Below are positions 1 through 64,000 of a stretch of 64,000 bases of DNA, piece after piece. Under the pieces are notes generated by a model. The model was not told the origin of the DNA, did not search any database, and worked only from the letters and a program-made list of their open reading frames with translations. This DNA is from Paracoccus jeotgali (lineage in GTDB: Bacteria; Pseudomonadota; Alphaproteobacteria; Rhodobacterales; Rhodobacteraceae). Every line of letters starts with the position of its first letter. The stretch's first letter is position 1. The stretch spans positions 2,150,501 to 2,214,500 of the forward strand of contig NZ_CP025583.1 in the NCBI RefSeq assembly GCF_002865605.1, read 5' to 3'. A program made the translations under genes and the position numbers.

Positions 1-159
1 CGACCGCAGCGGGGTATTTTCAAGCGCAAAAGCAGCAAAACGCGGGTTTGGCGGCGTGGGCGTTGCAAAAAGGGCCGCTTTGGCCGGGCGGGAGGCGGGA
101 AACTTCGCGTTCCGGTTGCCGAGGCGGGATCGCGGGGCGGGCCGGGGCCGGCGGCCGCG
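1..159. other. window edge, no recognised gene
   Basis: All frames here are open mainly because the DNA is very GC-rich. None of the translations resembles a protein family I know. It lies downstream of the minus-strand FliM/FliN-like gene that stops at 160. It may hold the end of a neighbouring gene outside the window. Confidence 0.4.
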
Positions 160-1335
160 TCAGTCGGGCGAGGCCCTGTCGCCCGCCGCGCCGCCGCGGA
201 ACGGATCGGGATGTGCCGCATCGCCAAGCGGCGGCTCGGTCAGGAATGACACCGGCGGCGCGTCGCCATCCCCGGCCGGCGCGAACAGGCTGGCGTCTTC
301 GTCCCCGGGATCGAAGGCGGGCGCGGCGTCGCGATGCGGGGTCGGTTGAGCCGCAGCACTGGCTGCATCCTCTGTCCCGCGCGCGCCGCCGATGCGGATG
401 GCACGGTTGCCATGCAGCGTGCCCAGCTTGCCCCGATGCAGAAGCTGGCCGCCTGCCGTTTCGATCCGCACCGCGGACATCGCATCGGGCGGCAGCTTCA
501 GCACATCGCCGGGCCGCAGCGCGCGCAGATCGCGCAGCAGGATCGGGCGGCGGCACAGGATCACGTTCAGCGGCAGTGGCACCGCACTGACCGCCTGCGC
601 GAGGCTGCGCGGCACCGGACCCTCTGCCGGGGCGGCGGCGGCGGGGGGCAAATCGCGGCTGTCATGGGTCAGCACCGAGGGCGGGCTGGGATCGGGCAGA
701 AACAGGATCAGCGCCCCGTCCCGCACCCCGCCCTGCCCAAAGCGCAGATCGATCCGCATCGCGCGATAGGCGAGGTCGTCCAGCATCAGTTCCAGCGGGC
801 GCGGGTCGTCGACAAAGCTCGCATAGCGGAACCGGGACGGGGCATCGGCGCCCAGAAAGGCCAGCTCGCCCGCCAGTTCCGCCAGCGTGGCGTTGACGAA
901 ATCGGCGCAGATCGCGGCGTCGGTGCGGGTCGCGCGGCGTTCGCGCGGCTCGGCCCGGGTCACGCGGCCGATGGACTGCATCTCGATCAGCGAGGTCAGC
1001 GCGGCGGGGCACAGCCCGACCACGCCAAGCGCGCCCGACGCATCCTCGACCACCAGAACCAGCGCGCGGTCGGGCAGCAGTTCGGGCAGTTCGGCCAGCG
1101 TCGCGGGCGTGATCCGCATTTGCGTCGGATAGGTCGGCAGCCCGCAGACCCGCTGCGCCGCCCGCCCCACCGCATTGGCGAGCCCCCGTTCCGGCGTCGG
1201 TCGCGGCACCACCGCCCGCGCCGCCACCGGCACCGGGGCCGCCGCCTGCGCGCGCGCCAGGCGCTGCCCCAGCAGCGCCAATGCGCCCTGCCGTGGCGCC
1301 TCGCCCATCGCCGGTTTCTCGCCCGCTGCCGTCAC
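160..1335 (-). CDS. FliM/FliN-like (SpoA-domain) protein
   Basis: 391 residues from a GTG start; an in-frame ATG lies at residue 10. Residues about 85-215 resemble the middle (CheC-like) part of the flagellar motor switch protein FliM. Residues about 248-316 form a SpoA/FliN C-terminal domain (LPLNVIL, LRPGDVLKLP, GKLGTLHGNRAIRI). The C-terminal 75 residues are low-complexity. FliM and FliN build the C-ring that sets flagellar rotation direction, but no other flagellar gene is present in the window. It is last in a unit with a response regulator, a small membrane protein and a sensor kinase, 51 bases after the kinase stop. Family assignment is good; the function outside a flagellar cluster is unknown. 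Confidence 0.8.
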   Translation of the reverse strand: MTAAGEKPAMGEAPRQGALALLGQRLARAQAAAPVPVAARAVVPRPTPERGLANAVGRAAQRVCGLPTYPTQMRITPATLAELPELLPDRALVLVVEDASGALGVVGLCPAALTSLIEMQSIGRVTRAEPRERRATRTDAAICADFVNATLAELAGELAFLGADAPSRFRYASFVDDPRPLELMLDDLAYRAMRIDLRFGQGGVRDGALILFLPDPSPPSVLTHDSRDLPPAAAAPAEGPVPRSLAQAVSAVPLPLNVILCRRPILLRDLRALRPGDVLKLPPDAMSAVRIETAGGQLLHRGKLGTLHGNRAIRIGGARGTEDAASAAAQPTPHRDAAPAFDPGDEDASLFAPAGDGDAPPVSFLTEPPLGDAAHPDPFRGGAAGDRASPD

Positions 1336-1386
1336 CCTGTCCCCGCCGAATCACACCGTCCCACCGGCAATCTGGCATGCCAGAGA

Positions 1387-4044
1387 TTAAGATTCGGTTT
1401 GCAGATCCCGCTCTTGCGGTGACAGGCCGGGCGGGCGCAGCGGCAGTTGCAGCCGGAAGGCCGCGCCGTCATGGCCGGGCAGATAGGTGATCGTCCCGCC
1501 AAGCGCCTGCATCACCTCGCGCGAGATCGCCAGCCCCAGCCCCGCGCCCCCGGCCCGCGACGGATCGTTCAGCCGCGAGAATTTCTCGAAGATCAGATCC
1601 TGCTGTTCGGGCGCGATGCCCTTGCCGTTGTCCATGACGTCGATCTGCGTCGTCTCGGCCAGCCTGCGGACGCGGATGGTCAGCACCGGCCGCGCCGAAT
1701 CGCAGTATTTGCGGGCGTTCCCGATCAGGTTGATCAGCACTTGCAGCAGCCGGTCGGCGTCGGTCAGCACCATCAGATGTTCCGAAGGCGGGTCGCGGTC
1801 GATGATCAGATCCGCCCCCTTGCCCAGCGCCGAGCTGGCCTCGATCGCGCGCGAGATGACCTCGTGCAGGTTCACCGGCCCCAGGCTCAGCCGCGCCCGG
1901 CCGCTTTCCAGCACCGACAGGTCCAGCAGATCATCCAGCAGGCGGGTCAGCCGCGTCGCCTCGTCATGGATGATCGAGGCGAAGCGGCTGCGTTCCTCGG
2001 CCGACAGATCGGGTAGCTTCAGCAGCTCGGAAAACGCCCGGACCGAGGTCATGGGCGTGCGCAGCTCGTGGCTGATCTGGCCCAGAAACGCGTCCTTCTG
2101 CACCGACAGCGCGGTCAGCCGGTCATTGGCCTCTTGCAGGCGGCGGGCGGTGCGGGCCAGTTCGCCCGCGTCGTCTTTCAGCCGCTTGGCGCGTTCCTTG
2201 GCCCGCTGCGCCTCGCCCGCGACGGCCATCAACTCGGCCATCGAGGTCGGCCGCTGCCCGCCCACCTGCGCCAGCATCGCATGCGCGGTGGCGGTGCCCA
2301 CGGCACCCGCCAAGCGCCGTTCCATCCGCGATAGGAAATCGGCGGTCACGTCGGGCAGAAAGCCGGATTTGCCCTGCCGATCAGCCTCGGCGCGGAAGAA
2401 ACGCAGCGCCTCGTCGCCGCCCCAAACCCGGCGGGCCAGCGCCAGCAGCGCCTCGGCCCGGCTGGCGCCGCCGCCATTGGTGGGCGCGGTGGCGGCGGCG
2501 GCCTCGGGGGCCACGGCATGGACAAAGGACATGCCCTGCACGCGCTCTTGCGGGGCGGGCAGCGTGACCAGCGAGACGACCGAGAACAGCAGGATGTTCA
2601 GCCCCAGCGAGATGATGATCGCCGCCGCCTGCGCGTCCACGGGGCCGAAATCGGGCGCCCGCAGCCAGCCCAGCGAGGGCAGAAACACCAGCAGCATCCA
2701 CACCGTCGCCCCCGAGACGATGCCGGCATAGGCGCCCAGCCGCGTCGCGCCGCGCCAGACCAGCCCGCCTAGCATCGCCGGCAGCAGTTGCGCCACGCCG
2801 ATGAAGGCCACCGTCCCCATCGCCGCCAGCGCCTGCCCGCCGCCATAGGTCTGATAGAGCGCCCCCGCCCCGATCACCCCCAGGACCGCGATCCGGCGCG
2901 AGACCAGCAGCGGATTGCGCAGGTTGCTGGGCGGCGCGTCCGCCGCATCGGTGCGGCGCATCATCAGATACAGCGGCACCAGCCAGTGGTTCGACACCAT
3001 CGTCGCCAGCGCGATGGCGCTGATGATGACCATCGAGGTGGCCGAGCTGAGCCCGCCCAGAAACACCAGCAGCGCCAGCCCGTTCTTGCCCTGCGACAAC
3101 GGCAGATGCAGCACATAGAGGTCAGGCGAGATATCGGCGGGCAGCATGTCGCGCCCGACCACCGCAATCGGCAGCACGAACAGCGACATCGCGAAGAGAT
3201 AGGCCGGAAACGCCCAGGCGGCAGAGTTCAGCGGCCGCTCGTCCGCCGGCTCGACGATCAGCACCTGAAACATCCGGGGCAGCGTGACGACAGCGGCGGC
3301 CGAAACCGCGATCAGCGTCGTCCAGCGGTCGGGGCGCAAGACCCAGCCGGCGGCATCCGGGGCGGCCGCGCGGGCGGCAATGCGCGCAATCACATCGCCC
3401 GCCCCGCCCGCCAGCCCCCAGACCACCCAGACGCCCAAGGCGACGAACGCCACCAGCTTGACCACGGCCTCGATGGCGATGGCCATGACCACGCCGTGAT
3501 GACGCTCATCCGCGGCAAGGTTGCGGGTGCCGAACAGGATGGCAAAGACCGCCAGCCCCCCCGCCACCCACAGATCCAGCGGGCCGGGCAGCACATCGCC
3601 CTGCCCGAACACCGAAAACGACAGCGAGACCGATTGCAGTTGCAGCGCCACATAAGGCGTCGCCGCCACCAGCGAGATCAGCGTCATCAGCGCCGCCAGC
3701 GGGTTCGACTTGCCGAACCGGGCCGAGACGAGGTCCGCGATCGAGGTGACGCGGTGCATCTTGGCCACGCGCACCAGCCGGCGCAGCCACCACCAGCTTC
3801 CGGCCAGCACGATGGTGGGGCCCAGATAGATGGTCGCGAACTCCAGCCCCGAGCGGCTGGCATAGCCGACCGCGCCATAGAACGTCCAGGCGGTGCAATA
3901 GACCGACAGCGACAGGGTATAGGTCAGGGGCTGCTCGCTCCACCGGGTGCGGCCGCGCTCGGCGGCGCGGTCGGCCCCGAAGGCCACGGCGAACAGCAGC
4001 CCCACATAGCACAGGGCCGCGATCACCAGCCCGTCAAAGCTCAT
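1387..4044 (-). CDS. SSF transporter-domain sensor histidine kinase
   Basis: 885 residues. The first about 480 are a multi-pass sodium:solute symporter-like domain (YCTAWTFYGAVGYAS, GGLSSATSMVI), followed by a soluble linker with a probable coiled coil (about 600-650). HisKA has its phospho-acceptor His at 659 (SHELRTPM). The ATPase domain has N-box Asn 776, DNGKG at 805-809 and GAGLGL at 833-838. This is the CbrA-like architecture, in which a transporter-type membrane domain is joined to a kinase and may sense or carry a metabolite. The start is preceded by a GAGGAT ribosome site and overlaps the upstream small gene by 11 bases, so the two are translationally coupled. The likely partner is the response regulator at 4294-4785. 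The ligand cannot be told from sequence. Confidence 0.93.
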   Translation of the reverse strand: MSFDGLVIAALCYVGLLFAVAFGADRAAERGRTRWSEQPLTYTLSLSVYCTAWTFYGAVGYASRSGLEFATIYLGPTIVLAGSWWWLRRLVRVAKMHRVTSIADLVSARFGKSNPLAALMTLISLVAATPYVALQLQSVSLSFSVFGQGDVLPGPLDLWVAGGLAVFAILFGTRNLAADERHHGVVMAIAIEAVVKLVAFVALGVWVVWGLAGGAGDVIARIAARAAAPDAAGWVLRPDRWTTLIAVSAAAVVTLPRMFQVLIVEPADERPLNSAAWAFPAYLFAMSLFVLPIAVVGRDMLPADISPDLYVLHLPLSQGKNGLALLVFLGGLSSATSMVIISAIALATMVSNHWLVPLYLMMRRTDAADAPPSNLRNPLLVSRRIAVLGVIGAGALYQTYGGGQALAAMGTVAFIGVAQLLPAMLGGLVWRGATRLGAYAGIVSGATVWMLLVFLPSLGWLRAPDFGPVDAQAAAIIISLGLNILLFSVVSLVTLPAPQERVQGMSFVHAVAPEAAAATAPTNGGGASRAEALLALARRVWGGDEALRFFRAEADRQGKSGFLPDVTADFLSRMERRLAGAVGTATAHAMLAQVGGQRPTSMAELMAVAGEAQRAKERAKRLKDDAGELARTARRLQEANDRLTALSVQKDAFLGQISHELRTPMTSVRAFSELLKLPDLSAEERSRFASIIHDEATRLTRLLDDLLDLSVLESGRARLSLGPVNLHEVISRAIEASSALGKGADLIIDRDPPSEHLMVLTDADRLLQVLINLIGNARKYCDSARPVLTIRVRRLAETTQIDVMDNGKGIAPEQQDLIFEKFSRLNDPSRAGGAGLGLAISREVMQALGGTITYLPGHDGAAFRLQLPLRPPGLSPQERDLQTES

Positions 4045-4297
4045 CCGACGAATCCTCGGGGCTGCGCCCGCGCGCCAGCCGCCGGTGCAGCAGGGCCGAG
4101 GCGATGATGACGGCGAACCACAGCCCGAACAGCCAGATCATCCCGCCCGCCCCGGACATGGCGGCGGGCACCAGCCAGACCGGCACCAGCAGCACCGCCA
4201 GCGTCGCCAGCGGCAGCAGCCGGGTCGCGTCGGCCAGACGGCGCCGGCGATAGGCGGCACGTTCCAGATAGATCGGGCCGTGCCGGCGGGGGATCAT
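4034..4297 (-). CDS. small two-helix membrane protein, unknown
   Basis: 87 residues with a basic N-terminus, two hydrophobic segments (about 27-46 and 50-70), then a short charged tail. No catalytic motif is visible. It overlaps the response regulator stop by 4 bases upstream and the kinase start by 11 bases downstream, so it is made with the two-component pair and may be an accessory membrane subunit of the transporter-kinase. Small membrane proteins of this type also accompany SSF transporters (DUF485/DUF4212-like), but I cannot assign it firmly to such a family. Confidence 0.7.
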   Translation of the reverse strand: MIPRRHGPIYLERAAYRRRRLADATRLLPLATLAVLLVPVWLVPAAMSGAGGMIWLFGLWFAVIIASALLHRRLARGRSPEDSSDEL

Positions 4298-4785
4298 GCC
4301 GGCTGGCCCAGCATCTCTTTGACGACGCGGCGCAATTCGTCATTGTCGAAGGGCTTGGCCATGACGAAATCCGGCCGGGCGGCGGGTGTGCCGCGATCTT
4401 GCCCGGCGTGTGCGGCGTCGGGGGCGGCGTCAGCGCAGACAGGCTCGGGCGCGTCGAACAGCCCTGCCCCGGCCATGGCGTCGCCCTTGCCCAGCCGCGT
4501 CGCGCCGCCCAGGCTGGCACCGCCGCGCGCGGTCAGCATCAGGACCTGAGTGGAGGCCAGTTCGGGGTCCGCCCGCAGCGCCGCCAGCACCTCGAGCCCC
4601 GATTGCGCGGGCAGCATGACGTCAAGGATCACCAGCCGGGGGCGCAGCGCGCGGATGCGGTCGAGCGCTTGGCCGCCCTCGGTCCAGATCTCCAGCCGCC
4701 ACCCCTCTCGCATCAGGATGAAGCGCACCGCCTCGGCGATGTTGGGCTCATCCTCGATCAGCAGGATGTCGATGCCGGACATCAT
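4294..4785 (-). CDS. single-domain response regulator with receiver insertion
   Basis: 163 residues. Receiver landmarks are the acidic pair E11/D12, phospho-acceptor D55 (ILDVMLP), T85 (MLTARGG) and K144 (AKPF). Between T85 and K144 lie 58 residues where receivers normally have roughly 20, so the alpha4-beta5 region carries an extra Gly/Ala/Asp-rich stretch of about 35 residues (around 90-138). There is no output domain. First gene of the unit with the small membrane protein, the SSF-type kinase and the FliM-like gene; probably phosphorylated by the kinase and acting by protein contact. The start may be either of two consecutive ATGs. Confidence 0.88.
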   Translation of the reverse strand: MMSGIDILLIEDEPNIAEAVRFILMREGWRLEIWTEGGQALDRIRALRPRLVILDVMLPAQSGLEVLAALRADPELASTQVLMLTARGGASLGGATRLGKGDAMAGAGLFDAPEPVCADAAPDAAHAGQDRGTPAARPDFVMAKPFDNDELRRVVKEMLGQPA

Positions 4786-4855
4786 CCGCCCCCCTCTGTT
4801 CTCTAACGGATAAGCAGCAAGGGCGGGCTTGTCAAAGCCGACGGGGCTGGGGAGC

Positions 4856-6148
4856 CTATCCCGAATGCAGGATCGAGGCGACCTGACGCGCCGGGCAATC
4901 GGGGCGCGGACAGATCCGGCAGGTCGGCCCGACCGGCACCGGGGGGGTGTGGGGTATGGCGTCCTGCTCGGCCTCGGGCACGGGGCGCAGCAGCATGACC
5001 GCCCGGCTCAGCATCGGGCCGGCGGCGCCCCAGGCGGGCTGCCGGGTGGCCAGCGCCAGCGCCCGAAAGCGCAGGCCGGTCTCGGTCTCGATCACGCGCA
5101 GGACCGGGGTGCCGGGCTGGCCCAAAGCCTCGAACAGCGGCAGCATCCCGCAGGGGTCGCCCTGGGTGCGGGCGGCCATGCCGCGCGCGGCGCGGCGAAA
5201 GATCGGCTTGCCGGCGCCGTCGCAGACCATCAGCCCCGATGCCGCCTCGGTCAGCCCCAGCCGGCGCAGGACCAGATCCGGGGCCAGATTGTGCTGCATC
5301 GCCAGCCGCAGCGGGTCCGGATCGGGATCGCCACCCACCATCTCGGCCAGCAGCGCGTCGGGGCAGTCCTGCCGGTCGCGGGCCTCTTGCGCCAGCCAGC
5401 GCTGCGCCAGGTCGCGCGCCGCGTCCGAGACCGGCCCCCCGTCCGGCCTGCCCTGCGCGATCCAGTCGTCGAATTCCTCTTGCGGGGTCATCAGCCCGGT
5501 GTCGTGCTCGAACCCGTCCAGATAGGCGACCAGCGCCTGCGCCGTCACCGCCAGCCGGCGACTGTCCTGATCCAGATTGCCGTGGAACCGCTCGCGCCAC
5601 TGATCCTCCATCCGCGGCTCCTGCACCAGGATCGAGGCGGTAGAGCGCAGCGAGGTCGTGGCCGACAGCACCTCGTGCAGCGTATCCAGCAGATAGGGGT
5701 TGCGGGTCATGCGCTCTGACAGGTCCGCCAGCCGCCGCGACTGCGCCGCCGCGCGTTCCGACAGCGCGACCAGCAGGGCGGCCCAGCCGGGCAGCCGGGC
5801 GGCGAACTCGGCGATGCGCGCGACCTCGGGCGGCGGTTGCAGATCGGGCGGTGCCTCGGCGGCGGCCACGCGCAGGCCGGACAGCACCGCCTGCTCGCGC
5901 CCGGCCTCAAGCTCGGTTTCCGAGATGTCCAGCACCTCGGCCAGCCGGGCGCGGATCGCCGGGGTCAGGTTGCGCCGGTCATGTTCGATCAGGTTCAGAT
6001 AGGCGGGCGAGATCCCCGCCGCCCGCGCCACATCCGCCTGCGCCCGCCCCAAGGACAGCCGCCTTTCGCGAATATGCGACCCCGGCGGCACCCGCTGCGG
6101 GGCGGGACCGGGCGAGGCGGCGGGTTCAGGGATGCGCGGCTGGCTCAT
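4856..6148 (-). CDS. XRE-family regulator, ScfR/RamB-like C-terminus
   Basis: 430 residues. An N-terminal Cro/CI helix-turn-helix (about 22-80: IRERRLSLGRAQADVARAAG, then ISPAYLNLIEHDRRNLTP) is followed by a long helical middle. The C-terminal part ends in a cysteine cluster, CRICPRPDC, like the end of the DUF2083 domain in short-chain fatty-acyl-CoA regulators (RamB/PrpR type). Unlike typical members it shows no HExxH motif of the IrrE-like DUF955 domain. Probably a DNA-binding regulator of carbon metabolism; the effector is inferred from family only. It stands alone, 70 bases after the response regulator start region and 74 bases from the DUF815 stop. Confidence 0.82.
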   Translation of the reverse strand: MSQPRIPEPAASPGPAPQRVPPGSHIRERRLSLGRAQADVARAAGISPAYLNLIEHDRRNLTPAIRARLAEVLDISETELEAGREQAVLSGLRVAAAEAPPDLQPPPEVARIAEFAARLPGWAALLVALSERAAAQSRRLADLSERMTRNPYLLDTLHEVLSATTSLRSTASILVQEPRMEDQWRERFHGNLDQDSRRLAVTAQALVAYLDGFEHDTGLMTPQEEFDDWIAQGRPDGGPVSDAARDLAQRWLAQEARDRQDCPDALLAEMVGGDPDPDPLRLAMQHNLAPDLVLRRLGLTEAASGLMVCDGAGKPIFRRAARGMAARTQGDPCGMLPLFEALGQPGTPVLRVIETETGLRFRALALATRQPAWGAAGPMLSRAVMLLRPVPEAEQDAIPHTPPVPVGPTCRICPRPDCPARQVASILHSG

Positions 6149-6222
6149 GCGTCACAGCCTGCCACCTGCAGCCGCAGCTGCAAAGCGGTGTTTCGCCCCA
6201 AGACGCGGAACTGCCGGGAAAT

Positions 6223-7104
6223 TTACAGCGTCAACCCGTGGCGCCCGGCAAGGTCTGTAAAGAACTGCCACGCCACCCGGCCCGAGCGCGCCCCACGCGT
6301 CGCCTGCCACTCGATCGCCTGCGCGTGCAGCCTGTCATCGTCGATGACCAGCCCATAGGCGTCGCAATAGCCGCGAATCATCTGCAGGAACTCGTCCTGA
6401 CCGCAGGCGTGAAAGCCCAGCCACAGCCCGAAGCGATCGGACAGCGAGACCTTTTCCTCGACCGCCTCGCCGGGGTGGATGGCGGTCGAACGCTCATTCT
6501 CGATCATGTCGCGGGGCATCAGATGCCGCCGGTTCGAGGTCGCATACAGGATCACATTGTCCGGCCGCCCGGCCAGCCCGCCATCCAGCACCGCCTTGAG
6601 CGATTTGTACTGCGTGTCGTCATGGCTGAAGGACAGATCGTCGGCAAACAGCAGGAAACGCCGGTCACTGGCCTGTCCCAGCAGCGCCAGCAGGCGGCCG
6701 ACGCTGGACAGATCCTCGCGCGCGATCTCGACCAGCACCAGCGGCAGGCCCTGCGCGACGGCCTCGGCATGCACCGCCTTGACCAGCGAGGATTTGCCCA
6801 TGCCGCGCGCACCCCAGAGCAGCGCGTTGTTCGCCGCATGGCCGCGCGCGAATTGCAGGGTGTTGGCCAGCAGGATATCGCGGGCGCGGTCAATGCCCAC
6901 AAGCTGGTCCAGCGCCACGCGGGCGACGCGGTGCACGGGTTCCAGCCGGTCGGGATCGGTGTGCCAGACATAGGCCTCGGCCTCGGCAAAGCTGGGCGCG
7001 GGCGCGGGCGCGGGCGCCAGCCGTTCCAGCGCCGAGGCGATGCGGCTCAGGCTGGCCTTGGCCGACAGCGCGTCGGTCAGCCGGGGCTTGGCCTGCTCAT
7101 TCAT
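6223..7104 (-). CDS. DUF815-family AAA ATPase
   Basis: 293 residues. An Ala/Pro-rich N-terminal linker (about 28-40) precedes a P-loop GARGMGKS at 98-105 and a Walker-B-like LLFADDLSF. The motif FDRFG-like segment [10 protein letters not shown] and the overall length match the DUF815 family of AAA-type ATPases, which is widely conserved in Alphaproteobacteria without a settled role. The start overlaps the end of tatC by 8 bases, so it is translated as the last gene of a tatA-tatB-tatC-DUF815 unit. The reason for that linkage is not known. Confidence 0.88.
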
Positions 7105-7945
7105 CGACGGGCAGCCCCTGCGCGCGCAGTTCCTCGTTCCGGCGGCGCTCGATGCGCTTCACCAGCTGGATCGAGATTTCGTAAAGGCCGTAAACCACCG
7201 TGAACAGCACCACTTGGCTGATGACATCGGGCGGCGTCACCACCGCCGACAGCACCAAAATCAGCAGGACCGCGTATTTCCGCACCCCGCCCAAGCCGGC
7301 CGAGGACACCAGCCCCGCCTTGCCCAGCAGCGTCAGCGCCACCGGAAGCTGGAAGGACAGCCCGAAGGCGAGGATGAATTTCGTGGTCAGGGTCAGATAT
7401 TCGCTGACGCTGCCCTGAAAGACGATGCCCGCCATCCGGTCGCTTGGCGGCGCGGCTGCGGGATCGTCGGGCAAGGTCAGCGGCCCCTGCTGGAAGCCCA
7501 GGAAGAAGTCATAGGCCATCGGCAGGATGATATAATAGGCGAAGGCCGCGCCCAGAAAGAACATCAGCGGCGAGGCGATCAGAAAGGGCAGAAACGCCGC
7601 TTTTTCATTGCGATACAGCCCCGGCGCGACAAAGCGCCAAAGCTGGTAGGCGATGACCGGAAAGGCGAGGATGAAGCCGCCGAAGAAGCTGATCTGGATG
7701 GCGACGAAAAAGCCCTCCTGCAGTTTCAGCAGGATCAGCCCACATTCCTGTCCGCGATCTTCCAGCGCGGCGCAGATCGGGCGGGTCAGGAAGTTGTAGA
7801 TCGGATTCCACACCGTATAGCAGATCAGCATGGCCGCGATGAAGGCCAGCACCGACCAGATCAGCCGCGTCCGCAGCTCGGCCAGATGTTCGATCAGGGG
7901 GGCAGAGCTGTCGTCGAGGTCGTCGCGCGCGTCGGTCTTGCTCAC
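7097..7945 (-). CDS. tatC: Sec-independent translocase TatC
   Basis: 282 residues with six membrane segments. The N-terminal family signature is present: [16 protein letters not shown], then [17 protein letters not shown] in the middle. TatC binds twin-arginine signal peptides and with TatA/TatB moves folded proteins over the inner membrane. GTG start, directly abutting the tatB stop. A likely client in this window is the FAD amine oxidase at 56029, which has a twin-arginine signal. A charged C-terminal extension ([12 protein letters not shown]) follows the last helix. Confidence 0.97.
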
Positions 7946-8500
7946 TCAGACATCCTTCGAATCGCTGCGCCGGACCGCGTGCAGGCGACGCTGGCCGGGG
8001 GTTTGGGACGGACCCGGATCGGCCGGGGCGGCAGCGGGCGTGTTTTCAGGCTTGGCGGTGCCGGTCGTGGCCGCCGGGGTGCTGCCGGTCGCGGCGCCTT
8101 GCGTCTTGGTGCTGCCCGCAGCGGCGGCGGGTTCGACGTCGGCCGGGCGGGCGCTGCCAGCAGGTGCGGGCGCGGCGGGATCGGGCTTTGCCTTGGCGCG
8201 GCCCGAGGGGATCTTGGGGTCCCATTTCTCGAACTTGTCGGCGGCGCGGTCCAGCGCGTCCAGACCCATCGAGCGTTTCGAGGTCACGTCGCGGATCTCG
8301 TTCAGGGATTTCGACGCCTCGTCCAGCCCGGTGTCGCGGGCGGCGTCTTCCATCGCGGCGGTGAACTCTCGCGCCATGCCCCGCGCCTTGCCGGTGATTC
8401 GACCCAGCGCGCGGAACATATGCGGCAGATCGCGCGGACCGATGACGATCAGCGCGACCACACCGACAAGCAAAAGCTCGCTCCAGGCGATGTCCAGCAT
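7946..8500 (-). CDS. tatB: Sec-independent translocase TatB
   Basis: 184 residues. An N-terminal membrane helix with the TatA/B signature (MLDIAWSELLLVGVVALIVI followed by GPRDLP) and an amphipathic helix (LGRITGKARGMAREFTAAME) are followed by a long Ala/Pro/Thr-rich tail (about 95-175). TatB forms the substrate-receptor complex with TatC. The Glu in SELL and the GPRDLP turn are typical of TatB rather than TatA. It sits between tatA (74 bases upstream) and tatC (no gap). Confidence 0.96.
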   Translation of the reverse strand: MLDIAWSELLLVGVVALIVIGPRDLPHMFRALGRITGKARGMAREFTAAMEDAARDTGLDEASKSLNEIRDVTSKRSMGLDALDRAADKFEKWDPKIPSGRAKAKPDPAAPAPAGSARPADVEPAAAAGSTKTQGAATGSTPAATTGTAKPENTPAAAPADPGPSQTPGQRRLHAVRRSDSKDV

Positions 8501-8574
8501 AGGCGTGTCCCTTGGAAAGACCCGGCGCCGGGAAGGCCCGGCGGGGCGTCAGCGATCAGGCGTCCGTCGCGGTG

Positions 8575-8841
8575 TCAGACGCGATCGCGGTCCCGAGGCA
8601 CCTCATGCGGGGTCACATCGCGCAGCTTCTGGTCGCGGCGCGCATCCTCGCGGTTCATCTCGTCGGTCAGCTCTTTGCCGGCGCTGTTGACGTCGTCGCT
8701 GCTTTCCTTGACGCCCTGCTTGAAGGCGTTGATGCCCTTGCCGACCTCGCCCATCAGCGACGAGACCTTGCCGCGTCCGAACAGGACCAGCACCACGACA
8801 GCGATCAGCAGCAGGCCGGGAAGACCGATATTCTGTAGCAT
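8575..8841 (-). CDS. tatA: Sec-independent translocase TatA
   Basis: 88 residues: one N-terminal membrane helix, the [17 protein letters not shown] hinge and amphipathic helix, then a charged tail. TatA assembles the protein-conducting component of the twin-arginine translocon. First gene of tatA-tatB-tatC-DUF815. FGRGK in place of TatB's GPRDLP separates it from the next gene. Confidence 0.96.
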
Positions 8842-9019
8842 GTGTCACTTCCTCCTCGGGCAGGATGGCCCGATGCCACCGCACATCTAGGGGTTTCCGC
8901 GCGGATTTGCAAAGCACGAATGCGCGCGGTCGGGCGCTTTGCCGGCGGCTGCGGGGATGCGCCGCAGGGCGCTGCCGCGCCCGCTTGGCAGCCGGCGCCG
9001 ACACGGGCATAAGCGGGGC

Positions 9020-9643
9020 ATGGACATCGCCGCCATCATCACCGCCTTCGTCACGCTGTTCGTGGTCATCGACCCGGTCGGGCTGGCGCCGCTGTTCGTG
9101 GCCCTGACTCCGGGGATGAGCGAGGCCCGCCGCCGCCATATCGGCGCCCGCGCCACGATGATCGCTGTGATCCTGCTGACCCTGTTCGGGCTGGCGGGCG
9201 AGAATATCCTGACCTTCATCGGCATCTCGCTGCCCGCCTTCCGCATCGCGGGCGGCATCCTGCTGTTTCTGACCGCGCTCGACATGCTGTTCGAACGCCG
9301 GACCGAGCGGCGCGAGGGGCAGTCCGCCGATCACGACCACGACCCGTCCGTCTTTCCGCTGGCCACGCCGCTCTTGGCCGGGCCGGGGGCGCTGGCCACG
9401 ATGATCCTGCTGGTGGGCGAGGATCAGGGCGCGCTGCATCTGCTGGTCATCCTGCTGGTGATGCTGGTGGTGATGGGGCTGTCGATGCTGTTCTTCATCC
9501 TCGCCGGGCCGCTGTCGCGCCTGTTGGGGCGCACCGGCACCATGGTCGTGACGCGGCTGCTGGGGATGCTGCTGGCGGCGCTGTCGGTGCAGTTCATCAT
9601 CGACGGGCTGCGCGGCACCGGCCTTTACGCGATGGCGGGCTGA
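9020..9643 (+). CDS. MarC-family integral membrane protein
   Basis: 207 residues from the ATG at 9020; an upstream in-frame extension from 8939 is Arg-rich and lacks membrane character, so it was left out. Six hydrophobic segments, with family motifs VIDPVGLAPLF near the N-terminus, then FRIAGGILLFLTALDMLF and FPLATPLLAGPGALATMI. MarC proteins are inner-membrane proteins of unknown transport role. The stop is 2 bases before the next gene, suggesting co-transcription with the aspartic protease. Divergent from tatA. Confidence 0.93.
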   Translation: MDIAAIITAFVTLFVVIDPVGLAPLFVALTPGMSEARRRHIGARATMIAVILLTLFGLAGENILTFIGISLPAFRIAGGILLFLTALDMLFERRTERREGQSADHDHDPSVFPLATPLLAGPGALATMILLVGEDQGALHLLVILLVMLVVMGLSMLFFILAGPLSRLLGRTGTMVVTRLLGMLLAALSVQFIIDGLRGTGLYAMAG

Positions 9644-9645
9644 GG

Positions 9646-10218
9646 ATGGGGGACGAATGGCCCCGCGCTGCCTATCTGGTGCTGCTTCTGGTGGCGGTGG
9701 GCGGCTATCTGGTCGCCGACATGCGCCGTGATCCCGGCAAATCGCTGCGGCAATTGCTGGCCTGGGGCATGATCGTGCTGGGGCTGATCGCGGGCTATGG
9801 GCTGTGGTCGGACATCCGCCACCAGGTCGCGCCGCGCCAGATCGTCGAGGGCGACCGGATCGAGTTGCCGATGGCCAGCGACGGGCATTTCTATGTCGAG
9901 CTGGCGCTGAACGACACGCCGGTGACCTTCATGGTCGATACCGGCGCCTCGGGCATCGCGCTGCGCCAACGCGATGCCGAGCGGATCGGGCTACGCCCCG
10001 GCGCGCTCGATTTCGTGGGCTTCGCCTCGACCGCGAACGGCACCGTCTCCACCGCGCCGGTGCGGATCGACCGCGTGACCCTGGGCGATTTCACCGACCG
10101 CAATGTGCGCGCCGAAGTGGTCGAGGGCGAGCTGGAGATCTCGCTGCTCGGCATGGCCTATCTGCGCCGCTTCTCTCGCGTGGGGTTCGAGGGCGAGACC
10201 ATGGTGCTGGAGCGTTAG
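9646..10218 (+). CDS. retropepsin-like aspartic protease (TIGR02281 type)
   Basis: 190 residues. Two N-terminal membrane segments (about 9-25 and 38-55) precede a single aspartic-protease domain with the active-site motif FMVDTGASGIAL (about 91-102) and the flap/second-half sequence SLLGMAYLRRF. One-domain enzymes of this clan must dimerise to form the active site. The membrane anchor suggests it faces the periplasm. Two bases after marC; the end is 11 bases from the convergent holC stop. Confidence 0.9.
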   Translation: MGDEWPRAAYLVLLLVAVGGYLVADMRRDPGKSLRQLLAWGMIVLGLIAGYGLWSDIRHQVAPRQIVEGDRIELPMASDGHFYVELALNDTPVTFMVDTGASGIALRQRDAERIGLRPGALDFVGFASTANGTVSTAPVRIDRVTLGDFTDRNVRAEVVEGELEISLLGMAYLRRFSRVGFEGETMVLER

Positions 10219-10229
10219 GGCCGCACCCC

Positions 10230-10682
10230 TCACGCCTTCTTCTGCCAGCGCCCGTCAGCCTCGGACCAGTATTCGGCCTCGACGCCGCCCTTGGTCAGCA
10301 GGCGCCATTGCGCGCGGGCCGTCTCGACCGCCGCGGCGTCGTTGCCGTCGAAGATGATGCACAGGCGGGACAGCGCGACGGCCTCGGCCGGGTCGACCGC
10401 TGCACCGTCCAGCGTCATCAGGCAGTCGGGCGCATTGGCGGCGGGCGGGGCGTCCGCCGGGCGCAGCAGCACCGGCTGGCGCGCGTCATGCGCGCCGCCG
10501 GCCATGCCATGCGGCAGGAAACCGTCGAGCAGCCACAGCTCTTCGTCCAGCGCCTGCAGCCGGGCGGGATCGGGCGCGCGCAGCTCCACCCGCCAACCCG
10601 CCGCCAGCGCCTTGCCGAGCAGGTTCGGCAGCAGGCCCCGCGCGTCGGACCGCGTCAGGTGATAGAACAGCGCCTTGCCCAT
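10230..10682 (-). CDS. holC: DNA polymerase III subunit chi
   Basis: 150 residues, the usual length for HolC. Recognised by KALFYHLTRSDARGLLP at the N-terminus, ALDEELWLLDGFLPHG in the middle and the Rossmann-like IIFDGNDAAAVETAR near the end. Chi links the clamp loader to SSB. It lies 7 bases after pepA; pepA-holC adjacency is common in proteobacteria. Confidence 0.95.
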   Translation of the reverse strand: MGKALFYHLTRSDARGLLPNLLGKALAAGWRVELRAPDPARLQALDEELWLLDGFLPHGMAGGAHDARQPVLLRPADAPPAANAPDCLMTLDGAAVDPAEAVALSRLCIIFDGNDAAAVETARAQWRLLTKGGVEAEYWSEADGRWQKKA

Positions 10683-10689
10683 GCCGGGC

Positions 10690-12300
10690 CTAACCCTCGT
10701 AATTGTCGCGGATCAGGCGGTTCAGCGTCATCACTCCCCAGCCGGTCGCGCCCTTGGGGGCCAGATCGGTCTCGGCCGGCGGCAGGGCGACACCGGCGAT
10801 GTCGATATGCGCCCAGGGCTGGCTGTCGCGGATGAAGCGCTGCAGGAACTGCGCCGCGGTGATCGAGCCTGCGGGCCGCCCGCCGGTGTTCTTCACATCC
10901 GCCAGCCGGCTGTCGATCAGCTTGTCATAGGCCTTGGACAGCGGCAGCCGCCACGCGCCCTCGCCCTCGACCCCGGCGGCGTTCAGCACCTGCTCGGCCA
11001 GATCGTCGTCATTGCTGAACACGCCCGCGTTTTCATGCCCCAGCGCGATGATCACCGCCCCGGTCAGCGTCGCCAGATCGATCACCGCCGCAGGCTTGAA
11101 GCGGGTCTGCGCGTACCAAAGCACATCGGCCAGCACCAGACGGCCCTCGGCATCGGTGTTGATGACCTCGATGGTGTCGCCCTTCATGCTGCGCACGATG
11201 TCGCCGGGGCGCTGCGCGCGGCCGTCGGGCATGTTCTCGACCAGACCGACCAGACCGACGACATTGGCCTTGGCCCGGCGCAGCGCGAGGGTCCGCATGA
11301 CGCCCGCGACCACCGCCGCGCCGCCCATGTCCATGGTCATCTCTTCCATGCCGGCCGCCGGCTTGATCGAGATGCCGCCGGTGTCGAAGACCACGCCCTT
11401 GCCGACCAGCGCCAGCGGCGCCTGATCGCCGCCCGCGCCGTTCCAGCGCATGACCACGACCTTTGACGGCGATTCAGAGCCCTGCCCCACGGCCAGCAGC
11501 GCGCGCATCCCCAGCTTTTCCAGCTCGTCCTCGTCCAGCACCTCGACCTCAAGGCCGATCTCCTCCATCGCCTTCAGCCGGTCGGCGAAATCGGTGGTGG
11601 TCAGGACGTTGGCCGGTTCGCTGACCAGATCGCGGGTAAAGAAGACGCCCTCGGCCAGGGCCGCGTGATCGCTGGCGGTGCGGGCCAGATCCTCGGGGTC
11701 GGCGCACATGAAGGTGACGCTGGCCCGCGCCGGATCGGGCCGCTCGTCACCGCCATCCTGCGGCGCATCCGCGCCCTCGCGGCGCGCCTGCGCGGCGGCG
11801 TCGCCGGTCACGGCATCCTCGCGCGCACCCGACAGCGTCTGCGCGGGGGCGTCGCCCTGCGGCTGCGTGGCCGCGTCGCCATTCTTGTCGCGGGTCTTGT
11901 AGACCGAGAAGTCATAGCCGCGCAGCGCCAGCCCCAGCGCCACCTCGGCCGCGCGGGGGTGGTTGCCGGCCAGAACCAGCGTCTCGCCCTTGCCCAGCGC
12001 CGCGCCGATGGTGGCCCCGGCCTTGCGCGCCTCGGCGACGCTGGCCTTGCGCGGCAGCTTGATCAGCGTCACCGCCTGCGCCGCCCAGCCGCCCGGAAAG
12101 GACAGCGTCAGCCCCTTGCCCGCCGAGAGGCCCTGCCAATCCGAGGACGCCAAGGCCCGACCCAGCCCCTCACGCGCCGGTCGCGGCAGACCCGAGGGCA
12201 GCTTGCCCCGGTCATCGACGATCAGGGCAATGCGCCCCTCGCGCCGGGTCAGCTCGTCGGTGACGGTTTCAGTGAAGCGGATTTCGACCGGCTGGGTCAT
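10690..12300 (-). CDS. pepA: leucyl aminopeptidase
   Basis: 536 residues, longer than the usual about 490-500. The catalytic domain has the two-metal site motifs VGKGVVFDTGG, TMDMGGAAVVAG and the signature NTDAEGRLVLAD. It removes N-terminal residues from peptides in the cytoplasm. The extra length is a low-complexity Ala/Gln/Asp/Gly-rich stretch at about 137-193, between the N-terminal domain strand DFSVYKT and SVTFMCA; this is where the domain joins the next strand, so it probably forms a surface loop. The frame is intact and both sides are well conserved, so it is an insertion rather than a broken gene. Divergent from lptF. Confidence 0.96.
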   Translation of the reverse strand: MTQPVEIRFTETVTDELTRREGRIALIVDDRGKLPSGLPRPAREGLGRALASSDWQGLSAGKGLTLSFPGGWAAQAVTLIKLPRKASVAEARKAGATIGAALGKGETLVLAGNHPRAAEVALGLALRGYDFSVYKTRDKNGDAATQPQGDAPAQTLSGAREDAVTGDAAAQARREGADAPQDGGDERPDPARASVTFMCADPEDLARTASDHAALAEGVFFTRDLVSEPANVLTTTDFADRLKAMEEIGLEVEVLDEDELEKLGMRALLAVGQGSESPSKVVVMRWNGAGGDQAPLALVGKGVVFDTGGISIKPAAGMEEMTMDMGGAAVVAGVMRTLALRRAKANVVGLVGLVENMPDGRAQRPGDIVRSMKGDTIEVINTDAEGRLVLADVLWYAQTRFKPAAVIDLATLTGAVIIALGHENAGVFSNDDDLAEQVLNAAGVEGEGAWRLPLSKAYDKLIDSRLADVKNTGGRPAGSITAAQFLQRFIRDSQPWAHIDIAGVALPPAETDLAPKGATGWGVMTLNRLIRDNYEG

Positions 12301-12458
12301 TTTGGCTCTCCTGGTTGCGTTGGCCGCGAACCTAGCGGCGCGGCTGGCCCTTGACCAGACTCGCGGCGCGCAGACGCCGGTGCTTCAACACCGCGTGCGG
12401 GGCTTTCCCCGGGATCGCGCAGCGGCTAATCAGGGGCCGGACCAACGAAGCGACGGCC

Positions 12459-13685
12459 ATGACCAGCATCGACCGCTATATCCTCAAGACGATGCTGATC
12501 CTGTTCGGCTTCTTCGCGCTGATCCTGGTCGCGGTCTATTGGGTCAATCGCGCCGTCTCGCTGTTCGAGCGGCTGATCGCCGACGGCCAGACCGCGCTGG
12601 TGGTGCTGGAGTTCACGCTGCTGACGCTGCCGCTGGTGATCTCGGTCGTGCTGCCGGTGGCAGCCTTTGCGGCGACGGCTTACGGGACCAACCGGCTGGC
12701 CAATGAATCCGAGCTGGTGGCGATGCAGGCGGCGGGGCTGTCGCCCTGGCGGCTGGCGCGGCCGGTGCTGGTCTTCGGGCTGCTGGTCGCGGTGATGGTG
12801 GCGGTGCTGGTCAACGCGCTGGTGCCGATGGCGCGGGCGCGGCTGGCCGACCGGCAGGCCGAGCTGGCCGAGAACGTGACCGCGCAATTTCTGATCGCCG
12901 GCAGCTTCCAGTTTCCCGCCCCCGGCATCACCCTGTTCATCCGCAACCTGACCCCGCTGGGCGAGTTGGAGGGGCTGTTTCTGGAAGACGCCCGCAACCC
13001 CGCCAGCATCAGCAGCTACAGCGCCGAACGCGCGTTGCTGGTGCGGACCGAAACCGGGCCGAAGCTGGTGATGATCGACGGGGTGGTGCAGACCTTGCGG
13101 CCTGATCCCGCAGCGGCCCGGCCCGCGGAAACAGACCCGGCGCTTGACCCTGCCGCCCCGGCTTCACCGCAGGCTCCCGCCGCCACCCCGCCACAGGGCA
13201 GCGGCCCGCGCCTGTCGGTGACGCGGTTCGCGGACATGACCTATGATCTGGGCAGCATCCTCGGCCCCGGCGCGGCGCGAGGGGGCGATCTGCGCGACTA
13301 TACCACCGGCCGCCTGCTGCAACCCGACGCCGCGCTGCTGGACGCGACCGGCGCCAACCCGGCGCGGGCGCGGCTCGAGGCGCATTCGCGGCTGGCCCAG
13401 CCGCTGCTGTCGCCGGTGGCGGCGATGCTGGGTTTCGCCACGCTGCTGATCGGCGGCTTTTCGCGCTTTGGCGTCTGGCGCCAGATCGGCTGGGCGGTGG
13501 TGGCGCTGATCCTCGTGCAGCTTCTGGGGAATTGGGCCGCGAACCGCGCCGGCGATCAGCCCGCGCTGTGGCCGCTGCTGTATCTGCCTGCGCTGGTGGG
13601 TCTGATGGCGTGCCTGCTGATCCTGTGGCTGGCGGCACGCCCGCGACGGCCGCGCGCCGCCAAAGCCCATGCGGTGGCGGCATGA
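12459..13685 (+). CDS. lptF: LPS export permease LptF
   Basis: 408 residues from the ATG at 12459 (MTSIDRYILK); an upstream extension to 12351 is Arg-rich and not family-like. YjgP/YjgQ permease fold: three N-terminal membrane helices, a periplasmic jellyroll domain (about 125-300) and three C-terminal helices. With LptG and LptB it extracts LPS from the inner membrane. A Pro/Ala-rich insertion of about 35 residues (213-250) interrupts the periplasmic domain between MIDGVVQTL and RLSVTRFADMTYD, which are normally close together. The stop overlaps lptG by 4 bases. Confidence 0.95.
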   Translation: MTSIDRYILKTMLILFGFFALILVAVYWVNRAVSLFERLIADGQTALVVLEFTLLTLPLVISVVLPVAAFAATAYGTNRLANESELVAMQAAGLSPWRLARPVLVFGLLVAVMVAVLVNALVPMARARLADRQAELAENVTAQFLIAGSFQFPAPGITLFIRNLTPLGELEGLFLEDARNPASISSYSAERALLVRTETGPKLVMIDGVVQTLRPDPAAARPAETDPALDPAAPASPQAPAATPPQGSGPRLSVTRFADMTYDLGSILGPGAARGGDLRDYTTGRLLQPDAALLDATGANPARARLEAHSRLAQPLLSPVAAMLGFATLLIGGFSRFGVWRQIGWAVVALILVQLLGNWAANRAGDQPALWPLLYLPALVGLMACLLILWLAARPRRPRAAKAHAVAA

Positions 13686-14782
13686 TCCTGGCCCGCTACC
13701 TCGCCAACCGCTATTTCCGCGCCTTCATGCTGCTGGCGGGCGTCTTCATGGCGCTGCTGCTGCTGATCGACATGGTCGAGCAGATTCGCCGCTTTGCCGA
13801 CCGCGGCATCACCCTGGGCGAGGCGGCGCGGCTGTCGGCGCTGTCGGTCGCGGGCAGTTTCTACAACATCCTGCCGCTGATCGGGCTGCTGGCGGCGATC
13901 ATGCTGTTCCTCGCCCTGTCGCGCTCGTCCGAGATGGTGGCGATCCGCGCCTCGGGGCGGTCGGGGCTGCGCTGCGTCATGTCGCCCGCGATCATGGCCG
14001 CGCTGCTGGGGGCGGGGGCGGTGGGTTTTCTGAACCCCATCGTCGCCGCGACGCAGGCCCGCTATGCCGCCGCCGTGGCGAAGATCGAGCAGGGCCAGAC
14101 CCAAAGCGTCAGCCTGGGCGATGATGCGCTGTGGCTGCGGCAGGGGCTGGGCGATGCCGGCGCGCAGATGATGATCCGCGCGGCGCGGACCAGCCCCGAT
14201 GCGACGACGCTCTATGATGCGAGCTTCGTGATCTATGACCCCGACGCCGGCCCCGCCACCCGGATCGAGGCGCGCAAGGCGGTGCTGGCCGAGGGCGAGT
14301 GGCAGCTGTCCGACGTCAAGGAATGGTCGCTGAACACTCCCAACCCAGAGGCCGAGGCCCGCCGCGCCGACCGGCTGCAACTGCCGACCGAACTGACCGC
14401 CGGCCGCATCCGCGACGGCTTCGGCCAGCCGCAGGCGGTGCCGGTGTGGGAACTGCCGGCCTATATCGCCGGGCTGCAACGGGCGGGCTTTTCGGCGCTG
14501 CGTCATCAGGTCTGGCTGCAGATGGAGCTGGCCTTGCCGCTGACGCTGGCGGCGATGGTCATGGTCGCTTCGGTGTTCACCATGCGCCACATGCGCGGGC
14601 GCAAGGCGGGCGGGCTGGTGCTCAGCGCCTTCATCGCGGGGATGGCGCTGTTCTTTCTGCGCAACATGGCGCAGGTTCTGGGCGATAATGCCGGGGTGCC
14701 GCCGGTTCTGGCAGGCTGGGCGCCGCCCATCGTCGCGATCCTGTTCGCGGTCGGCCTGCTGCTGCAACTCGAGGACGGATGA
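13682..14782 (+). CDS. lptG: LPS export permease LptG
   Basis: 366 residues from the ATG in the ATGA overlap with lptF. Same permease fold, with motifs RYLANRYFRAFMLL at the N-terminus, LPLIGLLAAIMLFLALSRSSE and the C-terminal helices FTMRHMRGRKAGG and NMAQVLGDNAGVPP. Partner of LptF in the LptB2FG transporter; the ATPase LptB is not in the window. Ends in another 4-base overlap with lptD, so the three are translationally coupled. Confidence 0.96.
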   Translation: MILARYLANRYFRAFMLLAGVFMALLLLIDMVEQIRRFADRGITLGEAARLSALSVAGSFYNILPLIGLLAAIMLFLALSRSSEMVAIRASGRSGLRCVMSPAIMAALLGAGAVGFLNPIVAATQARYAAAVAKIEQGQTQSVSLGDDALWLRQGLGDAGAQMMIRAARTSPDATTLYDASFVIYDPDAGPATRIEARKAVLAEGEWQLSDVKEWSLNTPNPEAEARRADRLQLPTELTAGRIRDGFGQPQAVPVWELPAYIAGLQRAGFSALRHQVWLQMELALPLTLAAMVMVASVFTMRHMRGRKAGGLVLSAFIAGMALFFLRNMAQVLGDNAGVPPVLAGWAPPIVAILFAVGLLLQLEDG

Positions 14783-17145
14783 TGCGCCGATCTGCCCTTT
14801 TCGCGCTGTCTGTGGCCGCGTCGGCGCTGACGCTGGCCCCGGCCGTGGCGCAGGATCTTAGCCCGGCGCCGGGCGTGACCCGGCCTTGGTGGCAGGGCGA
14901 CCCGGCCTATGCGGGGCTGGCCCGCCCCGCGCTTGCCCCGACCGAGATCGGCGGGTTGAACGCGCCCAACGCCGACGGGACCGAGCTTAGCCGCCTGACC
15001 CGCGCCGCCGCCGCCCGCCCGCCCGAGATCACGCTGTCGGGCGAGGATATCGAAGATGACGGCGGCGCGGCGACGCTGCTGGCCGACCGGATCTCGCTGT
15101 CGGGCGACCGGACGCTGACCGCCTCGGGCGGGGTGGTGGTGTGGTATCAGGGCGCGCGGCTGCTGGCGCGGCAGGTCCGCTATGACGGCGCGACCGGGCG
15201 CATGGACATCACCGGCCCGATCCACTTGACCCGTCCGGGGCTGGCGGGCACGTCCGACGACGCCATCATCATCGCCGATCAGGCCCAGTTGTCGCAGGAT
15301 CTGCGCGAGGGGCTGGTGCGCGGCGCAAGGCTGGTGCTGGCCCGCGAGTTGCAGATGGCCGCGCGAGAGGTCGCGCTGACCGGCGGCGGGCGTTTCACCA
15401 CGCTGACCCATGTCGTGGCCTCGTCCTGCCGGATCTGCGCCGAAAGCCCGACCCCGCTGTGGGAAATCCGCGCCAAGAGCATCGTCCATGACGATCTGGC
15501 CCAGACGCTGACCTTCGAGCGCCCGCAGCTGCGCGCCTTCGGCGTGCCGGTCGCGGCCTGGCCCGGCACGCTGCGCGCCCCCGATCCCACGGTCGAGCGG
15601 ATGACCGGTTTCCTGCGCCCGCGCATCCGCACCACCTCGGGTCTCGGGTTCGGCGTGATGCTGCCATGGTTCAAGACGCTGGGGCCGCATGCTGATGTGA
15701 CGCTGACGCCCTATCTGTCGGCCTCGCAGACGACGACGCTGATGCTGCGCTATCGTCAGGCGTTCCAGAACGGCGCGACCGAGTGGAACGGCGCCGTCAG
15801 CCGCGACGATCTGCGCCCGGACGAGACGCGCGGCTATCTGTTCGGCGCCGCGCAGTGGTCGCTGCCGCGCGGCTATTCGCTGGGGATGCAGTTGCAGGTC
15901 GTGTCCGACGACGCCTATCTGCGCGATTACGACGTCTCGGACGCCGACCGGCTGTGGAGCGGGCTGACCCTGCAGCGCGTCAAGCGCGACCGCCTGGTCT
16001 GGGCGCGGGCCGGCAACTATCACAGCCTGCGCGAGGATGAGGACAACTCGACCTCGCCCGCGCAGGTGGCCGAGGCGATGTGGGTGCGGCGCTGGCAGGT
16101 GGCGGGCGGTCAGGCGCGGCTGGTCTGGTCGGCGAACGCTCTGCGGCGGCCCTCGACGCTGGACGGGGTCGGGCGCGACATGGCGCGGGCCTCGATGGAT
16201 CTCGACTGGCAGCGCAACACGATCCTGTCCTCGGGGCTGGTTCTGGGCACGGCGGCGGGGCTGGGGGCCGATCTTTACGCCATCCGCGACGACGACGCCT
16301 TTGACGACACCGTGCTGCGGACCCGGCCCTGGGTCGCGGCGACGCTGCGCTATCCGCTGACCGGCAGCGACGGCACCGCCTCTTATGTGCTGGAACCGGT
16401 GGCGCAGCTGGTCTGGTCGCCGCAGCGCCACCGCCATGACGACGCGGTCCCGAACGAGGACAGCCGGCAGGTCGAGTTCGACGAAGGCAACCTGTTCGCG
16501 CTGTCGCGCTATCCGGGCTGGGACGAGCGCGAGACCGGGCTGCGCGCCAATCTGGGCGTGACATGGACGCGGTTCGACCCCGCCGGATGGTCGCTGTCGC
16601 TGGCGGCGGGCCGAATCTGGCGGGCCGATGCCGATGACCGGCCCGAGACGCCGAAGCTGCTGCGCGGCACACGCTCGGACTGGCTGGTGGCGGGGCATTA
16701 TTCGGACGCGTCAGGCCTCAGCCTCGCCAACCGGGCGCTGCTGAACGACGATCTGCGCCTGACTCGCGACGAATTGCGGATCGGCTGGGCGCGGCCAGAG
16801 CTGGAACTGAGCCTCGGCTATCTGTGGATGCAGGCCGATGAAAGCGAGGGCCGCGCGCGCGAACTGTCGGAACTGACCGGTGAGGTCGGCTGGCAGCTGG
16901 CGCCGGGCTGGTGGGGTTCGGCCTATGCCCGCCACGATCTGGCCGCCAGCCGGGCGCAGAAGGCGGGTTTGGGCGTGGCCTATCGAAACGAGTGCATCAC
17001 GGTCGAGGCCGCCGTCTCGCGCCGCTTCACCGACACCGCCGAACTGAACCCGGAAACGGATTTCGACCTGTCGGTGCGGCTGGGCGGTTTCGGGGCACAA
17101 CCGGACGGCAAGGGCACGGTGGCGCGGCGCGCCTGCATGCGCTAG
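14779..17145 (+). CDS. lptD: LPS assembly outer-membrane protein LptD
   Basis: 788 residues. A signal peptide (about 1-24, ending AVAQ) is followed by an OstA/LptA-like beta-jellyroll domain (about 90-230: DRISLSGDRTLTASGGVVVW) and a large C-terminal beta-barrel domain. The segment VASSCRICAESPTPLWEIRA contains the cysteines expected before the barrel and is typical of alphaproteobacterial LptD. It receives LPS from the periplasmic bridge and inserts it in the outer leaflet with LptE. Co-translated with lptG; SurA, encoded next, helps fold such barrels. Confidence 0.96.
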   Translation: MMRRSALFALSVAASALTLAPAVAQDLSPAPGVTRPWWQGDPAYAGLARPALAPTEIGGLNAPNADGTELSRLTRAAAARPPEITLSGEDIEDDGGAATLLADRISLSGDRTLTASGGVVVWYQGARLLARQVRYDGATGRMDITGPIHLTRPGLAGTSDDAIIIADQAQLSQDLREGLVRGARLVLARELQMAAREVALTGGGRFTTLTHVVASSCRICAESPTPLWEIRAKSIVHDDLAQTLTFERPQLRAFGVPVAAWPGTLRAPDPTVERMTGFLRPRIRTTSGLGFGVMLPWFKTLGPHADVTLTPYLSASQTTTLMLRYRQAFQNGATEWNGAVSRDDLRPDETRGYLFGAAQWSLPRGYSLGMQLQVVSDDAYLRDYDVSDADRLWSGLTLQRVKRDRLVWARAGNYHSLREDEDNSTSPAQVAEAMWVRRWQVAGGQARLVWSANALRRPSTLDGVGRDMARASMDLDWQRNTILSSGLVLGTAAGLGADLYAIRDDDAFDDTVLRTRPWVAATLRYPLTGSDGTASYVLEPVAQLVWSPQRHRHDDAVPNEDSRQVEFDEGNLFALSRYPGWDERETGLRANLGVTWTRFDPAGWSLSLAAGRIWRADADDRPETPKLLRGTRSDWLVAGHYSDASGLSLANRALLNDDLRLTRDELRIGWARPELELSLGYLWMQADESEGRARELSELTGEVGWQLAPGWWGSAYARHDLAASRAQKAGLGVAYRNECITVEAAVSRRFTDTAELNPETDFDLSVRLGGFGAQPDGKGTVARRACMR

Positions 17146-17177
17146 ATTGACGCCAGATCAACAGGGGGCATGGTTGC

Positions 17178-18443
17178 ATGCGGCAGTTTCTACTTTCCTT
17201 GACACTCGGCGCGACCCTGACGGGGGCGACGCTGACGCCGGTGCAGGCGCAGGATTTCTCTGCCGTGGTCTATGTGAACAACTCGGTCGTGACACGCTAC
17301 GAGGTCCAGCAGCGGATGCGGTTCATGGCCGTGCTGAACTCGGCCGAGACCAGTGCCGAGGCCGCCGAAAAAGCGCTGATCGAGGATCGGCTGCGGCTGG
17401 AAGCGGCCCGCCAGATCGGCGTCGAGGTCAGCGATAGCGGGCTCGAGGAAGGGCTGTCGGAATTCGCCGGCCGCGCCGGGCTGACCACGGGCGAGTTCAT
17501 TCAGGTGCTGGAACGCAGCGGCGTCGAGCGGCAGGCCTATCGCGACTTCATCAAGGCCGGCGTGGCGTGGCGCGAGGTCGTCCGCCAGCGCATCCTGCCC
17601 ACCGTCTCGGTCTCGGAGGCCGAGGTCGATCAGGCCATGCGCCGCATCGTGGAAACCCCCATCGTGATCGCCGTGCTGCTGTCCGAAATCATCATTCCGA
17701 TCCCGCCCGGCCAGGACGAGGCGATCGTCGATCAGGCCGAGGCCATCGCCGCCCGGTCGACCAGCGAGGGCGTCTTTGCCGACGCCGCGCGCCGCTTTTC
17801 CGCCACCCCGTCGGCGGCCCAGGGCGGGCGGCTGGACTGGATGCAAGTCGCCAACATGCCGCCGACCCTGCGCCCGATCCTGCTGGGGCTGCGCCCCGGT
17901 CAGGTCAGCCCGCCGCTGACCATCCCCGGCGCGGTGGTGCTGTTCTACATGCGCGACACGCGCGGCCAGCTGCGCCCCGGCGCCAGCGAACAGACGCTGG
18001 ACTTCCTGACCGTCACCTTCCCCAGCATGGCCGAGGCGCAAAGCGCCGCCGCGCAGGCGCGAAGCTGCGCCGATCTGTATACCTTCGCCAATCACCTGCC
18101 CGACCAGCAGGTGGTCCGCCAGACTGCCAGCCAGAACGCGATCCCGACCTATACCGGCGTCCTGCTGGCCTCGCTGGATGAAAACGAAACCAGCGTCGTG
18201 GCGCGCGGCACCGGGGCCGATGTGCTGATGCTGTGCGACCGCACACCTGCGCTGCTGGCCGGGCTGGACGCCGGCCCCGTGCCCACCGCGACCAGCGATG
18301 GCGAGGCCAGCACCCCGGCCAATCCCGACGCGCTGCCGGAACGCGAATCGGTCCGCGAGCAGGTCTTCAACCGCAAGATCAACGCCGCCGCCGACGCCTA
18401 TCTGGCCGAACAGCGCGGCGATGCGGTCATCCGCAGGCCCTGA
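17178..18443 (+). CDS. surA: periplasmic chaperone / peptidyl-prolyl isomerase SurA
   Basis: 421 residues with a signal peptide (1-24, VQAQ end), a SurA N-terminal helical domain (YVNNSVVTRYEVQQRMRFM) and a parvulin-type domain (about 165-265: VLLSEIIIPIP, RRFSATPSAAQGGRLDWMQV). SurA escorts outer-membrane proteins, notably LptD, through the periplasm. Only one clear parvulin domain is seen, as in other Alphaproteobacteria. It starts 32 bases after lptD and ends 3 bases before pdxA. Confidence 0.93.
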   Translation: MRQFLLSLTLGATLTGATLTPVQAQDFSAVVYVNNSVVTRYEVQQRMRFMAVLNSAETSAEAAEKALIEDRLRLEAARQIGVEVSDSGLEEGLSEFAGRAGLTTGEFIQVLERSGVERQAYRDFIKAGVAWREVVRQRILPTVSVSEAEVDQAMRRIVETPIVIAVLLSEIIIPIPPGQDEAIVDQAEAIAARSTSEGVFADAARRFSATPSAAQGGRLDWMQVANMPPTLRPILLGLRPGQVSPPLTIPGAVVLFYMRDTRGQLRPGASEQTLDFLTVTFPSMAEAQSAAAQARSCADLYTFANHLPDQQVVRQTASQNAIPTYTGVLLASLDENETSVVARGTGADVLMLCDRTPALLAGLDAGPVPTATSDGEASTPANPDALPERESVREQVFNRKINAAADAYLAEQRGDAVIRRP

Positions 18444-18446
18444 GCC

Positions 18447-19424
18447 ATGGCGCGCCCGATCATCGTCACCTGCGGCGAACCCGCCGGCATCGGCCCCGAG
18501 ATCGCGCCGCAACTGCTGGCGGCGGGGCTGCCCTTTGCATGGCTGGGCGACCCAAGGCACCTGCCGCACGGCACCGCCTTCAGCGTGATCGAGGATCTGT
18601 CCGACCTGTCCGGCGTCGCCCCCGACCGCCTCGCCGTGCTGCGCCACGATTTCGCCGCCCCGGCGACGCCGAGCCAGCCCGATCCGGCCAATGCGGCGGG
18701 CGTGATCGCGGTCATTGAACGCGCCGTCTCGCTGGCGCTGTCGGGACAGGCGGGCGCGGTCTGCACGCTGCCGATCCACAAGAAGGCGCTGAAGGACGGC
18801 GCCGATTTCGCCTTTCCCGGCCATACCGAGTTTCTGGCCCATCTCGCGGGCGGGGTGGATGTGGCGATGATGCTCGCCTCGACCTTGGTCTCGCCGCCCT
18901 GCCGGGTGGTGCCGGCGACGATCCATATCCCGCTGGCGCAGGTGCCTGCCGCGCTGACCGCGCCGCTGCTGGAACAGGCCATCCGCATCACCCATGCCGC
19001 CCTGGTCCGCGATTTCGGCATTGCCGAGCCGCGCCTTGCCGTGGCCGGGCTGAACCCCCACGCCGGCGAAGGCGGCGGGATGGGCGGCGAGGAAATCGCC
19101 TGGATGATCCCGCTGCTCGACCGGCTCCGGACCGAAGGCTTGTCGCTGTCCGGTCCCTTGCCCGCCGACACCATGTTCCACGCCCCGGCGCGGGCGCGTT
19201 ACGACGCTGCGATCTGCGGCTATCACGATCAGGCGCTGATCCCGATCAAGACGCTCGATTTCGCGGGCGGGGTGAATGTGACGCTGGGGCTGCCCTTTCC
19301 GCGCACCTCGCCCGATCACGGCACCGCCTTCGACATCGCGGGCAAGGGCCTCGCAGATGCCGGCAGCGCCATCGCCGCGCTGCGCATGGCCGCCGACATG
19401 GCCGAGGCACGCGAGCGGGGATGA
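18447..19424 (+). CDS. pdxA: 4-hydroxythreonine-4-phosphate dehydrogenase
   Basis: 325 residues, full length. Family motifs are the N-terminal [16 protein letters not shown], the substrate/metal segments [11 protein letters not shown] and [10 protein letters not shown], and the C-terminal [12 protein letters not shown]. PdxA oxidises 4-phosphohydroxy-threonine in pyridoxal phosphate synthesis, using a divalent metal bound by conserved histidines, which are present. The stop overlaps rsmA by 4 bases. The surA-pdxA-rsmA order is conserved in many proteobacteria. Confidence 0.97.
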
Positions 19425-20272
19425 GCGCCATCGACGGCCTGCCGCCCCTGCGCGAGGTGATCGCCCGGCACGATCTGCGCGCCCGCAAGCAGCTGGGGCA
19501 GAACTTTCTGCTCGACCTGAACCTGACCGCCAAGATCGCGCGGCAGGCGGGCGATCTGCGAACTTGCGATGTGCTGGAAATCGGCCCCGGCCCCGGCGGG
19601 CTGACCCGTGGCCTGCTGGCCGAGGGTGCGCGTCACGTGCTGGCCATCGAAAAGGACGAACGCGCCCTGCCCGCCCTGGCCGAGATCGCCGACGCCTATC
19701 CCGGCCGGCTGACCGTGCTGCATGGCGACGCGCTGCGGATCGACCCGCTGCAGCATCTGACGCCGCCGATCCGCATCGCCGCGAACCTGCCCTATAATGT
19801 CGGGACCGAACTGCTGGTCCGCTGGCTGACACCGCCCGACTGGCCGCCCTTCTGGCAGTCGCTGACGCTGATGTTCCAGCGCGAGGTGGCCGAGCGGATC
19901 GTGGCGCAGCCCGGAGGCAAAGCCTATGGTCGCCTCGCCGTCTTGGCCCAGTGGCGCTGCGAGACCGGGATCGTCATGTCCCTGCCGCCCGAGGCTTTCG
20001 TGCCCGCGCCCAAGGTCCATTCGGCCGTGGTCAGCCTGACCGCCCTGCCCGAGCCGCGCTATCCGGCCGATCCGGCGGTGCTGATGCGGGTGACGGCGGC
20101 GGCGTTCAACCAGCGGCGCAAGATGCTGCGAAGCTCGCTGAAGGGGCTGCATCCGCAAATCGAGGCGCTGCTGGAAGCCTGCGGCATCGACCCCACCGCC
20201 CGCGCCGAGGAAATCGGACTGAGAGAGTTCTGCGCCCTCGCCCGCGCGTTGGAGCAAGCGGAGCGCGATTAG
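19421..20272 (+). CDS. rsmA: 16S rRNA dimethyladenosine transferase
   Basis: 283 residues. SAM-binding motif [15 protein letters not shown], catalytic motif NLPYN, the N-terminal [10 protein letters not shown] and the C-terminal [12 protein letters not shown] define RsmA/KsgA. It dimethylates two adjacent adenosines in helix 45 of 16S rRNA late in small-subunit assembly. Last gene of the lptF-to-rsmA unit; a hairpin lies 70 bases after its stop. Confidence 0.97.
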
Positions 20273-20340
20273 GGCGGCGAGCGCTAACGGGCTGCCTGTT
20301 TAGGACGCGACCCCTTCGGGCCTAGCCACTCACCAAATGC

Positions 20341-20365
20341 AAAAGGGCCGCAGCGCGGCCCCTTT
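20341..20365. terminator. bidirectional terminator hairpin
   Basis: An 11-bp stem with one A-C mismatch and a 3-base loop, GC-rich core with flanking A and T runs on the two sides. It lies between the convergent rsmA and DUF4167 genes and can serve both strands. Confidence 0.75.
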
Positions 20366-20388
20366 CCTGTCTCATGCTGATCGTAAGC

Positions 20389-21366
20389 CTATGCCTGCCC
20401 AGCGCTGTCATTCGTCGCGGGCTCGGCCGCGGCGTCCGGGGTGGCGCGGCGGCGGGTGCGCGGGGCGGGCTTGTCGCCCGCATCGGCGGCACGCGGCGCG
20501 CGGGTGCGCTTGGGCTTTGGCTGCGTCTCGGGCGTCTCGACCGGACCTTTTTCGGGGGTGATGGCGTCGGGCAGGGCGTCCTTGGCGGTCACGTTGTCGT
20601 CGCTCGCCTCGATCGGCTTGGCGGCGTCATCCGATTGATCGGCACGGGCCTTGCCCGCGACCTCGACCTGCTCGGCCTCGCGGTTGCGTGCCGGCTTGTC
20701 GTCGCTGCGGTCGCGACGGAGCGCGGCGGCGCGGTCGTTGCTGTCGCCCTGATCCTGATTGTCCGACTGGTCGTCGGACCGGTCCTTGCGGCCGGGCTTG
20801 TCCTGCGTGTCGCTGCGGTCCTGACGGTCCGAGCGGTCTTGCCGCTCGCCACGGTCCTGGCGTTGGCCTCGGTCCTGACGCTCGCCCCGGTCCTGGCGTT
20901 CGCCACTGTCCTGCCGTTCGCCGCGCTCTTGCCGTTCGCCGCGGTCCTGCCGGTCATCCCGGCGCGAGCTATCGCGGCCCTGATCCCGGCCCTGTTCGCG
21001 GCCATTGTCACGGCTGTCACGGCTGTCGCGATTGTCGCTGCGGCTGCTGTCGTCCGCGTCGTCGCGGTCGTCGTCGCTGCGTCCGCCCTGGCCGCTTTGC
21101 TGCTGCTGACGCTCGTTCTGCTCGCGCTGCGCCTCACCTAGCATGCGGGTGTAGTGCTCGGCATGTTGCAGAAAGGACTGCTCGGCCACGCGGTCGTTCG
21201 ACAGTTGCGCGTCGCGGGCCAGCGTCAGGTATTTGTCGATGATCTGCTGCGGCGTGCCGCGCACCTTGCCTTCGGGCCCCGAGGAGTCGAAGACACGGTT
21301 GATGACATTGCCCAAAGAGCGCTGACGGTTCGACTTTGAACGCGAACGGGATTTCGATGATCTCAT
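20389..21366 (-). CDS. DUF4167 domain protein with charged repeats
   Basis: 325 residues. Residues about 10-85 form the DUF4167 domain (RQRSLGNVINRVFDSSGPEG, GTPQQIIDKYLTLARDAQLS, HAEHYTRM), which is conserved in Alphaproteobacteria and of unknown function. The rest is a very hydrophilic, Arg/Asp/Gln/Ser-rich region including eight six-residue repeats (139-186) and a Lys/Arg/Pro/Ala-rich end. Such basic/acidic low-complexity tails suggest RNA binding or ribosome association, but that is inference. It sits downstream of prfA-prmC on the same strand with a 219-base gap that may hold its own promoter. Confidence 0.88.
   Translation of the reverse strand: MRSSKSRSRSKSNRQRSLGNVINRVFDSSGPEGKVRGTPQQIIDKYLTLARDAQLSNDRVAEQSFLQHAEHYTRMLGEAQREQNERQQQQSGQGGRSDDDRDDADDSSRSDNRDSRDSRDNGREQGRDQGRDSSRRDDRQDRGERQERGERQDSGERQDRGERQDRGQRQDRGERQDRSDRQDRSDTQDKPGRKDRSDDQSDNQDQGDSNDRAAALRRDRSDDKPARNREAEQVEVAGKARADQSDDAAKPIEASDDNVTAKDALPDAITPEKGPVETPETQPKPKRTRAPRAADAGDKPAPRTRRRATPDAAAEPATNDSAGQA
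20809..20952 (-). repeat. in-frame 18-nt tandem repeat, about 8 units
   Basis: Eight degenerate copies encode the hexapeptide consensus Arg-Gln-Asp-Arg-Gly-Glu (residues 139-186 of the DUF4167 protein). Substitutions between units are mostly Ser for Arg or Gly, and Asp or Gln for Glu. The period is a multiple of three, so copy-number change would keep the frame. Confidence 0.85.
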
Positions 21367-21585
21367 TGTTTGACTTTACCCAGTCGTCTGGAAGGGTTCC
21401 TTGCCGCCGTTCCATGCGCTGAACCTGAAGGGGGATAGTTGCGTCCGCCTGGTGGTTAGCGATGTCGTGGCTGGTCCGTGCGGTGGATCGCCTCCCCGGC
21501 ACTTGGGTTGAATAAGCACGGCAAAGGCGGCGGCACAAGGAAAAACTGCCCTATGAACGGTGTTTTTTGACATTTCTGTCTGATC
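21367..21585. other. 219-base intergenic region
   Basis: Lies between prmC (stop) and the DUF4167 gene (start), both minus strand. It is less GC-rich than its surroundings, as expected for a promoter region, but I could not place a convincing pair of promoter hexamers and found no coding frame resembling a protein. Confidence 0.4.
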
Positions 21586-22455
21586 TTACGCAGTTTTGAC
21601 CGGGTCGGGGCCGAAATGCGCCTCGATCACGCGGTCGCGCCCGTCCAGATCCGGCAGAACCCGGACCGACGCCCCGGCCTCGGCAAAAAGCCGCGCAACC
21701 GCCTGCCCCTGCTGCCAGCCGATCTCGACCAGCACCGCGCCGTTCGGGGTCAGATGCCGGGCGGCACCGGCGGCGATCCGGCGATAGGCGGACAGCCCGT
21801 CGCCGAAATCGGTGAGCGCACCATGCGGCTCGAACTCGCGGACCTCGGGCGACAGCGCGGCCATTTCCGACAGCGCGATATAGGGCGGGTTCGACACGAT
21901 CAGGTCAAAGCGTCCGGTGACGCCGTCGAACCAGTCGGCGCGGGTGAAATCGGCCTTGACCCCCAGCCGCGCCGCATTGCCGCGCGCCACTGCCAGCGCG
22001 GCGTCAGAGATATCGGTCCCCAGCCCCCCAGCCTGCGGCCGTTCCGCCAGCAGCGAGATCAGGATCGCGCCGGTCCCCGTCCCCAGATCCAGAACCGAAG
22101 ACCAGTCCAGCCGCAGCGCCGCCTGAACCAGCGTCTCGGTTTCGGGTCGCGGGTCGAGCGTGTCAGGGGTGACGTGGAAATCATGTTTCCAGAAGGCGCG
22201 GCGGCCGATGATCTGGCTGATCGGCTGGCGCGATGCGCGGCGCGCGATCAGCTCCGCCAGCCGCGCCTGCTGCGCGGGCGTCAACCGCGCGGGCGCGTCG
22301 ATGCCCAGCCGCGTCACCGGCAGATCCAGCGCATGGGCCATCAGCAGCCGGGCGTCGCGGGGCGCATCGGCCACCCCGGCCTGCGTCAGCCGCGCCACCG
22401 CCGCCGCAAGCTGGGCGCGAAAGCCGCCGTCGTCAGCGCCGTTTGGCTGGGTCAT
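21586..22455 (-). CDS. prmC: release factor glutamine methyltransferase
   Basis: 289 residues. A helical N-terminal domain precedes a SAM-dependent methyltransferase fold with [10 protein letters not shown] at about 123-131 and the substrate-glutamine motif NPPY at 189-192. It methylates the GGQ glutamine of release factors; its substrate RF1 is encoded immediately upstream. The start overlaps the prfA stop by 4 bases. Confidence 0.97.
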
Positions 22456-23504
22456 TGCTGGGCGGCCAGCTTTTCGGCCTGATCATGGGCGGTCAGCGCG
22501 TCCACGATCTCAGTCAAATCGCCGGCCATGACGCGGTCCAGCGCATAGAGCGTCAGGTTGATGCGGTGGTCGGTCATCCGGCCCTGCGGGAAGTTGTAGG
22601 TGCGGATGCGCTCGCTGCGGTCGCCGCTGCCGACCTGGCTCTTGCGGTCGGCGGCGCGGGCCGAGGCAGCGCGTTCGCGTTCCATGTCGAACAGCCGCGC
22701 GCGCAGCACGGCCATGGCGTTGGCGCGGTTCTGGTGCTGCGATTTCTCGCTGCTGGTGACAACGATCCCGGTCGGCAGATGGGTGATCCGCACCGCCGAA
22801 TCAGTGGTGTTGACGTGCTGCCCGCCCGCGCCCGAGGCGCGCATGGTGTCGATGCGGATGTCCCCCGCCGGGATGTCGACATCGACGGCCTCGGCCTCGG
22901 GCAGCACCGCCACGGTCGCGGCCGAGGTGTGGATGCGCCCGCCCGATTCGGTTTCCGGCACGCGCTGCACGCGGTGGACGCCCGATTCGTATTTCAGCCG
23001 CGCGAACACCCCCTCGCCCGCGATCCGCACCACCGCCTCGCGCACGCCGCCGAGTTCCGATTCGGACAGTTCGAGGATCTGGAAATCCCAGCCCTGCGTC
23101 TCGGCATAGCGGCGATACATCGACAGCAGGTCGGCGGCGAAAAGCGCGGCCTCGTCCCCGCCGGTGCCGGGGCGAATCTCCATGATCGCGGGCCGTGCAT
23201 CCGCAGCATCCTTGGGCAAAAGCGCGATCCGCAGCGCCTGCTCCAGCTCTGGCAGGCTGTGTTTCAGGCGCTGAACCTCGTCCTCGGCCAGTTCGCGCAT
23301 GTCGGGATCGGACAGCATCGCCTGCGCCTCGGCCAGCCCCGATTGCGCGGCCTGCCAGGCGGCGATGGTGTCCACCACCGGCCGTAACTCTGCGTATTCG
23401 CGGCTGATTCCCGCGATTTCGTCGGGATTGGGTCCGGCATTGAGCCGCGCTTCGAGATACTCGAAACGCTGCATGATCTGGGCAAGGCGGTCCTGTGGCA
23501 GCAT
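22452..23504 (-). CDS. prfA: peptide chain release factor 1
   Basis: 350 residues, close to the usual 360. The codon-reading tripeptide of RF1 (PET, residues 183-185, in RVPETES) and the catalytic GGQ at 227-229 (GAGGQHVN) are present, so it reads UAA and UAG. Followed with a 4-base overlap by prmC, its modifying enzyme. Confidence 0.97.
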
Positions 23505-23612
23505 CCCAGCGGCTTAGCGTCCCGCGTCGGACACGGCAAGCGCGGCCTTACAAACAGACATGTATACTTTTTCCGCAGCGCAGCATAAAAGCGAGGTCTG
23601 GCTTATCGCTAA

Positions 23613-24971
<1,359 letters not shown>

Positions 24972-24993
24972 ACCGCGCCTGCACTGACAATGT

Positions 24994-25021
24994 TTGCGGC
25001 GGGCCTCAGCGCCCGCCGCAA
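24994..25021. terminator. terminator hairpin between gdhA and agmatinase gene
   Basis: A perfect 11-bp GC-rich stem with a 6-base loop, between two convergent genes. There is no long T run on either side, so Rho-independent strength is uncertain. Confidence 0.65.
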
Positions 25022-25041
25022 TGATTCTCAGGGGCCGGAAA

Positions 25042-26013
25042 TCACGGCGCCGGTTTGCGCCGCGTCCAGCCATAGAGGCAGATCAGCTCGGTCGCGACAT
25101 GGGCCGCCGCGATCGCCGTCGCGCCGGTGGTGTCATAGGGCGGCGAGACCTCGACCACGTCGCCGCCCAGCAGGTCGATCCCGGCCAGCCCGCGCAGCAG
25201 CGCCGCCGCCTGCCAGCTTGCCAGCCCGCCCCAGACCGGCGTCCCCGTCCCCGGCGCAAAGGCCGGATCGAGCGCGTCGATGTCGAAGGTCAGATAGACC
25301 GGCCGCGTCCCGATCACCTGCCGGATGCGGTCCAGCGTGGCCTCGATCCCGTCCCGGTGAATGGAGGCCGCATCAAGGATCGTGACACCCAGCGTGTCGG
25401 GGTTCTCGGTGCGGATCCCGACCGAGACCGTCGCGGCGGGATCGACCACCCCCTCGCGGATTGCTTTGTACAGAAACGTCCCGTGGTCGATCCGGTCGGG
25501 ATTGTCGTCGGGCCAGGTGTCGGAATGGGCATCGAACTGGATCAGCGCCAGCGGGCCATGCCGCTGCGCATAGGCGCGCAGGATCGGCAGGGTCACGAAA
25601 TGATCGCCCCCCAGCGCCACCGTCCCCACGCCCTGATCCAGCAGCCCGCCGATATGCGCCTGAATCGCCGCCGGAACCGACCGCGTATCGGCATAGTCAA
25701 AGGCCATGTCGCCGGCATCGGCAATCGCCAGTTCCGACAGCGGATCGAAGCCCCAGCCATAGGGCGGGTCATAGGGCTGCAGGCAGGAGGCCTCGCGGAT
25801 CGCGCGCGGGCCGAACCGAGCACCGGGGCGATGCGTCACCGCCTGATCGAAGGGGATGCCGGTCACCGCCAGATCATAGTCCATCACGTCTTTCGCATAG
25901 CGCCGGCGCAGGAAGGACGTGGCCCCCGCAAAGGCGTTTTCCTGGCTCAGCCCGCGCGGATCGTCGCGGGTAAAGGCCAGATCGACCTGATGCCTCGCAT
26001 CTTCGAGTGCCAT
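25042..26013 (-). CDS. speB: agmatinase / ureohydrolase
   Basis: 323 residues from the ATG at 26013 (MALEDARHQVDL); a longer in-frame extension runs antisense through the peroxidase gene and is not real. The dinuclear manganese site motifs of ureohydrolases are all present: GGDHF, DAHSDTW and TFDIDALDP. N-terminal features (GIPFDQAVTHRPGARFGPRAIR) match agmatinases more than arginases. The expected reaction gives putrescine and urea. Other guanidino substrates are possible, since this subfamily is functionally mixed. Divergent from the peroxidase gene. Confidence 0.9.
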   Translation of the reverse strand: MALEDARHQVDLAFTRDDPRGLSQENAFAGATSFLRRRYAKDVMDYDLAVTGIPFDQAVTHRPGARFGPRAIREASCLQPYDPPYGWGFDPLSELAIADAGDMAFDYADTRSVPAAIQAHIGGLLDQGVGTVALGGDHFVTLPILRAYAQRHGPLALIQFDAHSDTWPDDNPDRIDHGTFLYKAIREGVVDPAATVSVGIRTENPDTLGVTILDAASIHRDGIEATLDRIRQVIGTRPVYLTFDIDALDPAFAPGTGTPVWGGLASWQAAALLRGLAGIDLLGGDVVEVSPPYDTTGATAIAAAHVATELICLYGWTRRKPAP

Positions 26014-26058
26014 GTTTTCCCTTTCCTTCCAGCCTGCTGCGCCATGATGGGTCGGCGG

Positions 26059-26072
26059 CTGATCTGCATCAA
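26059..26072 (+). promoter_or_regulatory. FNR/FnrP-type binding site
   Basis: CTGAT-CTGC-ATCAA matches the FNR consensus TTGAT-N4-ATCAA with one mismatch. Its centre (26065.5) is 41.5 bases upstream of the start predicted from the -10-like element at 26095-26100, the spacing of a class II activated promoter. The next gene is a cytochrome c peroxidase; such genes are known FNR/FnrP targets in Paracoccus. Confidence 0.75.
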
Positions 26073-26094
26073 GGTCGTTTCGCGCGGCTTGTGC

Positions 26095-26100
26095 TAACAT
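26095..26100 (+). promoter_or_regulatory. -10 element of cytochrome c peroxidase promoter
   Basis: TAACAT agrees with TATAAT at four of six positions. It lies 22 bases after the end of the FNR box, giving a predicted start near 26107 and a leader of about 42 bases. Confidence 0.5.
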
Positions 26101-26148
26101 CGCCTTGGTGCCGGGCTTCAGGCACCGCGACACCTGACGGAGAACACC

Positions 26149-27228
26149 ATGACGATCAAAGCCATCCTGTCCCTCGCCGCATTCGGGCTGGTCCTGCCCG
26201 GACTGCCTGCCACGGCGCAGACCGAACTGCCCGCCGATGACAGCCTGCGCGAGGCGGCGCTTGACCTGTTCGCCCCGATCCCCCAGCAGATGGACCAGAT
26301 CCCCCGCCCCGACGGCGATCCGACCCCGATCACCGCCGAAAAGATCGAGCTGGGCCGGTCGCTGTTCTTTGATCCCCGGATGTCGGTCTCGGGGCTGATC
26401 TCGTGCCAGACCTGCCACAATGTCGGCATCGGCGGGGTGGACGGGCTGCCGACCTCGGTCGGGCATGGCTGGCAGAAGGGGCCGCGCAACGCGCCGACCA
26501 TGCTGAACGCGATCTTCAACATCGCGCAATTCTGGGACGGCCGCGCCCCCGATCTGGCCGAGCAGGCCAAGGGCCCGGTGCAGGCCGGCGTCGAGATGAG
26601 CAACACCCCCGACCATCTGGTCGCGACGCTGAAATCCATGGACGGCTATGTCGAGATGTTCAGCGCCGCCTATCCGGGCGAGAACGACCCGATCAATTTC
26701 GACAATTTCGCCGACGCCATCGAACAGTTCGAGGCGACGCTGGTCACCCCCAACAGCGCCTTCGACCGTTTCCTGGAAGGAGATAACGACGCCATGACCG
26801 AGCTGGAAAAGCGCGGCTTGCAGGCGTTCATGGATACCGGCTGCGTGGCCTGTCATGCCGGCGTGAACATGGGCGGGCAGGACTATTATGCCTTTGGCGT
26901 GGTCGCCCGTCCCGGTGCCGAGGTGCTGCCCGAAGGCGACAAGGGCCGCTTCACCGTGACCGATACGGTCGATGACGAATATGTGTTCCGTGCCGCGCCG
27001 CTGCGCAACATCGCACTGACCGCGCCCTATTTCCACTCGGGTCAGGTCTGGGATCTGCGCGAGGCGGTGCAGATCATGTCCTCCTCGCAGATCGGAACCG
27101 AGCTGGAAGAGGGTCAGGTCGAGGAAATCGTGGCCTTCCTGCGCACGCTGACCGGCGACCAGCCGCAGATCGTCCACCCGATCCTGCCGGTGCGCGGCGA
27201 CGACACGCCCCTGCCCGCGCCGATGTAA
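26149..27228 (+). CDS. di-heme cytochrome c peroxidase
   Basis: 359 residues with a signal peptide (about 1-24). Two heme-attachment sites are seen, CQTCH at 86-90 (low-potential N-terminal domain) and CVACH at 232-236. The length and the segment LRNIALTAPYFHSGQVWDL are those of bacterial CcpA/MauG-family peroxidases. It reduces hydrogen peroxide in the periplasm with electrons from cytochrome c or a cupredoxin. A near-consensus FNR box upstream suggests induction under low oxygen. Monocistronic, divergent from the agmatinase gene. A MauG-like maturation role is less likely given the absence of mau genes. Confidence 0.93.
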   Translation: MTIKAILSLAAFGLVLPGLPATAQTELPADDSLREAALDLFAPIPQQMDQIPRPDGDPTPITAEKIELGRSLFFDPRMSVSGLISCQTCHNVGIGGVDGLPTSVGHGWQKGPRNAPTMLNAIFNIAQFWDGRAPDLAEQAKGPVQAGVEMSNTPDHLVATLKSMDGYVEMFSAAYPGENDPINFDNFADAIEQFEATLVTPNSAFDRFLEGDNDAMTELEKRGLQAFMDTGCVACHAGVNMGGQDYYAFGVVARPGAEVLPEGDKGRFTVTDTVDDEYVFRAAPLRNIALTAPYFHSGQVWDLREAVQIMSSSQIGTELEEGQVEEIVAFLRTLTGDQPQIVHPILPVRGDDTPLPAPM

Positions 27229-27243
27229 GGCGTCCCGCGCCGA

Positions 27244-27268
27244 CGCAGGGCCGCCCGCCGGCCCTGCG
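27244..27268. terminator. possible terminator hairpin after peroxidase gene
   Basis: A 10-bp GC-rich perfect stem with a 5-base loop 16 bases after the stop. No T run follows, so it may be a Rho-dependent end or a stabilising hairpin. Confidence 0.4.
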
Positions 27269-27429
27269 CAAGCTGGCGGCATGGCCCCGGCCGATTCCGG
27301 TTGCGTCTGCGCGGCCTGCCGCTATAAAGCCCCATCCTTCCGCAATCGCGAAACCGGCGCAGCCTCTCGTGGCGGGGTGCGGGGGGTGTGTCCCGCTGTT
27401 GAAGCCCGCCTGAAACTGAAAGGTCTGAC

Positions 27430-27852
27430 ATGCCGCTTTACGAGCATGTGCTGATCGCCCGCCAGGACCTGTCCAACACACAGGCCGAAGGGTTGATTGA
27501 ACATTTCTCCACCGTGCTGGCCGATAATGGCGGCAAGGTGGTCGATAGCGAATACTGGGGTGTCCGCACCCTCGCCTACAAGATCAACAAGAACCGCAAG
27601 GGCCATTACGCCTTTCTGCGCACCGACGCCCCGTCGGCGGCCGTGCAGGAAATGGAACGTCTGGCCCGTCTGCATGATGACGTGATGCGCGTCATGTCGA
27701 TCAAGGTCGACGCGCACGAGGAAGGCCCCTCGGTGCAGATGCAGAAGCGTGACGACCGCGACCGCGGCGACCGCTCGGATCGCGGCGACCGTGGCGACCG
27801 CGGTGATCGTGGCGAACGCCGCGAGCGTCGTGACCGCGACCGCGATAATTGA
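27430..27852 (+). CDS. rpsF: 30S ribosomal protein S6
   Basis: 140 residues. The first about 95 are the S6 fold (YEHVLIARQDLSNTQAEGLI, GVRTLAYKINKNRKGHY). The last about 35 residues are almost only Arg, Asp and Gly, with an Arg-Gly-Asp-type run. S6 pairs with S18 on the platform of the small subunit; C-terminal extensions of variable charge are common in this protein. First gene of rpsF-rpsR-rplI, 12 bases before rpsR. Confidence 0.97.
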   Translation: MPLYEHVLIARQDLSNTQAEGLIEHFSTVLADNGGKVVDSEYWGVRTLAYKINKNRKGHYAFLRTDAPSAAVQEMERLARLHDDVMRVMSIKVDAHEEGPSVQMQKRDDRDRGDRSDRGDRGDRGDRGERRERRDRDRDN

Positions 27853-27864
27853 GGAGCTTGAGAC

Positions 27865-28092
27865 ATGGCAAACAAACCGTTTTTCCGTCGTCGCAAGGTT
27901 GATCCGTTCGGCAGCGACAACGCGCCCAAGATCGACTACAAGGACACCCGCCTGCTGCAGCGCTATATCAGCGAACGCGGCAAGATCGTGCCGTCGCGCA
28001 TCACTGCCGTCTCGGCGAAGAATCAGCGCAAGCTGGCACAGGCGATCAAGCGCGCGCGCTTTTTGGCGCTGCTGCCCTATGTCGTGAAGTAA
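27865..28092 (+). CDS. rpsR: 30S ribosomal protein S18
   Basis: 75 residues, normal length. Recognised by [32 protein letters not shown] and [19 protein letters not shown]. Binds 16S rRNA with S6. Between rpsF and rplI with short gaps (12 and 11 bases). Confidence 0.98.
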
Positions 28093-28103
28093 GGGGAAGA
28101 CCG

Positions 28104-28694
28104 ATGCAAGTCATCCTGCTGGAACGTGTGGCCAAGCTCGGCGCCATGGGCGACGTGGTGAGTGTCAAGGAAGGCTACGCGCGCAATTTCCTGCTGCCGC
28201 AGGGCAAGGCGCTGCGCGCCTCGGACGCCAACATCAAGGGGTTCGAAGCACAAAAGGCCGCGCTCGTCGCCAAGAACGACGAAGCCAAGACCGATGCCCA
28301 GAAGCTGGCCGACAGGCTGCATGGCGAGACCTTCGTCATCATCCGCTCGGCCTCGGACGCGGGCGCGCTGTATGGGTCGGTGACGACCCGTGACGCCGCC
28401 GACGCCGCGAATGCCGCGGGCCATGATGTGGACCGCAAGCAGATCGTGCTGGGCGCTCCGATCAAGGATCTGGGCCTGCACACCGTGCAGATCGTCCTGC
28501 ACCCCGAGGTCGAGGCCGAGATCGTGCTGAACATCGCCCGCTCGCCCGAAGAGGCGGAACTGCAGGCGACCGGCAAGTCGATCCAGGACCTGGCCGCCGA
28601 ACAGGACGCCGAAGCCGATTTCGAGATCTCGAACCTGTTCGACGATATCGGCTCTGCCTCGCGCGACGACGAGGACGAGGCAGGCACCGAGTAA
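28104..28694 (+). CDS. rplI: 50S ribosomal protein L9
   Basis: 196 residues, longer than the about 150 of Escherichia coli but usual for Alphaproteobacteria. The N-terminal domain ([20 protein letters not shown], then [12 protein letters not shown]) is followed by the connecting helix and the C-terminal domain ([20 protein letters not shown]). The acidic tail (about 160-196) is an extension. Ends 25 bases before a strong terminator that closes the S6-S18-L9 operon. Confidence 0.97.
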
Positions 28695-28719
28695 CGCCCG
28701 CCGCGAGCGACAGATACAG

Positions 28720-28749
28720 GCCGCGCCGATCTTCGGCGCGGCTTTTTTT
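28720..28749 (+). terminator. Rho-independent terminator of rpsF-rpsR-rplI
   Basis: A perfect 10-bp stem (left arm 28720-28729, right arm 28733-28742) with a 3-base loop, followed by seven T residues. Confidence 0.95.
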
Positions 28750-28989
28750 GTTGGGCGAGGTGCCGGTGGCAGGCCGGTGGCGCTTTGGGTTCTGGTCGGG
28801 CGGCCTGGCTTCGGTGGGGGGTGTGGGTCTGATCCTGCCGTAAGTATCGCAGCGAGCCGGGCCGGTCCGTGAGAGAGCACGCGCCACCCCAGCCTCGAAC
28901 CGACCCTCCGGCCCTGCCCTGTCCGCAGCCCGGAACAATTCGCAGCCCCGCGTCGTTTGACTGCATACCAGATTCAAAAGGACAGCCCA

Positions 28990-29754
28990 ATGTCTTACCC
29001 CGCAGACCTGACCCCCCAACAGGCGCGCGCCCGGCGCCGTCCGCTGCCGCGCCATTATGACGAAAACACGCTGCCCGTGCCCGTGGAAGATCACGATCAC
29101 GACGGGCCGAGCCTGCTCAAGATCGGTGCGATTGGTCTTGGCGCTGCTGCCGTGACCGCGCTTGGCGTGTTGGCGACGCGCGCCGTCGTGGACGCCATTG
29201 CCGGCGATGACGAGGATCGCCCGCATCCGCGCAGCCGCGACCACCTCGCGCCGCGCTATGCCAATCTCGACGACCGCGCCCGGCAGGACATGCGCAGCCG
29301 CGCGCGTTCGCTGTATGACGAGCATGACGAGCACGCGGCCGAGATCCGCGCCCGCGCCGAACGCGAGGCCCGCGCCCGCGCCCGTCAGCGCAAGGAACGC
29401 GAGTTGCGCCGCCGCCACGCGCGCGAGAACGGCCGCGGCTTCCTGAGCCAGCTGACCGACAGCGCTGGCAAGCTGGCCACGAACATCACCGCGCTGGTCG
29501 CGACGGCCAATTCCGCCGTGGACGGCTTCCACCAGATCGCCGGACGGGCCGAGGGCATGATGCGCGATTTCGACCACACCGCCGACCGCCTGCGCGAGTT
29601 TCTGGGCGAGCGGCGCAGCCCGCCCCGCCCGGCCCGCACCGCGCAGACCAATCCCAGCAGCGGCCACCCGCGCGGCACGCCCCCCGATCTGTCGCCGGAT
29701 GATCTGCCGCACAGCAAGGCCGATCTGACGCGCGACCGCGCTCACCGGCTCTAG
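28990..29754 (+). CDS. unknown single-pass membrane protein
   Basis: 254 residues from the ATG at 28990 (MSYPADLTPQQ); a TTG 33 bases upstream is possible but unlikely. After a short acidic N-terminal region there is one membrane segment (about 42-65: IGAIGLGAAAVTALGVLATR). An Arg/Glu/Ala-rich probable coiled coil follows (about 100-150), then a second moderately hydrophobic amphipathic stretch and a Pro/Arg-rich tail. I recognise no family. It is 7 bases upstream of the BrkB/YihY gene and so probably co-expressed with it. Confidence 0.7.
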   Translation: MSYPADLTPQQARARRRPLPRHYDENTLPVPVEDHDHDGPSLLKIGAIGLGAAAVTALGVLATRAVVDAIAGDDEDRPHPRSRDHLAPRYANLDDRARQDMRSRARSLYDEHDEHAAEIRARAEREARARARQRKERELRRRHARENGRGFLSQLTDSAGKLATNITALVATANSAVDGFHQIAGRAEGMMRDFDHTADRLREFLGERRSPPRPARTAQTNPSSGHPRGTPPDLSPDDLPHSKADLTRDRAHRL

Positions 29755-29761
29755 AGGCACC

Positions 29762-30793
29762 ATGCGGACTCCCACCCCGCCCGAACGCTCGGTCCTGGAC
29801 GCGGTCTTTGACCCTCTGCCGGACAGCATGCAGCCGGAAAACCCGCCTGCGGCTGACAAGGCAGAGGCCAAGGCCGAACCCGAATCGACGCCCGTGCCCA
29901 CCGGCCCCGCCCCCGACACCGTCTGGGGGTTGAAGTTCAAGCAATGGTGGGCGGTGCTGAAAGACACCGTCACCGAGATCGGCGAGGATCGCGTGACCTC
30001 GGTGGCGGGCGGCGTTACCTTCTTTGCCATCCTCGCGCTGTTTCCCGCGATCACCGCGCTGGTGTCGCTGTTCGGCGTATTTGCCGACCCGGCGCTGGTG
30101 AACGAACAACTCGACAATCTGGGCAAGGTGGTGCCGCCCTCGGCGCTGGAGATCATTCGCGGGCAGGTGCAAGAGATCATCAAGACCCCCGGCACCGCGC
30201 TGTCCGTGGCCGGGATCGTCGGCCTGCTGGTCACGCTGTGGTCCGCAAATGGCGGGATGAAGGCGCTGATCGACGGGCTGAACGTGGCCCTGTTCCAAAG
30301 CGAAGAGCGTGGCTTCATCAAGCTGAACCTGATCTCGCTGGCGATGACGGTGGGGGCGATGGTGCTGGTTATGCTGCTGGTGCTGGCGGTGGCGGTGCTG
30401 CCGGCGGTCCTGCACATGCTGCCGCTGGTGCCCGACACCAAGGCGATCCTGACCATGCTGCGCTGGCCGATCATGTTCGCCGTGCTGCTGCTGGCGATCT
30501 CGGCGCTGTATCGCTGGGGCCCCAGCCGCCGTGCCGAAGGCTTGGGCAAGATCTCGCCCGGTGCGGTGCTCGCGACGGTGGGGCTGATCATCACCTCGGC
30601 CGGGTTTTCCTTCTACACCTCGAACTTTGCCAGCTATAACGAGACCTATGGCACGCTCGGCGCGGCGGTGGTGCTGATGATGTGGATGTGGCTGTCCAGC
30701 ATCGTCATCATGGTCGGGGCCGAGGTGAACTCGGTCGCCGCCGAGCACCTGCGCGAGATGAAGGGCGAGCCGAAGTTGAGCAAGCGCAAATGA
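29762..30793 (+). CDS. YihY/BrkB-family inner-membrane protein
   Basis: 343 residues. An N-terminal about 50-residue acidic, Pro-rich region precedes the YihY/virulence factor BrkB domain (WWAVLKDTVTEIGEDRVTSV, GGVTFFAILALFPAITAL, LWSANGGMKALIDGLN, MMWMWLSSIVIMVGAEVNS) with about six membrane helices. The family was once called ribonuclease BN in error; its transport role is unsettled. The stop overlaps nnrD by 4 bases. Confidence 0.93.
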   Translation: MRTPTPPERSVLDAVFDPLPDSMQPENPPAADKAEAKAEPESTPVPTGPAPDTVWGLKFKQWWAVLKDTVTEIGEDRVTSVAGGVTFFAILALFPAITALVSLFGVFADPALVNEQLDNLGKVVPPSALEIIRGQVQEIIKTPGTALSVAGIVGLLVTLWSANGGMKALIDGLNVALFQSEERGFIKLNLISLAMTVGAMVLVMLLVLAVAVLPAVLHMLPLVPDTKAILTMLRWPIMFAVLLLAISALYRWGPSRRAEGLGKISPGAVLATVGLIITSAGFSFYTSNFASYNETYGTLGAAVVLMMWMWLSSIVIMVGAEVNSVAAEHLREMKGEPKLSKRK

Positions 30794-31599
30794 CGGACGA
30801 CCAGCCCGCCGAGGCAAGGCAGTTGCTGAAAACCGGCGGGCACAAATACGATCACGGACATCTGGCGGTGATTGCGGGCGCGCAGGCGGGGGCCGCGCGT
30901 CTGGCCGCGCGCGCCGCCATGCGGATCGGCGCCGGGCTGGTGACGCTGCTGCCGCCGTCCGACGCGCTGGCCCGCTTTCACGGCGGGCCGGATGCGGTGA
31001 TGCTGCATCCGCTGAACGAGCCGGGCGGGCTCGAGGCGTGGTGCAAGGCGCGCAGGGTCTCCGCCCTCCTGATCGGCCCCGGCTGCGGCATCGACCGCGC
31101 CCATGCGCTGCTGCCGGCGGTGCTGGCCTCGGGCCTGCCCGCTATCGTTGACGCCGATGCGATCACGGCGCTGGCCGCGCATCCGGGTCAAAAGCTGCGC
31201 CCGGAGATCGTCCTGACCCCGCATGAGGGCGAGTTCAAGCGCCTCTGCCCCGATCTGACGCCGACCGACGATCCCGACCAGCGCGACACCGTGGCCCGCA
31301 GGGCGGCGCAGCGGTGGAACGCGACGATACTGCTGAAAGGCCCCGTCAGCGTCATCGCCCACCCCGACGGCACGAATTGGCGGCATGACGCCAGCGACGC
31401 GCCGCAGCTTGCCACGGCGGGCTCGGGCGATGTGCTGGCCGGCCTGATCGGCGGGCTGCTGGCGCGGGGCTTCGACGCCGCGCTGGCCTGCCGTCTGGCG
31501 GCGTGGGTCCATGCCCAGTCGGCCCGCCGCTTCGGTCCTGGCCTGATCGCGGACGACCTGCCCGAACAGATCCCGGTGCTGCTGCGCGAACTGGCTTGA
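30790..31599 (+). CDS. nnrD: ADP-dependent NAD(P)H-hydrate dehydratase
   Basis: 269 residues. This is the YjeF C-terminal (ribokinase-like) domain only: KTGGHKYDHGHLAVIAGA, LIGPGCGI, LTPHEGEFKRL and the phosphate-binding AGSGDVLAGLIGGLLARG with its catalytic Asp. It repairs hydrated NADH and NADPH at the expense of ADP. The partner NnrE epimerase domain, often fused, is absent here and must be encoded elsewhere or be missing. Coupled to the BrkB gene by the ATGA overlap. Confidence 0.94.
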   Translation: MTDDQPAEARQLLKTGGHKYDHGHLAVIAGAQAGAARLAARAAMRIGAGLVTLLPPSDALARFHGGPDAVMLHPLNEPGGLEAWCKARRVSALLIGPGCGIDRAHALLPAVLASGLPAIVDADAITALAAHPGQKLRPEIVLTPHEGEFKRLCPDLTPTDDPDQRDTVARRAAQRWNATILLKGPVSVIAHPDGTNWRHDASDAPQLATAGSGDVLAGLIGGLLARGFDAALACRLAAWVHAQSARRFGPGLIADDLPEQIPVLLRELA

Positions 31600-31682
31600 T
31601 TTTTCCCCTCGCACCCCGCGGCGCGCTTTGCTAGAACGGCGCGGATTTGATGGGCGGGCTGCGTGGCCTGTCTTTGGACATT

Positions 31683-31767
31683 GCGGGTGTGGCGAAATTG
31701 GCAGACGCACCAGATTTAGGTTCTGGCGCCGCAAGGCGTGGGGGTTCAAGTCCCTCCACCCGCACCA
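31683..31767 (+). tRNA. tRNA-Leu(UAG)
   Basis: 85 bases. The seven-base acceptor arms pair fully (31683-31689 with 31757-31763), followed by discriminator A and an encoded CCA. The anticodon arm is CCAGA-TTTAGGT-TCTGG, giving anticodon UAG. The T arm has GGGGGTTCAAGTCCCTC. A long variable arm (GCGCCGCAAGGCGT) shows a class II tRNA, as expected for leucine. Confidence 0.97.
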
Positions 31768-31788
31768 TGACGACGTGAAGGATAGGAC

Positions 31789-33123
31789 ATGCAGGTCAAA
31801 GAGACCCAGAACGAAGGCCTCAAGCGCGGCTACCAGATGACGCTTCCCGCCGCCGATCTGGCCGCGATGGTCGATCAGAAGCTGAAGGAAGCTCAGCCCG
31901 AGGTCGAGATGAAGGGCTTTCGCAAGGGCAAGGTCCCGATGGCGATGCTGAAAAAGCAGTTCGGCCCGCGCATCATGGGCGATGCCATGCAGGATTCGGT
32001 CGACAACGCCATCCGCGAACATCTTGAGCAGTCGGGCGACCGCCCGGCCGTGCAGCCCAAGGTCGAGATGGAAAACGGCGAAGGCTGGAAAGAGGGCGAC
32101 GATGTCGTCGTCAACGTCTCGTACGAACTGCTGCCCGAAATCCCCGAGGTCGACCTGTCCAAGCTGAAGCTGGACCGCCTGACCGTCAAGGCCGAGGACG
32201 AGGCCGTGACCGAGGCGCTGGAAAACCTGGCCAAGAACGCCGTGTCCTATGAGGACAAGCGCAAGGGCAGCAAGGCCGCCAAGGACGATCAGGTCGTGAT
32301 CGACTTCAAGGGCTCGGTCGATGGCGAGCTGTTCGAAGGCGGCACGGGCGAGGATTATCCGCTGGTGCTCGGCTCGGGCAGCTTCATCCCCGGTTTCGAG
32401 GATCAGCTGATCGGCGCCAAGGCCGGTGAAGAGCTTGAGGTCAAGGTGACCTTCCCCGAGGATTATGGCCACAAGGCGCTGGCCGGCAAGGACGCCGTCT
32501 TTGCGACCACCGTCAAGGCGGTCAAGAAGCCGGTCGAGGCCAAGATCGACGACGAGCTTGCCAAGCGGTTCGGCGCCGAGTCGCTGGACAAGCTGAAGGA
32601 ACAGATCACCGAGCGGCTCGAGGCCGAGTATCAGGGCGCCAGCCGCGCCGTGATGAAACGCGCCCTGCTGGATCAGCTGGACGAGCAGGTCAAGTTCGAC
32701 CTGCCCGAGGTTCTGGTCGAGGCCGAGGCCGGCCAGATCGCCCACCAGCTGTACCATGAAGAGCACCCGGACGATCACGGCCACAACCACGGCGAGATCG
32801 AGCCCACCGACGAGCACAAGAAGCTGGCCGAGCGCCGTGTCCGTCTGGGCCTGCTGCTGGCCGAAATCGGCCAGAAGGCCGAGGTGAAGGTCTCGGATCA
32901 GGAATTCACCCAGGCGGTGATGATGCAGGCCCGGAACTTCCCCGGCCAGGAACGCGCCTTCTTTGAATTCATCCAGCAGAACCCGCAGGCGCAGCAGCAG
33001 CTTCGCGCGCCCCTGTTCGAGGACAAGGTCGTCGATCACATCGCCGATCAGGCCGAGGTGACCGAAAAGACCGTCACCAAGGACGAGCTGGAAAAGGCCG
33101 TCGAAGCGCTTGACGAGCTTTGA
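31789..33123 (+). CDS. tig: trigger factor chaperone
   Basis: 444 residues, full length. The ribosome-binding N-terminal domain carries the signature GFRKGKVP (about 43-50). The FKBP-type isomerase domain (about 165-245: [38 protein letters not shown]) and the helical C-terminal arms follow. Binds ribosomal protein L23 and shields nascent chains. A His/Asp-rich patch in the C-terminal part ([14 protein letters not shown], about 322-335) is unusual and could bind metal. Starts 21 bases after the tRNA. Confidence 0.97.
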
Positions 33124-33131
33124 TTCCGTGA

Positions 33132-33713
<582 letters not shown>

Positions 33714-33760
33714 CATCGCCCTCGCCCGCATTGCTGCAAACCACAAAGGATAAATTCCCG

Positions 33761-35167
33761 ATGAACACCCAGGACGTTCTTGCGCTGATGAAGGAAGAAG
33801 AGGTCGAATATGTCGACATCCGCTTCACCGATCCCAAGGGCAAGTTGCAGCATGTGACCATGATCGCCGATCAGGTCGACGAGGATTTCTTTGAAGAAGG
33901 TCTGATGTTCGACGGCTCCAGCGTGGCGGGCTGGAAATCCATCGATCAATCGGACATGAAGCTGATGCCCGACCCGGCCAGCGCCTATCTGGACCCGTTC
34001 TATGCCGAACGCACGCTGTGCCTGCATTGCAACGTGGCCGAACCCGACACCGGCGAGCCCTATTCCCGCGACCCCCGCAGCACCGCCGTCAAGGCCGAGG
34101 CCTATCTGCGCGCCAGCGGCATCGGCGATGTCTCTTACTGGGGTCCCGAGGCCGAGTTCTTCCTGTTTGACGATGTCCGCTATGCCGTCACCCCGCAAAA
34201 AGTGTCCTACGAGATCGACGCCGCCGCCGCCGCCTGGAACACCGATGCCAGCTTCGAGATGGGCAACACCGGCCACCGCGCCCCCCACAAAGGCGCCTAT
34301 TTCCCGGTCAATCCCATCGACGAGGGGCAGGACATCCGCGGCGAGATGCTGTCCACGATGAAGCGCATGGGCATCAAGGTCGACAAGCACCACCACGAGG
34401 TCGCGACCTGCCAGCACGAGCTGGGGATGATCTTCGGCGGGCTGGTCGAGCAGGCCGACAACATGCAGAAATACAAATACGTCATCCACAACGTCGCCCA
34501 CGCCTATGGCAAATCCGCGACCTTCATGCCCAAGCCGATGAAGGGCGACAGCGGCAGCGGGATGCATGTCAACATGTCGATCTGGCGCGACGGCAAGCCC
34601 TTGTTCGCGGGCGATAAATACGCCGATCTGTCGCAAGAGGCGCTCTGGTTCATCGGCGGCATCCTCAAGCACGCCAAGGCGCTGAACGCGCTGACCAACC
34701 CCTCGACCAACAGCTACAAGCGGCTGATTCCGGGCTTCGAGGCGCCGGTGCTGCGGGCCTATTCGGCGCGCAACCGCTCGGGCTGCGTGCGGATCCCGTG
34801 GACCGAAAGCCCCAAGGCCAAGCGCGTCGAGGCCCGCTTTCCCGACCCCTCGGCCAACCCCTATCTGTGCTTTGCCGCGCTGCTGATGGCCGGGATCGAC
34901 GGCATCCGCAACAAGATCGACCCCGGCCCGGCATCCGACAAGGATCTGTACGACCTGCCCCCGGAAGAGCTGGAAAGCATCCCCACCGTCTGCGGCAGCC
35001 TGCGCGAGGCGCTGGAAGAGCTGGAAAAGGACATGGACTTCCTGCTGGCCGGCGACGTCTTCACCCGCGACCAGCTTGATGCGCATATCCGGCTGAAGTG
35101 GGAAGAGGTCTATGCCTATGAGCACACCCCTCACCCGATCGAATACCAGCTTTACTACTCGGTCTGA
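33761..35167 (+). CDS. glnA: glutamine synthetase, type I
   Basis: 468 residues from the ATG at 33761, with AAAGGA 10 bases upstream. Catalytic and signature motifs are MFDGSSVAGW, the ATP-binding KPMKGDSGSGMHVN and the adenylylation site with Tyr397 in DLYDLPPEE, exactly the position in the enteric enzyme. So this is the dodecameric GSI-beta type controlled by GlnE. It makes glutamine from glutamate and ammonia and works with glnB just upstream. It ends with a strong terminator. Confidence 0.98.
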   Translation: MNTQDVLALMKEEEVEYVDIRFTDPKGKLQHVTMIADQVDEDFFEEGLMFDGSSVAGWKSIDQSDMKLMPDPASAYLDPFYAERTLCLHCNVAEPDTGEPYSRDPRSTAVKAEAYLRASGIGDVSYWGPEAEFFLFDDVRYAVTPQKVSYEIDAAAAAWNTDASFEMGNTGHRAPHKGAYFPVNPIDEGQDIRGEMLSTMKRMGIKVDKHHHEVATCQHELGMIFGGLVEQADNMQKYKYVIHNVAHAYGKSATFMPKPMKGDSGSGMHVNMSIWRDGKPLFAGDKYADLSQEALWFIGGILKHAKALNALTNPSTNSYKRLIPGFEAPVLRAYSARNRSGCVRIPWTESPKAKRVEARFPDPSANPYLCFAALLMAGIDGIRNKIDPGPASDKDLYDLPPEELESIPTVCGSLREALEELEKDMDFLLAGDVFTRDQLDAHIRLKWEEVYAYEHTPHPIEYQLYYSV

Positions 35168-35190
35168 TCCCCACCGCGGGACGCAAACAG

Positions 35191-35220
35191 AAACAGGCGC
35201 CCCCGCGGGCGCCTGTTTTT
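35191..35220 (+). terminator. Rho-independent terminator of glnA
   Basis: A perfect 12-bp stem (35191-35202 with 35207-35218), a 4-base loop and a T5 tract ending at 35220. The A-rich left foot lets it act on the opposite strand too, below the gene at 35303. Confidence 0.95.
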
Positions 35221-35302
35221 GCTGGTATTCCGCGAATCTCCGGAGGGTAGCGGTGGTTTCGAGATCGGCTCGGCGAAAACAAGGGCAGTGAGTGCGTGGT
35301 CT

Positions 35303-35896
35303 CTACTCTGCCTTCCGCAGGGAGATATTCCGCCAGATTGCCGATCCAAGGACCGCGACCAGTAGTGCACCAAACAATGCAAGCGACAGCGAATTCAGAT
35401 TATTGATCTGATTCTGCATCCGCGCTTCCGTTCGCTGTAGCTCATTTTCCAAGCCCGCAACCCGTTGCGCAATAACTGCCAGAGATGCGACTTCCTCAGC
35501 TTTCAGACCAATCATGGCCTCAAGATTGTCAAGTCGCGCCAGCGCATCCCGGTCTTCCGCTGGAGTGCCCGGACTTTCGGCGATGAAGCTTTCGAGGCGC
35601 TCCCGAATGGCGGCAATGTCCCGCGAAAGCTCCGCTTGAGGCATGGCGGCTATCCTTCGGAATATCTCGGGATCGGGCATAGCAGGCTCGATAGGAACAA
35701 GGGATGAAGCCCCATCATGATCTGACCGCACGCTAAGGAAAGAGTCATCGCCCGCAATGACAGCGCGAGAAAACTGATAGGCGTAAAGAAGGAAGACGAT
35801 GGTTACGGTCACCGAAAGGACTAGCGCGACCGACGCTAGAAAGAACGACATCCACGCGTCGAAGATTCGCGATAGCCGCGAACGTATCGAACTCAC
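35303..35896 (-). CDS. unknown two-helix coiled-coil membrane protein
   Basis: 197 residues from a GTG that overlaps the pheS stop (GTGA). One membrane helix lies near the N-terminus (about 15-42: [20 protein letters not shown]) and another near the C-terminus (about 168-188: [20 protein letters not shown]). Between them is a soluble, helical, partly coiled-coil region (about 75-165). The gene is visibly richer in A/T than its neighbours, with codons such as ATA, TTT, TTG and AGA-type choices uncommon elsewhere in the window, so it may be acquired. I recognise no domain. pheT would be expected in this position or nearby; this gene is not pheT. Confidence 0.75.
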
Positions 35897-36975
35897 CGGC
35901 TAAGGCCCGCCGCGATGCTGGGCACGTCGCCGGGCGCGAAGCCGTAATGGCGCAGCCAGCGCAGGTCGCTTTCGAAGAAGGCGCGCAGGTCGGGGATGCC
36001 GTATTTCAGCATCGCCACCCGGTCGATGCCCATGCCAAAGGCAAAGCCCTGCCACTCGTGCGGGTCGATCCCGCCGGCTTCCAGCACCTTGGGATGGACC
36101 ATGCCAGAACCGAGGATTTCCAGCCAGCTGTCGCCCTGCCCGATCTTCAGGGCGCCACCCTCCCACGAGCAGCGGATATCCACCTCGGCCGAGGGTTCGG
36201 TAAAGGGGAAGTGGCTGGCGCGGAATCGCAGTTCGACCTCGTCGAGTTCAAAGAACGCGCGGCAGAACTCTTCCAGCGTCCATTTCAGATTGGCCATCGA
36301 GATGTCGCGGCCGATGGCCAGCCCCTCGACCTGATGGAACATCGGCGTGTGGGTCTGGTCCATGTCCATGCGATAGACCCGCCCCGGCGCGATGATGCGG
36401 ATCGGGGCGCCGGTCTCTTGCATGGCGCGGATCTGCACCGGCGAGGTATGGGTCCGCAGCACATGCGGCGGCCGGTCGTCGCCGGCGTCGCGGTGCATGA
36501 AAAAGGTGTCGTGTTCCTGCCGCGCCGGATGTTCGGGCGGGATGTTCAGCGCGTCGAAGTTGAACCAGTCGCTTTCGACCTGCGGCCCCTCGGCCACGGC
36601 AAAGCCCATGTCGGCGAAGATCGTCGTGATCTCGTCCATCACCTGACTGACCGGATGGATGGTGCCCGCCGGGCGCGGGCGGCCGGGCAGGGTCACGTCC
36701 AGCCATTCGTCGCGCAGCCTCGCGTCCAGGGCGGCATCGTCCATGGCCGTCTTGCGGGCGCGCAGGGCGCTGTCGATCTCGTCCCGCAGCCGGTTCAGTT
36801 CGGCGCCGGTGGTCTGGCGCTCTTCGGGCGTCATGCGGCCAAGCTCGCGCATCTTCAGGCTGATCTGGCCCTTCTTGCCCAAAGCGGCCAGGCGCACATC
36901 CTCGAGCGTGGCGGCGTCGGGGGCGTCCGCGATCCGGGTCAGATACTCGGAACGAAGCGTGTCAATCTCGGTCAT
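35893..36975 (-). CDS. pheS: phenylalanyl-tRNA synthetase alpha subunit
   Basis: 360 residues from the ATG at 36975; the ATG nine bases upstream (36984) has its AGG abutting the start codon, while the same AGGA is 8 bases from the chosen one. The N-terminal coiled coil ([18 protein letters not shown]) and class II motifs ([62 protein letters not shown]) are present. It charges tRNA-Phe together with PheT, which is not encoded in the window. The stop overlaps an unrelated gene by 4 bases. Confidence 0.97.
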
Positions 36976-37043
36976 CGGGGTCATCCTGCGTTACGCGGGC
37001 GGCTTAGCATGGGGGCGGCGAGGGGGAAAGGTCGGCTGCGGGG

Positions 37044-38144
37044 TCAGGACTGCCGCGCGGCGTCCAGCGCGGCGGGCAGGCGCTCGGCGAAGACGGCAAG
37101 CTCAGCCTCGGGCGCGCAGGAGATGCGGATGCAGCGATCCAGCGGCGCCACCCCCGGCATCCGCGCGAACACCCCGGCCCGGTCCAACGCGCCCAGCACC
37201 CGCCGCGCGAAGGCGCCGTCGCCGCCGCAATCGACCGCGACGAAATTCGTCGCCGAGGGCAAGGCGGTCAGCCCGTTATCGGCCGCGATCTGGGCGATCC
37301 GATCACGGGCGTCGGCCACGTTCTGCCGCGTGCGGTCCAGCCAGTCGCCATCCTGCAGCGCCGCCAGCGCCGCCTGTTGCGCGATGCGGTTGACGCCGAA
37401 ATGGTTGCGGATGCGGTCAAAGCCCGCGATCAGCGCGGGCGCCCCGATGGCATAGCCGATCCGCAGCCCGGCCAGCCCGTAAGCCTTGGAAAAGGTCCGC
37501 ATCCGGATCACGCGCGGGTCGTTCGGGTCGATGCGGGGCAGCGCCGCGTCGGGCGCGAATTCGGCATAGGCCTCGTCCAGCAGCAGCAGGCTGCCCGGCG
37601 GGATGTCGTCAAGCATGGCAGTCAGGGTGGCGCCGTCATGCCAGCTGCCCATCGGGTTGTCGGGATTGGCGAGATAGATCAGCCGCGCCTCGACCTCTGC
37701 GGCGCGGGCGAGCAGCGCCGGAAGATCCTCTCGGTCGTCGCGGTAGGGCAGCTTCTCGATCCGCCCGCCAAAGCCCGCGACGTGATAGTTCAGCGTCGGA
37801 TAGGCACCGTCCGAGGTCACGACCGCCTCGCCCGGCGCCACCATCAGCCGCACCAGCAGCCCCAGCAGCCCGTCGATGCCCGCGCCCACGACGATGTTTT
37901 CGGGGGCGACGGCGTGATGATCGGCGAGCGCCAGCCTCAGCTCGTGGCTGGTCGCGTCGCCGTATTTCCACGCCTCGCTGGCGGCGGCGATCATCGCTTC
38001 ATGCGCGCGGGGCGAGGGACCGAAGCCGTTTTCGTTCGCACCAAGCCGGGCGATATAGGGCGCGCCGCGGCGACGCTCCATCTCTTCGGCGCCGATGAAG
38101 GGGACAATGGCAGGCAGCGCCTGCGGTATGGGGGCAAAGCGCAT
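37044..38144 (-). CDS. HisC-like PLP-dependent aminotransferase
   Basis: 366 residues. Class I/II aminotransferase fold with the PLP lysine at 220 (TFSKAYGLAGLRIGYA), the ANENGFGPSP substrate loop and ANPDNPMG. It is closest to histidinol-phosphate aminotransferases. Members of this branch can also act on aromatic amino acids, and no other histidine gene is nearby, so the substrate is open. Its start overlaps the stop of the zinc-ribbon gene by one base. Confidence 0.88.
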   Translation of the reverse strand: MRFAPIPQALPAIVPFIGAEEMERRRGAPYIARLGANENGFGPSPRAHEAMIAAASEAWKYGDATSHELRLALADHHAVAPENIVVGAGIDGLLGLLVRLMVAPGEAVVTSDGAYPTLNYHVAGFGGRIEKLPYRDDREDLPALLARAAEVEARLIYLANPDNPMGSWHDGATLTAMLDDIPPGSLLLLDEAYAEFAPDAALPRIDPNDPRVIRMRTFSKAYGLAGLRIGYAIGAPALIAGFDRIRNHFGVNRIAQQAALAALQDGDWLDRTRQNVADARDRIAQIAADNGLTALPSATNFVAVDCGGDGAFARRVLGALDRAGVFARMPGVAPLDRCIRISCAPEAELAVFAERLPAALDAARQS

Positions 38145-39433
38145 CAGTCCGGTCCCTGTCCGACAAGCGCAAAGGCCGCGTCATGCAGCGTCGCGCGCGA
38201 TTGATCGACCCCGTGCAGCAGGGCTGCCACGCCCTCGGGCGCGTTGCCGCTGCGGTCCCAGGCGAGGCCGAGCAGATAGAGAAGCAGCACGCCGCCCGCC
38301 ACTCCGAGGCCAACGCGAAGCCCCGCGCCATAGCCGCCCCGAGGCGCAGGCGGCGCGACGGTCGCGGGCAGGCCGGGCTCTGGTGCGGCGGCCTCGGTGT
38401 GCAGCGTCGCGGCAAGCTGGGCCACATCCGGCAGCGTCTTGGCGATTCGGCGGCTGGGAATGGGGGGCGACGGCGGTGCTGTGGTCCGGGGCGGTGTCTT
38501 GGGCCGCGCTGCGGCGGGGGTCGGCGCGGGTGTCGGGTCCGCTGCCGAGATGTGTGGGCCGGCGGCAGACGCCGAGGCTGCCCCGGCGGGGGGCTGCGGC
38601 GCGGGCTGGCCCTGCGTTGGAGCATCCGGCTGACCCTGCGGCGGGATATCTAGCTGCCCGGCCGGCGGCGCTGCCTCTGGCCGACCGACGCCGATGGCCT
38701 TTCGCAGTGCCAGCAAGCGCGGCTGCGAATCATCGGGCGCGGTCAGGGTGGTGGCCGGCCAGTCCGTTTCGTGATCGGGCGCCTCTGCGTCCTCTGCCGG
38801 ACGATCCTCGCCACGATCCTCTGCCGAGGCATCCACGACACCCACCGCCGGCGCGGCGGCCTGCGGAATGGGGGCCTCGCTGCCGGGGGTGGTGATGGTC
38901 TGGACCGGCGGCAGCTCATCAAAGATCTGCGGGCGCGGGGGCGCCTCGGCGGGCGGCGCAGGGGCGGAGTCGCGCGGCGGCGGGGCAGTATCCGCAACCT
39001 CGGGCGGCTGCTCTGCGGCGTCTTCAACCTGCTCCGCAACCGGCGCGGATTGCGACTGCGATTCGGCCGGTTCAGGCGAGGATTCCGCAGCAGGCGCTGA
39101 GGCAGCGCCCTTACCTGCCCCACGTCCGGCGGCCTTGCGGGCGCTGCGGCGGGCCTCCAGCTCGCGCGCGGTTTCCTCGCGCAGGATTGCCAGCACATCG
39201 GCGGGCAAGGGGTGGCGCAGCTCGGGCGCGGGGCCAAGATCGGGCGGCGGGGTCGTATCGGGCGGGGGCTGCTTGCGGCGCAGGTCAGCCGCAAGGCCGC
39301 GCATCTCGCGCGGGTCGGCCGACTGGTGCCAGACATGGCCGCAGGCCGAGCATTCGACCTCGCGCCCCTCGGGCGGAATCATCTCGTCAGGCACGTCGTA
39401 AAGCGCGCTGCATCCGGGGCAAATCAGCCGCAT
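38144..39433 (-). CDS. zinc-ribbon (MJ0042-type) membrane protein
   Basis: 429 residues from the ATG at 39433. The N-terminal zinc ribbon has Cys5, Cys8, Cys28 and Cys31 (CPGC...CSAC) in the MJ0042 pattern. A very long low-complexity region of Pro, Ala, Glu and Gln follows (about 50-350). One membrane helix lies near the C-terminus (about 378-398: LRVGLGVAGGVLLLYLLGLA). The topology suggests a cytoplasmic zinc ribbon and a short periplasmic end. Function unknown. Divergent from ftsE. Confidence 0.85.
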   Translation of the reverse strand: MRLICPGCSALYDVPDEMIPPEGREVECSACGHVWHQSADPREMRGLAADLRRKQPPPDTTPPPDLGPAPELRHPLPADVLAILREETARELEARRSARKAAGRGAGKGAASAPAAESSPEPAESQSQSAPVAEQVEDAAEQPPEVADTAPPPRDSAPAPPAEAPPRPQIFDELPPVQTITTPGSEAPIPQAAAPAVGVVDASAEDRGEDRPAEDAEAPDHETDWPATTLTAPDDSQPRLLALRKAIGVGRPEAAPPAGQLDIPPQGQPDAPTQGQPAPQPPAGAASASAAGPHISAADPTPAPTPAAARPKTPPRTTAPPSPPIPSRRIAKTLPDVAQLAATLHTEAAAPEPGLPATVAPPAPRGGYGAGLRVGLGVAGGVLLLYLLGLAWDRSGNAPEGVAALLHGVDQSRATLHDAAFALVGQGPD

Positions 39434-39559
39434 CCATGCTCCTGTCAAAAACTGCGCCGTTTCTGGCAATCCACCGCTGGCTGTTCTATCAACGCAGCGC
39501 CCGGCTTCCAAGCGCCGAGCGCCACCGACCCCGCATCCAACCCCACCCGGGAGGCCGCT
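39434..39559. promoter_or_regulatory. divergent promoter region, zinc-ribbon gene / ftsE
   Basis: 126 bases between two divergent start codons. Both promoters must lie here, but I could not place convincing hexamers. Confidence 0.4.
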
Positions 39560-40240
39560 TTGATCGAAATGCAGGACGTGTCCTTTGGCTATCGCGGCGG
39601 CGGCGGTGCGCTGCTGTCGAACATGACGCTGACCCTGCCGGCGGGGTCGTTCCATTTCCTGACCGGCCCGTCCGGGTCCGGAAAGACCAGTTTCCTGCGG
39701 CTGTGCTATGCCGACCTGCTGCCCGACACCGGGCAGTTGTCGGCCTTCGGTCAGGACGTGGCGAAGCTGTCGCGCGACGGCATCGCCATGCTGCGCCGCA
39801 AGATCGGCGTGCTGCATCAGGACGCGCAGTTCCTGGACCACCTGCCGGTGGCCGAGAACATCGCCCTGCCGCTGAGCGTTGCCGGCCAGCAGGTCGACAT
39901 GCAGGCGCTGAAGGATCTGCTGGGCTGGGTGGCGATGGGCGGCCACGCCCGCGCCCTGCCGCCATCGCTGTCGGGGGGCGAGCGGCAGCGCGCGGCCCTT
40001 GCGCGCGCCGTCATCATGTCGCCAGATATGGTCATGGCGGATGAGCCGACCGGCAATCTGGATTGGGAGATGTCGATGCGCCTGCTGCAATTGCTGGTCG
40101 AGCTGAACCGCTCGGGCAAGACCATCCTGGTCGCGACCCACGACATGGACCTGATCCGCGCCGCCCGCCAGATGGAGGTGCAGGCCCGCGTCCTGCGCAT
40201 CCAGGGCAAGCGCGTGCAACTGGCGGGGGCCGACCTATGA
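39560..40240 (+). CDS. ftsE: cell division ATP-binding protein FtsE
   Basis: 226 residues from a TTG at 39560, chosen because GGGAGG lies 5 bases upstream; the ATG at 39569 is 14 bases from it. ABC ATPase with Walker A GPSGSGKTS (36-44), signature LSGGERQRAALARA and Walker B VMADEPTGNLD. With FtsX it controls peptidoglycan hydrolases at the septum. The stop overlaps ftsX by 4 bases. Confidence 0.95.
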   Translation: MIEMQDVSFGYRGGGGALLSNMTLTLPAGSFHFLTGPSGSGKTSFLRLCYADLLPDTGQLSAFGQDVAKLSRDGIAMLRRKIGVLHQDAQFLDHLPVAENIALPLSVAGQQVDMQALKDLLGWVAMGGHARALPPSLSGGERQRAALARAVIMSPDMVMADEPTGNLDWEMSMRLLQLLVELNRSGKTILVATHDMDLIRAARQMEVQARVLRIQGKRVQLAGADL

Positions 40241-41166
40241 GGCGGCCTGACCTGCGGCATGTGGACTGGCGCAGCCTGTGGCGGGGGCTGGTCATCCGCG
40301 ACACCGCCGGGGCGGGGCGCATCGTGCCGCCGACCGGCTTTACCGCGCAGCTGACCCTGCTGACGGCGGGGGCGATGGCGTTTCTGGCGGTGTTTGCGCT
40401 GGCGCTGTCGATGGCGACGGGGCGGCTGGCGGATCGCTGGTCGCAATCGCTGGCCCAGACGGTGACCATTCGCGTCTCCGCCCCGGCCGACCGGATCGAG
40501 GCGCAGACCGGCGCCGTCATGGCGATGCTGAAGCAGACGCCCGGCATCGCCGAGGCGCGGATGCTGCCGCAGGACGAGCTCGAATCGCTGCTGACGCCGT
40601 GGTTCGGGCCGGATGTGCCGATCGAGGCCCTGCCCGTCCCGCGCCTGATCGAGATCCGCGAGTCCGGCGGCGAGTTCGACGCCGAGGCGCTGCGCCTGCG
40701 GCTTGAGGCCGAGGTGCCGGGCGCGGTGCTGGACGACCACACCCGCTGGCGCCAGCCACTGATCGCGGCGGCCAACCGGCTGCGGTTGCTGGGGATCGTC
40801 TCGCTGGGGCTGATCGCGGCGGCGGGGGCGGCGATGATGGCGCTGGCGGCGCAATCCTCGCTGGCGGCGAATGGGCAGGTGATCCGCGTGCTGCGGCTGA
40901 TCGGGGCGCGGGACGTGACCATCGCGCAGGCTTTCGTGCGCCGCTTTACCCGCCGCGCAGGCGCGGGCGCGCTGGCCGGCACGCTGCTGGGCATGGCCGG
41001 CATCGCGATCCTGCCCGGCATGGATCAGGCCGGCGGCTTCCTGACCGGCCTCGGCTTTCACGGGTGGGGCTGGCTGTGGCCGTTGCTGATCCCGCTGATC
41101 GCCGCCGCCGTGGGCTTTTTCGCCACCCGTTGGGCGGCGCTGCGCATGTTGCGGGCGGTGCCGTGA
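40237..41166 (+). CDS. ftsX: cell division permease FtsX
   Basis: 309 residues with four membrane helices: one near residue 45, then an extracytoplasmic domain (about 70-180: VTIRVSAPADRIEAQTGAVM) and three more. IRVLRLIGARDVTIAQAFVRRF is the FtsX permease signature. Coupled by 4-base overlaps to ftsE upstream and plsC downstream. Confidence 0.94.
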   Translation: MRRPDLRHVDWRSLWRGLVIRDTAGAGRIVPPTGFTAQLTLLTAGAMAFLAVFALALSMATGRLADRWSQSLAQTVTIRVSAPADRIEAQTGAVMAMLKQTPGIAEARMLPQDELESLLTPWFGPDVPIEALPVPRLIEIRESGGEFDAEALRLRLEAEVPGAVLDDHTRWRQPLIAAANRLRLLGIVSLGLIAAAGAAMMALAAQSSLAANGQVIRVLRLIGARDVTIAQAFVRRFTRRAGAGALAGTLLGMAGIAILPGMDQAGGFLTGLGFHGWGWLWPLLIPLIAAAVGFFATRWAALRMLRAVP

Positions 41167-41987
41167 CCGCGCCGCTGCTGACCCCGGAACAGGGGGCCAA
41201 GTGGTCGCCGATCCCGCGCCCGACAAGCTGGTTCAGCTATGTCCGGGGCTTCACCTATTACCTGCATGTGGGCCTGGCCACGCTGCTGATCGGCACTTGG
41301 GGGCTGACCCAGATGCGCCACGGCCGGCGCGGCGCGAACCGCGTCGCCTCGATCTGGATCGCCTATATGCTGCGCGCGGCGCGCTGGCACATGGGCGTCG
41401 TGGTCGAACTGCGCGGCACGCCACCGGCCGAGGGCACCGACGCGCTGATCGCCGCCAAGCATCAAAGCTTTCTGGACATCCTCGCCATCGCGCAGGCCGC
41501 GAAACGCCGTGGCTTCGTGATGAAGCGCGAGGTGCTGCGCGTGCCGATCATGGGCTGGTATGCCCGCGAGGTCGGCTGCATCCCCATCGACCGAGAGCGC
41601 GGCCGCGACGCCATGGGCCGCATCGGCGCCCAGATCCGCAGCCGCATGGCCGGGCCGGACGGCGTCGGGCACCTGATCCTCTACCCCGAGGGCACGCGCA
41701 CCTGCCCGGGTGAGCAGCGCCCCTACAAGCATGGCATCGCGACCCTGCACATGGAAACCGGCCTGCCGGTCTGGCCGGTGGCGGTGAATTGCGGGCTGTT
41801 CTGGCCCAAGGGCGGCCTGCCCGTCGCCGCCGGCCGCGCGGTGATCGAGTTCCTGCCCCCCATGCAGGCGGCACCCGGCGAAAGCCGCGGCGATTTCATC
41901 GACAGGTTGCGCGAGGTCATCGAAAGCCGCAGCGACGCCCTGATGGCCGAGGCCGGGTTTGTCGGAAATAGCTTGCCGAATCCGTGA
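41163..41987 (+). CDS. plsC: 1-acyl-sn-glycerol-3-phosphate acyltransferase
   Basis: 274 residues from the GTG at 41163 within the ftsX overlap. The acyltransferase motifs are KHQSFLD (HX4D) and YPEGTRT. An N-terminal membrane segment (about 33-50) anchors it to the inner membrane. It adds the second acyl chain to make phosphatidic acid. Linked to ftsEX by translational coupling, so membrane lipid synthesis and division are co-expressed. Confidence 0.94.
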   Translation: MTAPLLTPEQGAKWSPIPRPTSWFSYVRGFTYYLHVGLATLLIGTWGLTQMRHGRRGANRVASIWIAYMLRAARWHMGVVVELRGTPPAEGTDALIAAKHQSFLDILAIAQAAKRRGFVMKREVLRVPIMGWYAREVGCIPIDRERGRDAMGRIGAQIRSRMAGPDGVGHLILYPEGTRTCPGEQRPYKHGIATLHMETGLPVWPVAVNCGLFWPKGGLPVAAGRAVIEFLPPMQAAPGESRGDFIDRLREVIESRSDALMAEAGFVGNSLPNP

Positions 41988-42054
41988 ATTACGGGTCTGT
42001 ATGGCGCGGCGAAGGCCAGCCGGACGGGCTTGGCCGCTGACAGGAATTGATGAG

Positions 42055-42348
42055 ATGTATGTAAAGATTACCCTTGTCGCGTGTGCCGTGGCCGCGCTTT
42101 CGGCGTGCAATATCACGCCCGAGAACTACGAATCCGCGCCGGTTCTGGCCCAATCGCCGATGGGGCCGGTGACCTGTCAGATCTATACCCGCGAGCAGGT
42201 GACCTGGGACCGCTCGATCAACCGTCCGGCCGCGATGGATGTCCGCACCGCCGACAATATCTGCCGGATGGAAGGCAAGCGCATCATGGAAGGCGGCACG
42301 CCGAATTACGCGCCCGTCGCCCAGACCGCCGCGCCGACCGGAGCGTGA
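42055..42348 (+). CDS. small predicted lipoprotein, unknown
   Basis: 97 residues from the ATG at 42055, preceded by CAGGAA. The signal peptide ends in a lipobox LSAC with the acylated Cys18, followed by a 79-residue mature part with two more cysteines (CQIYTREQVTWDRSINRP and DNICRMEG). No family is recognised. The segment after the signal is well structured in composition, not low-complexity. A hairpin follows. Confidence 0.8.
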   Translation: MYVKITLVACAVAALSACNITPENYESAPVLAQSPMGPVTCQIYTREQVTWDRSINRPAAMDVRTADNICRMEGKRIMEGGTPNYAPVAQTAAPTGA

Positions 42349-42368
42349 TCGGCGCCTGAGACAAGCGG

Positions 42369-42388
42369 ACCGGCCCCGCGGGGCCGGT
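42369..42388. terminator. hairpin after lipoprotein gene
   Basis: A GC-rich stem of 8-9 bp with a very short loop, between the convergent lipoprotein and metH genes. The following T content is low. Confidence 0.5.
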
Positions 42389-42468
42389 GTTGCCTGCCGC
42401 GTTTCAGTCGCGCTGCCAGACCTTCGGCTCGCGCCCGTTGGGGTCCGCGCCGCCGACCTGCCCCGCGT

Positions 42469-46197
<3,729 letters not shown>

Positions 46198-46318
46198 CCT
46201 GTCTGGCTGGGGGTTGCGGGTTCTGTATCATCCGCAGCCCGTGCCGACAATTGCGCGGCCGCGCCTTTTCCTTTACCCCGCCAGCGTCTAGAAAGGCGCA
46301 GGTTTTCAGGGAATTTCA

Positions 46319-48025
46319 ATGGCGCGTCATCTTATCACCTCGGCCCTGCCCTATATCAACGGGATCAAGCACTTGGGCAATCTGGTCGGCAGTCAGCTGC
46401 CGGCGGACCTGTTCGCGCGCTATCTGCGCGGGCGCGGGCACGAGGTCATGTTCATCTGCGCGACCGACGAACACGGCACCCCGGCGGAACTGGCCGCCGC
46501 CAAGACCGGCGAGCCGGTGGCCGAGTATTGCGCCCGCATGCACGCCGAACAGGCGCGTCTGGCCGAGGGATTCGGCCTCAGCTTCGATCATTACGGCCGG
46601 TCGTCCAGCCCGCAGAACCACCGCCTGACGCAGCATTTCGCCGGGCGGCTGGATCAGGCCGGGCTGATCCGAGAGGTCAGCGAGAAACAGGTCTATTCCA
46701 ACGCCGATGGCCGCTTTCTGCCCGACCGCTATATCGAGGGCACCTGCCCGAATTGCGGCTATGACAAGGCGCGCGGCGACCAGTGCGAAAACTGCACCAA
46801 GCAGCTTGACCCCACCGACCTGATCGACCCGCGCAGCGCCATTTCCGGCAGCACCGATCTTGAGGTGCGCGAGACCAAGCATCTGTATCTGCGCCAATCC
46901 GCGATGAAGGACCGGATCGCCGCGTGGATCGACAGCAAGACCGACTGGCCGGTGCTGACCACCTCGATCGCGCGCAAATGGCTGTTCGACGGCGACGGGT
47001 TGCAGGATCGCGGCATCACCCGCGATCTCGACTGGGGCATCCCGGTCCGCAAGGGCGACGAACCCTGGCCGGGGATGGAGGGCAAGGTCTTCTATGTCTG
47101 GTTCGACGCGCCCATCGAATACATCGCCGCCACCGCCGAATGGGCCGAGGCCCATGAAGGCGACTGGCAGCGCTGGTGGCGCACCGAAAAAGGCGCCGAC
47201 GACGTCACCTATACCCAGTTCATGGGCAAGGATAACGTGCCCTTCCACACCCTGTCATTCCCGGTCACCATCATGGGCGCGGCCGAGGACTGGAAGCTGG
47301 TCGATTACATCAAGTCCTTCAACTATCTGAATTATCAGGGCGGGCAGTTCTCGACCTCGCAGGGGCGCGGGGTGTTCATGGATGATGCGCTGTCGCTGCT
47401 GCCGGCGGATTACTGGCGCTGGTGGTTGCTGTCGCACGCCCCTGAATCCGGCGACAGCGAGTTCACATGGGAGAATTTCCAGCAATCGGTGAACAAGGAT
47501 CTGGCCGATGTGCTGGGCAATTTCGTCAGCCGGATCACCAAGTTCTGCCGCTCGAAATTCGGTGAAACGGTGCCCGAGGGCGGCGAGTGGGGCGAGGCCG
47601 AGCAGCAGCTTTCCGACCAGCTTGTCACCCGCATCCGCGCCTATGAGGGCTTCATGGACCGCATCGAGATCCGCAAGGCCGCGGCCGAACTGCGCGCGAT
47701 CTGGGTGCTGGGCAATGAATATCTGCAATCCGCCGCGCCTTGGGCCACCTTCAAGGACGATCCGCAGACCGCCGCGATGCAGGTCCGGCTGGGGCTGAAC
47801 CTGATCGCGCTTTACGCGACGCTGTCGCGGCCCTTCATCCCCTTTGCCGCCGATGAATTGCAGGCCGCGATGAACAGCAGCGCCGACTGGCCCGATGACG
47901 TGGGCGCGGCGCTGACGGCGCTGGCGCCGGGTCACGCCTTCACCGTGCCGCAGAACCTGTTTGCCAAGATCACCGACGAGCAGCGCGAGGAATGGCAGGA
48001 ACGCTTTGCCGGCGCGCGGGGTTGA
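46319..48025 (+). CDS. metG: methionyl-tRNA synthetase
   Basis: 568 residues. Class I synthetase with the HIGH-type motif [16 protein letters not shown], a zinc-binding insert (CPNCGY and CENC) and the anticodon-binding helical domain. The KMSKS-type loop reads FSTSQGRG, a degenerate form found in this synthetase branch, so its catalytic lysine is not obvious. The protein lacks the C-terminal tRNA-binding (Trbp111) domain. Next to metH, so methionine synthesis and charging are encoded side by side but divergently. Confidence 0.96.
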
Positions 48026-48050
48026 CGCAGCGGCTTTTCACGAGGACCAG

Positions 48051-48971
48051 ATGACACATTGCATCCTGATCGGCGCCCCCATCGACGAGGGCCAGCGGGT
48101 TCCCGGCTGCATCATGGGACCGCCCGCCTTTCGCGTCGCCGGGCTGGGACGGGTGCTGACCTCGCTTGGCCACACGGTCGAGGATCGCGGCGATCTGACC
48201 CCCGCCGCGCCCGCCGATCTGCAGCACGACAACAGCGCCATCCATCACCTGCCCGAGGTCGCCGCCTGGACCCAGGCGCTGTCGGACGCGGCGCAGGACG
48301 CGCTGCCCAAGGGGATGCCGATCTTTCTGGGCGGCGATCATTCGCTGGCGCTCGGCACGCTGTCGGGCGTCGCGGCCCATGCGGCGGCGCAGGACCGCCC
48401 GCTTTTCGTGATCTGGCTGGACGCGCACAGCGATTTCCACACGCCGCAGACCACCGTCTCGGGCAATCTGCACGGCACGCCGCTGGCCTATGCGGCGGGA
48501 CGCGAGGGCTTTGACCCCCTGCCCGCCTTTCCCGCGCCGGTGCCGGGCGAGAATATCTGCCTGTTCGGCATCCGCAGCGTCGATCCGGCCGAACACGCGC
48601 TGCTGCAAGGCACCGAGATCATCGTGAACGACATGCGCGTGCTGGATGAACGCGGCATCGTCGCGCCTCTGCAGGAGTTTCTGGCCCGCGTGCGTGAGGC
48701 CAACGGGATGCTGCATGTCTCGCTGGACGTCGATTTTCTGGACCCCGCGATCGCGCCCGCCGTCGGCACCACCGTCCCCGGCGGCGCCACCTTCCGCGAG
48801 GCGCATCTGGTCTGCGAGATCCTGCACGAATCCGGCCTCGTCACCTCGCTGGATCTGGTCGAGCTGAACCCGTTTCTGGACGATCGCGGCCGCACCGCCA
48901 AGCTGATGGTCGATCTGGTCGGCTCGATGATGGGGCAGAAGGTCTTTGACCGCCGGACGCGCAGCTTCTAG
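48051..48971 (+). CDS. rocF: arginase
   Basis: 306 residues from the ATG at 48051. Manganese-binding motifs are GGDHSLAL, WLDAHSDFHTP and SLDVDFLDPAIAP, and the N-terminal GAPIDEGQRVPGCIMGP matches arginases. Converts arginine to ornithine and urea. With the agmatinase-type enzyme at 25042 it is the second ureohydrolase in the window. It starts 25 bases after metG. Confidence 0.95.
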   Translation: MTHCILIGAPIDEGQRVPGCIMGPPAFRVAGLGRVLTSLGHTVEDRGDLTPAAPADLQHDNSAIHHLPEVAAWTQALSDAAQDALPKGMPIFLGGDHSLALGTLSGVAAHAAAQDRPLFVIWLDAHSDFHTPQTTVSGNLHGTPLAYAAGREGFDPLPAFPAPVPGENICLFGIRSVDPAEHALLQGTEIIVNDMRVLDERGIVAPLQEFLARVREANGMLHVSLDVDFLDPAIAPAVGTTVPGGATFREAHLVCEILHESGLVTSLDLVELNPFLDDRGRTAKLMVDLVGSMMGQKVFDRRTRSF

Positions 48972-49034
48972 CGCGGTTGCAATCGCGGGCCGCGACGCCC
49001 ATCTGAACACGACCTGCGAGGATCGGAGATCACG

Positions 49035-49118
49035 ATGTCGGAAAAGGCCATGCGGCGGCTGTCATTCTACCTGCTGATCGGGCTGACGATGTATGCCTCG
49101 TTCGGCTGGGGCCTTTAG
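49035..49118 (+). CDS. 27-residue single-helix membrane ORF
   Basis: ATG preceded by GGAG at 6 bases. The peptide has a short basic N-terminus (MSEKAMRRL) followed by one hydrophobic helix (SFYLLIGLTMYASFGWG). It ends 9 bases before the XpaC-like gene, so both could be on one mRNA. Charge pattern and ribosome site favour a real small membrane protein, but at this length chance cannot be excluded. Confidence 0.45.
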   Translation: MSEKAMRRLSFYLLIGLTMYASFGWGL

Positions 49119-49127
49119 GGAGACGTC

Positions 49128-50096
49128 ATGTCAGAACGCTATCGCGGACCCTACTCTCCGGGCGCGGGCACCGCCTCGCAAAGCCAGCGCCGCACGCAGA
49201 ACCGCCATCGCTATGAAAGCCGGACCAAGTGGATCACGGTCGCGGCGCTGCCCTTCCTCGTCTCGGCCTTCTGGCAGACGCCCTTGGGGATGGTCGCCTG
49301 CCTTGCGGGGTTCGGTCTGGTCGCCTTAGGCAGTTCGCTGACGCGCGAGGGGCTGCGGGCGCAGGCGGAATACGACGCCCGCCGCGTCGCCCGCCGTCCC
49401 GGCTGGCCGCGCAAGCTGTTCGGCGGCGTGCTGACGGGGCTGGGCCTTGGCATCGGTGCGGCGCAGCCGGATTTTCTGGGCGGCGCCATCGTCATCGCCA
49501 TGGCCGGGGCGTTCCTGCATTATCTCGCCTTTGGTCCCGACCCCATGCGCGACAAGGGGATGGAGGGGATCGACAGCTTTCAGCAGGACCGCGTCGCCCG
49601 CATCATCGCCGAGGGCGAGGGCTATCTGGAAGGCATGCAGGACGCGATACGGCGCACCTCTGACCGCCGGCTCGAGGCGCGGGTGACGCTGTTTGCCGAA
49701 ACCGCCCGCGACCTGTTCCGCCGGGTCGAGGAAGACCCCGGCGATCTGGCCGCCGCCCGGCGTTATCTGGGCGTCTATCTGATGGGTGCGCGTGACGCGA
49801 CGGTCAAGTTCGCCGACCTCTACGCCCAGACCCGCGACGCCGACGCCCGCGCCCAATACGAGGCGCTGCTGACCGATCTGGAAGAGAACTTCGCCGCCCG
49901 CACCCGCTCGCTCATCGAGAACGGGCGCACGGATTTCGACATCGAATCGCAAGTGCTGCGCGAAAGGCTGGCGCGCGAGGGCGTGCGCGTCCCCGACCCC
50001 GCCGAGGCCGCGCCCGACAGCATCGAGGACCGCCGCGGCGTCGATCTGGCCGATCTGTTCCGCATGCCCAGCCGGACGGGCCGAAAGCAGGACTGA
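49128..50096 (+). CDS. XpaC-like (5-bromo-4-chloroindolyl phosphate hydrolysis) protein
   Basis: 322 residues. Two or three membrane segments between about 35 and 145 precede a soluble helical domain (about 150-290: [53 protein letters not shown]) that matches the XpaC family. In Bacillus the family is linked to tellurite-resistance-type toxic anion genes (with TelA), but no telA is present here. Real role unknown. The stop overlaps truA by one base. Confidence 0.88.
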
Positions 50097-50872
50097 TGCC
50101 GCGCTACGCCTTTCGCGTCGAATATGACGGCGCGCCCTTTTCCGGCTGGCAGGCGCAGCGCGACCTGCCCAGCGTTCAGGGTGCCATCGAAACCGCGCTT
50201 GGCCGGCTGGATGCGAGTTTTGCCCAGGGCGCGCGGATCGCGGCGGCGGGACGGACCGATGCCGGCGTCCATGCCAGCAGTCAGGTCTTTCACGCCGATC
50301 TGCTGCGCCACTGGTCGCCCTTTCGCCTGTCCGAGGCGCTGAACTGGCACCTGTCGCCGGCGCCGGTGGCGATCACCGCCGTGGTTCCGGTGGGCGAAGA
50401 CTTTCACGCGAGGTTTTCCGCGCTGGAACGGCGCTATTCCTTCCGCATCGTCGCGCGCCGCGCGCCGGTGGTGGCGGATCGGGGCCGGGTCTGGCATGTC
50501 CGCCAGCCGCTGGACGTCGATGCCATGCGCGTTGCCGCCGCGCATCTGGTCGGGCGGCACGACTTCACCACCTTTCGCAGCGCCATGTGCCAGTCGAAAT
50601 CGCCGGTCAAGACGCTGGATCAGATCACCATCACCACCCACGACTATCCGGCGGGACAAGAGATCCGGTTCTTTCTGCGCGCCCGCAGCTTTCTGCACAA
50701 TCAGGTCCGCAGCATCGTCGGCACGCTGGAACGGGTGGGCGTGGGCGCATGGCCGCCCGAGCGGGTCGCCACCGCCCTCGCCGCCCGCGACCGCGCCGCC
50801 TGCGGGCCGGTCAGCCCGCCGCAGGGGCTGTCGCTGGACGGCGTGACCTATGATCCCGACCCCTTCGCCTGA
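50096..50872 (+). CDS. truA: tRNA pseudouridine(38-40) synthase
   Basis: 258 residues. The catalytic Asp lies in [23 protein letters not shown] and [13 protein letters not shown] are further signatures. It modifies U38-U40 in the anticodon arm. One-base overlap with the XpaC-like gene; followed by a strong two-way terminator. Confidence 0.97.
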
Positions 50873-50888
50873 CCTGCTTGAACAGTAA

Positions 50889-50921
50889 AAAGGCGGCGAA
50901 CCCTGCTGGGTCGCCGCCTTT
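50889..50921. terminator. bidirectional terminator, truA / carB
   Basis: A perfect 11-bp outer stem (50889-50899 with 50911-50921) plus a 3-bp inner stem, with A and T runs at the two feet. It lies between convergent genes. Confidence 0.88.
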
Positions 50922-50945
50922 GTCATTCGCCCTGCCGCAACCCGA

Positions 50946-54281
<3,336 letters not shown>

Positions 54282-54592
54282 GTGGCCCCCGGACGCGTGA
54301 ATGTCGGCAAATCGAACGGGGTTATAGTGATGCGACGGTCGGGCGCAAGGGGCAGCGGTCGGGCGGGCGGCGGTGGCGCCGTCGGCATGGCCGCTGCGGC
54401 AGGGGCCAAGGCGGGCCGATCTGCCCCGCCGCGCCGGATGCGGCGGTTGTGGCCCCCTCACGAAAGAAAACTTTCGCGTGAAATCAGCGTGATGAATTTT
54501 GGCATGGAACGGACCGCGCGCCTGCGAATTGAGGTTCAACAACAGCGCCCCATCGACCCTGGGGACGCCGCGGACGAGGGGAGATGCGATCC
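54282..54592. promoter_or_regulatory. divergent control region, carB / cytochrome-amine oxidase operon
   Basis: About 310 bases between divergent start codons. It becomes A/T-richer at 54461-54530, close to the cytochrome gene. A 6-bp inverted repeat CGAAAG-AAAA-CTTTCG (54461-54476) and ATCA-GCG-TGAT (54483-54493) are candidate operators. No FNR box and no clear promoter hexamers were found. Confidence 0.45.
54461..54476. repeat. inverted repeat, possible operator
   Basis: A perfect 6-bp palindrome with a 4-base A spacer, 117 bases before the preferred start of the tri-heme cytochrome gene. A regulator site is possible; the regulator is unknown. Confidence 0.4.
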
Positions 54593-56032
54593 ATGACACG
54601 CGACGGGCCATTCAGCCATTCGCCTCTGGCGCTTGCACTAGGTATCGGGCTGATCTGCGCCGGGCCCGCTCTTTCTGCCGAAGGCGACCCGGACGCGCGC
54701 CTGATCGAAGAGGGCGAATACATCGCCCGCGCCGGCGGCTGCATGTCCTGCCACGGCGAGGATCTGGCCGGCGGCTATGTCATCGACTCGCCCATGGGCG
54801 AGATCGTGGCGACGAATATCAGCCCCTCGGTCGAATACGGGATCGGCGATTATGACCGCGCCGATCTGGAACGTGTGCTGCGCGATGGCGTGGCGCCGGA
54901 CCACCGCCTGTATCCGGCGATGCCGTTCGCGTCCTATCGCGGGATGCGCGACGACGACATCACCGCGCTCTACACCTGGCTGATGGATCAGCCCCCGGTC
55001 GAGCGGCCGCTGACGCAAAAGACCGACCTGCCTTTCCCCTTCAACATCCGCACCGGCATGGGCCTGTGGTCTGCCGTGGCGCTGGGTGAGACCGACCGCA
55101 TCCTGCAAGACGATCCGCAGATTCAGCGCGGCGCCTATCTGGTCGATCATCTCGGCCATTGCGGCGAATGTCACACGCCCCGCAACGCGCTGTTCGCCAT
55201 GGACCAGTCCCGCTATCTGCAGGGCGCCATGATCGATGGCTGGCTGGCCCCCAACCTGACCGGCGACCCGGTTCTTGGCATGGGCGCCTGGTCGACCGAG
55301 GCGATTGTCGATTACCTGCGCGACGGCCACTCGATGAACGTGGCGCAAGCCGCGGGGCCGATGGGCGATCTGGTGGAACACGCCACCAGCCATCTGCATG
55401 AGGACGACCTGACCGCCATCGCCGTCTATCTGCAGGCGCTGCCCTCGGGCCGCGACGCGGACGAGGCGACGCCGACGCAAGCGGCCTTCCTCGCCCCCGA
55501 GCAGGGGCGCAAGCCGACGGTGCTGTATAATCAGATCCGCACCGAACTGGCCGAGGCCGTCCAGCGCACCGACCTGACCCCGGTTCAGGCGCAATATCTG
55601 GACAAATGCGCCGCCTGTCACGGCGTCGACGGGAACGGCCAGCCCTCGGCCTATTACCCGCCCCTGCAGGACAATCTGGCGCTGCGCCGCCCCGATCCCA
55701 CGAACCTCGTGCAGGTGCTGGTCCACGGCATCAGCGCCCGCACGCTTTACCGCGCACCCGGGATGCCCGGATTCGCGGACGAGATGGACAACGCCGAGAT
55801 CGCCACCATGGCCAATTACCTGCGCGTCACCTGGGGCGGGCATCAGGACAGCCAGATCACCGCCGACGACGTGGCCGCGATCCTTGAAGGACAGGACCCG
55901 CCCCTGCTGGTCCGGCTGGCCCCGCCGCTGGCCTGGGCTGGCATCATCATCCTGCTGGCCCTGATCGGCTGGATCGTATGGCTGGTCATGCGCCGCCGCA
56001 ACAACACCCCCGCACAGGAGCCGACGCCATGA
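54593..56032 (+). CDS. membrane-anchored tri-heme cytochrome c
   Basis: 479 residues from the second of two ATGs; GAGGGGAG abuts the first (54584) but is 9 bases from this one. A signal peptide (about 1-30) is followed by three cytochrome c domains with heme sites CMSCH (50-54), CGECH (190-194) and CAACH (339-343). A C-terminal membrane helix (about 445-467) ends in a basic cytoplasmic tail. The layout is that of the AdhB-type cytochrome subunit of membrane alcohol and other dehydrogenases, which pass electrons from a periplasmic dehydrogenase to ubiquinone. Here the partner gene, overlapping by 4 bases, is a FAD amine oxidase, so it probably drains that enzyme. Confidence 0.92.
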
Positions 56033-57624
56033 CCTTTTCGACCCCGACCAGACGACAATTGCTGGCGATGATCGGCAAGGTTGCGGGCAGCGCGGCGATG
56101 TATCAGGCGATGACCTCGATGGGCTTCGCGGCCGAATCCGAATACCGCGACGGCGTCTCGCTGCAAGGCCCCAGAGGCGGCAAGAAGGTGCTGATCCTGG
56201 GCGCAGGCATCGCCGGCATGTGCGCAGCCTACGAGCTGCGCAAGGCCGGATACGAGGTCAAGATCCTCGAATACCAGAACCGCCATGGCGGCCGGGTGAT
56301 GACCATTCGCGGCGGCGATCGCTATACCGATCTGGCCGGCGACGTCATCGACTGCGACTTTGAAAGCGACGGCTATCTGAACCCAGGCCCGTGGCGGCTG
56401 CCGATCCACCACTATGCCGTTTTCGATTACTGCCGCGAGCTGAACATCCCCATCGAGCCGTTCGTGATGAAGAACGACAAGGCCTATCTGCACTCGCAAC
56501 ACGCCTTTGGCGGCAAGCCGCAGCGCGTGGGCCATGTGGAAAAGGACATCCGCGGCAATGTCTCGGAACTGCTGGCCAAGGCGGTCAACCAAGGCGCGCT
56601 GGACGAGGCGGTGTCGCTGGAGGACCGCGAAAAGCTGCTGGAAGGGCTGCGCGACTGGGGGGTTCTGGACAAGGATCTGCGGTACCGCAGCACCGAGGCG
56701 TTGGGCGAATATCGCGGCTGGGACGTGCTGCCGGGCGGCGGGCTGATGCCGGAAAAAGAGCCCTCGACCCCGATGGACCTGTCGCCGCTGCTGCAGTCGG
56801 GGCTGTGGAACCAGATCCTGAACTTCAACAGCTACGAACATGAATCCCCCATGTTCGAGCCGGTCGGCGGCATGGACGGCATCGCCGACGGCTTTCACCG
56901 TCAGGTCGGCAGCGTGATCCAGTATGGCGCCCGCGTCACCCGCATCCAGCAGGGCGATGACGGCGTCACCGTCAGCTATGAAGACGGCGGCCGCGGCGGC
57001 GAGCTGCGTCAGGAAAGCGCCGATTGGTGCATCTGCACGATCCCGCTGTCGGTGCTGGCGCAGTTGCAGGTCGATTGCTCGGACAAGCTGCGCAAGGCCA
57101 TCGGCGCGGTGCCCTATGCCTCGGCCTTCAAGGTCGCGCTGGAATTCCGCCGCCGCTTCTGGGAGGAGGACGACTGGATCGCGGGCGGCATCAGCTATAC
57201 CGACCTGCCCATCGTCCAGATCGCCTATCCCAGCCACGGCTTTTTCACCAAGGGGCCGGCGGTGATCCAGGCGGCCTATGACACCTATACCGCCGGCCGG
57301 AACTACACCTACACATGGTCCAGCCTGTCGAACGAGGAACGGATCGCCGCGGCGCTGCATTACGGCCGCCAGATCCACCCGCAATACGACACCGAGTTCA
57401 TGTCGGGCGTGTCCTGGGCATGGCACCGGGTGCCGTGGACGCTGGGATGTTATGGCCAGTGGACCGAGGATCTGCGCCGGGCGCATTACGAAACGCTCTG
57501 CGAGATCGACAACCGGCTGGTGCTGGCGGGCGAGCATTGCTCTCATATCCCCGCCTGGATCGAAGGCGCGCTGCTGTCGGCGCTGGATACCGTCAGCCGG
57601 CTGGACCAACGGGAGAATGCGTGA
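56029..57624 (+). CDS. Tat-exported FAD-dependent amine oxidase/dehydrogenase
   Basis: 531 residues. A twin-arginine signal peptide (RR at 8-9, TRRQLL; end near 35) precedes a flavin amine oxidase fold. The dinucleotide motif GAGIAG is at 58-63, the GGR motif at 87-89, and the C-terminal FAD signature in LAGEHCSHIPAWIEGALLSA. It resembles L-amino-acid oxidases and monoamine oxidases, but no motif fixes the substrate. Made between a tri-heme and a mono-heme cytochrome c by 4- and 1-base overlaps, it likely passes electrons to heme c in the periplasm rather than to oxygen, as known for nicotine oxidoreductase with its cytochrome. Export needs TatABC, encoded at 7.1-8.8 kb. Confidence 0.9.
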   Translation: MTFSTPTRRQLLAMIGKVAGSAAMYQAMTSMGFAAESEYRDGVSLQGPRGGKKVLILGAGIAGMCAAYELRKAGYEVKILEYQNRHGGRVMTIRGGDRYTDLAGDVIDCDFESDGYLNPGPWRLPIHHYAVFDYCRELNIPIEPFVMKNDKAYLHSQHAFGGKPQRVGHVEKDIRGNVSELLAKAVNQGALDEAVSLEDREKLLEGLRDWGVLDKDLRYRSTEALGEYRGWDVLPGGGLMPEKEPSTPMDLSPLLQSGLWNQILNFNSYEHESPMFEPVGGMDGIADGFHRQVGSVIQYGARVTRIQQGDDGVTVSYEDGGRGGELRQESADWCICTIPLSVLAQLQVDCSDKLRKAIGAVPYASAFKVALEFRRRFWEEDDWIAGGISYTDLPIVQIAYPSHGFFTKGPAVIQAAYDTYTAGRNYTYTWSSLSNEERIAAALHYGRQIHPQYDTEFMSGVSWAWHRVPWTLGCYGQWTEDLRRAHYETLCEIDNRLVLAGEHCSHIPAWIEGALLSALDTVSRLDQRENA

Positions 57625-58361
57625 TGCGTTGCTTGCTCGCCTTGCTGAGCCTGTCGCTTGCCGCCCCTGCCTTCGCGCAGGACGCGCCGGTCGTCGGCCC
57701 CGAATCCCCCACCCGGCCCGTCGAGTCGGCGCAATCCGGCACCCCGCCCGCGCCTGACAGCCTGGATGGCGCTGCCTCGCGGAACGGAGCGGCTGAGGCG
57801 GAACGGATGAACGGCAGCGACCCTGCCGCGCCGCGCGGTGAGGCGCCGCGCGATCCGCAACCCGCTGCCGCCGACGCGCAGGACGCGACCGCCTCCGGCG
57901 CAGCGAACGGTGCCCAGTCCCGCAAAAGCTCCGGCTTCGTCACCATCCCCGGCCCGCCGAAGGCGCGCGCGCAGGACCAACAGGCGCGGAAAGAGATCGT
58001 GCGCTCTGGCCCGATGCTGGACGCGATCCTCGCCGAGTTCTCGCAGCAGGGGCATCGCTTTACCCAGACCGATGGACGCGCGCTCTATCAGACCACCTGC
58101 CGCGCCTGTCACATGGAAGACGGCAAGGGGGCCGAGGGCGCGGGCGCCTATCCGCCGCTGGCCGGAAACCCCAAGCTGCGCTCGCGGCACTTCGTGATCG
58201 ACGTATTGGTGACCGGCTATCACGGCATGCCGCGCTTTGGTGACCAGTTCGACGATGAACGCGTGGCCGCCGTCACCAATTATATCCGCACCCATTTCGG
58301 CAACAGCTACAGCGACGAGGCCACCGCCGCCGACGTCGCCGCCCTTCGCGGCGGAAACTAG
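57624..58361 (+). CDS. secreted mono-heme cytochrome c
   Basis: 245 residues. A signal peptide (1-19, APAFAQ) is followed by an about 90-residue Pro/Ala-rich low-complexity linker (20-110) and a class I cytochrome c domain with CRACH at 159-163. A candidate distal methionine is in YHGMPRFGD. Likely the soluble or tethered electron carrier of the amine oxidase upstream (overlap of one base, TGATG). The linker could let the heme domain reach between partners. The gene ends 9 bases from the convergent tctA stop. Confidence 0.9.
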   Translation: MRCLLALLSLSLAAPAFAQDAPVVGPESPTRPVESAQSGTPPAPDSLDGAASRNGAAEAERMNGSDPAAPRGEAPRDPQPAAADAQDATASGAANGAQSRKSSGFVTIPGPPKARAQDQQARKEIVRSGPMLDAILAEFSQQGHRFTQTDGRALYQTTCRACHMEDGKGAEGAGAYPPLAGNPKLRSRHFVIDVLVTGYHGMPRFGDQFDDERVAAVTNYIRTHFGNSYSDEATAADVAALRGGN

Positions 58362-58370
58362 ACGGCGGAG

Positions 58371-59873
58371 CTAGACAGCGGGCCGGGCCTCACGCCGCGC
58401 CCGGATGGCCCGCCACGCGGAATGGGTCAGCAACAGCGCGGTGCCGATGACGAAAACCGCCGCGATGGGGCGCTCCAGAAAGGTCATCGGGTCCCCGCGC
58501 GAGATTAGCAGCGCCCGGCGCAGGTTCGTCTCGATCAGCGGGCCCAGCACGAAACCCAGCAGCAGCAGCGCCGGGCTGAACCGCGCCAGCGTCAGCGCAT
58601 AGCCGGCGGCCCCGATGGCGGCGACCATCAGGATGTCGAAGCTCGCCCCCCGCACCGACCAGACCCCCAGACAGACAAAGACCAGAATCGCCGGATACAG
58701 CCAGCGGAACGGCAGGCGCAGCATCGACACCCACAGCCCGATCAGCGGCAGGTTCAGGATCAGCAGCAGCAGGTTGCCGATGCCAAAGCTCGCCACCAGC
58801 CCCCAGAACATGTCGGGCCGGGCCTGCAGCATCATCGGGCCGGGCTGCACGCCGTGGATGACCAGCGCGCCCAGCATCAGCGCCATGATCGGGTCGCCCG
58901 GTATCCCCAGCGTCAGCGTCGGCACGAAGGCGGTGATCGCGGCGGCGTTGTTGGCCGATTCCGGGCCGGCCACGCCCTCGACCGCGCCCTTGCCGAACCG
59001 CTCGGGCTCACGCGCGATGCGGCTCTCCATGCCATAGGACAGGAACGAGGACAGCGTCGATCCCGTCCCCGGCAGCGCCCCGAAAAAGCTGCCCAGTGCC
59101 GCCCCGCGCAGCGTCGGCATCGGCATCCGGCGCAGATCGTCGCGGGTCGGGATCAAGGCGCGCAGTGCCACATGGGGCGGCGGACCGGTCCGCTCGGCCT
59201 GGCGGATATTGCCGATCACCTCGGCCACGCCGAACAGCCCCATCGCCAGCGCGACAAGGTTGATCCCGTCCAGCAATTGCGTCTGCCCGAAGGTGAACCG
59301 CTGCACGCCCGAGTTCACGTCCGTCCCCACGCAGCCCAGGATCATCCCCAGCACCACCATCGCCAGCCCCTTGGCCGCGCTGCCCGACCCGATGGTCGAG
59401 GCCGCGACCAGCCCCAGCACCATCATCGCCGCGTAATCCGCCGCGCCAAAGGCCGTGGCCGCCCGCGACAGCATCCCCGACAGCGTGACCAGCACCGCGA
59501 TCCCGATCATCGAGCCGGTAAAGCTCGACATCATCGACACGAACAGCGCCACCCCGGCCCGGCCCTGCTGGGCCATGGGATAGCCGTCCAGCGTCGTGAC
59601 CGCCGATTGCGGCGTCCCCGGCAGGCGCAGCAGGATCGACGCCACCGCGCCCCCGTACTGAGAGCCGTAATAGACCCCTGCCAGCATGATCAGCGCGCTT
59701 TCCGGGCTGATGTAATAGGTGATCGGCAGCAGCAGCGAGATGGTGGCCATGGCCCCGATCCCCGGCAACACGCCGACAAAGGTGCCCAGGACCACGCCCA
59801 GCACGCACCAGACCAGCACCTCGGGCGAGGTGGCGACGGCAAGGCCGTGCAGGAACCCGTCCAGCCCGCTCAT
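58371..59873 (-). CDS. tripartite tricarboxylate transporter, TctA permease
   Basis: 500 residues from the ATG at 59873 (MSGLDGFLHGLAV). About twelve membrane helices, with family motifs GVLPGIGAMATISLLLPITY, YYGSQYGGAVASILLRLPGTP and the second-half repeat FGALPGTGSTLSSFLSYGME. The large permease of a TTT system, which imports carboxylates with help from a periplasmic binding protein. The start overlaps tctB by 4 bases. The substrate is not evident. Confidence 0.95.
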   Translation of the reverse strand: MSGLDGFLHGLAVATSPEVLVWCVLGVVLGTFVGVLPGIGAMATISLLLPITYYISPESALIMLAGVYYGSQYGGAVASILLRLPGTPQSAVTTLDGYPMAQQGRAGVALFVSMMSSFTGSMIGIAVLVTLSGMLSRAATAFGAADYAAMMVLGLVAASTIGSGSAAKGLAMVVLGMILGCVGTDVNSGVQRFTFGQTQLLDGINLVALAMGLFGVAEVIGNIRQAERTGPPPHVALRALIPTRDDLRRMPMPTLRGAALGSFFGALPGTGSTLSSFLSYGMESRIAREPERFGKGAVEGVAGPESANNAAAITAFVPTLTLGIPGDPIMALMLGALVIHGVQPGPMMLQARPDMFWGLVASFGIGNLLLLILNLPLIGLWVSMLRLPFRWLYPAILVFVCLGVWSVRGASFDILMVAAIGAAGYALTLARFSPALLLLGFVLGPLIETNLRRALLISRGDPMTFLERPIAAVFVIGTALLLTHSAWRAIRARREARPAV

Positions 59874-60304
59874 CGGCGCGGCCACAGCGGCAGGTTCATG
59901 GCCAGCGCCAGATGAAAGACGCCGACGGCGATGACGCAGACGCCGCAGCCCAGCAGCAGCCGCCACAGGATGCCGCCCCGCGGCGCTGCGGCCGAGGCGA
60001 CCAGCACGCTGACGAAGGTGGTCAGGACCAGGCCCAGCCGCTCGACCCCCAGCGCAAAGATCACGATGGCCGACAGCACCGCCACCAGTTCCGGCAGCGC
60101 GGGCCGAGGCATCAACTGGCCGCCGCGCAGCAGCGCCACGCTGCCGCCCAGCAGCGCCAGCGCCAGCCCCAGACCCAGCGGGAAAAAGCCCGGCCCCATG
60201 CGGCGCGGGGTGCCGATGTCATAATGCAGCGCCGCATATCCGGCCACCGCCAAGCCAATCGCGGCCAGGATTGCCCCGGCCGCGAGATCCTGTCTGTCCT
60301 GCAT
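59870..60304 (-). CDS. tripartite tricarboxylate transporter, TctB small permease
   Basis: 144 residues with four membrane helices. The motif GTPRRMGPGFFPLGLGLAL is the TctB signature. Partner of TctA in the membrane complex. 4-base overlap with tctA and 5 bases after the tctC stop. Confidence 0.93.
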   Translation of the reverse strand: MQDRQDLAAGAILAAIGLAVAGYAALHYDIGTPRRMGPGFFPLGLGLALALLGGSVALLRGGQLMPRPALPELVAVLSAIVIFALGVERLGLVLTTFVSVLVASAAAPRGGILWRLLLGCGVCVIAVGVFHLALAMNLPLWPRR

Positions 60305-60309
60305 CTGCC

Positions 60310-61281
60310 CTACTTTGCGTCGACGCGGTCCAGCACCGCGCCCCAGACCTGCGTATCATCCTTGATCCGCGCGGCCAGCTCGTCAGCCGAGCCGCCCACG
60401 GCCACCCAGCCCATATCCAGCAGCTTGCCCTGCACCTCGGGGTCAGCGAGGATCTCGTTGATCTCGGTGTTCAGCCGCTCGACAATGGCCGGATCGGTGC
60501 CGGCGGGCGCGATGAAGGCGTTCCACAGCTCGGCGCGGAAATCATCGGGCAGACCCGCCTGCCCCGCCATGACCAGGACGTCGGGGATCTGCGCGAAGGG
60601 CTCGGCCGAGGTCACGCCCAGCATCTTCATGTTGCCGGCCTCGACATGCCCCATCGCGGCCGAGGGCGCCATGAAGCCGGACTCGATCTCGTTCCCGATG
60701 ATCGCGGTCGTCACCTCGGCGTAAGAGGTAAAGGGGATGTGCAGCATCTCGACCCCGGCGCGGTCGGCGAACAGCTCCGCCGTCAGATGCGCGCCCGACC
60801 CCTGCCCGACCGAGCCATAGCTCAGCGCCTCGGGTTCGGCCTTGGCGGCCTCGATGAAACCGGCCAGATCGTCCGGCCCGTCCTTGCCCACCGCCAGCAC
60901 CAGCGGCGAGGTCGCGATCAGCGTGACAGGGGCGATGTCGGCCTCGACATCATAACCCAGATCGGCGACCAGCCGGGGCGAGGTGGTCAGCGGGCCGTTG
61001 ATGGTGGTGCCGAAATTATGCCCGTCATCCTTGGCCGCGAGCATCTGCTGAATGCCGATGACGCCGCCCGCGCCGGGCTTGTTCTCGATCACCACCGGCT
61101 GGCCCAGACGCTCGGCCAGCGGCTCGGTCACGATCCGCGCCAGCAGGTCGGGCGAAGAGCCGGCGGGGAAGCCGACATAGACGTGAACCGGCTGCGTGGG
61201 CCAGGCATCCTGCGCGGCCACGGACCCCGCGATCAGGGCAGAGGCGCAGGCCATGGCGGCGATCTTCAGGCGGTTGGTCAT
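60310..61281 (-). CDS. tripartite tricarboxylate transporter, TctC binding protein
   Basis: 323 residues from the ATG at 61281. A signal peptide (1-23, SVAAQ) precedes a Bug-family receptor fold (TQPVHVYVGFPAGSSPDLLARI, QPVVIENKPGAGGVIGIQQM, LSYGSVGQGSGAHLTAELF). Bug proteins bind organic acids or other small molecules with an apolar substrate pocket; specificity cannot be read here. First gene of tctC-tctB-tctA. Confidence 0.95.
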   Translation of the reverse strand: MTNRLKIAAMACASALIAGSVAAQDAWPTQPVHVYVGFPAGSSPDLLARIVTEPLAERLGQPVVIENKPGAGGVIGIQQMLAAKDDGHNFGTTINGPLTTSPRLVADLGYDVEADIAPVTLIATSPLVLAVGKDGPDDLAGFIEAAKAEPEALSYGSVGQGSGAHLTAELFADRAGVEMLHIPFTSYAEVTTAIIGNEIESGFMAPSAAMGHVEAGNMKMLGVTSAEPFAQIPDVLVMAGQAGLPDDFRAELWNAFIAPAGTDPAIVERLNTEINEILADPEVQGKLLDMGWVAVGGSADELAARIKDDTQVWGAVLDRVDAK

Positions 61282-61481
61282 GTCGGTTCCCTTCGCGGCT
61301 TGAATGTCCCTGCCACTAGTGCCGACCGAACCCCCTGCGGTCAAGGGATCAGGGGGGGGTGGGCAGTCGGCTTGCGCGCACCCGCACCACGGGGGGACCG
61401 CACCATGGTCGCACCTATGGGTGTAAACGGATGGCCGCCGCACAGCGGTTTGATCCGGTCTCCCTTCCCCCAGTCAGACGC

Positions 61482-63422
61482 CTATGGCTTGCGCATCCGC
61501 TCCTTGGGATCGACCGGCTCCACGTCGGGGCGCGGCGGCATGTCGCCGTCGCCCAGCTGGGCCGAGGCGCGGCGCGTGGGCTTGGCGGGCGGCAGGTCGG
61601 GGTCCTCGGGCAGTTCCACGTCGGGGCGGATCGGGTCGGCGGGCAGCACGATGACATCGGGCGCCTTGGTGTCAGCCTTCGGTCCGGCCTTCACCACGAC
61701 CTTCTTGCCCGCGGGGGCCTCGGCCGCGGGGGCGGGCTTTGCCGGATCGGCCGCGGGCGGCGCTGCGGGCGGGGCCGCTTTCGTGGGCGCCTCGTCGCGG
61801 TTCACCGGCTTTGCCTCCTCGGCCCGCACCGTCTCAGGCTTGGGGGGCGTCGCGGGCGGCATGGTGATTTCCGGGTCGGTGATGGTGCGCGAGGGTTCAT
61901 CCTCGAAATCCGATTCGCGCGGCACCATGCCCGGCGCGACATTCGGCGCGACCGGCCGGACCGGGGCGGGGCGCGGCTGCGGTGCGGGCGGGTCGATGGC
62001 GACCGGGGCCGATCCGGCCTCGGCCGGCGGTTCGCCCGGTGCGCGCTTGCCGATCAGCAGCGGCAGCAGTTCGGCCCCCGTCGTCGCGGCGGGGCTGCGC
62101 GGATGGGGCGGCTCGCGCCAGCTCAGCGTGTCGAAACCGCCGCAATGGGCGCAGACCGGCGCCCAATCCTCCATCACGCCCTCGCATTTGTCGCAGACCC
62201 ATTGCGGCCCGCGCGAGGCGCCCATCGCCTTGACCAGCCAAGCGCGGACGGCGGTGTCGTCGGCGCCCTCGCCACGCTCGATCGCGGCCATAATCGCCAG
62301 CGAACGGGTCGTCGGGTGGGTCTCCGCCAGATCGCCCAACGCACGGCGGGCGGCGGGGAAATCCTCGGCCGCGAGCAGCAGTTCGGCGCGCAGCAGCCGG
62401 GTTTCCTCGGCGTCGGGATTGCGCTTCATCAGCGCCTCGAAGCGGCGCAGACGCTGGGTCGGCGTCTCGTCGGGGACAAGCGCGGCATAGGCCTCGGCCA
62501 GATCGGGATGGGGGCGCACCGACCACGCCTTTTCCAGTAGACGCTCCGCATTGCGGCGGTCCTTCTGATCGGCATAGGTCCGCGCCGCCAGCACCACGGC
62601 GGGCACCAGATCGGGCGAGGCCTTGGCGGCCGAAATCGCCGCCTCGCGCGCCGAGATCGAGTTCCCCTGCGCCAGCACGTCGCGCGCCTCTTGCAGGGCC
62701 AGCACGGCGTCGCGGCGGATATGGACATCCTGCGGCAACTCGCCCTGACGGCGCTTGTCCTTCAGCACGCTGCGCGCGCCCTTCCAGTCGCCCTCGCGCG
62801 TGGACAGCTGCAACAGCGTGTCCTGAATCCCCACGTGGCGGGGCTTGAGCGCATAGGCCTGTTGCGCCAGTTGCAGCGCGGATTGCGTGTCGCCACGGTC
62901 GAGCCGCTGGCGCATCAGCCCGCGCACGCCGACAAAGCGGGTGCGGTCATCGACCAGCATCTCGCGGTAGACCGCCTCGGCCCGCTGATCGTCGCCTGCG
63001 GTTTCCGCCGCCTGTGCCGCCAGCAGCCGGGTCGCGTAAAGATCGCCCAGATATTTCTCGGCCCGCCGGGCCTGATCCTGCGCCTGCCGCCCCTCGCCCG
63101 AGGCCACGGCCAGCAGCCCCTGCGACAGCGCCTCGATGCCCTTTTCGCGGCGCGAGCGGGCGAAATAGCGGTTGATCGCGGTTTCGTCACCCATGACGAA
63201 GCGCAGGAACGCCCAGATCATGCCCAGCAGCTTGATGATCGCCCATGATGCCAGCATCAGCGCCGCGACCACCGCCACGGTCTGGATCGGACCCAGCGTG
63301 TATTCGGTGCCGGCAAAGACGATGCGCAGCCCATCGGCCTGCGCGGACAGCGCGTTCAAGCCCAGCGCCACGGCCAGGATGATGGCGAAGAACAGAAGGA
63401 TTTTCAGAAGCGAGGCGAGCAT
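61482..63422 (-). CDS. hemY: HemY-type TPR membrane protein with C-terminal zinc knuckle
   Basis: 646 residues. Two N-terminal membrane helices (about 4-22 and 48-72) with the HemY pattern GMIWAFLRFVMGDETAINRYF precede TPR repeats (about 90-390). A CxxC pair (Cys410/413 and Cys424/427: WVCDKCEG...CAHCGGFDTLSW) follows, then a Pro-rich tail of about 190 residues. HemY genes lie by heme genes in many proteobacteria but the protein's role is not firmly known; it is not protoporphyrinogen oxidase. The cysteine knuckle is like that of LapB (YciM), which controls LPS synthesis. Ten bases downstream of the Mic60-like gene. Confidence 0.9.
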   Translation of the reverse strand: MLASLLKILLFFAIILAVALGLNALSAQADGLRIVFAGTEYTLGPIQTVAVVAALMLASWAIIKLLGMIWAFLRFVMGDETAINRYFARSRREKGIEALSQGLLAVASGEGRQAQDQARRAEKYLGDLYATRLLAAQAAETAGDDQRAEAVYREMLVDDRTRFVGVRGLMRQRLDRGDTQSALQLAQQAYALKPRHVGIQDTLLQLSTREGDWKGARSVLKDKRRQGELPQDVHIRRDAVLALQEARDVLAQGNSISAREAAISAAKASPDLVPAVVLAARTYADQKDRRNAERLLEKAWSVRPHPDLAEAYAALVPDETPTQRLRRFEALMKRNPDAEETRLLRAELLLAAEDFPAARRALGDLAETHPTTRSLAIMAAIERGEGADDTAVRAWLVKAMGASRGPQWVCDKCEGVMEDWAPVCAHCGGFDTLSWREPPHPRSPAATTGAELLPLLIGKRAPGEPPAEAGSAPVAIDPPAPQPRPAPVRPVAPNVAPGMVPRESDFEDEPSRTITDPEITMPPATPPKPETVRAEEAKPVNRDEAPTKAAPPAAPPAADPAKPAPAAEAPAGKKVVVKAGPKADTKAPDVIVLPADPIRPDVELPEDPDLPPAKPTRRASAQLGDGDMPPRPDVEPVDPKERMRKP

Positions 63423-63432
63423 GTTTGTTCCT

Positions 63433-64000
63433 TCAGTTCAGCGATTGCGACACGTCTTGCAGCGCCTTTTCGGCGGCCAGCCAGGCCTTCGCCTGCGCGG
63501 TCCAGTCGGCCATCGCCTTCTGCCCCGGCTCTGGCAGCGCGGCCAGTTCATCCAGCGCGGCCTGCACCTGCCCCTGCCCGACCAGCGCCCCGGCGCGTGA
63601 CAGGATGGCGTCGGGATCGTCACCTTCGCGCGGCTCGACCGAGCGGGCGCCGGTCTGCACGCGCAGGAAGTTCCCGATCGCGCCCACCGGCCCCCGGCGC
63701 GGCGATTCCGCCTTGAGCGAGGCGGTCAGCGCGGCGCGGGCGGCCGCGTCATAGCCCATCTGCAACTGGTCCAGCGTCGGCAGATCGCCCTGCGCCAGAG
63801 GTTCCGGCACGGTGACGCCGGCCTCTTGCAACTGCGCCACGGCCTCGGTCGGCGAGCCCTCGCCACCGTTCAGCACCGCGCCCAGCAGCGCCAGCGAGGC
63901 CACCGCCTGCGCCCGGTCGCTGGCTTTTTCAGCCTCGGCCTTGACGCTGTCCAGACGCTCGCGCGCCTCGGCGGCGGCGGTTTCGATTTCCGAGCGGATG
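63433..64000 (-). CDS. Mic60/mitofilin-like protein, 3' part
   Basis: Only the C-terminal 188 residues are in the window; the start lies beyond 64000. The visible part begins in a charged helical segment (IRSEIETAAAEARERLDSVK) and continues into the mitofilin-type domain (QAVASLALLGAVLN, FLRVQTGARSVEPREGDDPD, ALLDEL-like repeats). Alphaproteobacterial Mic60 is an inner-membrane protein with contacts to the outer membrane and is the ancestor of the mitochondrial crista protein. Located just upstream of hemY on the same strand, its usual place in Alphaproteobacteria. The C-terminal position and domain are clear; full architecture cannot be seen. Confidence 0.85.
   Translation of the reverse strand, partial: IRSEIETAAAEARERLDSVKAEAEKASDRAQAVASLALLGAVLNGGEGSPTEAVAQLQEAGVTVPEPLAQGDLPTLDQLQMGYDAAARAALTASLKAESPRRGPVGAIGNFLRVQTGARSVEPREGDDPDAILSRAGALVGQGQVQAALDELAALPEPGQKAMADWTAQAKAWLAAEKALQDVSQSLN

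Follow-up and report, generated by a model that had tools for sequence, protein, structure and literature searches.

Structure of the three-gene operon

Three overlapping genes in a 64,000-nucleotide stretch of the Paracoccus jeotgali genome (here called the window) raise the question of what an exported flavoprotein oxidizes, and where its electrons go, when it is encoded between two cytochromes c. The genes, all on the + strand, encode a tri-heme cytochrome c, a flavin amine oxidoreductase (FAO) and a mono-heme cytochrome c (Table 1). A first-pass annotation had described them as joined by 4- and 1-base overlaps, and this is the arrangement that we find: the TGA of gene 1 lies at 56030-56032 and the ATG of gene 2 begins at 56029, and base 57624 both ends gene 2 and starts gene 3. 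The protein features that it listed are likewise present, namely three CxxCH sites and a hydrophobic C-terminal stretch (by eye) in gene 1, a twin-arginine motif followed by a GxGxxG FAD motif in gene 2, which also matches Pfam Amino_oxidase (E 4.3e-53), and one CxxCH behind a Pro/Ala linker in gene 3. An alternative in-frame ATG lies upstream of gene 1 at 54584; we prefer the start at 54593 because it is better spaced from GGGGAG. A promoter/terminator scan of the region returned two promoter-like and two terminator-like sites, none of them usable for the operon.

Table 1. Features of the operon, in window positions
Feature	Position	Strand	Evidence
Gene 1, tri-heme cytochrome c, N-terminal signal and C-terminal membrane anchor	54593..56032	+	Fructose dehydrogenase (FDH) cytochrome subunit 7w2j, E 4e-85
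Heme site 1, CMSCH	54740..54754	+	Sequence
Heme site 2, CGECH	55160..55174	+	Sequence
Heme site 3, CAACH	55607..55621	+	Sequence
Gene 1 C-terminal hydrophobic anchor, then RRR	55919..55996 (approximate limits)	+	By eye
Gene 2, FAO with Tat-type signal	56029..57624	+	RoLAAO 2JAE, E 1.7e-84; Foldseek TM-score 0.94 on target
Twin-arginine pair, residues 8-9 (TRRQLL)	56050..56055	+	Alignment of FAO rows
FAD-binding GAGIAG, residues 58-63	56200..56217	+	Sequence
Arg123, aligned with RoLAAO Arg84	56395..56397	+	R in 79/79 FAO rows
Tyr417, probable equivalent of RoLAAO Tyr371	57277..57279	+	Y in 74/79, F in 5/79 FAO rows
Gene 3, mono-heme cytochrome c, Sec-like signal (by eye), long Pro/Ala linker	57624..58361	+	
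Gene 3 heme site CRACH, residue ~159	58098..58112	+	Sequence

The trio is not a chance assembly, since it recurs in 13 other distinct loci, all keeping the gene order on whose conservation the first-pass annotation had staked its reading, and since the distances among its proteins correlate over the 14 loci (r 0.90-0.96; 0 of 2000 permutations as high), a correlation for which shared descent alone suffices. Eleven of these loci are from Rhodobacterales, the others being from Moraxella atlantae and from two genomes outside the class. A link to the neighboring TctABC transporter was considered and set aside: its genes are encoded on the other strand (58371-61287), and different genes occupy this place at the trio loci whose flanks were sampled, as judged from rough gene calls and from one or two flanking genes run against Pfam at six of the loci.

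Assignment of the flavoprotein

Conservation and gene neighbors were counted over 79 FAO rows. Among the matches listed, the nearest solved relative of gene 2 by sequence, profile and fold is the L-amino-acid oxidase (LAAO) of Rhodococcus opacus (RoLAAO). No chain named nicotine oxidoreductase appeared among 17 matches at 1e-10, nor among the best 60 of 74 in another search, and a NicA2-type amine dehydrogenase is not favored as the family of gene 2, LAAOs being nearest by all three methods. By its sequence, gene 2 is a predicted member of the LAAO branch of FAOs. Its twin-arginine pair is conserved across the alignment (R8 in 78/79 rows, R9 in 79/79), with the strict RR-x-hydrophobic pattern in 73/79.

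Two residues speak to the substrate. Arg123 aligns with RoLAAO Arg84, which we take to hold the substrate carboxylate, and Tyr417 probably corresponds to RoLAAO Tyr371, presumably a second carboxylate ligand; in the pairwise alignment Tyr371 pairs with Tyr420, three residues further on, which is not conserved. Because the enzyme groups with RoLAAO and keeps the Arg84-aligned Arg, the substrate class narrows to what is likely an L-amino acid. The periplasmic amine or amino-acid dehydrogenase of the first-pass annotation is thereby restricted in its substrate, and its notion of a cytochrome-coupled dehydrogenase stands as the best reading. Gene 2 has a Tyr where RoLAAO has Trp426; together with the non-conserved Tyr420, this suggests that side-chain specificity may differ from that of RoLAAO. 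The same Tyr, and the breadth of the Pfam family, could also mean that the likeness to LAAOs is one of fold only and that the enzyme acts on an amine or on some other compound that is not an amino acid. Against this stand the invariance of the Arg84-aligned Arg, the ranking of LAAOs as best by three methods and the fact that many sister operons encode the imine deaminase RidA, and we consider such a substrate very unlikely.

The electron acceptor

A cytochrome c gene adjoins the FAO in 68 of the 79 rows, a tri-heme gene being present in 14 of those 68; the remaining 11 FAOs lack an adjacent cytochrome c. In the window, the FAO carries a Tat-type signal and the neighboring cytochrome c gene a Sec-like signal (motifs by eye and by pattern). 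According to the accessible part of a survey, dehydrogenases that use a cytochrome could be predicted, among the FAOs tested, from a Tat signal together with a neighboring cytochrome c, and tested FAOs with an adjacent cytochrome c were mostly dehydrogenases, these having been found with NicA2 as query (PMC12224317). These observations bear on whether the enzyme is instead a Tat-exported, O2-using L-amino-acid oxidase whose cytochromes handle peroxide or serve another process. The closest characterized enzyme, RoLAAO, is named an oxidase, and Lys368, the Lys that favors O2 reactivity in oxidases, is kept in 76/79 rows; the same Lys is also kept in nearly all the dehydrogenases of that survey, as far as seen (PMC12224317). 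The overlapping genes, conserved order and correlated divergence, and the prevalence of dehydrogenases among tested FAOs of this arrangement, argue against O2, and we regard an oxidase as highly improbable. A cytochrome would be the more plausible acceptor.

Of the two cytochromes, the mono-heme protein is the likelier direct acceptor, as it persists as partner across the family (68 versus 14 of 79 rows). The same count weighs against a branched arrangement in which the FAO would reduce the tri-heme cytochrome directly, which would pass electrons to ubiquinone, while the mono-heme protein would shuttle electrons to a peroxidase or a terminal oxidase. What recommends such branching is that fructose and glucose dehydrogenases, whose tri-heme subunits are nearest to gene 1, use this homologous subunit as the partner of their flavin subunit, and that the window genome has a three-CxxCH paralogue behind a GMC dehydrogenase gene; we nevertheless think it unlikely. 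A route from mono-heme to tri-heme cytochrome is our preferred order, and ubiquinone or a terminal oxidase would be the final acceptor. Among the loci examined, only three distinct ones have FAO-cytochrome genes near cytochrome c oxidase genes (L045, L105 and L051, the last having a duplicate, L106), and a terminal oxidase as constant partner was rejected.

The tri-heme cytochrome and RidA

Gene 1 combines its three CxxCH sites with full-length similarity to the tri-heme subunits of fructose (FDH), glucose (GDH) and alcohol (ADH) dehydrogenases, which form one family. Its nearest relatives are the subunits of FAD-dependent FDH and GDH, AdhB having been dropped as the closest, and alcohol dehydrogenase comes next; the first-pass annotation, which saw parts usually found with alcohol dehydrogenases, is corrected on this point. 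A hydrophobic C-terminus is present in 11/11 operon homologues aligned from the 14 trio loci (by eye). The usual partner of such a subunit is a GMC or PQQ dehydrogenase; the partner of gene 1 is an LAAO-branch FAO. The other tri-heme gene of the window genome, the three-CxxCH paralogue noted above, does follow a GMC dehydrogenase gene.

RidA is an imine deaminase. It neighbors 33 of the 54 cytochrome-bearing FAO rows that lack a tri-heme gene and none of the 14 trio rows: the tri-heme gene is present where RidA is absent. No RidA was found in the window operon or in the sequence retrieved for the 14 trio loci; in two of these, L004 and L005, the contig stops 15 and 116 bases past the cytochrome. 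RidA is common in the family and not universal, since 11/79 rows have no adjacent cytochrome c and 21 cytochrome-bearing rows have neither RidA nor tri-heme gene. Most of the 31 RidA N-termini at family loci look by eye like signals of the Sec or lipoprotein type (some of the ORFs begin too far upstream), and these signal-like ends, together with the placement of RidA beside cytochrome-bearing rows, point to an imino-acid product in the periplasm. RidA hydrolyzes imines made by LAAO (PMC4433059, seen in part). In the window genome, 5/5 RidA-family genes start without a visible signal, so they do not account for imine handling. The absence of RidA wherever the tri-heme gene is present makes two matters directly testable: the role of extracytoplasmic RidA, and the way in which a flavoprotein switches the exit of its electrons.

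A periplasmic product could itself be the point, the main role being an extracytoplasmic supply of keto acids or ammonia (indole-3-pyruvate as a signal to algae or plants, for instance), with respiration no more than an electron sink. The loss of indole-3-acetic acid (IAA) in Gluconacetobacter diazotrophicus lao mutants fits such a role (PMC5053998, in its accessible part). It leaves the extra tri-heme cytochrome unaccounted for and is compatible with an L-amino-acid dehydrogenase; as the main role, we judge it distinctly unlikely.

Origin of the trio and proposed function

In the FAO tree the trio rows form one clade (support 100/99), which shows a single origin for the trio, and the clade nests within a family in which the operon most often seen consists of FAO, cytochrome c and exported RidA. 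At the carB flank of 15 same-genus genomes, no tri-heme, FAO or Tct match was found in 15/15 stretches of ~8 kb; in one, L171, a cytochrome matched weakly (30% over 74 residues). Three stretches, L178-L180, are placed by their coordinates, as no match came from the short piece of carB that they overlap. This says little beyond a local arrangement.

Based on these comparisons, the trio is probably a self-contained periplasmic L-amino-acid dehydrogenase, with electrons passing from FAD through the mono-heme and tri-heme cytochromes to quinone or an oxidase. The FAO would fold with FAD, be exported by Tat and oxidize an L-amino acid to the imino acid. Electrons of FADH2 would pass singly to the mono-heme cytochrome, the partner beside the FAO through most of the family, and the membrane-anchored tri-heme cytochrome would gather them for ubiquinone or a terminal oxidase. 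Hydrolysis of the imino acid would yield keto acid and ammonia with no help from an exported RidA such as many relatives possess. A broader proposal, which we hold to be evenly balanced between right and wrong, is that the trio would be a membrane-anchored four-heme L-amino-acid:acceptor oxidoreductase, a further use of the tri-heme module in addition to its use with GMC sugar dehydrogenases and with PQQ or molybdenum alcohol and aldehyde dehydrogenases. It may have arisen once, when a sugar-dehydrogenase-type tri-heme gene was put before an FAO-cytochrome pair, exported RidA being lost or never present, and may since have moved between bacterial classes, a reading of transfer that rests on the FAO tree.

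Comparison with known systems

RoLAAO is an O2-using oxidase, and we know of no cytochrome partner for it. In FDH and GDH the tri-heme subunit serves an exported flavoprotein in a complex; that flavoprotein is a GMC oxidoreductase for sugars, and to our knowledge no separate mono-heme gene accompanies it. Among solved structures, RoLAAO (2JAE) is nearest to the FAO of the trio, and the tri-heme subunits of FDH and GDH (7w2j, 8hdd) are homologous to gene 1 and share its hydrophobic C-terminal end.

Three further systems are compared from the accessible parts of their papers. Synechocystis Slr0782, an FAD L-arginine oxidase/dehydrogenase, resembles the trio in that its electrons are suggested to enter the electron transport chain and not to go to O2; it differs in its putative transmembrane helices and in that no operon cytochrome is mentioned, the likeness being by description alone (PMC2242806). 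NicA2/CycN and kin (see also PMC9396064) likewise pair a Tat-exported FAO with an operon-encoded cytochrome c, but the clade 1 partners are diheme c4 cytochromes rather than tri-heme ones, and the main text, as far as available, makes no mention of L-amino acid, LAAO, triheme or RidA (PMC12224317). The third is lao-cccA-ridA of G. diazotrophicus PAL5, whose LAAO has a Tat signal, was modeled on R. opacus LAAO, is encoded in a cluster with a cytochrome c gene and is needed for conversion of Trp to indole-3-pyruvate and IAA: Tn5 in lao abolishes IAA formation from Trp, and ccm mutants are cited as making about 5% of the IAA of the wild type. The electron acceptor of this system is a proposal rather than a measurement and, unlike the trio, the cluster includes RidA, with no tri-heme cytochrome mentioned in the part available (PMC5053998).

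The first-pass annotation had recognized no described system with this exact set. Its FAO-cytochrome c core has in fact been described in kind (PMC5053998; PMC12224317, both seen in part); the joining of a sugar-dehydrogenase-type tri-heme cytochrome to an LAAO-branch enzyme was not found in the literature searched, which covered few subscription journals, and the accessible part of PMC2765452 yielded nothing on the trio operon. A membrane-anchored tri-heme cytochrome in place of the usual RidA thus looks like an undescribed variant, built on an enzyme and cytochrome core that has known relatives.

Results

The operon and its conservation

Three plus-strand genes that overlap one another encode a tri-heme cytochrome c, a flavin amine oxidoreductase (FAO) and a mono-heme cytochrome c, the last with a Pro/Ala-rich linker of ~120 residues. 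To one side lies a divergent minus-strand carB (named by recognition and from its matches) and to the other a convergent minus-strand TctABC transporter. A first-pass annotation had described the genes correctly on all checkable points, signals and anchors being judged by eye.

Genes of the operon, with positions in the window
Gene	Position	Strand	Features
1, tri-heme cytochrome	54593-56032	+	479 residues; three CxxCH; C-terminal hydrophobic stretch (by eye)
2, FAO	56029-57624	+	531 residues; TRRQLL twin-arginine motif (by eye)
3, mono-heme cytochrome	57624-58361	+	245 residues; Sec-like signal (by eye); one CxxCH

The same annotation had proposed a neighbourhood search for the three-gene set. 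Our scan of species genomes gave 27 loci, of which 26 were examined (a fragment, L028, was omitted), and the order tri-heme - FAO - mono-heme is present in ten of the 26. With the window, a Roseinatronobacter sp. S2 plasmid and genomes G482 and G427, the order is kept at 14 distinct loci; hosts include Roseinatronobacter, Natronohydrobacter, Rhabdonatronobacter, Palleronia, Roseovarius, Marivita and Moraxella atlantae. An FAO of this kind is uncommon among the sampled genomes: close matches (E <= 1e-150) occur in 8/296 from the family and 17/397 from the phylum, the window genome included in each. Roseinatronobacter thiooxidans has, ~0.7 kb past its trio, another flavin amine oxidase gene (L003, 10769-12106) whose start is twin-Arg-like.

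Relatives of the FAD protein and the cytochromes

The top solved relative of the window FAO is the Rhodococcus opacus L-amino acid oxidase, RoLAAO (E 1.7e-84, or 1.5e-139 using a 25-sequence profile), followed by other L-amino acid oxidases (LAAOs). RoLAAO is again the top structural match (TM-score 0.94 on target, 35% identity) of an AlphaFold2 model of the window protein (mean pLDDT 84.9, pTM 0.84). For RoLAAO we assume the numbering and roles of Arg84, Tyr371 and Trp426. The position aligned with Arg84 is R in 79/79 aligned FAO sequences, Trp510 is likewise W in 79/79, and the Tyr417 position has Y in 74 sequences and F in the remaining 5. Tyr420, paired with Tyr371 by pairwise alignment, varies among these sequences, and the Trp426-aligned position is Tyr in the window and all 14 trio sequences and variable in the others. 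The kinship with RoLAAO and this residue pattern make some alpha-amino acid the likely substrate; of the substrates first suggested, amine or amino acid, the latter gains support from the LAAO match and the invariant arginine.

The tri-heme protein matches, over nearly its full length, the cytochrome subunits of fructose (E 4e-85) and glucose (3.5e-84) dehydrogenases, with that of alcohol dehydrogenase (2.6e-69) ranking behind. The original AdhB-type label thus names the right family but not the closest relatives. A single other tri-heme homologue in the window genome (40% identity over residues 45-428, three CxxCH) has no C-terminal anchor visible by inspection and sits behind a gene for a GMC oxidoreductase, the usual partner type for such cytochromes. 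Matches to the cytochrome domain of gene 3 include the last haem domain of these dehydrogenase tri-heme subunits.

Neighbours of the FAO family and RidA

Loci were sampled unevenly, as searches returned them; the 81 examined gave 79 FAO sequences for the tree after removal of duplicates L100 and L106 and the split gene L097, L115 contributing two. Classed by same-strand genes up to 1.8 kb away, 33 FAOs have cytochrome plus RidA (an imine deaminase), 21 cytochrome alone, 14 tri-heme plus cytochrome, 10 none and 1 RidA alone. The tri-heme sequences form one clade (support 100/99) nested among the cytochrome and cytochrome-plus-RidA sequences, the simplest history being that the tri-heme gene joined an FAO-cytochrome pair once. 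RidA was found beside the trio at 0/14 loci in the fetched stretches, 12 being judgeable behind the cytochrome gene (contigs L004 and L005 stop 15 and 116 bases past it), and the 14 loci amount to a single evolutionary event and not to as many independent observations. Elsewhere, most of 31 RidA N-termini inspected are Sec- or lipoprotein-signal-like by eye, although several ORF starts reach too far upstream. The window genome encodes five RidA-family proteins, none with a signal visible at its start; the stretches of it that were searched gave no match to operon-type RidA better than about E 2e-5.

Among plasmid matches, 16/38 were examined, two of these without annotation. Five (Comamonas, Microvirga ossetica, Sulfitobacter, Paracoccus marcusii and Ketogulonicigenium) carry an explicit FAO - cytochrome c - RidA order. 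No annotated RidA lies beside FAO and cytochrome c on the Dinoroseobacter, Mesorhizobium AR07, Rhizobium gallicum and Thiodictyon plasmids; two Deinococcus plasmids (L050, L127) carry cytochrome c ahead of FAO without RidA; and cytochrome c is lacking on a Metabacillus plasmid with FAO and Rid and on a Sphingomonas plasmid with RidA ~3 kb from FAO. These examples count against a simple FAO-cytochrome-RidA rule.

Several loci have further features. In both Deinococcus species the pair adjoins malate synthase and malic enzyme genes. On Metabacillus dongyingensis plasmid pBY2G20 (L128, 4974-8237), genes for a signal-bearing Rid protein, TatA and TatC come after an FAO of 39% identity. The set has the look of an FAO-Rid pair with a Tat translocase of its own, and no cytochrome c, in a Gram-positive. 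Seven Spirosoma FAOs (L016-L022) have the twin Arg, with neither cytochrome c nor RidA detected alongside, and are candidates for O2-using kin or for another acceptor. At L097 (5977-7562), in the low-completeness genome G031, the FAO is split into two frames, with cytochrome and RidA still there.

Probable horizontal transfer

The window FAO shares 67-73% identity with the ten other Rhodobacterales trio FAOs and 50-53% with those of the 12 same-genus genomes, among 36 others searched, with a match at 1e-60 (51 and 55% for the split FAO of G031). Nine of the 11 intact same-genus FAOs neighbour cytochrome plus RidA and two cytochrome alone; the P. marcusii plasmid FAO groups among them in the tree. 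G482, from outside the class, has a 71-72% identical trio and falls in a seven-sequence group including Paracoccaceae (support 99/96; 91/54 for its exact sister group). The trio was not found next to carB in 15 same-genus genomes. The FAO tree is most simply read as horizontal movement of the trio.

A proposed electron path and known systems

In published accounts, FAOs that carry a Tat signal and neighbour a cytochrome c gene act largely as dehydrogenases preferring their own cytochrome (Akram et al. 2025, PMC12224317); Tn5 in lao of lao-cccA-ridA blocks IAA formation from Trp, ccm mutants with a like defect are cited, and the cytochrome and RidA roles are put forward as a hypothesis (Rodrigues et al. 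2016, PMC5053998); and RidA hydrolyses LAAO-made imines, Rid genes clustering with FAD amine oxidases (Niehaus et al. 2015, PMC4433059). Taking these findings together, we propose that an L-amino acid and FAD would yield imino acid and FADH2, that electrons would pass to the mono-heme cytochrome, and that the anchored tri-heme cytochrome would carry them on to quinone or an oxidase; the order of the cytochromes and this final acceptor are inferred. FAO-cytochrome genes lie near ctaD/coxB at three distinct loci (L045, Roseinatronobacter S2; L051, Dinoroseobacter pDSHI02; L105, genome G330), in line with a respiratory link and not a general rule. The cytochrome c oxidase clusters there include a ~860-residue ctaD.

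A lao primer given in PMC5053998, read in frame, gives YPSHGYF, and window FAO residues 400-406 are YPSHGFF, a small sign, from the primer only, that lao may be kin to the window FAO. The FAO-cytochrome c core pair is known in kind. The literature searches turned up no sugar-dehydrogenase-type tri-heme cytochrome paired with an enzyme of the LAAO branch in an operon that lacks RidA; the first-pass annotation likewise recognised no described system with the exact set. Set against these known systems, the trio is a tidy, testable variant and brings no new principle.
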